From Candidatus Saccharimonadota bacterium (lineage in GTDB: Bacteria; Patescibacteriota; Saccharimonadia; Saccharimonadales; Saccharimonadaceae): a stretch of 33,228 nucleotides of DNA. Positions within the stretch are counted from its first letter, which is position 1. Each line of letters begins with the position of its first letter. A program made the position numbers and the translations under genes. The notes below the pieces were generated by a model. The model saw only the letters and a list, made by a program, of their open reading frames with translations, had not been told where the DNA came from and ran no database searches. Positions 1-33,228 of this stretch are shown here, piece by piece. Where the stretch lies: the NCBI GenBank assembly GCA_027312165.1, contig DAICXN010000007.1:1-33228 (forward strand), written 5' to 3'.

Positions 1-1494
1 ATTACCTACCATATGGTAGCAGGTCGAAACAGGATGGACAGAGGCTCGAGAATTAACTGGAAAAATCGACTGAATGACCTTGAGGATCCAAAGGAGTCAT
101 ACGAAAGACTTCACGGGACAACTTCGACTGGTTTAGGCCATGACCAGCATTTGGAAAACCTGCGGTTAATTTCGGCAAGTGAACCGGGATTTTTCCCTAA
201 ACCTTCAGAAATATACAACGCATTAATCATCCCAGCCTACAACGAGTCCTACGAGGTGATTGAACCAACTTTTCAGTCGGTGCTAGATACTTCGTATGAC
301 AAGGATCGACTAATCGTAATTTTTGCCTATGAGGAGCGAGGGGGGCAGGAGATGCGTGAAACTGCTCAGCGCCTCAAGGAGCAGTTCAAGGACAAATTTT
401 ATACGATGGAGGTGGTTGAGCATCCGAAGGGCATTCCAAACGAGGTTGTTGGTAAGGGTGGCAACATAACCTATGCTGGTCGCTGGCTACAGGGCTACTT
501 GGATGGGCAGGGTATACCGTATGGAAGCGTAATCGTAACGACCATGGACTGCGACAATAAGCCACATCGAACTTACTTTGATTACTTAACTTACGAATAT
601 ATTGTTCGCGAGGATCGAAAGCACCTATCTTATCAGCCAATCTGTCTGTTTACTAACAACATTTGGGATGTGCCGGCGCCGATGCGGGTAGTCGCTACTG
701 GTAACTCGTTTTGGAATATTATTAGCTCGATGCGTCCACACATGCTGAGGAATTTTGCCTCTCACGCACAGCCAATGGACGCTCTAGTAGAGATGGACTT
801 TTGGAGTGTGCGAACGATAGTTGAGGACGGCCATCAATATTGGCGAAGTTACTTCTATTTTGGCGGCAACTATGAAGTTGTTCCGCTGCATGTGCCGATC
901 TACCAGGATGCTGTGCTTGCGGGGAGCTATACGAAAACCCTTAAAGCGCAGTTTGTGCAGTTGCGTCGCTGGGCTTACGGTGCTTCGGATGTGCCGTATG
1001 TAGCTGAGAGGGTGTTCACATCAAAGCGTAACGTCCCATTCTGGGCGGGCTTTAGTCGATTTATTCGCTTGCTTGACGGGCATGTTACCTTAGCCTGCGT
1101 TTCGATACTGGTGGCTTTTGGGGGTTGGGTGCCGCTGCTGATCAATAGTGAGGCTGCCCGTAGCGTCGCCGTACACCAACTGCCCGATACGGTTAGCTTG
1201 TTGCAGCGCATAGCGATGATTGGTTTGGCGGTGGCTATCTTTACGTCATTTAAGCTATTGCCGCCGCGACCAGCACGCTACAAGCGCTCTCGTAACGTCT
1301 GGATGCTGCTTCAGTGGGTGCTGATGCCGGTTACCGCTATTGTCTATAGCTCGGCTGCGGCCTTTTATTCGCAAACCAGGCTATTTTTTGGAAAGTACTT
1401 GGATCGGTTTGATGTAACCGAAAAGATGACGATAGATCAGGTTAATCGCGACCGTAAGAAAACGAAGGCCGCCCAGGTCGACGCTTCAAAGTAA
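1..1494 (+). CDS. Membrane-associated family 2 glycosyltransferase, 5'-partial
   Basis: The reading frame is open from base 1, and the first ATG (base 13) lacks a convincing ribosome site, so the true start probably lies upstream of the window. Counting from that ATG, the GT-A fold starts near residue 71 (LIIPAYNES, nucleotide-sugar binding). A DCD motif near residue 178 is the likely metal-binding DxD, an ED pair sits in the TIVEDGHQYW stretch, and a QLRRWAYG motif (the QxxRW type of processive GT2 enzymes) lies near residue 320. Three hydrophobic helices follow (about 350-377, 392-416 and 427-453), then a charged C-terminus. The expected role is transfer of sugar from a nucleotide sugar to a lipid or growing polysaccharide at the cytoplasmic membrane. 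Donor and acceptor cannot be told from sequence. The last 53 bases overlap the 3' end of nrdR on the opposite strand. Confidence 0.8.
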   Translation: MTYHMVAGRNRMDRGSRINWKNRLNDLEDPKESYERLHGTTSTGLGHDQHLENLRLISASEPGFFPKPSEIYNALIIPAYNESYEVIEPTFQSVLDTSYDKDRLIVIFAYEERGGQEMRETAQRLKEQFKDKFYTMEVVEHPKGIPNEVVGKGGNITYAGRWLQGYLDGQGIPYGSVIVTTMDCDNKPHRTYFDYLTYEYIVREDRKHLSYQPICLFTNNIWDVPAPMRVVATGNSFWNIISSMRPHMLRNFASHAQPMDALVEMDFWSVRTIVEDGHQYWRSYFYFGGNYEVVPLHVPIYQDAVLAGSYTKTLKAQFVQLRRWAYGASDVPYVAERVFTSKRNVPFWAGFSRFIRLLDGHVTLACVSILVAFGGWVPLLINSEAARSVAVHQLPDTVSLLQRIAMIGLAVAIFTSFKLLPPRPARYKRSRNVWMLLQWVLMPVTAIVYSSAAAFYSQTRLFFGKYLDRFDVTEKMTIDQVNRDRKKTKAAQVDASK

Positions 1495-1891
1495 CTAGGT
1501 CGTGTTGGGCTGCGTATTGAACGGCGGCAATCGGGTCAAATTGCTTAAGTGTTGCGTGGGTGAGAGCAGCAATGTCATCTGTTGATAGCTGCTTTCCTTC
1601 CATTAAAAGTTTGACCTCAACCGTTTGAGCTAAGTGAAAACTGCTTGTGTCCGCCAGCTGCTTGTCGTGCTGAAAGCTCCTAGCGATACTAATAGTTAGC
1701 TTGCCGATGCTAAAGGGCGAACTTTTTTTGTCTGGCCCGAGTACTAGCTGGTCTTCTAGGGACGGTCGTTCGTAGGTCGTAAATACAGTATCGCAATTAT
1801 GGCAGCGACGCCGACGCCAAACTGCGGGGCGCTGATGGGGGCGGGAGTTGGCTACTGAGGTTTTTGCGTGAAAACAATTAATGCAAATCAT
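1442..1891 (-). CDS. nrdR: Transcriptional repressor NrdR
   Basis: The 149-residue product has the NrdR layout. An N-terminal zinc ribbon has Cys3, Cys6, Cys30 and Cys33, with the basic WRRRRCHNCDTVFTTYE stretch, followed by an ATP-cone domain (about residues 48-140). NrdR senses ATP/dATP and represses ribonucleotide reductase genes by binding NrdR boxes; no reductase gene lies in this window. The basic run before the third Cys and the TTYE motif are nearly invariant in the family, and the length is normal (about 150). The gene converges with the upstream glycosyltransferase and overlaps it by 53 bases. No strong Shine-Dalgarno precedes the ATG, and a TTGATT-like element about 30 bases upstream suggests a very short leader, though this promoter is weak. 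Confidence 0.9.
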   Translation of the reverse strand: MICINCFHAKTSVANSRPHQRPAVWRRRRCHNCDTVFTTYERPSLEDQLVLGPDKKSSPFSIGKLTISIARSFQHDKQLADTSSFHLAQTVEVKLLMEGKQLSTDDIAALTHATLKQFDPIAAVQYAAQHDLVTLKRRPGRPSFSYGRD

Positions 1892-1949
1892 ATCAATATG
1901 TTGTCATACCTCTAATCAAAAGTCCAGTGGAAAAGTCTCGATGTATGCG

Positions 1950-1976
1950 GAAAACCTCCCATATCGGGAGGTTTTT
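1950..1976 (-). terminator. Intrinsic terminator, nearly symmetric
   Basis: AACCTCCC and GGGAGGTT form an 8-bp stem around ATATC, with A- and T-rich flanks. Read on the minus strand it ends in a run of T and lies about 24 bases after the small leaderless ORF, so it probably terminates that transcript. It could also work in the other direction. Confidence 0.75.
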
Positions 1977-1999
1977 GCGGTTACTTCCTAGGAGTGGGC

Positions 2000-2152
2000 T
2001 TATCGCCTTGGGCTAGCCTGTCGGCCGCCAAGACTGGCACGCTCTTGAGGAATTGTCTTATTATATTCGAAATGAAGAGTTACTTGGCTTAATAGCGACT
2101 GCGACTCTTTCGCCGCCATTTTTGGCGACTGACTTATGGAATTAGTTTCCAT
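2000..2152 (-). CDS. Candidate leaderless 50-residue protein (or small RNA)
   Basis: A clear minus-strand promoter, TTGACT, 17-bp spacer, TACCAT, sits at 2160-2188. Its predicted transcription start falls on or next to the ATG at 2152, so the message would be leaderless, with an intrinsic terminator at 1950-1976. The product would be 50 residues, polar, Ser/Gln-rich in the first half and basic at the C-terminus (ends QASPRR). It has no membrane segment and no domain I recognise. The roughly 200-nt transcript could instead be a noncoding RNA: the ORF has no independent support beyond promoter, start and terminator. A longer frame runs upstream into the tRNA and is not credible as a start. Confidence 0.4.
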   Translation of the reverse strand: METNSISQSPKMAAKESQSLLSQVTLHFEYNKTIPQERASLGGRQASPRR

Positions 2153-2159
2153 ACTTCTT

Positions 2160-2188
2160 ATGGTAGCACAAACTTGTAAATTAGTCAA
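2160..2188 (-). promoter_or_regulatory. Promoter of the small leaderless ORF
   Basis: On the minus strand: -35 TTGACT (2183-2188), 17-bp spacer, -10 TACCAT (2160-2165). The expected start, about 7 bases downstream, coincides with the ATG at 2152. Confidence 0.6.
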
Positions 2189-2281
2189 GGGAACAGAATT
2201 CATAGATGTATATCGTGAGGTGAATAAAGCGTAAAAATACCGCAAATAATAGATGTGGATAAGTTCACGTGGGTGGGGAAT

Positions 2282-2309
2282 AAAAACTCCCCTAAGAAAG
2301 GGGAGTTTA
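2282..2309 (-). terminator. Terminator of tRNA-Val(GAC)
   Basis: The minus-strand sequence AAACTCCCC, TTTCTTA loop, GGGGAGTTT then T-rich forms a strong hairpin 10 bases after the tRNA 3' end. Confidence 0.8.
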
Positions 2310-2319
2310 TGTAGCAGCT

Positions 2320-2396
2320 TGGTGGGCAATAGAGGATTCGAACCTCTCACCTCCTCAACGTCAATGAGGCGCTCTAGCCAAATGAGCTAATCGCCC
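2320..2396 (-). tRNA. tRNA-Val (anticodon GAC)
   Basis: A 77-nt cloverleaf. Acceptor stem GGGCGAT pairs with ATTGCCC (one G-U). The anticodon stem is CCTCA/TGAGG with loop TTGACGT, giving GAC. The T arm contains GGTTCGAAT. The discriminator is A and CCA is encoded. It is transcribed alone toward the hairpin at 2282-2309. A second valine tRNA (UAC) lies at 29957. Confidence 0.95.
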
Positions 2397-2454
2397 AAGC
2401 CTTAGTATCATATCAAACAGGGAGGGAAGTTGCAACAAGGGTGGGGGTGGTGTA

Positions 2455-2617
2455 TGATAAATCTGAAGCGAAGAAGCGGATTAACCACCCGCCGAGCACG
2501 TGAAAGCGGCTGCGAGAGCACGTAAAAATCTCGGAGCAAGAGAAAATGCTAAGGTGGAACCTCCGCACTGCGGACCGAAGCACGCTAGAGAGTATATTTC
2601 ATTGGCGTGTTTTTTTA
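2455..2617 (+). promoter_or_regulatory. T-box leader of the thrS operon
   Basis: The leader has a T-box core, AAGGTGGAACC at 2551-2561, in the right structural setting. The UGGAACC bulge is flanked by helix A1 (TGCTAAGG with CCGAAGCA) and helix A2 (TCCGC, ACT loop, GCGGA). A competing hairpin, GCACGC (2580-2585) with GCGTGT (2605-2610), is followed by seven T and would be the terminator; the two structures share bases 2580-2582. Upstream, GCGGCTGCGAGAGC at 2508-2521 resembles the conserved GNUGNGAGANC element of T-box stem I. T-boxes read the uncharged state of a cognate tRNA; threonine is inferred from thrS downstream. I could not assign the specifier codon. The leader is short (about 160 nt), so stem I must be reduced. 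Confidence 0.75.
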
Positions 2618-2635
2618 TATACATAAGGAGTGGAT

Positions 2636-3025
2636 ATGTCGAGAAAGTCTAAAATCAAGACCACTGCAGTTATAGTAGCTGCTGTTGTATGCTTCGGCAT
2701 ATTTGCGTTTGGTATCAAGACGAGCTATTCGTGGTCGACTGGTGAGGAGGGGTTTCCGTTTGTTGTTGGGCCTAGGTGGAGCTTGGACGCATATAGGGGT
2801 GATGCCGGCACCGGTATGGGTGTTCTGAGTTGTTTGGCTGGGGGTGGCTGGAGTCATATTACCGGTTGGCCGCTTGCGGCTACCGAGCGGTCTAGTCCCA
2901 TGTGTGGCGAGGGGGGCTACACACATATATATCCACTCGGGATGTTTATATATATACTGGTGATTGGCGGTGTTGCCGCTCTTGTTGTTAGGCTCATAAT
3001 GAAGAGGGAGAGTGAAGATGAATGA
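2636..3025 (+). CDS. Unknown small membrane protein, first gene of the T-box operon
   Basis: Start ATG 2636 is chosen because AAGGAG (2625-2630) sits 5 bases upstream; a GTG two codons earlier overlaps that site. The product has 129 residues. After a basic MSRKSKIK start there is a hydrophobic segment (about 9-25). A long Gly/Trp-rich stretch with two Cys probably lies outside the membrane. A second transmembrane helix (about 97-120) is followed by a basic-then-acidic tail (RLIMKRESEDE). This suggests two membrane passes with both ends in the cytoplasm. I do not recognise the family. It sits between the T-box and thrS and overlaps the thrS start by 8 bases, so it should be induced with threonyl-tRNA synthetase. 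That is an odd position for an unrelated membrane protein. Confidence 0.75.
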   Translation: MSRKSKIKTTAVIVAAVVCFGIFAFGIKTSYSWSTGEEGFPFVVGPRWSLDAYRGDAGTGMGVLSCLAGGGWSHITGWPLAATERSSPMCGEGGYTHIYPLGMFIYILVIGGVAALVVRLIMKRESEDE

Positions 3026-4826
3026 TACACTACATGCGATGCGTCACAGCCTAGCGCACATTATGGCGGCGGCAGTGCAGCGACTGTGGCCTGAGGCAAA
3101 ATTTGGAATTGGACCTGTCGTCGAAAATGGTTTTTATTACGACATTGACCTTGGTGAGACAAAAATCAGTGAACAGGAGTTTAAGACGATCGAGCGAGTC
3201 ATGCGACAGATTATTTGCGAAAAGCAGGATTTTGAGCATTTTACCTTGCCGATCGACGAAGCGATTGAGTGGGCACTTGAAAAAGGTCAGCCATACAAGG
3301 CGGAGCTATTAAATGACCTGAAGCGCAGCGGCACAACTGTGGCTAAAGAGCTCGACGCTAATGAGATGGGTACAATTGCCGAGGCCGGCGCGGCCGTTGA
3401 TACGGTCGGCTTTTACCGCAATGGAGATTTTGTCGATCTTTGTCGTGGTCCGCATGTCGAAAACACCAAAGATGTTGGAGTGTTTAAGCTCATGCGTGTG
3501 GCGGGTGCTTATTGGCGAGGCAACGAAAAGAATCCGCAGATGCAGCGGCTTTACGGTGTGGCTTTTGCGACAAAGGAGGAGCTGGACGCCCATCTATATA
3601 TGCTCGAGGAGGCTAAGAAGCGTGATCACCGCAAGCTTGGCCGAGACCTGGATCTTTATACCGTTTCGCCGCTTGTTGGGGTGGGCTTGCCGATGTTTAC
3701 TCCTCGTGGCACAGTGTTACGAGACATGGTTGCCCAGTACTCAAATCAGCTGCGTCAGAGCTATGGCTTTGAAAAAGTCTGGACTCCCCATATAACTAAG
3801 AAAGAGCTATATGAGGCCTCCGGGCACTGGGCAAAGTTTGGCGAAGAGCTGTTTTTGGTCAAAAGCCAGGAAACCAGTGACGAGATGGCCTTGAAGCCAA
3901 TGAACTGTCCGCATCATACACAAATATATGCCTCACGGCCACGAAGTTATCGTGATATGCCGGTGCGTTATCTTGAAACGACTACCGATTATCGTGACGA
4001 AAAGACAGGGGAGCTCGGCGGACTGAACAGAGTGCGTTCGTTGACTCAAGATGATAGCCATGTGTTTTGCCGACCCGATCAAATAGAGCAGGAGATAAAT
4101 AACCTGCTTGGTGCGGCGGGTGAGCTTTATCAAACTATTGGCATGAAGCTAAGGGTTCGCTTGAGCTACCGAGATGATTCGGAGGCATATTTGGGTGACC
4201 TGGAGTTGTGGCAGTCGGCACAGTCGCAACTTAAGTCGGCAGTCGAAGCTAATGGTCTAGAGTATTTTGAGCAGGAGGGCGAAGCTGCCTTTTATGGTCC
4301 AAAAATCGATTTTATGGCAACCGATGCGATTGGTCGCGAGCACCAAGTCGCGACGGTGCAGCTGGACTTTGTTCAGCCCGAGCGATTTGGCCTTGAGTAT
4401 ACCGCCGAGGGTGGCGATATGGCCCAGCCGGTAATGATTCACTGCGCATTGCTTGGATCGGTCGAGCGTTTCTTGAGCGTATTCATCGAGCATACCGGTG
4501 GTTGGTTTCCGTTCTGGGCGGCACCGGAGCAACTGAGAATCCTGACGATTAATGACACAGTGCTGGATTATGTAAGTGACATTAAATCTGTTTTGGCCGA
4601 AACTGTCTTGATGACGCCGGTCAAGTACAGCGAACTTCGCTACACAGTTGACAGCAGAAACGAATCTTTGGGCAAGAAAATCAGAGAAGCTACTAGCATG
4701 AAAATACCTGTGCAGCTAATTGTTGGCCCGAAGGACAAGGAGGCTGGCGAGGTGAGCATTAGGACTCAAAGTGGTGAAGAAAAGTTACGATTGTCTCAGC
4801 TGGGTGATTACCTAAAGAGTATGTGA
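3018..4826 (+). CDS. thrS: Threonyl-tRNA synthetase lacking the TGS domain
   Basis: The ATG at 3018 is preferred over the upstream GTG (3012) because of GGGAG 7 bases before it; the product is 602 residues. It opens directly with the editing domain: the HxxxH metal/editing motif is His10 and His14, and Cys142/His146 are in LCRGPH. Class II motifs follow: motif 2 (TDYRDEKTGELGGLNRVRS), the zinc ligands in MNCPHH, DDSHVF and MIHCALLGS, and motif 3 (SVERFLSVFIEH). The C-terminal anticodon-binding domain starts near residue 505. The usual 60-residue N-terminal TGS domain is absent, so it is shorter than the typical 640. It charges tRNA-Thr in the cytoplasm. It overlaps the preceding and following genes and is probably controlled by the T-box. 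Confidence 0.95.
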   Translation: MNDTLHAMRHSLAHIMAAAVQRLWPEAKFGIGPVVENGFYYDIDLGETKISEQEFKTIERVMRQIICEKQDFEHFTLPIDEAIEWALEKGQPYKAELLNDLKRSGTTVAKELDANEMGTIAEAGAAVDTVGFYRNGDFVDLCRGPHVENTKDVGVFKLMRVAGAYWRGNEKNPQMQRLYGVAFATKEELDAHLYMLEEAKKRDHRKLGRDLDLYTVSPLVGVGLPMFTPRGTVLRDMVAQYSNQLRQSYGFEKVWTPHITKKELYEASGHWAKFGEELFLVKSQETSDEMALKPMNCPHHTQIYASRPRSYRDMPVRYLETTTDYRDEKTGELGGLNRVRSLTQDDSHVFCRPDQIEQEINNLLGAAGELYQTIGMKLRVRLSYRDDSEAYLGDLELWQSAQSQLKSAVEANGLEYFEQEGEAAFYGPKIDFMATDAIGREHQVATVQLDFVQPERFGLEYTAEGGDMAQPVMIHCALLGSVERFLSVFIEHTGGWFPFWAAPEQLRILTINDTVLDYVSDIKSVLAETVLMTPVKYSELRYTVDSRNESLGKKIREATSMKIPVQLIVGPKDKEAGEVSIRTQSGEEKLRLSQLGDYLKSM

Positions 4827-5128
4827 TGAGTTTTAGGCAGTCGGTGTATGAGATTGTTGCCAAGATACCTCAGGGCAAGGTGATGACCTATGGAGACGTC
4901 GCGGCATTGGCTGGCCGCCCGTATGCCGCAAGGCAGGTGGGGGGGCTAGCTCACTTCGGCCCAACTGAGCTACCTTGGCATCGGGTGGTGAATAGGCTGG
5001 GTGAGTGCGCGAGCGGTTATTATGGCGGTAAGGATGGTCACCGAGCTGCGCTAGAAGCCGAGGGTTTTAAGGTGGCGAACTACCGAATAACTGACTTTGT
5101 GGAGCGACGATGGCGACCGGAGATGTAA
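4826..5128 (+). CDS. Alkyltransferase-like (ATL) DNA-binding protein
   Basis: The start ATG overlaps the thrS stop (TGATG), which implies translational coupling. The 100-residue product matches the C-terminal DNA-binding/active-site domain of O6-alkylguanine-DNA alkyltransferase (MGMT/Ogt). It has the helix-turn-helix GKVMTYGDVAALAGRPYAARQVGG and the active-site region LPWHRVVNRLG. The normal PCHRV motif reads PWHRV: Trp replaces the alkyl-acceptor Cys. This defines the ATL branch (E. coli YbaZ, S. pombe Atl1), which bind alkylguanine and are thought to hand the lesion to nucleotide excision repair instead of reversing it. Its place in a tRNA synthetase/modification operon probably reflects genome compaction. 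Its last 19 bases overlap miaA. Confidence 0.9.
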   Translation: MSFRQSVYEIVAKIPQGKVMTYGDVAALAGRPYAARQVGGLAHFGPTELPWHRVVNRLGECASGYYGGKDGHRAALEAEGFKVANYRITDFVERRWRPEM

Positions 5129-5985
5129 AGCCGCTAGTGGTAATAATTGGCCCAACATCAAGCGGCAAAACTAGTCTAGCGGTTAACTTGGCTGAGAAGT
5201 ACGGCGGTGAGATAATCTGTGCCGATAGTCGAACAGTTTATAGAGGTATGAATGTCGGAACTGCGAAGCCGAGTCGGCTTGATCAGCAAAGGGTGAGGCA
5301 TTGGGGGATTGACTTGGTGGAACCGGGTGAGGTTTTTACTGCCGCAGACTTTAAAAGGTATACTGAGCAAAAGATTGCCGAAATCCGCCTGCGTGGCCAG
5401 GTGCCATTTCTAGTCGGTGGTACGGGTCTGTACGTCGATTCGATATTGTTTGATTTTCAATTTGGTCCCAAGGCGGAAAAAGATAAGCGTGAAAAACTGG
5501 AGAGTATGAGTACAAAAACTCTTCAGTTATATTGTCTAAATAACAACATTGAGCTGCCCGAAAACCAGAGCAACCGACGTCATCTTGTCCGGGCAATTGA
5601 GCGCGCAAGCATAAGCACCAAGAGGCGAGCGAAGCCCATAAACAATACGGTTGTAGTCGGAATAACAACAGACAAGCAGACGATGAACAAAAGGATTGCT
5701 ATTAGAGCTGAACAACTATTTTTGAATAACGTTGTCGAGGAAGCAACAGTATTGGGCAAAAAATACGGCTGGACGAGCGAGGCGATGACAGGTAATGTTT
5801 ATCGGCTAGCTCGGCAACTTATGCTTGGTCAGATCGCCGAGACAGAATTTATCGATAAAACTATCGTCGCCGATCGCCAGCTGGTTAAGCGTCAAATGAC
5901 TTGGATGCGACGAAATCCATATGTCATCTGGGGGACGCTCGAAAGCTGTGAGCACTATTTGTCTGCACGCTTGTCGCAGCTTTAA
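5110..5985 (+). CDS. miaA: tRNA dimethylallyltransferase
   Basis: The 291-residue MiaA transfers a dimethylallyl group to N6 of A37 in tRNAs that read UNN codons. Visible motifs: P-loop GPTSSGKT (14-21), DSRTVYRGMNVGTAKPS (substrate and tRNA-binding region), HWGIDLVEPGEVFTAADF, GGTGLYVDS near 104-112, and the C-terminal KRQMTWMRR. The length is slightly below the usual 300-315, with a reduced insertion domain. It starts inside the ATL gene (19-base overlap) and closes the thrS operon. A new promoter overlaps its 3' end. Confidence 0.93.
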   Translation: MATGDVKPLVVIIGPTSSGKTSLAVNLAEKYGGEIICADSRTVYRGMNVGTAKPSRLDQQRVRHWGIDLVEPGEVFTAADFKRYTEQKIAEIRLRGQVPFLVGGTGLYVDSILFDFQFGPKAEKDKREKLESMSTKTLQLYCLNNNIELPENQSNRRHLVRAIERASISTKRRAKPINNTVVVGITTDKQTMNKRIAIRAEQLFLNNVVEEATVLGKKYGWTSEAMTGNVYRLARQLMLGQIAETEFIDKTIVADRQLVKRQMTWMRRNPYVIWGTLESCEHYLSARLSQL

Positions 5986-6000
5986 GATTTGTGCTACAAT
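5972..6000 (+). promoter_or_regulatory. Promoter for the 6030-7276 gene pair
   Basis: TTGTCG, about 18 bases, then TACAAT (about 5995-6000) preceded by TGTGC. The -35 lies in the 3' end of miaA. The expected leader is about 23 nt and carries an AGGGGA ribosome site before the ATG at 6030. Confidence 0.5.
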
Positions 6001-6029
6001 ACCTCCAGAGGAGAATAGGGGATATAAAC

Positions 6030-6638
6030 ATGATTGACGCACTATTTGGTTCAAAGACAAGGGTGAAATTACTGCACCTGTTCTTGAGCAATCCTGAAAA
6101 ATCGTTTTATGTGCGTGAAATTACCCGACTAATTGATGAACAGATTAATTCTGTGCGCCGAGAACTGGCCAATATGCTCTCAGTCGGTATAATTCTATCT
6201 GATAGCGCTGACAACAAGCTCTACTATACGGTAAACCAGCAGTACGAACACTTTGAGCCGCTTCGTCAGATTTTTGGAGATGTGCGCGCAAAGAAGTCGG
6301 CTACTGTCGCTAAGCAGTCGGTGGTCAGCTGGCACGATGATTTGGTAAAACTGGCTGGTATACGCCTAGCTGTTGCGGCTGGAGTGCTTGTGCGTGGGTC
6401 GGCAAGCCATGTCGATTTGCTATTGGTGGGCAATACGCCCCAGTCGAAGGTTTCGGCCTTTATCAAGACGGTTGAAAAGGCCGAAGGCCGGTCGATTAAT
6501 TACACGGTGCTCTCTTATGATGATTTTTACTATAGGATGAGTGTCAGGGATAAGTTTATTTCAGAGATTATAAATGGTGCATGTTCGGTATTGGTGGATA
6601 CGGAGCGTATACTGACAAATGAAGAAGGAGATAGGTAA
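6030..6638 (+). CDS. Winged-helix protein with a degenerate nucleotidyltransferase-like domain
   Basis: ATG 6030 is chosen for AGGGGA 7 bases upstream; an in-frame GTG at 5991 lies within the promoter. The 202-residue product starts with a winged helix-turn-helix (about 1-75: LFGSKTRVKLLHLFL, then SFYVREITRLIDEQINSVRRELANML), the arrangement seen in ArsR/MarR-like proteins of CPR bacteria. The C-terminal half (about 105-200) has the pattern GVLVRGSASHVDLLLVG. This looks like an MNT-type nucleotidyltransferase fold in which the usual GSx9DxD metal motif is mostly lost (only one Asp remains). I infer a DNA-binding regulator whose second domain no longer catalyses. It overlaps the next gene by one base (TAATG), so the two are coupled. 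Confidence 0.7.
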   Translation: MIDALFGSKTRVKLLHLFLSNPEKSFYVREITRLIDEQINSVRRELANMLSVGIILSDSADNKLYYTVNQQYEHFEPLRQIFGDVRAKKSATVAKQSVVSWHDDLVKLAGIRLAVAAGVLVRGSASHVDLLLVGNTPQSKVSAFIKTVEKAEGRSINYTVLSYDDFYYRMSVRDKFISEIINGACSVLVDTERILTNEEGDR

Positions 6639-7276
6639 TGTTTGATATTGAGTATAAGGGCGCTAACTCGGTTGTTTTAACCTCAAAGAAGACGCGAGTC
6701 GTTTTTGACCCAAGGGTATCAGTAGCTGGTGGTAAAGATGTTTCGGTTAACGGCGACATAGAGGTCTTGACCGAAGATAGATTCGCAGTGGAGGGCGCCT
6801 CACCTCGATTGATGTTTCATGGTCCCGGTGAATACGAGGCTGGGGATGTGGCACTAATCGGCATTCCGGCAAGGAGGCATATTGACACCGTAGAACAGGG
6901 CAATCAAGCGACGATTTACCGCGTTACTATTGGTGGCGTGCGACTAGCAGTTCTTGGTAATGTGGCGTCGCCCCTTGGGGACGACCAGCTAGAGTCCATT
7001 GGGGTAGTCGATATGGTTGTCATTCCTGTCGGCGGTAATGGATATACGCTTGATGGTACGGACGCGGCCGCCATGATTCGTCAGATTGAGCCAAGGGCCG
7101 TTATCCCCGTGCACTACGCAGACTCTGGACTAAGCTACGAGGTTCCTCAAGATGACTTTGAGGTATTTGTTAAAGAGCTGGGGGCGGGAGTAGTTGAGGC
7201 TGGCCCTAAGTTCAAGGTGAAGGGCGAGGCAAGTGTCCCTGAGCAGCTGACAGTTATAAAAATCTCGAGAAGCTAG
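6638..7276 (+). CDS. MBL-fold protein, UlaG-like (Lactamase_B_3 type)
   Basis: The 212-residue protein matches the short UlaG-like branch of the metallo-beta-lactamase fold: IEYKGANSVVLTSKKTRVVFDP at the start, FHGPGEYEAGDVALIGIPA in the middle, VVIPVGGNGYTLDGTDAAAMIRQIEPRAVIPVHYADSG in the second half. The classical HxHxDH metal motif is not present. The retained His are in FHGPGEYE and IPVHYAD, as in other members of this group that may bind one metal or none. Substrate unknown. It is translationally coupled to the winged-helix protein upstream, which may regulate it. A symmetric terminator follows and also serves rpmB from the other side. Confidence 0.8.
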   Translation: MFDIEYKGANSVVLTSKKTRVVFDPRVSVAGGKDVSVNGDIEVLTEDRFAVEGASPRLMFHGPGEYEAGDVALIGIPARRHIDTVEQGNQATIYRVTIGGVRLAVLGNVASPLGDDQLESIGVVDMVVIPVGGNGYTLDGTDAAAMIRQIEPRAVIPVHYADSGLSYEVPQDDFEVFVKELGAGVVEAGPKFKVKGEASVPEQLTVIKISRS

Positions 7277-7306
7277 GCTTCGTCTAGTTGCCGGTAAATT
7301 AAAAAA

Positions 7307-7337
7307 CAAAAACACCCGAAATGTTATCGGGTGTTTT
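7307..7337. terminator. Bidirectional terminator between the MBL gene and rpmB
   Basis: AAAACACCCGA, an 8-base loop, CGGGTGTTTTT. It has A- and T-runs on both sides and lies between convergent genes. Confidence 0.85.
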
Positions 7338-7352
7338 TAGAGCTTGCAAAAA

Positions 7353-7568
7353 CTAGTTTGCAGCGCCAGTTGGCTGACCCAGTAGACCCTTTTTCTTAAG
7401 GGTACGAATTGCGTGGGTGCTCAGAGTCATGGTGACTTTTTGGCCGTCGACCATAAAGGTCTTCTTTTGTAGGTTAGGCTTAAAAACGCGCTTGGTGCGT
7501 CGCAAAGAAAAGCTGACGTTGTTGCCAGACTGCTTGCCTTTACCTGTAAGTTCGCATCGTGATGCCAT
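7353..7568 (-). CDS. rpmB: 50S ribosomal protein L28
   Basis: The 71-residue protein starts MASRCELTGKGKQSGNNVS (family consensus: xxCxxTGKxxxxGNxVSHS) and continues with KRVFKPNLQKKTF and a C-terminal STHAIRTLKKKG. L28 is a small basic protein of the large subunit that binds 23S rRNA near the E site. Only one Cys remains of the zinc-type CxxC pattern, so this is the zinc-free form. A GAGAGAGA stretch before the ATG may be the ribosome site, with a TATACA/TACAAT element about 45 bases upstream. It is monocistronic and ends at the shared terminator. Confidence 0.95.
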   Translation of the reverse strand: MASRCELTGKGKQSGNNVSFSLRRTKRVFKPNLQKKTFMVDGQKVTMTLSTHAIRTLKKKGLLGQPTGAAN

Positions 7569-7641
7569 ATCGTTCTCTCTCTACGTTAATTTTAATCAAT
7601 CTTTTGTATTGTATACTAGCGAGCGTGCTTAGTCAAGGTGG

Positions 7642-7656
7642 TATAATATATAGGAT
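7642..7656 (+). promoter_or_regulatory. -10 element of the site-2 protease gene
   Basis: A perfect TATAAT at 7642-7647. The expected transcription start (7654-7657) falls on the ATG at 7657, implying a leaderless or nearly leaderless message. The -35 region is poor. Confidence 0.55.
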
Positions 7657-8307
7657 ATGGATTTACAGGGTATATTGACAGTTTTCGGGGTAATACTAGT
7701 GTCAATGACGCTTCATGAGGCGATGCACGCCTTCATGGGCTATTTTCTTGGCGATGATACGGCTAAGACCGAGGGGCGCTTGACGCTAAATCCGCTCAAG
7801 CATATTGACCCGTTTTTAACCATTTTGCTGCCTTTGGTGTTAGCGATTATGGGCGGTCCAATATTCGGTGGTGCAAAGCCGGTGCCTTTTAACCCTCATC
7901 GATTGCGCTACGGTGAATGGGGTGCGGCCCTGGTCGCATTAGCTGGTCCGCTGACGAACTTATTGATTGCCTTTTTTGCCTTTGGAGTGGGGGTGGTTAC
8001 GGGTGTAATTTCTGCGTCCGGCATTGAGAATACGCCCCTAGGAGTGGTTGTCTTAACGACGATTAGCGTGAACCTCGGGTTCTTTGTCTTTAATATGCTG
8101 CCAATACCGCCGCTAGACGGCTCTCGGGCTCTATACGCCTTGGCGCCTGAAGTGGTGCGTAGGGTGATGGAGCGGATTGAGCAGTACGGCCTTTTTGTGG
8201 TATTTGCAATAGTGCTACTAGGCGGATCGCTGATCGGTGCGATTATGTCGACATCAATTCAGTCAATCATTAGCCTATTTGAATTCATATTTCGTTTAGG
8301 TGTATAA
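7657..8307 (+). CDS. Site-2 protease family (M50) membrane metalloprotease
   Basis: The 216-residue integral membrane protein has the M50 signature LHEAMHAFMGYFLGD near residue 20 (HExxH zinc site). A second conserved motif, NMLPIPPLDGSRAL, near 147-160 supplies the third zinc ligand (Asp). Hydrophobic segments at about 5-22, 50-70, 88-115, 125-150 and 178-205 fit the short Rv2869c/SpoIVFB-like group without a PDZ domain. It cleaves substrates within the membrane; the target is unknown. The gene is monocistronic with a probable leaderless start. Its stop codon overlaps the -10 of the candidate RNA gene that follows. Confidence 0.88.
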   Translation: MDLQGILTVFGVILVSMTLHEAMHAFMGYFLGDDTAKTEGRLTLNPLKHIDPFLTILLPLVLAIMGGPIFGGAKPVPFNPHRLRYGEWGAALVALAGPLTNLLIAFFAFGVGVVTGVISASGIENTPLGVVVLTTISVNLGFFVFNMLPIPPLDGSRALYALAPEVVRRVMERIEQYGLFVVFAIVLLGGSLIGAIMSTSIQSIISLFEFIFRLGV

Positions 8308-8308
8308 T
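8279..8308 (+). promoter_or_regulatory. Promoter of candidate RNA 8315-8466
   Basis: TTGAAT (8279-8284), 18-bp spacer, TATAAT (8303-8308), located inside the 3' end of the protease gene. The expected start is about 8315. Confidence 0.6.
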
Positions 8309-8314
8309 AAGAGT

Positions 8315-8466
8315 AGCCCTAGGCGGGCGCTGGGCACATATGATTTTCCTAACATCATATGATAGGGAGCTTTAATGATTCATTGCTGTTGCAATGTTTT
8401 GCGAGCACCCACCTTGCAGTTATGCGGGGAATATCACGTGTTCGGCAAGCGTTCTAGGGCTTTTTC
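8315..8466 (+). ncRNA. Candidate structured noncoding RNA with paired ends
   Basis: There is no ORF between the protease and tRNA-Pro, but the sequence has the layout of a stand-alone RNA gene. A promoter is at 8279-8308. AGCCCTAG at the predicted 5' end is exactly complementary to CTAGGGCT at 8454-8461, followed by TTTTT. Inside, CGCT can pair with AGCG and GGGCAC with GTGTTC, extending the terminal helix. A perfect hairpin CATATGAT/ATCATATG has a 9-base loop (about 8337-8361), and CATTGC/GCAATG with loop TGTT is a second. The length is about 150 nt. The SRP GGAAG/GCAGC signature is absent, and I do not recognise the family. An alternative is a complex terminator for the protease gene. Confidence 0.5.
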
Positions 8467-8488
8467 GTATATCTATAGGGAGATTTAT

Positions 8489-8565
8489 CGGGGCGTGGCG
8501 CAGTCTGGTAGCGCGCACGGCTGGGGGCCGTGAGGTCGCTGGTTCAAGTCCAGTCGCCCCGACCA
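8489..8565 (+). tRNA. tRNA-Pro (anticodon GGG)
   Basis: A 77-nt cloverleaf. Acceptor stem CGGGGCG pairs with CGCCCCG; anticodon stem CACGG/CCGTG with loop CTGGGGG gives GGG; T arm GGTTCAAGTCC; discriminator A and encoded CCA. The next coding sequence starts 12 bases after the CCA with no terminator between, so the tRNA and a mRNA are probably made as one transcript. Confidence 0.95.
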
Positions 8566-8577
8566 CAAGAGAAAAAT

Positions 8578-9450
8578 ATGATCCAAAGAATATCAGTTAG
8601 AATACGTTTAATCAGTGACGACCGAACGCTGCTGGTTCGCCGAGCGGAAGGGCGTCCTTCTATTTTGGGAAAATATGAACTACCGGGCGGACGAGTGTTG
8701 GCGTCTGAGCAGCCTGAAGATGCCGCGCGCCGCTACCTGGAGTCTAGTTTAGGAATAGTTGATCGATTAAATTTGCAGCTCGAAGATGTTGTAACCTATA
8801 CAGACAGTGACGACCGAACAATTCAATACGCAGTAATTGTCTACCGAGCTTTTATAGGAAAGAAGAAAAGGGGCATAGTGCTCAGTGGTCACTATGATAA
8901 ATACGTTTGGTATAGTTTTGGTAAGCTAGACACCGCGGCAATAACCGAAGTCAGCCAGTTGGTACTTGGGGCCAACTCCTCGCGCGCAGCAGATAGCCTG
9001 GATGATACCCGCGAGAACTCTGGGGCGAGCGGTGGAAGTACTTTGGTAGTTTACTCCGATGGGGGTTCCAGGGGTAATCCCGGTCCATCGGCGGCAGGCT
9101 ATGTCATCCTGCGGGGCGATCAGGTTATTGATCAGGGCGGCGAGTATTTGGGCATAACCACCAACAATCAAGCTGAGTACCATGGGGTGCGGTTGGGTCT
9201 TGAGGCGGCAGTGCGCTTAGGAGTCGATGAGGTAGAGGTGAAGGTAGACAGTATGCTTGTGGCCAACCAACTCAAGGGTGTGTACAAGATAAAAAATCGT
9301 GAACTATGGCCGGTTAACGAGCGAGTAAGGGATTTAGTAGCTCATTTTAAGAAAGTTAAGTTTACGCATGTGCCGCGAGAGATGAATAGGCTGGCTGACG
9401 GTATGGTCAATCGAACACTCGATCAGCAAAAGAGCTTGAACGTGATATAA
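8578..9450 (+). CDS. Fusion of an inactive-looking NUDIX domain and an RNase H domain
   Basis: ATG 8578 is the first plausible start after tRNA-Pro (upstream ATGs lie inside the tRNA), giving 290 residues. Residues 1-130 have a NUDIX fold: LISDDRTLLVRRAEGRPSILGKYELPGGRV and a box starting at Gly38. Aligned to GX5EX7REUXEEXGU, Gly38, Glu44, Arg52 and Gly59 are kept, but the three Glu of REUXEE are Tyr53, Ser56 and Ser57, so metal binding and hydrolysis look lost. After a Ser/Gly linker (about 131-154), residues 155-283 form an RNase H type I domain of the short bacterial type with all four acidic residues: Asp161 (YSDGGSRGNPGP), Glu200 (NNQAEY), Asp224 (KVDSML) and Asp274 (ADGMVN). I infer cleavage of RNA in RNA-DNA hybrids, with the NUDIX part binding nucleotide or protein. 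Confidence 0.8.
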   Translation: MIQRISVRIRLISDDRTLLVRRAEGRPSILGKYELPGGRVLASEQPEDAARRYLESSLGIVDRLNLQLEDVVTYTDSDDRTIQYAVIVYRAFIGKKKRGIVLSGHYDKYVWYSFGKLDTAAITEVSQLVLGANSSRAADSLDDTRENSGASGGSTLVVYSDGGSRGNPGPSAAGYVILRGDQVIDQGGEYLGITTNNQAEYHGVRLGLEAAVRLGVDEVEVKVDSMLVANQLKGVYKIKNRELWPVNERVRDLVAHFKKVKFTHVPREMNRLADGMVNRTLDQQKSLNVI

Positions 9451-9451
9451 T
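9446..9451 (+). promoter_or_regulatory. -10 element of rnpB
   Basis: A perfect TATAAT overlapping the stop codon of the upstream gene; the expected start is near 9458. The -35 region is weak. Confidence 0.55.
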
Positions 9452-9457
9452 TTTTAT

Positions 9458-9796
9458 AGCAGTCCACTAGGTGATCGCTTGGCTTGGGTCAAGAGGAAAG
9501 TCCGGGCAGTGTAGGACAACGACAGTCGCTAACAGCGACCGGAGGTGACTCTAGGGAAAGTGCCACAGAAACGAAACTACCCCGATGCTACGGTGTCCGG
9601 GAAAAGGTGAAACGAGTGAGGTAAGAGCTCACAGTCTGCCATGGTGACATGGCGGAGAGGTAAACCCTGTCGACTGCAAGGAGGTCTGCATAAAGAGCTG
9701 TCCGCTCGCAGGCCGATAACCGCTTGAGTCATCTGGTAACAGGTGAATTAGATAGATGATCGCCCTCGACAGAACCCGGCTTATCGGTGGGCTGCC
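9458..9796 (+). ncRNA. rnpB: RNase P RNA
   Basis: The sequence carries the conserved RNase P RNA blocks: GAGGAAAGTCCGGGC near 9494, GGGAAAGTGCCACAGAAA near 9555, AAGAGCTCACAG, and the 3' block GACAGAACCCGGCTTATC. The 5' and 3' segments pair (GCAGTCCACTAGG with the GGTGGGCTGCC end), as in bacterial class A RNAs. It is the catalytic RNA that matures tRNA 5' ends. The exact ends are inferred from the -10 element and the terminator. A strong symmetric terminator follows directly. Confidence 0.93.
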
Positions 9797-9839
9797 AAGT
9801 AAAAACCCGCATCTTCTCGAAAGAGGCGGGTTTTTACTT
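9797..9839. terminator. Long bidirectional terminator between rnpB and rplT
   Basis: AAGTAAAAACCCGC pairs with GCGGGTTTTTACTT, with the intervening bases partly paired. The A/T flanks allow termination from both sides of this convergent junction. Confidence 0.9.
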
Positions 9840-9854
9840 GTAGTTAAAGCTGTA

Positions 9855-10199
9855 TTAGGCCACTGCTTCTTTAACGATAGCGGCAAAGGCCTTTGGCTCC
9901 TTGACGGCAATTTCAGCTAACACCTTGCGGTCAAGCTCAATGTTCTTGGCCTTGAGGCCGGCTATAAGCTTGGCGTAGGTTGTGCCTTCTTGTCTGGCTG
10001 CTGCGTTGATACGAGTGATCCAGAGAGCACGTAGATCGCGCTTCTTGTTTCGTCGGTCGCGGTAGGCGTACTGTAGGGCGCGAATAACACCCTGTTTGGC
10101 CATGCGGAAGCTTCGGGTGCGGTTGTGCTGCATACCCTTAGCTGCTTTAAGGATTTTTTTGTGCTTTGCTCGAGCGGTAACGCCTCGTTTTACTCGCAT
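9855..10199 (-). CDS. rplT: 50S ribosomal protein L20
   Basis: The 114-residue basic protein starts [20 protein letters not shown] and contains [37 protein letters not shown], the L20 signature. L20 binds 23S rRNA early in large-subunit assembly and in many bacteria represses its own infC-rpmI-rplT operon. It is the last gene of that operon here, four bases after rpmI, and ends at the terminator shared with rnpB. No L20-binding pseudoknot was recognised in the short leader. Confidence 0.96.
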
Positions 10200-10203
10200 A
10201 GAA

Positions 10204-10398
10204 CTATACTCCTAGGGCTCGTTTGGCATTTTTTGCCATTGAGCCGGTTACGGTTGCTGGTTGATTGATGGCGCGCTTTCGGCTTTTCGACTTTTTGGCT
10301 AGCATGTGACCGCCAAATGCGCGACGTCGGGTTAGTTTGCCAGAGCTGGTCAGCTTGATTCGCTTGGCAGTGCCCTTGTGGGTCTTTAGTTTCGGCAT
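10204..10398 (-). CDS. rpmI: 50S ribosomal protein L35
   Basis: The 64-residue protein has the L35 pattern: [42 protein letters not shown]. It lies between infC and rplT in the conserved order, and its ATG overlaps the end of infC. It is a small basic large-subunit protein. TAAGGAGTAAATA before the ATG supplies a good ribosome site. Confidence 0.96.
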
Positions 10399-10904
10399 TA
10401 TTTACTCCTTATTACCACGCTCAGATTGCGTCCTGCCATCTGAGGTTGCTGTTCAACAATTGCTTCCTCGGAGAGCATTTCGGTGATTTTTTCCATCAGC
10501 GCGTATCCGATCTCTTTATGGGCCATCTCGCGTCCTTTGTAGACTACTTGTAGGCGGACCTTGTTGCCGTCGGCCAAAAAGCCACGGACTTTGCGGAGTT
10601 TGACGTCGAGGTCACCAGAGCCAATTTTGAGCCCGAATCGCATTTGCTTAAGATCGCTGGTTTTGGCTGCACGTTTGCTGCGCTGCTGATCCTTCATCTT
10701 TTGATACTGGTACTTACCCCAGTCAATGATTTTTGCTACGGGCGGGTTAGCGTCGGGTGAAAATTCCACGAGGTCTAATCCTGCTTCTTCGGCGGCTCGC
10801 AGGGCATCACTTAGTGACATGATACCTAGTTGTTCGCCGTCTGCGCCAATAACGCGCAGTTCGCGGGCACGGATTGCTCCGTTGATACGGGTTGATTTGT
10901 TAAT
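10398..10904 (-). CDS. infC: Translation initiation factor IF-3 with an AUU start codon
   Basis: The first in-frame ATG (10820) would cut off the start of the N-domain. The frame continues upstream and encodes INGAIRARELRVIGADGEQLGI, the conserved IF-3 N-terminus. The start I choose is ATT at 10902-10904, preceded by AAAGGAG at a spacing of 9; no ATG, GTG or TTG fits. AUU is the known start codon of infC in E. coli and many bacteria, where IF-3 represses its own synthesis by rejecting non-canonical starts. The product is 168 residues: N-domain, the lysine-rich linker KYQYQKMKDQQRSKRAAK, and a C-domain with FGLKIGSGDLDVKLRKVRGFL. It is the first gene of the infC-rpmI-rplT operon. Confidence 0.95.
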   Translation of the reverse strand: MNKSTRINGAIRARELRVIGADGEQLGIMSLSDALRAAEEAGLDLVEFSPDANPPVAKIIDWGKYQYQKMKDQQRSKRAAKTSDLKQMRFGLKIGSGDLDVKLRKVRGFLADGNKVRLQVVYKGREMAHKEIGYALMEKITEMLSEEAIVEQQPQMAGRNLSVVIRSK

Positions 10905-10955
10905 CGCCGAACTCTCCTTTGTGAGCGTTTGTCGTTATAATTTGTTTCATCAGTT

Positions 10956-10984
10956 ATTTTACCAAAAATGTCATTTATTTTCAA
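10956..10984 (-). promoter_or_regulatory. Promoter of infC-rpmI-rplT
   Basis: On the minus strand: TTGAAA (10979-10984), 17-bp spacer, TAAAAT (10956-10961). The leader is about 45 nt and contains AAAGGAG before the AUU start. Confidence 0.75.
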
Positions 10985-11028
10985 GAGGCCCCTCTAGATA
11001 TTTTCTCAGGTCCCCACAAGGGTTCTAT

Positions 11029-12546
11029 TTATGCAGCTGAAACTTGTCTGTACTGAAGGGCTTCGGCGATATGATGCTTGCCGACATCGGGCTCGTTATC
11101 TAGGTCGGCGATAGTGCGAGCTACCTTGATGATTTTAAAGTAGCTGCGGGCGCTCAGGTCGAGCTTTTTTGCGGCAGATAGCAAAAAGGCTCTAGTGTCG
11201 TCGGATAGGGGGATGAAACGCTCGACAGACTTGCTGCTCAGATTTCCGTTGTAATTATGACCACTCCTGTATCTGTTATGCTGTAATTTGAATGCCGATA
11301 AGATCATGGCTTGGTAGCTTTTCTGTTGTAAATTTGTCAGCTCTTTTTTACTAAATAATTCGTCGTGAGGAACTCGGGCAACGGTTACCGTTAAATCTAT
11401 TCGATCCAGAAGCGGGCCAGATAGGCGCTTTTGGTAGGCAATAATCTGATGAGCAGAGCAAGTACAGGCTTTTTCGGCATCGCCATAGTAGCCGCAAGGG
11501 CAGGGGTTCATGGTGGCGACAAAGAGGAAGTCGGCTGGATATTGATACTTTCCTTGAGCCCGGCTAATAGATATCGTGCGATCTTCTAGGGGTTGGCGGA
11601 GTGACTCTAGGACACTTCGTGGATATTCGAGCAACTCGTCAAGGAATAAAGTGCCATGATGAGCAAGTGAGATCTCTCCCGGTAGTGCTTTGGTGCCACC
11701 GCCGACTATGGAGGTGCGGCTGGCTGTATGATGGGGTGCGCGAAAAGGCCTATCCGTGACTACATCATCAATCGATTCCCCGGCCAGGCTGTGCAGCTTA
11801 GTTACTTCTATTATTTCGTGATTTTCCAGAGGCGGTAAGAGGCCGTTAAGCGCCCGAGCTAGCATGGTCTTGCCTGAGCCGGGTGCGCCAGACAGTAAAA
11901 GGTTGTGCCTGCCGGCTACTGCAATAGCCACGGCGCGTTTGGCTTGCTCTTGACCGCGTATGTCGTCGATGATGATTTCGCTGCCGCCCCGGAGCCTCTG
12001 AGGGGCTCGCTTTGGTTCTATAGGCTCTATTCTTGCTTCTCCTTTGAGGTGTAGAAAAAGGCTCTTGAGGTCTTTGACCGGCATAATCGTAACGCCATCA
12101 ATTAGCTGAGCCTGATAGGCGTTCGTAAACGGTACGTAGACCGTTGAAATGCCGTGGTTCTTAGCTGTTTCAGCGGCCGATATTGCAGATTTTATTGGTC
12201 TAATGCTGCCGTCTAGCGCCAGTTCACCGACAAACAGGGCATCCTTTAGGTTTTCGGTGGATAGCAGTCCTCCAAGGCTTAGGATGGTTAGGGCGATAGG
12301 TAAATCGAACTGGGTGCCGTCCTTTGGGAGCTCGGCGGGAGCCAGATTGATAACTATCTTGCCCTTGGGAAAATCAAGCAAAGAGTTTTTGATGGCGCTC
12401 CTGACTCTGTCTCTGGCTTCGTCGATTGCCTTATTGCCCAGTCCAACGATCTGTAGATTGGGTAGGCCACTAGATAAGTCACCCTCAACATCTATAAGCT
12501 GGCCGAAGAAGCCTAGAGGGGTAGCTGACATTACTCGTCCCACCAT
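11029..12546 (-). CDS. comM: YifB/ComM family Mg-chelatase-like AAA+ ATPase
   Basis: The 505-residue protein has the full ComM/YifB layout. An N-terminal Lon-protease-like domain (1-175) includes SATPLGFFGQLIDVEGDLSSGLPNLQIVG. The AAA+ core follows with Walker A GAPGSGKT (220-227), Walker B LFLDE (300-304) and a Cys cluster (MNPCPCGYYGDAEKACTCS). The C-terminal lid domain contains LDLSARSYFKIIKVARTIADL. In Vibrio and Haemophilus ComM is a hexameric helicase that promotes branch migration when transformed DNA is integrated, so this gene supports natural transformation. A TATAAT four bases before the ATG suggests a leaderless message. It runs divergently from ssrA. Confidence 0.93.
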   Translation of the reverse strand: MVGRVMSATPLGFFGQLIDVEGDLSSGLPNLQIVGLGNKAIDEARDRVRSAIKNSLLDFPKGKIVINLAPAELPKDGTQFDLPIALTILSLGGLLSTENLKDALFVGELALDGSIRPIKSAISAAETAKNHGISTVYVPFTNAYQAQLIDGVTIMPVKDLKSLFLHLKGEARIEPIEPKRAPQRLRGGSEIIIDDIRGQEQAKRAVAIAVAGRHNLLLSGAPGSGKTMLARALNGLLPPLENHEIIEVTKLHSLAGESIDDVVTDRPFRAPHHTASRTSIVGGGTKALPGEISLAHHGTLFLDELLEYPRSVLESLRQPLEDRTISISRAQGKYQYPADFLFVATMNPCPCGYYGDAEKACTCSAHQIIAYQKRLSGPLLDRIDLTVTVARVPHDELFSKKELTNLQQKSYQAMILSAFKLQHNRYRSGHNYNGNLSSKSVERFIPLSDDTRAFLLSAAKKLDLSARSYFKIIKVARTIADLDNEPDVGKHHIAEALQYRQVSAA

Positions 12547-12550
12547 AGTG

Positions 12551-12602
12551 ATTATAGTAAACCATAGCTGTAGTCAATTTGAAAGGCCGAATGTGGTATA
12601 AT
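12551..12602. promoter_or_regulatory. Divergent comM/ssrA promoter region
   Basis: Minus strand: TTGACT about 15 bases upstream of TATAAT (12551-12556), then four bases to the comM ATG. Plus strand: TGTGG plus TATAAT (12597-12602), expected start near 12609, seven bases before the mature tmRNA. The two promoters share about 50 bases, so they may interfere. Confidence 0.6.
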
Positions 12603-12615
12603 AAGAAGTGGTGAC

Positions 12616-12999
12616 GGGGCTGACATAGCTTTCGACAACTGGACATTAACAGGTTATTTTGCAAGTCGACCATACACGATACGTATACTTTTAATTGCAA
12701 AGAATTTTGCTAGCAAGGTCGCGAGCCTTTTCCAGGTTCGTGCTTTTGCGCCAGCTGTAGCCTAGCTAACAGCCATCTCTGTGCCCAGGTAACATAGGGC
12801 ATAAGGGGTGTTATATCTATGTTACTTGCTGAATTTTACGCGCAGTGGCGTAGATTCGGGACTCTCTCCACGCAACAACTCTAACATTTGCGGCTGTTTT
12901 TTAGTTAGATGAGTTGTAAAGCCCTTAAGATAGCCTAAGCTTGTAGACGAATAACCAGTTACCATTTGGACCCGGGGGCAGTGCCCGGCAGCTCCACCA
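12616..12999 (+). ncRNA. ssrA: tmRNA (SsrA)
   Basis: The tRNA-like ends are clear: 5' GGGGCTGACATAGCTTTCGA and 3' CAGCTCC plus ACCA, with acceptor pairing GGGGCTG/CAGCTCC and a T-arm-like stretch just before. The tag frame starts at GCA 12697 and ends with TAG at 12763-12765. It encodes 22 residues beginning AKNFASKV and ending RAFAPAVA; the hydrophobic Ala-rich end is typical of degradation tags. Pseudoknot-like segments occupy 12770-12955. It rescues stalled ribosomes and marks the unfinished protein for proteolysis. The tag is longer than the usual 8-15 residues. Confidence 0.95.
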
Positions 13000-13006
13000 G
13001 CAAAAG

Positions 13007-13036
13007 CGCCCGACTCTGAGATAGTCGGGCTTTTTT
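13007..13036 (+). terminator. ssrA terminator
   Basis: GCCCGACT, loop CTGAGAT, AGTCGGGC, then TTTTTT, starting 9 bases after the tmRNA 3' end. Confidence 0.92.
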
Positions 13037-13051
13037 GCTGGGTTTGGCTAA

Positions 13052-13159
13052 ACAAAAAAACAACCACCTGCGAGTAGTGGTTGTTTTAAGTGGAGTTTTT
13101 ATGCGTTCTGTTTATTTTTGGCTCCTGTAAGTGTTGGATAACTTTTTTATTCAGAAGCT
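13052..13159 (-). ncRNA. Candidate small RNA of about 105 nt
   Basis: A near-consensus minus-strand promoter, TTGACA (13189-13194), 17-bp spacer, TATTAT (13166-13171), predicts a start near 13159. The transcript would end at a strong hairpin, ACAACCAC with GTGGTTGT and seven T (about 13052-13082). No start codon follows the one SD-like AGGAGCC, so a coding role is unlikely. The 5' two-thirds is A-rich and mostly unstructured, as in antisense-type sRNAs. It runs toward ssrA and stops just before that gene's terminator. The hairpin can also act as a second terminator for ssrA. Confidence 0.45.
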
Positions 13160-13348
13160 ACCCCTATAATAAGCTGTGAAAACGTTTATGTCAACACTTT
13201 TTCAAGTAATATTTAAGTAAAAAATACTACGATTTTCTCTAGTTTCTGTGGATAACTTTTATGCTCGATTATATATTTTGGGTAGTTAGCGTGACTGTGA
13301 TTAGATGGGGCGCTATATGTGTATTATTTGTCTAATTTAGGCAGGGGC

Positions 13349-13510
13349 TTACGAGTCAACCCAACTGTCGTTGGGGCTGCCGCTCGATTGAGTGGCGGGC
13401 TGTTCTTTGTTGTTTGACGACGCTATGACCTGATTTGCTATACCATCTTGAGTAACTATGCAGTTGGCCAGGGTGGTCACACCGATTGCCAATAGCACCG
13501 TGATAATCAC
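13349..13510 (-). CDS. Small membrane-anchored protein, 5' end unclear or damaged
   Basis: From GTG 13508-13510 the frame gives 53 residues: a hydrophobic segment, MIITVLLAIGVTTLANC, then a polar Ser/Asn/Gln-rich tail ending SWVDS. This would be a signal or anchor followed by an exported tail. The start is uncertain: GTG has no ribosome site. A promoter (TTGTCA, 16 bp, TAAAGT) and a strong AAGGAG lie further upstream at 13550-13585. At the right distance from that AAGGAG is ACG, not ATG, in another frame that ends after seven codons. Removing one base from the AAAA run at about 13528 would join that frame to this one. This suggests a decayed gene or sequence errors. No family recognised. Confidence 0.35.
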   Translation of the reverse strand: MIITVLLAIGVTTLANCIVTQDGIANQVIASSNNKEQPATQSSGSPNDSWVDS

Positions 13511-13598
13511 TGAGACTAAGCTACTCTTTTGATTGCTTTAGCGTCTGAAACTCCTTAGTGTCCACTTTAGCAAATTGAATATAGCTGACAAGTTTAAT

Positions 13599-13621
13599 GC
13601 CCCGGCATGGTTAGCCGGGGC
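13599..13621 (-). terminator. Hairpin after the 83-residue gene
   Basis: GCCCCGGC, 7-base loop, GCCGGGGC: a very stable stem 18 bases after the stop codon. There is no proper T-run, so it may stabilise the 3' end or terminate inefficiently. Confidence 0.5.
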
Positions 13622-13638
13622 GGGGTCGCAGGTGCCTG

Positions 13639-13890
13639 TTACCTGTAGTGGGGAGGTTCGGGTACGATGCCTCCGCGGGTGCCACCCTCGACGAGCTTGT
13701 CATTGGGCTGGACACTGGGGTGATTGTGAGTGACATATGTCTCCCGTGGGGACATGAGTCGTATCACCCATCTCTTTAGTCGCCCCGTCACCACAAGGGC
13801 ATACATTCTGACGTCGGCAATGAGTGTGCCGTCACCCGTGGGGTGATCTTGCGAAGCACCTTTGCTTCGGTTATCCAGGGGATGTTCCAT
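13639..13890 (-). CDS. Unknown 83-residue protein
   Basis: The ATG at 13890 has AAAGGAAGG a few bases upstream, and a promoter lies at 13931-13959. The predicted protein is polar and Pro/His/Arg-rich (starts MEHPLDNRSKGASQDHPTGD, ends VPEPPHYR) with one moderately hydrophobic stretch (VRMYALVVTGRLKRWVIRLM). I do not recognise a family. It is one of several short, separately promoted minus-strand genes between ssrA and the secretion genes. The hammerhead-like RNA lies 84 bases upstream of its ATG, so the ribozyme may act on transcripts reading into this gene. Confidence 0.6.
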   Translation of the reverse strand: MEHPLDNRSKGASQDHPTGDGTLIADVRMYALVVTGRLKRWVIRLMSPRETYVTHNHPSVQPNDKLVEGGTRGGIVPEPPHYR

Positions 13891-13930
13891 GGCCTTCCTT
13901 TCTCTGATAGGCGCACCTGTAACCTATATC

Positions 13931-13959
13931 ATTAAACGGTATTTATGATAAAAAGTCAA
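13931..13959 (-). promoter_or_regulatory. Promoter of the 83-residue gene
   Basis: On the minus strand: TTGACT (13954-13959), 17-bp spacer, TTTAAT (13931-13936). It begins 15 bases downstream of the hammerhead core. Confidence 0.65.
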
Positions 13960-13973
13960 TAGTTAAAGTGTTT

Positions 13974-14030
13974 GGCCTTTCGTCCTTTTGGACTCATCAG
14001 CATAGCTACGACAGCTATGGAGGCTATACC
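13974..14030 (-). ncRNA. Hammerhead ribozyme (type III topology)
   Basis: Read on the minus strand, every core element is present in order. The 16.2-17 triplet CUC has its cleavage C complementary to 14020. Stem I is CAUAGCU (14013-14019) and AGCUAUG (14001-14007) around loop GUCGU. CUGAUGA is at 13994-14000. Stem II is GUCC, AAAA loop, GGAC (13982-13993). GAAA is at 13978-13981. Stem III is GCC upstream with GGC downstream, plus the required A15.1-U16.1 pair. The predicted cut is between 14020 and 14019. Stems I and II are closed and stem III is open, so this is type III. Stem III has only three uninterrupted pairs beyond A-U, extended by interrupted pairing (GGUAU with AAAC). It lies between two minus-strand genes. 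Activity is inferred. Confidence 0.85.
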
Positions 14031-14091
14031 ATCAGTCCGCCAGTGAGGGGTCTAGGCGGAGGCGGGCATGGCCACACCCCCGCCTGGACTT

Positions 14092-14571
14092 TTATCGCGA
14101 CAGACGCCAAACGACCCTGCTAATCTCGGTCACGCCTTTTTCTGTCAGCTGGTAGCCGGCCGAAAAGATGGCTGCTTCGATCTCCATCAGGAGCCTTGCC
14201 TGGGCCCTTTTTAGAGCCTGTCTCATCTCATTTCCGGCCCTGGCAATCTCCCAGGCGTTTTTCGGACCATCTAGATAGATTGTTAGGGTGTTGGTGTGTA
14301 CGTGCACCAAGTCAACCCCAAGGTCTTCACGAGTCACCTTTTCAAGTAGCCGGTAGAGTAGGGGGTTGGTGTCAAGTAGGTTCTGGCGGTGGCTGTTGTG
14401 CGGGCACCACCTTTCATGGCGGACTCGAACAGACAGCGATCTGTCGTCGGTGGCGGAATATATATCTTCCGAAAGCGTGATCACTAGGGCGTTTGCCCAG
14501 TGCAGGACTCGAACAGACAGGTCGATTGACCTAACGGGTGTCTCTGGCCGCGCCTTCTTCTTTGTAGACAT
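14092..14571 (-). CDS. Unknown 159-residue protein, distant paralogue of the 14783-15292 product
   Basis: The promoter at 14641-14669 puts transcription inside the first upstream ATG (14640), so I choose ATG 14571, the next one, with a purine-rich GAAAGAAG stretch before it. The protein starts MSTKKKARPETPVRSIDLSV. It is mixed and soluble-looking, with a segment NPLLYRLLEKVTREDLGVDLVHVHTNTLTIYLDG (about 85-118). This segment aligns by eye with TPLLKHVLRNFFPNDNGIEQIDVRTHQLVFRCNN in the neighbouring gene, which also shares length and strand. A helical, Arg/Ala-rich C-terminal part follows. No known domain recognised. A GC-rich hairpin and the hammerhead RNA follow its stop codon. Confidence 0.65.
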   Translation of the reverse strand: MSTKKKARPETPVRSIDLSVRVLHWANALVITLSEDIYSATDDRSLSVRVRHERWCPHNSHRQNLLDTNPLLYRLLEKVTREDLGVDLVHVHTNTLTIYLDGPKNAWEIARAGNEMRQALKRAQARLLMEIEAAIFSAGYQLTEKGVTEISRVVWRLSR

Positions 14572-14640
14572 AGCCCAACTTCTTTCACTTGGCGGATGAT
14601 GGTGCTTACTCAGGCCCAATAAATGGGCGAGTATTCGCAT

Positions 14641-14669
14641 ATCATAGTACTATAAAAAATAAATGTCAA
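14641..14669 (-). promoter_or_regulatory. Promoter of the 159-residue gene
   Basis: On the minus strand: consensus TTGACA (14664-14669), 17-bp spacer, TATGAT (14641-14646). The predicted leader to ATG 14571 is about 60 nt. Confidence 0.75.
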
Positions 14670-14716
14670 TTAAAAGTATGTAAAGACGAGCCCTGGCTCG
14701 GGTGAGTCTTAGGTTA

Positions 14717-14774
14717 CTTCATCAATCCATCCATTGATGTGAAGGTGGGGGTTGAGGCTGTCTCACCCCCCACC
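14717..14774 (-). repeat. Two adjacent inverted repeats after the 169-residue gene
   Basis: AGGTGGGGG and CCCCCACCT (14743-14774) form a long G/C stem, extended by TGAG/CTCA. Next to it, CTTCATCAAT and ATTGATGTGAAG (14717-14744) form a second hairpin. Neither has a clear T-run; they separate the two paralogous genes and may act as 3'-end structures. Confidence 0.6.
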
Positions 14775-14782
14775 TCTGCTAG

Positions 14783-15292
14783 CTAGGCCAGCTCGACATC
14801 ATAGCCAGCAGTCTTTGCGGCCTCTAGGATCACCTCAATTATTACCGAGGGATTGGTGGTGTTGTTGCACCGAAAGACGAGTTGGTGTGTCCTGACGTCG
14901 ATTTGCTCGATGCCATTGTCGTTGGGAAAGAAGTTCCTGAGGACGTGCTTCAGTAGGGGCGTATCTAGCCGATCTCTTCGGTAGCCGCTATATGCGTTGA
15001 CCGAGAAGCCACCGGAACGTCTTGAGTGAAGCTGGCGGTCAGTAGACAGCACGATAATGCGCTGGCCAGTTTCGTGGTTGAGGCCGGAGTCCGATGCCAG
15101 ATCGATCATCACTGTTTCTTTTCGGGGAACGTGAACGATTTCGTTACCACCAAAGGTAGACACTTGCTCTTCTCTTTCTGTGGATGGATTGATGTGAATT
15201 TTAGCAGGCAGACTGCAGATTTGGGTGCAGCCCCTTGGCACTTCTTGGGGCCTCGGGACTGCACGATATATATATGAACTAGCAACGGTCAT
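14783..15292 (-). CDS. Unknown 169-residue protein, distant paralogue of the 14092-14571 product
   Basis: ATG 15292 is chosen because it overlaps the stop of the 61-codon gene by 14 bases, which suggests translational coupling; longer forms need a TTG inside that gene. The protein starts MTVASSYIYRAVPRPQEV. It has a central region (ETGQRIIVLSTDRQLHSRRSG) and a C-terminal region with TPLLKHVLRNFFPNDNGIEQIDVRTHQLVFRC followed by a helix (SVIIEVILEAAKTAGYDVELA). That C-terminal region resembles the product of the next minus-strand gene. No catalytic motif or membrane segment is evident and no family is recognised. Two stable hairpins follow the stop. Confidence 0.6.
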   Translation of the reverse strand: MTVASSYIYRAVPRPQEVPRGCTQICSLPAKIHINPSTEREEQVSTFGGNEIVHVPRKETVMIDLASDSGLNHETGQRIIVLSTDRQLHSRRSGGFSVNAYSGYRRDRLDTPLLKHVLRNFFPNDNGIEQIDVRTHQLVFRCNNTTNPSVIIEVILEAAKTAGYDVELA

Positions 15293-15464
15293 AGAGAGGG
15301 TACTGCGACTGCAAGATGCTCCTCTCGCTGGCTGACGCGCCGGTCTCGATGACAAGCTTGTCGGGATCCTCGTTGGGCCGAAGGGGATTGTTCATTGTGC
15401 TGACGCGATCAGCAAAATCCTCAAACCTATCAATGTCTCGAGGATCGAAGGATGTTTCGCTCAT
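15279..15464 (-). CDS. Unknown acidic 61-residue protein
   Basis: The ATG at 15464 follows AAAGTGAGA at a plausible spacing, and a TTGACA promoter lies about 110 bases upstream (15551-15579). The product (starts MSETSFDPRDIDRFEDFADR, ends YPLYDRC) is short and Asp/Glu-rich with no membrane segment. It is probably the first gene of a two-gene unit with the 169-residue gene, whose ATG overlaps its 3' end. Such small acidic partners are sometimes antitoxins or anti-repressors, but nothing in the sequence shows this. Confidence 0.5.
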   Translation of the reverse strand: MSETSFDPRDIDRFEDFADRVSTMNNPLRPNEDPDKLVIETGASASERSILQSQYPLYDRC

Positions 15465-15550
15465 ATGGTTCTCACTTTCGCGATAGTCTGGCCTGCTTGC
15501 TTATGTGCAACTAGTAAGGCAGGTGGTCCAGCCTTTGACTAGTAATTATA

Positions 15551-15579
15551 ACTATGCAGTATATGGTTGTTTTTGTCAA
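15551..15579 (-). promoter_or_regulatory. Promoter of the 15464-14783 gene pair
   Basis: On the minus strand: TTGACA (15574-15579), 17-bp spacer, CATAGT (15551-15556), with an additional TATAAT just downstream. Confidence 0.5.
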
Positions 15580-15599
15580 CGCTAATGTTAAGAAAGTCT

Positions 15600-15853
15600 C
15601 TCGGCTGATGCGGCCGACTAGCGAGCGACGGATTGACTGGCGGGCGAGGCGAAATATCTAGCAATAATGGTTTCGCGATACCGTAAAATTCAGGCGTTGT
15701 CAGAAAAACTGCCCAAACAACGTACATATAATAGCTATGATATTGTAATAAAAACAACATAGGTATAGTATCTGACTGTGTTAATAACAGATGATAATTT
15801 TTACAACAGTGCTATTATTGTAAATATTACATAAAATATTCATGCTCAGGCTC
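15600..15853. other. AT-rich gene-free stretch
   Basis: No credible gene. The first 70 bases are GC-rich; the rest is AT-rich with several TATAAT-like words. An ORF of 73 codons on the minus strand (15539-15760) has no ribosome site and overlaps the TTGACA promoter, so I do not call it. Confidence 0.5.
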
Positions 15854-15882
15854 TTGACCAAAATTAAAGCTCATGCTAATAT
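15854..15882 (+). promoter_or_regulatory. Promoter of the structured RNA / secretion gene leader
   Basis: TTGACC (15854-15859), 17-bp spacer ending in ATGC, TAATAT (15877-15882). The expected start is about 15889. Confidence 0.7.
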
Positions 15883-15889
15883 GAAGTCA

Positions 15890-16230
15890 CGCTTTTGATA
15901 AAAACAAAAAAGCCAAAAACCTTAACAAAAAAGAATCGTTCAACCACCAATGAATGATTCGGCAGAATCGATCGGCTGCGATAGCGCTGAGCACTTAGCC
16001 TGCTGAAGGCTACTATGCTCGCCCATGGCAGCCAATGAAGCTCTGCCGACATTTGGTCGGTATCGAGCGCGTGTGGTCTAGTACCACGCACCCAGCAAAT
16101 CCTTGACAACCTTTGGCAGCGATAAAACTGGGTGTGTGAGGAACGTCACACAAGGACTATGCTCCTGAAAAGGAGCGGTCAGTTGCCTTGAGCGGCAGGT
16201 CGAACCCTGGCACCCGCGCCTAATAGTTAT
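15890..16230 (+). ncRNA. Candidate large structured RNA upstream of the secretion genes
   Basis: After the promoter there are about 65 A-rich bases, then about 275 nt dense in nested stems. The first domain is a rod: GGCAGA with TCTGCC outermost, then GGCTGC/GCAGCC, GAGCA/TGCTC and TAGCC/GGCTA at the tip (15960-16042). Next come CCGAC/GTCGG, a GTGTGGT/ACCACGC hairpin, and a large domain closed by ACCCAG/CTGGGT. Then come TGTGTGA/TCACACA, CTCCT-GAAA-AGGAG (GNRA loop), and TGCC/GGCA. No ORF, T-run terminator or known riboswitch core was found. It could be an independent RNA processed at its 3' end, or a roughly 440-nt leader of the gene at 16327. SRP, RNase P and tmRNA signatures are absent. 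Confidence 0.55.
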
Positions 16231-16326
16231 TTATAGCGGCGGATGGTGTGCTATCTGGTTCATTTATGGCTTGTCGCTCGGGCTCTCTTGAATCGCAGCG
16301 AGTGAGTGTGAGATAGTGAGGAAGAT

Positions 16327-16710
16327 ATGAAAAGAGGAGTAGCTGCAGGCATTGGAATTATCGCGTTAATTGTAGCTCTGTTGATGCTACAGTTGACAAC
16401 ACCGCAAATGGTCGGCCCGGTAGGCGTGCTGGCTTTTTTTGTTTTGATTTATATATTTAACGCAGCAGCAATTTACTTGCTGCTGGTGTTTTTGGTTGAT
16501 TCGCTTTCGGGGCTAGTAAAAAAGGGCAAGTGGCTAGCGCGACTAGAGAGCATGTCGGCGCGAAAGATATACTACTATACAAGCTTTATCGCTTTGGCAC
16601 CGGTGATTCTGTTGGGGATGCAGTCAGTAGGCATGGTCAGGGTGACCGAGATACTGCTTTTAGTATTGTTTCAGGCCCTAGGTTTGTTTTACATATCACG
16701 TCGATTTTAA
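16327..16710 (+). CDS. Unknown small polytopic membrane protein
   Basis: ATG 16327 is preceded by GAGGAAG at a short distance. The 127-residue product is almost entirely hydrophobic, with four predicted helices: about 4-22, 30-57 (LAFFVLIYIFNAAAIYLLLVFLV, perhaps starting slightly earlier), 82-98 and 104-123. A basic cytoplasmic loop, KKGKWLARLESMSARKIYY, sits in the middle. The family is not recognised. It is the first gene after the structured RNA and precedes the proline-rich and ATPase genes, so it may be a membrane part of the same secretion or conjugation machine. That is an inference from position only. Confidence 0.7.
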   Translation: MKRGVAAGIGIIALIVALLMLQLTTPQMVGPVGVLAFFVLIYIFNAAAIYLLLVFLVDSLSGLVKKGKWLARLESMSARKIYYYTSFIALAPVILLGMQSVGMVRVTEILLLVLFQALGLFYISRRF

Positions 16711-16746
16711 CTAGTTTCAAGCATAGGCTTTTCAGTGGTGCCGTGA

Positions 16747-16759
16747 TACAATTGGGGTT
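16747..16759 (+). promoter_or_regulatory. -10 element of the proline-rich gene
   Basis: TACAAT at 16747-16752. The expected start falls on the ATG at 16760, implying a leaderless message. The -35 is not recognisable. Confidence 0.45.
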
Positions 16760-17200
16760 ATGAATCCTGAGCTGCCGCAGGTGCGTCCAAGTACTGAGCA
16801 GATGCCCCAAATTCCTGGGGGTATTGAGTATTTTCCTGACGGTACGGCTCGCACTCCAGAGAAGATGCCAAATCCCGAGAGGCCATCTTCGGTCGAGCAA
16901 ATGCCAAGGGCTTCGCACACGGTGCCGACGATTGCTGCGCCGAATGTTGCCCTACCTCAGGTACCAGCACCTTCCGACACTTCAGCGCCAGCCAATAGCC
17001 CAGTGGTTGACTTGCCAGCGATTGCGGCCGATGATGATTTGATCGAGAAGGAGTGGGTGGACAAGGCGAAGAAAGTTATTGCGCTAACAAAGGGCAACCC
17101 ATATGAGCAGGCGAGGGCAATCGCAGCTCTGCAGGCAGATTATTTGAAAAAGCGGCACAACAGAGAAATCGGTGAGAGCAACGAGCATAGGGGCAACTAA
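16760..17200 (+). CDS. Proline-rich protein next to the VirD4/TraD-like ATPase
   Basis: The 146-residue protein has two parts. Residues 1-95 are low-complexity, rich in Pro, Ala, Gln and Ser (with repeated E-Q-M-P words), and predicted to be disordered. Residues 98-135 (DDDLIEKEWVDKAKKVIALTKGNPYEQARAIAALQADYLKKR) form a conserved-looking helical module. There is no signal peptide or membrane helix. It ends four bases before the ATPase start, so the two are likely co-translated. It may be a cytoplasmic adaptor or coupling factor for the ATPase. It is not recognised from a named family. Confidence 0.7.
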   Translation: MNPELPQVRPSTEQMPQIPGGIEYFPDGTARTPEKMPNPERPSSVEQMPRASHTVPTIAAPNVALPQVPAPSDTSAPANSPVVDLPAIAADDDLIEKEWVDKAKKVIALTKGNPYEQARAIAALQADYLKKRHNREIGESNEHRGN

Positions 17201-17203
17201 AGT

Positions 17204-20038
17204 ATGACTGGCGTAATTATTCTCACCCTCTTAGTCTTGGCTATTATCGGCGCCGGCGTAACGGTGACTTTTTATCAGTATCGAAAAATGCTTAGGGAGG
17301 CGAAAAATTACGAGCGCGGACTCAAGATGGTGCCGTTATTGATTCACTTGCCGCCGACAAGTGAGGATATTGATGGCAAGAGCCGAGATAAGCGAGACTT
17401 GACTGACGAGGAGCTTTCTCAGGCTCAAGTTATGTACAACATTATTTCAAGTACCGCCACCTCTGGGTTCAAGAGTAAGATGTACGGACAGCGACACATC
17501 TCATTTGAAATTATGGTTGATAATGGCCTAGTCCGCTACTACGTGGTTGTGCCGACTGTACTAGTGGAGATGATCCGACAGGCCATAGCTTCTGCCTATC
17601 CGTCGGCTAGACTTGAAGAAGTAAAAGAGACCAACATTTTTAACCCAACCGGGCAGTTGAGTGGCACTATCGGTGGAGAGTTTACATTAAAGAAATCCTA
17701 TATCCACCCTATTGCAACCTACGAAGAGTCGAAGCGGGATGCTTCAATGGCTTTGCTGAATGCGCTTTCCGCAGTTTCAAAGGATGATGGTATTGGTGTT
17801 CAGTTTATGTTGAGGCCAGCTAAATCGGGTTGGTCGCAAAAAGCCGAGGAGTACACATCAAATAAACAGAAGGGCAAGACCAAGAAAGGTTTGCTAGGCG
17901 GTGCTCTGTCTGGCGACTTGCTGGAGGCGCTATGGAAGCCGCCAGAAAGTAGAGGTGACGGCCAAAAGGATGATGACAAGCAACTTTCATCGTTGGATAG
18001 GGCGGAGATTGAGGCGATAGAGGCGAAAACTCGCTATCCTGCGTACGAAGTACTAATTCGTGTAGTGGTGTCTTCTAACACAGCAGCTAGATCGCAGGCG
18101 CTACTAAGCAATATTGTTTCAGCTTTCTCGTTATTTGATTCAGCGCGAAACAACGGCTTTAAGTTTGCAATGACTCGCAATGTTGAAGAAATGGTTACCG
18201 CGTATATTATGCGGTTTTTCCCTCAGGAGGCCGACGAGACTATCCTCAACAGTGTTGAGATGGCGACTTTGTTTCATCTACCAAGCAGCAGCGCTATACC
18301 AAATGCCCAGGTGAAGCGTCAGATGTCTAAGCAGGTGGATGGGCCAACCGATACAATGGAAGAGGGCGTATTGATAGGCTATAACGAGTTTCGCGGCACC
18401 AAGAAGCCGATTCGGATTGCGCCAAAAGATCGCCGCCGACATGTTTATATAATTGGTCAAACTGGTGTTGGTAAGTCAGTTTTGCAAGAAAATATGGCCT
18501 ACCAGGATATGATGGACGGCCGAGGCTTTGCCTTTATTGATCCGCACGGTGATTTGGTAGAGTCATTGCTTGGCAAGGTGCCAAAAGAGCGTGTAGAAGA
18601 TATTATTTATTTTAATCCTGGCGATATGTCTAACCCGATTGGCTTAAATATGTTTGAGTACGATCATCCTGACCAGAAGGACTTTCTAATTCAAGAGGCA
18701 ATAAATATGCTCTATAGTCTGTATGACCCGGGTCATACCGGAATTGTCGGGCCAAGACTAGAGCACATTTTCCGTAACTGTGCGCTACTTTTAATGGCCG
18801 ACCCCCAGGGCGGTACTTTTATCGACATACCAAAGTGCCTGATTGATCCTGAGTTTGTCAGGTCTAAGTTGAGATATGTAAAAGATCAGCAGGTGATAGA
18901 TTTCTGGACCAAGGAGTTTCCGGCGTCTCAGCGCTCAAATGAAGCTGGGGAGGTGATAGCTTGGGTGGTTTCGAAGTTTGGTCCGTTCATATCAAATGAC
19001 GCGATGAGGAATATTATCGGCCAAACCAAATCGGGCTTTGATTTAAAAGACATCATGGATAACAAGAAAATCCTACTAGTTAACTTGTCTAAGGGAAAGA
19101 TGGGTGAGTTGAACTCCAGGTTGCTAGGAATTATTTTTGTAATGAAATTCCAGGCGGCAGCAATGGCTCGGGCGAGAATCGAGGAAGATCAGCGAGTCGA
19201 TTTCTCGCTGTATGTTGATGAGTTTCAGAACTTTGCGACCGATAGTTTTGAATCAATTATGTCAGAGGCAAGGAAGTACCGTCTGAGTTTAATTATGGGT
19301 AACCAGTTCATGACGCAGCTGACAGATAAGATACGAGAGGCGGTGATTGGTAACGTTGGTACGGTGATTTCTGGGCGAATTGGTGTGACTGACGCCGAGC
19401 TGATGGTTAAGAAGTTTCAGCCGGTTTTTGACGTAGACGACTTAACGAAGCTGCCGAATTTTCAGTCAATTGCAACGGTGATGATTGATAATGTTCCATC
19501 AGCTCCATTTAGCATGAATTGGGTGCCGCCAATGGGAACGATGAATAAGCAGCTTCGTGATGCGTTGATTCGTCTATCGGCCGCTAAGTATGGTCGTCCT
19601 CGAGCGGCAGTTGAAAAGGAGATATTTGAGAGATTGGGCCAAAATAAGAATACGCCCAGGGCGAGCGCACCCGGTCCAAAGACTAATACTAAGTCGAGCG
19701 GATCATTTCTCGACGAGTGGCTAGCTAAGCGACAGCAGTTGGGCGGGAGTCAGGGCGCCAGGCCGATAGCTAGTGCATCAAGCCCCGTCCAAGCATCTGC
19801 GACGGGCTCAACTGGTCCTGTCGCGACGCCTGCCGCTCCAAATCAAGCGGTAGCAAAGAGCCCCGAAAATAAGGGGTCGTTTACGCCGGCGCCAATACCG
19901 TCTACTGATCAGAGCAATCAGACAATCGCTGAGCAGATGCAGGCAGAGCTTGACGCTTTGCCAAAAGAGCCAAAAAACCACCTGGATTTGAGGGGTGGTT
20001 CTCAGGCTGACGAAGAGATAACCGTCAAGCTACGCTAG
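17204..20038 (+). CDS. Type IV secretion/conjugation ATPase (VirD4/TraD-like coupling protein)
   Basis: A 944-residue protein with an N-terminal membrane helix (about 3-24), a roughly 390-residue region without recognised motifs, and a RecA-like motor domain. Walker A is GQTGVGKS (418-425), followed by GFAFIDPHGDLVESLL. Walker B is LYVDEFQNF with Asp672-Glu673, and EARKYRLSLIMGNQFMTQL and VGTVISGRIG follow. The HGD and QF(M)TQ motifs are typical of the TraD/TrwB/VirD4 and DUF87-type ATPases that pump DNA or protein through type IV channels. The last 150 residues are Pro/Ala/Ser/Gln-rich and probably disordered. It likely works with the two upstream gene products at the cytoplasmic membrane. 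No relaxase or other VirB gene is visible here, so the substrate (DNA uptake, conjugation or protein export) stays open. Confidence 0.85.
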   Translation: MTGVIILTLLVLAIIGAGVTVTFYQYRKMLREAKNYERGLKMVPLLIHLPPTSEDIDGKSRDKRDLTDEELSQAQVMYNIISSTATSGFKSKMYGQRHISFEIMVDNGLVRYYVVVPTVLVEMIRQAIASAYPSARLEEVKETNIFNPTGQLSGTIGGEFTLKKSYIHPIATYEESKRDASMALLNALSAVSKDDGIGVQFMLRPAKSGWSQKAEEYTSNKQKGKTKKGLLGGALSGDLLEALWKPPESRGDGQKDDDKQLSSLDRAEIEAIEAKTRYPAYEVLIRVVVSSNTAARSQALLSNIVSAFSLFDSARNNGFKFAMTRNVEEMVTAYIMRFFPQEADETILNSVEMATLFHLPSSSAIPNAQVKRQMSKQVDGPTDTMEEGVLIGYNEFRGTKKPIRIAPKDRRRHVYIIGQTGVGKSVLQENMAYQDMMDGRGFAFIDPHGDLVESLLGKVPKERVEDIIYFNPGDMSNPIGLNMFEYDHPDQKDFLIQEAINMLYSLYDPGHTGIVGPRLEHIFRNCALLLMADPQGGTFIDIPKCLIDPEFVRSKLRYVKDQQVIDFWTKEFPASQRSNEAGEVIAWVVSKFGPFISNDAMRNIIGQTKSGFDLKDIMDNKKILLVNLSKGKMGELNSRLLGIIFVMKFQAAAMARARIEEDQRVDFSLYVDEFQNFATDSFESIMSEARKYRLSLIMGNQFMTQLTDKIREAVIGNVGTVISGRIGVTDAELMVKKFQPVFDVDDLTKLPNFQSIATVMIDNVPSAPFSMNWVPPMGTMNKQLRDALIRLSAAKYGRPRAAVEKEIFERLGQNKNTPRASAPGPKTNTKSSGSFLDEWLAKRQQLGGSQGARPIASASSPVQASATGSTGPVATPAAPNQAVAKSPENKGSFTPAPIPSTDQSNQTIAEQMQAELDALPKEPKNHLDLRGGSQADEEITVKLR

Positions 20039-20060
20039 GGGATGTGGCAGAGCCACAAGT

Positions 20061-20642
20061 CTACCTGTTTCTCTGATTACTGAATCCAACACGTGCAAAT
20101 TCAATAACTGCACCGATAGCCCAGCCCAGCAGAAAGGTGCCAATAGCTTCAAATCCTGATAGGACATAACCGTAGCGCTTGGCCAATAGGTAGACGGCCG
20201 TGCAGAGTATTAGAGTGCCCAGGCCACCTGCGAGGATAAGATTTGGCCTGGCTACAGTGCTTGCTACAGCCTCGCTTATTTTGTCGACTGCAGGGTTGTG
20301 GATGATCTTGCTGAAGGCTCGACTAGTCGGACTCATATCCTTTCTAATGTGGTCCATTGAGCGCTGGAAGTTGGCATCCAAGTCTTTTTTGGTTGGTCGA
20401 TTGTGGCGGGGTCTTTCCTTTGTCTTTTCTGGACTCTTGGATAGCTCCTTTTCGACGGGCTGAGCTAGCTCTAGGGCCTCGTGACGAGCCTCACTGAGCT
20501 GTTCTTGGTCAGCTTCGGGGCCAGATTCTCGATTGTCGTTTAGCTGTTCCTGTAGCTCAGCACTTCTCTCTGCACCCGCTTTTTCCAGCGATTCAAATTT
20601 ACGTGCTTGCTCTGGTGAGTTGGCGTTTATTTTTTCTACCAC
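20061..20642 (-). CDS. Unknown protein with charged N-terminus and two C-terminal membrane helices
   Basis: The 193-residue product is highly charged and Gln/Glu-rich for the first 110 residues, with coiled-coil potential (ARKFESLEKAGAERSAELQEQL). Then come two helices, about 129-150 (NLILAGGLGTLILCTAVYLLA) and 156-180. The charged half is probably cytoplasmic. GAGG/AGGAGGAAG before the ATG is a good ribosome site. It is downstream of, and probably co-transcribed with, the LPKTG protein gene (9-base gap). It converges on the VirD4-like gene with a 22-bp gap that holds the small hairpin TGTGGC/GCCACA. The family is not recognised. Confidence 0.75.
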   Translation of the reverse strand: MVEKINANSPEQARKFESLEKAGAERSAELQEQLNDNRESGPEADQEQLSEARHEALELAQPVEKELSKSPEKTKERPRHNRPTKKDLDANFQRSMDHIRKDMSPTSRAFSKIIHNPAVDKISEAVASTVARPNLILAGGLGTLILCTAVYLLAKRYGYVLSGFEAIGTFLLGWAIGAVIEFARVGFSNQRNR

Positions 20643-20651
20643 TTCTTCCTC

Positions 20652-22424
20652 CTAAATTGTTCCAGCGGTTACTTCGCGGCGGATGAGCCGGACCTCTTTA
20701 TCTAACTGGCGAGTGCGTAGGTAAAGAAAGGTTACGATCCCAGCCAGAAGTCCACCAAAAATCATATTGCCGCCGGGGCCGGTTTTCGGTAACTCTGGCA
20801 CCACTTGTTCAATAATCTTGGGTGCAGGACAGTCTACCTCGACCTCTACGGTATCGCCAAAGGTATTGATAATTTGGCAGTCGTAGGAGCTAGGGTCGCT
20901 AGTGCCTCGAGACATGGCGGATATCTGGCTGCTAAGTTGCACGACATAGCTACGTTTTTGCTCTTCTCCGGGTTGAAGTGTGACATTTTTCCATGACAGA
21001 ACTTTGGTTGATTCATTTAGGTCGCCACCACCGCGATTTGATAGGGTAGCGTATTCCATGATGTCACTTAGGTCATCTTCTATGTCGAAGGTTGTTGCTG
21101 CCTTGCCATCATTTCTGGCCGTCAAAACATACTCGATGCGATCACTGGCTTTGGCGACAACGTCTTCCGCTTTTTTACCCACAGTGAGATTTGTCGCCTC
21201 CTTGTTGCGGATAACCTTTGCGGCGCAGTCTTCGTCCTTAACCCATAGGATTGGATCGGCTGGACACGGCTGGCAGTCAGGGTCGCCAATCGGTAGGCTC
21301 GGGTTAAGTGGACAGCGTTCGACGGGCTCGATAGTGAAGTTGTCTTGACAGGCTTGCGCCGTTCGACTTCCAAGGCTAGTTGAAACAGTCACTTCGGCCT
21401 TGTATTGACCGGTGTCGGCTACACTTGCTCTGATGGAGTTTCTTGCGTCCGGCGTTGTAACGGTGCGTCGGAACACCTCTTTGTTATCTTGATTTCTGAT
21501 GGTGTAAGTATAGGAGTTTATTGTGGCGCCGTTAGCGGTCGAAGCGGCAGCCTGAAGTTCAACTTCGGTTCGATTGATTTTCTTGACAATTAGGCCGCTG
21601 CAGAGTGCGGTCGCGATTGGTTTTGGCTTACAGTCATCGAGGTTCTTGGAGTGCTTGGTGGTATCCAGATCGCGGGCGTCGACGGTGATGATTGAGCGAG
21701 TCGCCAAGTCACAGACTTGAATCGGCTCAGATTTACAGTCATCCAGGTTTTTCGAGTGTTGAGTTGGGTTAAACTGGCTTTCTCTAATAGTTACTATTGT
21801 TCGGCTGGCAAGCAGGCAGACCTGAATATTCCTGTCAGAGGGAGGGCGTGTTTTCATGGTTATGTTGGCACAACCCTTCATTATCGCCACAGTTTCACCT
21901 TTACTGTTTTTACCTATAAAGGCTGGGTAGTACGAACCACCACCTGTGGTGTTTTTAATATCAAATGCTGCAAGGCTTCTGACATAAATAGTTTGAGTGC
22001 CAACTGTCATGGCTGTTTCGTTGTATTTAGCGCCGCCACGCGATACTCGATTCCAGGTCAGCCAGCCGTTGTCTTTGCCGTTAGTGCGTGAGTTGATCTC
22101 TCCGTCTTTCATGTCGACAACATTTTGGCGAGTTAGGCCAGCGTGCTGCAACAGGTCACGGTATCCTTGCGTGTTGTTGTCCCAGGCTGCTAATAATTGA
22201 GACTTGGTATGTATGCCGCCGTAAACTAGGTCTCCTGGGTTTGCGGCATTGGCTGATTCTGGTGGCGAAAAGGCCACAAAAGATTGCACTACGAGTGCTA
22301 GGGCGGTTACTGTCAGGCCGAGTCGACGACTAGCCTCCTCCTTGCGCAACCTTTTGGCGTAAAATCCTAGCTCGCTGATTAGCGTAGGGCTGTATGCCAG
22401 ATTTGAAATGATTTTTCTGAACAT
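20652..22424 (-). CDS. Secreted surface protein with LPKTG motif and Cys-containing repeats
   Basis: The 590-residue product has an N-terminal region with a signal-type helix (about 35-55) and a likely cleavage after ANA (60). A unique domain follows (61-195). Two 35-residue repeats (200-234 and 235-269) share IQVC at the start and HSKNLDDCK near the end. An Ig-like stretch follows, then a Cys/Pro-rich linker and a DUF11-like beta domain (about 415-500). LPKTG is at 545-549, followed by a membrane helix and an unusually long charged tail. LPxTG is the sortase signal of Gram-positive-type envelopes, so the protein is probably displayed on the surface. Start: GAGG six bases before the ATG. Its promoter, TTTACG, 18 bp, TATACT (22474-22503), diverges from gyrB. 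Confidence 0.8.
   Translation of the reverse strand: MFRKIISNLAYSPTLISELGFYAKRLRKEEASRRLGLTVTALALVVQSFVAFSPPESANAANPGDLVYGGIHTKSQLLAAWDNNTQGYRDLLQHAGLTRQNVVDMKDGEINSRTNGKDNGWLTWNRVSRGGAKYNETAMTVGTQTIYVRSLAAFDIKNTTGGGSYYPAFIGKNSKGETVAIMKGCANITMKTRPPSDRNIQVCLLASRTIVTIRESQFNPTQHSKNLDDCKSEPIQVCDLATRSIITVDARDLDTTKHSKNLDDCKPKPIATALCSGLIVKKINRTEVELQAAASTANGATINSYTYTIRNQDNKEVFRRTVTTPDARNSIRASVADTGQYKAEVTVSTSLGSRTAQACQDNFTIEPVERCPLNPSLPIGDPDCQPCPADPILWVKDEDCAAKVIRNKEATNLTVGKKAEDVVAKASDRIEYVLTARNDGKAATTFDIEDDLSDIMEYATLSNRGGGDLNESTKVLSWKNVTLQPGEEQKRSYVVQLSSQISAMSRGTSDPSSYDCQIINTFGDTVEVEVDCPAPKIIEQVVPELPKTGPGGNMIFGGLLAGIVTFLYLRTRQLDKEVRLIRREVTAGTI
21618..21827 (-). repeat. Tandem 35-codon repeat in the LPKTG protein gene
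   Basis: Two direct 105-bp units encode matching segments: IQVCLLASRTIVTI and IQVCDLATRSIITV, each ending HSKNLDDCK plus three or four residues. The spacing is exact, with two Cys per unit. Confidence 0.8.
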
Positions 22425-22491
22425 TTCTGACCTCTTTTTGTGTTAGTACGTGTGTTTCTAGCTATTTGGCCTCAGTATAGCATAAGAAATA

Positions 22492-22518
22492 TGTTCACGT
22501 AAAGAGCTTGAGTGAACA
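22492..22518. promoter_or_regulatory. Perfect inverted repeat over the divergent gyrB / surface-protein -35 boxes
   Basis: TGTTCAC (22492-22498), 13 bases, GTGAACA (22512-22518). One arm overlaps the -35 of the surface-protein gene and the other the -35 of gyrB (TTGAGT, 22508-22513). The geometry, two 7-bp arms about two helical turns apart, is that of a dimeric repressor operator. Confidence 0.5.
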
Positions 22519-22536
22519 ATTTTTTTGCGGTATAAT
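22508..22536 (+). promoter_or_regulatory. gyrBA promoter
   Basis: TTGAGT (22508-22513), 17-bp spacer, TATAAT (22531-22536). Leader about 38 nt to the ATG at 22581. Confidence 0.75.
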
Positions 22537-22565
22537 GGGGGAGTTGTAAATAGCTGAAAACCTAA

Positions 22566-24557
<1,992 letters not shown>

Positions 24558-24566
24558 GGGTTACTG

Positions 24567-27104
24567 ATGAAAGATGACAACACGAAAGACATAGTGCCAA
24601 ACACTGAGGACGTAGATATGCCGATTGAGGGTGAGGTAGTTCAGGAGAGGCAGGCCGGAGTCGAGAAGAAGACCCTAGAGAACGTTATGGAGGATAGTTT
24701 CCTTCGCTACTCGATGAGCGTAATCATTGATCGCGCCTTGCCAGACGTGAGGGATGGGCTAAAACCAGTTCATAGGCGTATCTTGTTTTCAATGGAGCAG
24801 AGCGGAAACCGCAGTACGGCAAAGTTCGTAAAGAGTGCGCGTATTGTTGGTGACGTTATGGGTAAATATCACCCTCACGGTGACTCGGCTATATATAACT
24901 CAATGGTGCGCTTGGCTCAACCTTGGTCGCTGCGCTATCCGATGATTCAGGGTCAGGGTAACTTTGGCTCGATGGACGGTGACGAGGCCGCTGCTATGCG
25001 ATACACCGAGGCTCGAATGGCTAAGGTGGCTGACGAAATGTTGGCCGACATCGATAAAGAAACGATTGATTTTAGGGACAACTTTGACGGGGCGTTTCGC
25101 GAACCCGTAGTATTGCCCGCGAAATTGCCAAACCTTCTCCTGAACGGTCAAATTGGTATTGCTGTTGGTATGGCGACAAACATCCCGCCGCACAATCTGG
25201 GCGAGTTGGTTGATGCTAGTGTGGCGCTGATTGACAATGAGGATATTACTATTGATGAGCTGTTGCAGCACGTCAAGGGTCCGGACTTTCCGACGGGCGC
25301 AACAATTTACGGCGGTGCACCTATGCGGCAGGCTTATCAGACCGGTCGCGGAAGCGTAATGATGCGTGCGGTGGCTGAGATAGTTGAGACCAAGCGGGGT
25401 AGGCACCAAATCGTTATTAGCGAAGTTCCATATGGTGTTAACAAGGCAACTTTGATTGAGAAGATTGCTGAACTAGTCAAGGATAAGAAGATTAACGGCA
25501 TAAGCGATCTGCGCGACGAGAGTGCGCGTGGTGAAGTTAGGGTCGTGGTCGAGCTCAAGAAGGACGCTTATCCTAAGAAACTCCTGAATCAGCTGTATAA
25601 GCTGACCTCGCTGCAGACAAGCTTTAGCTTCAATATGTTGGCGCTAGTCGACGGTATCCAGCCGAGAATCCTCGGTCTCAAGGATATGCTTAGTGAGTTT
25701 GTGAAGCATCGTCAAAGTGTTGTTAGGCGTCGAACTGAATATGAGCTACGCAAAGCTCGCGAGCGAGCCCACATACTGGAGGGCTACAAGATTGCGCTCG
25801 ATCATATCGACGAGGTGATCAAGACTATACGAGCCAGCAAGACTCAAGACGAGGCAGAAAAGGCTTTAATCGCTAAGTTTAAGTTGAGTGAGATTCAGGC
25901 TAAGGCTATTTTGGCGATGCAGCTGCGCCGACTAACCGGACTAGAACGTGAGTCGATTGAAAACGAGCTCAACGAGCTACTTAAGGCAATAAAGCGGTTT
26001 GAGGAAATATTGGCCGATGAGAAAGAAATATTGGCGATTATTAAGACCGAGCTACTCGAGCTAAAGGAAAAGTACGGCGATGAGCGGCGCTCAAAAGTCA
26101 TTAATCACGAGCTAGGAAAGTTTAGCGACGAGGAGCTGATTCCAGAAGAGGAGGCAGTGATCCTGCTAACTAATGAGAACTACATCAAGCGAACACTGCT
26201 TAGTGACTACCGTCGTCAAAACCGAGGCGGCAAGGGTAAGCGCGGCATGACGACCAAGGAAGAGGATATCATCAATCAGGTGGTGCCTGCTAGTACGCAT
26301 GATTTCTTGCTATTCTTTACCAACCGCGGACGAGTATTTCGCTTGAAGGCCTATGAGGTTCCGGCGGCAGGCTTGAGCGCTAAGGGTGTGGCGGCAGTTA
26401 ACTTGCTGCAGATGCAGCCAGAGGAGAAGATAACGGCGATCGTCCGCTACGCCAAGGATGCCTTGCCTGATGGCTATCTATTTATGGCTACCGTCAAGGG
26501 TACCGTCAAAAAGACCCCGATCAAGGACTATATGAACATTCGGACCAACGGTTTGATAGCGATCAACCTAGATGAGGGTGATGAACTGAGGTGGATCCAG
26601 CAAACCAGCGGTGAGCACGATATTGTTATTTCTACTTCGGCTGGCCAAGCAATTAGATTTAGTGAAAAGGATGCTCGACCAATGGGGCGATCCGCCAGGG
26701 GAGTGAGAGGGGTGCGCCTGCGACCTAATGACTGTGTGGTTGGTATGGATATCGTTACACATGATGACCAGGTACTTTTGGTAATTAGCGAAAAAGGTTT
26801 TGGCAAGAGAACTAAGGTTTCAAACTTCCCAGCTCATAAGCGAGGGGGTGTTGGCATAAAGGCAGCTGTAGTCACAGCTAAGACTGGGCCAATTATCTCG
26901 GTGCAGACAATTGAGCCAAATATGGACGAGGCTATACTGGTTTCCCGAAATGGTCAGACGATTCGCTTGAGTCTTGACGACATTAAGCTGCTCGGCCGGA
27001 CAACGCAGGGAGTTACAATTATGAGATTGGGCCAGGGTGATGCGGTTTCTTCAATTGGCCTAATGGAGAAGAGCGGCCACGAAGAGGAGGCTCAGGCAGA
27101 GTGA
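24567..27104 (+). CDS. gyrA: DNA gyrase subunit A
   Basis: The 845-residue protein opens with a 40-residue acidic extension, then the breakage-reunion domain ([31 protein letters not shown]). The catalytic Tyr is in [11 protein letters not shown] and the quinolone-resistance region is around [14 protein letters not shown]. The C-terminal beta-pinwheel carries the GyrA box [12 protein letters not shown], which separates gyrase from topoisomerase IV (ParC). GGGTT lies before the ATG as a weak ribosome site. It is in one operon with gyrB and, through a GTGA overlap, with the membrane protein gene downstream. Confidence 0.96.
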
Positions 27105-27535
27105 GGTACCTGATTCCGGCAGCTATAGCTTGGGCAGTTGCCCAGAGTCTAAAGCACCTCTTCCGCTTGGCCGGACGAAACCGTCGGATATTTAAAGGTG
27201 CCAGCAAGGCTTGGTTTATGCCCTCGGGCGGAATGCCAAGTACTCATAGTGCAACTGTGACAGCTTTTGTGGTTTATGTAGGCTTGAGCGAGGGGGTGGA
27301 GAGCGGATTATTTGCGATTTCCTTCTTGCTCGCTGCCATAGTTATATATGACTCAATGCGGGTTCGTTATTCTTCCGGTAGGCAGGGGGAATTGCTAAAT
27401 AGCCTATTAACTGAGCTTAAGAGCAGCTTGCTGCCAGTAAGGGTTGCCCATGGCCACACCTTGCTAGAGGTAGTCGCAGGAATACTGGTCGGCATGACCG
27501 TAGGCCTGGTTGTGTTTATTACAACAAAATTCTAA
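27101..27535 (+). CDS. Divergent PAP2 family (DUF212/YuiD) membrane protein
   Basis: The GTG start at 27101 overlaps the gyrA stop (GTGA). The 144-residue product matches the YuiD/DUF212 family: [15 protein letters not shown] (the PSxHS motif related to the PAP2 phosphatase signature), then [18 protein letters not shown] and a C-terminal [18 protein letters not shown]. Hydrophobic segments lie at about 5-20, 50-62, 68-86 and 115-140. Members are suspected lipid or polyprenyl phosphate phosphatases; activity has not been established for most. It is co-transcribed with gyrBA. The rRNA promoter starts 10 bases after its stop. Confidence 0.85.
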
Positions 27536-27544
27536 AAGTTACTG

Positions 27545-27573
27545 TTGACCTGGGCTCTAAGCTGGGGTATGAT
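27545..27573 (+). promoter_or_regulatory. 16S rRNA promoter
   Basis: TTGACC (27545-27550), 17-bp spacer, TATGAT (27568-27573). The transcript leader is about 175 nt. A further TTGACC at about 27658 may be a second promoter with a poor -10. Confidence 0.8.
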
Positions 27574-27674
27574 AGGTATTAGTCTGGTCGCGAGGCGTGC
27601 GAGCAAAGCGACAATTACAATCTGTTGTGATGTGAGTAAGCGGGTTTGAAATATAACTTGACCAGTACTAAAAG

Positions 27675-27707
27675 TGATCTTTAACAATTTGATTGTGCAA
27701 ATCATCG
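27675..27707 (+). promoter_or_regulatory. boxA and 5' strand of the 16S processing helix
   Basis: TGATCTTTAACAA (27675-27687) is close to the boxA antitermination element of rRNA leaders. The 28 bases 27680-27707 pair with 29440-29467 behind the 16S gene (25 Watson-Crick and three G-U pairs), forming the RNase III-type processing stem. Confidence 0.85.
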
Positions 27708-27754
27708 TCAGTTTATTATGTATTAGAGCCACGTACTTTTAATTAAGTACATTT

Positions 27755-29299
<1,545 letters not shown>

Positions 29300-29329
29300 C
29301 TAGGGAGTGTTATGCCACTAGTTCGCGTA

Positions 29330-29467
29330 AGCAACTGGTGAAGCTAGGTCGGTCTCATCAATATGCTGAGCTTACATATTGATAATAGTTCCTCTAGAGG
29401 AACGAGACAAAGTTCAACCTTTTCTAAGACTATAAACACCGGTGGTTTGCACAATCAAGTTGTTAAA
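29330..29467 (+). other. 16S trailer with palindromes and 3' strand of the processing helix
   Basis: ATCAATATG and CATATTGAT (about 29358-29384) form a perfect 9-bp hairpin. GTTCCTCTAGAGGAAC (about 29388-29403) is a 16-bp palindrome. The last 28 bases (29440-29467) pair with the leader. Confidence 0.75.
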
Positions 29468-29499
29468 TAAAAAATACCCCCTTCTTGGGGTATTTTTGT
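29468..29499. terminator. Terminator after 16S rRNA, shared with the convergent small gene
   Basis: AAAAATACCCC, loop CTTC plus neighbours, GGGGTATTTTTG. It begins at the base of the processing helix, so 16S is transcribed apart from 23S. Confidence 0.88.
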
Positions 29500-29527
29500 T
29501 TGTCATGTCTGCGCCTTGCCTGTGTAG

Positions 29528-29758
29528 CTATCTAACGAATAACGAGTTAACCAGCCAATTTAGGGGAATGGTGTGGAGGCTGAGCATTATAGCAATGCCA
29601 ACTCCGCAGACAATCAGACCCCAAAATCGAAAGCGATCATAGCTACTTACGCCGCTTGCTAGGTGATCGGCTAGTTTTTGATGATAGGCGACCATTGCGG
29701 CGCCAATTGCAAGAATGATGAGTCCCAAAAAGAGGGATTCTATACTAAATTCGTACAT
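29528..29758 (-). CDS. Unknown small membrane protein between 16S and 23S
   Basis: I choose ATG 29758 (76 residues) because TTGGGG lies just upstream. Longer frames start at 29824 or 29794 and overlap the tRNA promoter region. The protein has two membrane helices, about 7-22 (SLFLGLIILAIGAAMVAY) and 46-64 (FWGLIVCGVGIAIMLSL), joined by a polar loop (HQKLADHLASGVSSYDRFR). The family is not recognised. It faces the 16S gene and shares its terminator; the tRNA cluster diverges from it. Confidence 0.6.
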   Translation of the reverse strand: MYEFSIESLFLGLIILAIGAAMVAYHQKLADHLASGVSSYDRFRFWGLIVCGVGIAIMLSLHTIPLNWLVNSLFVR

Positions 29759-29775
29759 ATACCCCAAGTATATAC

Positions 29776-29804
29776 TTGCGAATATGATTTGCATAGGGTA
29801 CAAT
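29776..29804 (+). promoter_or_regulatory. Promoter of the Ala-Val-Ile tRNA cluster
   Basis: TTGCGA (29776-29781), 17-bp spacer, TACAAT (29799-29804). Start near 29811, 14 bases before tRNA-Ala. Confidence 0.7.
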
Positions 29805-29824
29805 GTGAAAAGTCTTGGCTTCAT

Positions 29825-29901
29825 GGGGCGTTAGCTCAGCTGGCTAGAGCACCTGCTTTGCAAGCAGGGGGTCCGGGGTTCGAGTCCCCGACGCTCCACC
29901 A
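29825..29901 (+). tRNA. tRNA-Ala (anticodon TGC)
   Basis: Acceptor GGGGCGT pairs with ACGCTCC; anticodon stem CCTGC/GCAGG with loop TTTGCAA; T arm GGTTCGAGTCC; encoded ACCA. 77 nt. First of a three-tRNA transcript. Confidence 0.96.
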
Positions 29902-29956
29902 TACGAGGGGTGAAGCAGGCTTCGGTCTGTGACACTCCACCAAGATTTCATTGTGC

Positions 29957-30033
29957 GGGCGCTTAGCTCAGTTGGCTAGAGCATCTCGTTTACACCGAGA
30001 GGGTCGGGGGTTCGAGCCCCTCAGCGCCCACCA
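29957..30033 (+). tRNA. tRNA-Val (anticodon TAC)
   Basis: Acceptor GGGCGCT pairs with AGCGCCC; anticodon stem TCTCG/CGAGA with loop TTTACAC; T arm GGTTCGAGCCC; encoded ACCA. 77 nt. Confidence 0.96.
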
Positions 30034-30058
30034 TGAATTTATGCAACAACCCGAGTGG

Positions 30059-30135
30059 GGGCGATTAGCTCAGCTGGTTAGAGCGCGTCACTGATAATGA
30101 CGAGGTCGGAGGTTCGAGTCCCTCATCGCCCACCA
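30059..30135 (+). tRNA. tRNA-Ile (anticodon GAT)
   Basis: Acceptor GGGCGAT pairs with ATCGCCC; anticodon stem CGTCA/TGACG with loop CTGATAA; T arm GGTTCGAGTCC; encoded ACCA. 77 nt. tRNA-Ile(GAU) and tRNA-Ala(UGC) are the pair usually found inside the 16S-23S spacer. Confidence 0.96.
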
Positions 30136-30141
30136 AACAAA

Positions 30142-30164
30142 GTACACCTTCGGGTGTTTTTTTG
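30142..30164 (+). terminator. Terminator of the tRNA cluster
   Basis: ACACC, loop TTCG, GGTGT, followed by seven or more T. Confidence 0.85.
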
Positions 30165-30183
30165 TTCCACAGTATGCTTGTGA

Positions 30184-30213
30184 TTGATGTTGTGATGGTG
30201 AGAGTGCTAAGAT
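30184..30213 (+). promoter_or_regulatory. Promoter of the 73-residue gene
   Basis: TTGATG (30184-30189), 18-bp spacer, TAAGAT (30208-30213). Confidence 0.45.
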
Positions 30214-30245
30214 TAAAGGGTCTCGACCGAAAGAAGGTGAAAGAG

Positions 30246-30467
30246 ATGGGCTCCTACACTGAGAGTGACGATTCTCATCGAGTGAGAGCTGAGCGTCGCA
30301 ATAAGATGCGTAGCCGATTGGACGAACGGGGCTATGATGTGGTGCAGATAGGGGTGGGTGCACGCACTCACTTTCTCTACGTTCACCGCATGTGCGGTGG
30401 ATATGTCGCACTCCTCGACGCTCATGACAGCTGCTGCCCAGCGAGGGATTTGGCTGAGGGTGGGTAG
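30246..30467 (+). CDS. Unknown 73-residue protein
   Basis: ATG 30246 is preceded by GAAGGTGAAAGAG (AAGGTG at spacing 7) and a plausible promoter; longer forms start inside the tRNA terminator region. The product is basic and His/Arg-rich in its first half (MGSYTESDDSHRVRAERRNK). It contains a compact stretch GYDVVQIGVGARTHFLYVHRMCGGYVALLDAHDSCC with three Cys and several His, possibly a small metal-binding or thiol fold. The family is not recognised. A terminator follows 30 bases after the stop, so it is a self-contained single-gene unit between the tRNAs and pyrD. Confidence 0.5.
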   Translation: MGSYTESDDSHRVRAERRNKMRSRLDERGYDVVQIGVGARTHFLYVHRMCGGYVALLDAHDSCCPARDLAEGG

Positions 30468-30497
30468 CGGTGCGTAGCTATGCGTAAATAGCTCGCT

Positions 30498-30519
30498 GAC
30501 CGAGAACGGTCTCTTTTTT
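30498..30519 (+). terminator. Terminator after the 73-residue gene
   Basis: GACCG, loop AGAA, CGGTC, then TCTTTTTT. Confidence 0.85.
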
Positions 30520-30574
30520 ATGGTCTACAGCCCGGTCGTAAAAGCCTTTGGTGGGGTAGAGAGGATAGATGTGA

Positions 30575-30588
30575 TATACTACAATTTA
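30575..30588 (+). promoter_or_regulatory. -10 region of the dihydroorotate dehydrogenase gene
   Basis: TATACT (30575-30580) overlapping TACAAT (30580-30585) after TGTGA. Both predict starts at or next to the ATG at 30589. Confidence 0.5.
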
Positions 30589-31686
30589 ATGTATAAATCT
30601 TTGATAAAGCCTATATTATTCTTGTTTTCGCCTGATACCGTCCACAATCTAATTGTTAACCTGGGTAAGATCGCACAGTCTACGGGATTTAGTCGTTGGT
30701 TACTGCGCAAGATGTGGCGGCGGGACAGGGTCATACTTGAGCAGCAGGTCAACGGTATGAGTCTGAAGAACCCGATAGGCTTATCGGCAGGATTTGATAA
30801 GAATATTGAGCTGACACCACTCATGCAGTCGGTGGGCTTTGGTTTTGCCACCGGAGGCTCCATTACACTCGCGCCGCGCAAGGGAAATCCTCGTCCCTGG
30901 TTTTATAGGCTTCCAAAGACGGAGTCATTAGTCGTTCATGCCGGACTTGCGAATAAGGGGTTAGTTACGATAAAGGATGGGATTCGACGAAATCAAAAGC
31001 GCGCCAAAACTATGCCGCTATTTATATCTGTGGCGGTGGTGGCAAAAAATGCCAATGAAACTAACCAGGACGCAATAATAGATGCCAAAAATACAACATT
31101 GTATATATTACAACGCTCTCTGGCTAACGCAATAGAGATAAATATTTCTTGTCCAAATGCTGGGGATGATCAGCCCTTTACCCAGCCTCAGCTACTAGAT
31201 GAACTATTGGGGGAGCTAGACAAGATAGACAGGGGCGTGCCATTTTTCGTAAAAATGCCAAATCTTTTGCAGCTTAAGCATTTCGATGATTTATTAAAAG
31301 TAATATCACGTCACAATATTCAAGGGGTGACGATTGCAAATCTGGTAAAAAACCGTGAGTCAGTTAAATTGCAGGATGAACTGCCTGAAGACGTCAAGGG
31401 TGGCCTAAGCGGCTCGCCAACCCGTGCTCGTAGCACTGCCCTGATTAGATATGCCTACAAGAAGTATGGCGGTAAGTTAACGATTATTGGTGTTGGCGGA
31501 GTATTTACTGCAGATCATGCCTACGAGAAGATCCGAGCGGGGGCCAGTTTGGTTGGAATGATTACCGGAATGATTTTCAATGGCCCAGGGGTGGTTGGGC
31601 AGATAAACAAAGAACTGGCTCAGCTATTGGAGCGTGATGGTTTTAAGAACATAACAGAGGCGGTAGGCGCCGACCATAAAATATAA
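30589..31686 (+). CDS. pyrD: Dihydroorotate dehydrogenase, class 2-like, divergent
   Basis: ATG 30589 (365 residues) is chosen because the promoter overlaps longer forms. It gives the amphipathic N-terminal helix domain (MYKSLIKPILFLFSPDTVHNLIV) that docks class 2 enzymes to the membrane. The FMN barrel follows: NPIGLSAGFDKN, TGGSITLAPRKGNPRPWFYRLP, EINISCPN, GLSGSPTRARSTALIRYAYKKYGG, then IGVGGVFTADHAYEKIRAGASLVGMITGMIFNGPG (phosphate binding). The enzyme oxidises dihydroorotate to orotate with quinone. Oddities: the catalytic position in the NxSxPN motif is Cys188, as in class 1 enzymes, where class 2 has Ser; and the usual GxNxGKNK stretch reads ISVAVVAKNANET. Its function may differ from standard PyrD. 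No other pyrimidine gene is present here. Confidence 0.82.
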   Translation: MYKSLIKPILFLFSPDTVHNLIVNLGKIAQSTGFSRWLLRKMWRRDRVILEQQVNGMSLKNPIGLSAGFDKNIELTPLMQSVGFGFATGGSITLAPRKGNPRPWFYRLPKTESLVVHAGLANKGLVTIKDGIRRNQKRAKTMPLFISVAVVAKNANETNQDAIIDAKNTTLYILQRSLANAIEINISCPNAGDDQPFTQPQLLDELLGELDKIDRGVPFFVKMPNLLQLKHFDDLLKVISRHNIQGVTIANLVKNRESVKLQDELPEDVKGGLSGSPTRARSTALIRYAYKKYGGKLTIIGVGGVFTADHAYEKIRAGASLVGMITGMIFNGPGVVGQINKELAQLLERDGFKNITEAVGADHKI

Positions 31687-31706
31687 AACAATTTAGAGAA
31701 AAACTC

Positions 31707-31735
31707 TTGCAAAACAAATTAAAGTTGTGTATAGT
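31707..31735 (+). promoter_or_regulatory. 23S rRNA promoter
   Basis: TTGCAA (31707-31712), 17-bp spacer, TATAGT (31730-31735). This promoter drives 23S independently of 16S. Confidence 0.75.
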
Positions 31736-31741
31736 TGATTA

Positions 31742-32024
31742 TTAGTTACGCGAATGTTCTAAATAGAACCTCTGGCACGGAGATACGATTAGGCGAGGAA
31801 AATCGTAAATTAAACAACAATATATCACTAGACCCCAATAGCGGATGTGTGATATGCTGGTACAGCTTGAGTGCAGATAAAGAGGCGCCAAAGATGGTGA
31901 ATCAACATGTGCACTGAAGAATTGAGCACTGATCATTAACAATTTATATGTAAGAAATGAGTTTTTATAATTGACGGCAAATAATTGTTATACGTAGCAA
32001 TTACTAGTTAAGTCAATGCATAAA
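31742..32024 (+). other. 23S rRNA leader with boxA
   Basis: About 280 transcribed bases with no credible gene. TGATCATTAACAATTT at 31930-31945 nearly repeats the boxA of the 16S leader. ATTGAC and GTCAAT about 36 bases apart, just before the mature 5' end, may be part of the 23S processing stem. Confidence 0.65.
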
Positions 32025-33228
32025 AAGGTACTCAAGGGCGCTAAATGGATGCCTAGACGTATATTACCGATGAAGGACGTGGAAGGCTGCGATAAGCCTC
32101 GGGTAGCTGTCAACAAGCTTTGATCCGGGGATCTCCGAATGAGGAAACTCAGCATGAGTCATGTCATGTTACTCATAACTGAATACATAGGTTATGTAGA
32201 GGGAACCATCTGAACTGAAACATCTTAGTAGGATGAGGAATAGAAAGTAAATAACGATTGCGAAAGTAGTGGCGAGCGAAATCGCAAGAGCCCAAACCTT
32301 TTAAGTTTTCACCTGTTTACAGGCGAATAAGTTGATAGACGAATACTTAAGAGGGGTTGTGATATTACATATGACCAAGCCAGAGAGTTGAAGCTTAGGT
32401 TTCAGCAATCTGGTTTGCGATTGCACTCTATCAGGTGTTAGTAAGGTAAGAAAACAGCGTGGTTAGCAGAATAGTTTGAATGACTAGCCAAAGGACGTGA
32501 AAGCCGCGTACGCGAAAACGACGCTGACCTTATATATGTTTTATCGAGTAGGGCGGGGCACGAGAAACCCTGTCTGAATCTGGCTGGACCACCAGCCAAG
32601 GCTAAATATAATATACGATCGATAGTGAACTAGTACAGCGATGGAAAGGTGAAAAGAACCCCGGGAGGGGAGTGAAATAGATCCTGAAATTTAGTGCCTA
32701 CAAGGAGTCGGAGCGGATTTATTCCGTGACGGCGTGCTTTTTGTAGAACGATCCAGCGAGTTAATTTCTTAGGCAAGGTTAAATCAATTGATGGAGCCAC
32801 AGTGAAAGCGAGCCTGAATAGGGCGAATTAGTCTAAGGGATTAGACCCGAAACCGGGTGACCTAACCATGAGCAGGCTGAAGCTACCGTAACAGGTAGTG
32901 AAGGGCCGAACCGTCGTACGCAGCAAAGTGCTCGGATGACTTGTGGTTAGCGGTGAAATGCCAATCGAACTCGGAGATAGCTGGTTCTCCTCGAAATAAC
33001 TTTAGGGTTAGCGTTGTGCGGTAACAGATGGGGGTAGAGCTCTGTCAAGGACTGGGGGGAGCAATCCTACCCACCCTTAACAAACTACGAATACCATCTG
33101 CGGAATCACAGCAGTTAGAACATCGGTGCTAAGATCGATGCTCGAAAGGGAAACAGCCCAGACCATCATCTAAGGTCCCCAAATTAACACTCAGTGGTAA
33201 ACAAGGTGAAATTTCTTAAACAGCTAGG
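32025..33228 (+). rRNA. rrl: 23S ribosomal RNA, 3'-truncated by the window
   Basis: Domain I and II signatures are clear: GGGCGCTAAATGGATGCCTAGAC near the start, GATGAAGGACGTGG, GGGGATCTCCGAATGAGGAAAC, GTAGTGGCGAGCGAA, CGATAGTGAACTAGTAC, and near the end GGAGATAGCTGGTTCTCC and CTAAGGTCCCCAA. The 5' end is estimated; the gene runs past the window end. No intron seen in the 1.2 kb present. Confidence 0.95.

Follow-up and report, generated by a model that had tools for sequence, protein, structure and literature searches.

The window, a stretch of 33,228 nucleotides from a Candidatus Saccharimonadota contig, carries a genuine hammerhead ribozyme on its minus strand; the identity of the motif is near certain and its self-cleavage is inferred. 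This copy is a member of a large, apparently undescribed hammerhead family of ultrasmall (CPR) bacteria, whose representatives commonly lie behind genes and next to a hairpin. We hold it more probable than not that the ribozyme makes a hairpin-protected 3′ end for an accessory-gene mRNA, with cleavage in the cell, protection and purpose all inferred and with no transcript or cleavage data.

The window motif and its locus

The features discussed below are listed here. R1 and R3 are covariance models built, respectively, on 34 family members and on 22 other members with the window copy left out.

13974 to 14025, minus strand: type III hammerhead ribozyme (span of the R1 and R3 models), supported by fold, leave-one-out covariance model and family covariation
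14019 to 14020, minus strand: predicted cleavage site 3′ of C17 (14020), from the H17 position in the family alignment; cleavage is predicted only
14050 to 14089, minus strand: strong hairpin between stop codon and ribozyme (GUCCAGGCGGGGGUGUGGCCAUGCCCGCCUCCGCCUAGAC), without a U-tract, from folding
14092 to 14571, minus strand: gene for a 159-aa ORFan with the ribozyme at its 3′ end, extendable to 182 aa (14640)
14641 to 14669, minus strand: TTGACA-17-TATGAT, a sigma-70-like promoter ahead of the 159-aa gene, with 11 of 12 consensus matches (consensus match only)
13931 to 13959, minus strand: promoter-like TTGACT-17-TTTAAT between the ribozyme and the 83-aa ORF, found by eye
13639 to 13890, minus strand: 83-aa ORF downstream of the ribozyme, without known family
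13259 to 15784, no strand assigned: accessory insertion with the ribozyme and small ORFs

Along the minus strand from 14024 to 13975, the parts of the motif follow in the order GCCU (ending in U16.1), C (position 17), CAUAGCUGUCGUAGCUAUG, CUGAUGA, GUCCAAAAGGAC, GAA and AGGC (beginning with A15.1). No catalytic position is missing, as the CUGANGA ... GAAA core is found in order by sequence, scan and model. Moreover, U16.1 pairs with A15.1, and the cleavage-site nucleotide H17 is C, i.e. not G. Stem I has seven perfect pairs (CAUAGCU and AGCUAUG around GUCGU), which are counted in the family alignment as six pairs and the loop UGUCGUA. Stem II has four pairs (GUCC/GGAC), including G10.1-C11.1, with the loop AAAA, and stem III has four (GCCU/AGGC) followed by an A-C mismatch. 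Stems I and II are closed by loops and stem III is open, which makes the motif a type III hammerhead. The minimum free energy structure of 13970-14036 (-) is exactly the hammerhead fold, at -16.5 kcal/mol; the folding energy itself is unremarkable (z = -1.35).

The R3 model finds only one match in the window, the hammerhead, at 62.3 bits and an E-value of ~3e-19, which is rough because the calibration was short. Public models perform poorly on the same site. Rfam searches at gathering and relaxed thresholds returned only a sub-threshold RF00008 match, misaligned in stem I and scoring 20.2 bits against a gathering cut-off of 48.5 bits, and none of 10 tested family loci reaches any gathering cut-off of the Rfam 15 hammerhead models. 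We regard the RF00008 miss as a limit of the public model rather than a biochemical criterion; the new covariance model recovers ribozymes that escape Rfam at present.

The ribozyme is present as a single copy in its own 665-kb genome, where the next best R1 match has E = 2. It lies within the accessory insertion, whose flanks (the tmRNA side and a block before a 127-aa gene) are conserved in genomes of the same genus. These genomes keep the order YifB, tmRNA region and 127-aa gene, and the distance from YifB to the 127-aa gene is ~1.7-1.9 kb in them versus 3.8 kb in the window. The protein encoded upstream of the ribozyme has no Pfam, PHROG or PADLOC match, and homologue searches of 197 other genomes of the order, of phages and of IMG/VR came back empty; the gene therefore gives no clue to its function. 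Weak similarity (BLASTP E = 6e-4 over 52 aa) links two ORFans encoded in the insertion, at 14783-15241 and 14092-14571 (-), which are perhaps old paralogues. Separately, the noncoding block at 15785-16290 (+) before the 127-aa gene is ~70-78% alike in aligned pieces from same-genus genomes. Rfam searches up to E = 1 return nothing for it, and inverted repeats are abundant by eye; it is a possible structured RNA of unknown kind.

Spread and covariation of the family

A blastn search of 101 genomes (its own and relatives) with a 111-nt query gave 40 matches in 23 genomes, centered on the ribozyme. Of 295 genomes in the Saccharibacteria order, 79 have R1 matches, representing 59 of 143 genera with 1-19 copies per genome, as do 26 of 287 genomes sampled over the phylum. 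When the exact family pattern was sought in 84,980 GTDB genomes, 100 stretches were recovered, nearly all under Patescibacteria names. The positive groups are Saccharibacteria and the Kaiser-, Nomura-, Shapiro-, Ames-, Collier-, Woese-, Gottesman-, Berkel-, Buchanan-, Azam-, Wolfe-, Colwell-, Uhr-, Taylor- and Pacebacteria. Matches outside Patescibacteria come from two MAGs (one Phycisphaerales, one Polynucleobacter) and from some unnamed bacteria; because the genomes are mostly MAGs, an isolated odd assignment may reflect a binning error. This distribution indicates that RNA predicted to cleave itself is widespread among the tiny genomes of the Candidate Phyla Radiation.

Phage contigs in IMG/VR also carry family members, located between co-directional genes ~33 nt past a stop and ~26 nt ahead of the next start. 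Only short partial matches were found among the named phages searched for this ribozyme. One group of IMG/VR phage contigs (L036, L051, L069, L072 and L088) has several family hammerheads between small genes, and three of these contigs (L036, L051 and L088) have in common a homologous protein of 367-373 aa (MCVIIIKQ...).

Family members resemble known type III hammerheads (RF00008; viroid/satellite and bacterial) in their catalytic core, three-stem junction with an open stem III, closed stems I and II, U16.1-A15.1 pair and cleavage after H17, which is predicted here. They nevertheless form a distinct compact lineage, with a stem I of 6 bp capped by UGNGUR and a stem II of 4 bp, mostly GUCC/GGAC, capped by NAAA, that is concentrated in Patescibacteria and falls below the Rfam 15 cut-off at all 10 loci tested. 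Both loops are conserved, as a possible contact between them would require.

The pattern used to assess covariation prescribes the core, stem II and a portion of loop I but places no constraint on stems I and III. In its 103 distinct matches, stem I, represented by 73 different 5′ strands, is paired at 617 of 618 positions (mean of 336 and maximum of 370 in shuffles), and stem III outside 16.1 is paired at 380 of 412 positions (shuffle maximum 208). Two further positions are not fixed by the pattern: 16.1 is U in 103/103, and 17 is C in 71, U in 20, A in 12 and G in none. An alignment of 127 members, which was fitted to the structure by the model, shows both-sided changes in 13 of 15 pairs. 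The case for hammerhead identity thus rests on the fold, the leave-one-out model, the compensatory changes of stems I and III across genomes, the invariant U16.1 and the absence of G17.

Comparison of orthologous sites provides additional evidence of conservation. Identity is 98% in the ribozyme versus 57% between stop codon and ribozyme for one pair of loci (L190/L246), and 84% versus 37% in the surroundings for a second (L180/L232), where the stem I changes are compensatory. For a third pair with homologous upstream proteins (L173/L189), the ribozyme is 70% identical and its flanks 41-44%. This better preservation of the ribozyme indicates that single copies stay in place.

Most of what the initial annotation claimed from sequence alone was upheld. 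It had described a complete minus-strand core (confirmed by sequence, scan, fold and R3), a 7-bp stem I, a 4-bp stem II with G10.1-C11.1 and a short stem III, all of which held, and a cleavage position at 14020/14019 (-), which stands as a prediction. Its judgment that a chance occurrence was very unlikely agrees with the E-value of the window-free model, and its accessory region corresponds to the insertion at 13259-15784, absent from aligned same-genus loci. A promoter placed 15 nt downstream held only in part, since the element at 13959-13931 is plausible by eye and fails a strict scan. Both of its proposed computational checks were run. The search for compensatory changes in relatives was positive, with stems I and III covarying across many genomes (stem II being fixed by the pattern). 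The Rfam check was sub-threshold (20.2 versus 48.5 bits), and the annotation's proposal to treat a missing covariance-model hit as refutation would have been wrong, because the Rfam model misses a real site. Its remark that it was aware of no hammerhead reported in this phylum met no contrary paper in the open-access literature searched.

Type III hammerheads in bacteria and phages were already known, and single members of this family may already appear in early metagenome inventories of hammerheads. However, the open-access literature that we searched holds no paper linking hammerheads with Saccharibacteria or Patescibacteria. Nor does it describe a Patescibacteria-wide family missed by Rfam with a strict 3′ position and a joined hairpin; subscription papers and preprints were outside the scope of this search.

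Position behind genes and the adjoining hairpin

The upstream gene is on the same strand in 101 of 122 intergenic Patescibacteria copies, compared with 42% expected from other gaps within the same loci (p = 5e-20). Gene calls came from our own simple caller, and the 21 exceptions may be partly gene-call errors because 16 of them have an ORF on the same strand that terminates just upstream. The distance from stop codon to ribozyme has a median of 93 nt (IQR 65-126). Where only one neighbor is co-directional, it is the upstream gene in 29 copies (with a convergent neighbor downstream) and the downstream gene in 10. A same-strand gene also follows in 82 of the 122 copies, and isolated single copies between housekeeping genes are common.

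Segments between stop codon and ribozyme fold strongly, with a median z of -3.96 and 77% below -2 (n = 94), versus 29% both for the 90 nt behind other genes and for the 100 nt after the ribozyme. Where folding is strong, the median length of the main hairpin is 23 bp, and its end lies a median of 3 nt ahead of the ribozyme. A U-tract follows the hairpin in 12 of 72 family cases versus 72 of 589 control genes, a near-background frequency; the hairpin is therefore no ordinary intrinsic terminator. The 67-nt 3′UTR in the window (MFE -32.3 kcal/mol, z = -2.16) is less extreme than most members.

Hairpins of most Patescibacteria copies are unrelated to one another. The exception is a common module of ~140 nt, GAGCGAAUGUGGCAAGUGGAUAUGGGUU ... 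AACCCCAUGUCUGCUUGUCAUAUUCGCUC-ribozyme-GAAAGCGAA, found at eight loci behind unrelated genes in several Saccharibacteria genera, with similarity ending sharply on both sides. RNAalifold predicts for this module a hairpin of 25 bp, the 3′ arm of which extends to U16.1 and thereby overlaps the 5′ strand of stem III; because GCGAA occurs at both module ends, this strand has two competing partners. With R2, a model of this module, scores exceed 85 bits at 13 places in 6 genomes, and the weaker matches in many other genomes are mainly to the ribozyme part. The window ribozyme has its own hairpin, distinct from this module.

Pairing of the cleaved tail back into the upstream hairpin is clear only in the shared Saccharibacteria module; as a general property it is unsupported over all loci (18% versus 13% for permuted tails). 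Presence of the module in viruses was also rejected, as 17-mer matches in IMG/VR are chance occurrences and none is followed by a ribozyme. One Saccharibacteria locus (L392, G188:C6:134000-152000) carries an array of hairpin/hammerhead modules at 7700-10500, in which one copy has a changed core (UUGAUGA) and some hairpin copies lack a hammerhead.

Proposed function, alternatives and cargo genes

The role of bacterial hammerheads has been described as an open question (PMC6155905). The constant anatomy of gene, hairpin and ribozyme in dozens of independent places makes it testable whether this ribozyme is a maker of mRNA 3′ ends. The motif, its covariation, its distribution, its 3′ position and the hairpin are shown, and everything past a real ribozyme in a 3′UTR is inference. 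In the reading we favor, transcription would proceed from the promoter at 14669-14641 through the stop codon at 14092 into the hairpin and then the ribozyme. Cleavage after C17 (14020) would give the mRNA a defined 3′ end carrying a 2′,3′-cyclic phosphate, the hairpin beside this end would withstand 3′ exonucleases, and the cut would detach the message from anything downstream. Throughout the family, the arrangement would be a ribozyme-made stand-in for an intrinsic terminator or 3′-processing site of Patescibacteria accessory genes. An intrinsic (rho-independent) terminator likewise has a hairpin just past the stop codon and yields a hairpin-ended mRNA. However, the window has no U-tract, and the end in this family would come from self-cleavage, with a cyclic phosphate left behind.

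The weak points of this reading are the modest hairpin of the window (z = -2.16), the short stem III (4 bp) and the phage copies, which are intergenic within one transcript. Among three functions suggested in the initial annotation, defining a 3′ end is the one backed by family context. Cutting a read-through transcript is still possible and overlaps with 3′-end formation, and a circular or mobile RNA is weakened by the single genomic copy and by the failure to find RtcB in 101 relatives.

A bolder version, which we think rather more apt to be wrong than right, holds that hairpin and hammerhead together form a dedicated, portable 3′-end maker in Patescibacteria, with strand exchange after cleavage in the Saccharibacteria version. 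There, the 3′ arm of the hairpin overlaps stem III, and the new 3′ end would zip into the 25-bp hairpin. Such an exchange would free the product, block religation and seal the mRNA end.

The main rival to 3′-end formation, which remains possible and could coexist with it, is processing: the ribozyme would cut long co-transcripts into single-gene messages, the 3′ location simply following from intergenic placement. Since 82 of the 122 copies also precede a same-strand gene, such cutting of polycistronic or read-through RNA cannot be ruled out. This rival is supported by the phage contigs with family members between co-directional genes and by the ribozyme arrays of some Saccharibacteria, and it was proposed for prophage hammerheads by Perreault et al. 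2011 (PMC3088659). Opposing it are the 29 Patescibacteria copies with a 3′ relation only versus 10 with a 5′ relation only, the common isolated copies between housekeeping genes and the apparent promoter of the next gene in the window. Hammerheads are known to flank ORFs for small non-conserved proteins (review PMC6155905), and prophage arrays (PMC3088659, PMC6155905) share with this family the proximity to small ORFans or mobile genes and the serial copies. In Patescibacteria, however, the distance from gene to ribozyme is fixed, a long hairpin lies immediately next to the ribozyme, and many copies are single and chromosomal.

A second alternative, which we consider unlikely, is that the hairpin and hammerhead serve primarily at the DNA level, as a cassette end resembling attC or REP, with the ribozyme as a by-product. 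In its favor are the ~140-nt module, which has sharp ends and recurs across genera with unrelated genes in front of it, the ORFan-like cargo and the hairpins without an intact ribozyme in G188. Against it stand the signs of selection on RNA (exact catalytic core, U16.1, no G17 and compensatory stem changes) and the unrelated hairpins of most Patescibacteria copies. Mobility by REP/Y1 transposases was rejected, as Y1 is missing from 20 of 22 genomes checked, and by eye the shared module has no obvious attC-type GTTRRRY/RYYYAAC ends.

A retrozyme- or viroid-like element, in which cleaved unit RNAs are ligated into circles, is very unlikely. Retrozymes and viroid-like circular RNAs also use hammerheads to define RNA ends, and tandem same-strand copies flank genes in L171, L172 and L392. 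The window locus, by contrast, has no repeats and no repeated unit beyond the ribozyme, and the one copy in its genome leaves no direct-repeat hammerhead pair around a unit. RtcB, the ligase for 2′,3′-cyclic phosphate and 5′-OH ends, was found in none of 101 Saccharibacteria genomes (control genomes were positive), making circles by this route unlikely. Finally, a chance match or a decayed inactive motif, suggested by the sub-threshold Rfam score, short stem III and folding z of only -1.35, is all but excluded by the intact catalytic positions, the 40 related blastn matches in 23 of 101 genomes and the window-free E-value of ~3e-19, which already refutes chance.

The ribozyme may be used as a tag for accessory genes, some of which match anti-defence or CRISPR-linked families (Tad4, Csx3). 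Genes upstream of family ribozymes mostly encode small, ORFan-like proteins unrelated to each other. A scan of 78 such proteins matched few families: Tad4 (Thoeris inhibitor, 3), Csx3, NUDIX, DUF2807, glycosyltransferase and MoxR/VWA. Genes resembling Tad4 (type I Thoeris inhibitor) are directly followed by a hammerhead in two Saccharibacteria chromosomes (L174, 9214-9549 (-); L184, 6441-6848 (-)). Tad4 was rejected as a systematic partner because only 6 of 295 genomes of the order carry it, making it one cargo among many. A Csx3-like protein precedes a hammerhead at another locus (L226, 2956-3258 (-)). At L175 (6383-7353 (-)), a hammerhead-tailed gene encodes an 81-aa protein of ubiquitin- or MoaD-like appearance and adjoins a possible E1/ThiF-like gene (by eye), and related proteins in L228 and L245 are hammerhead-tailed too.
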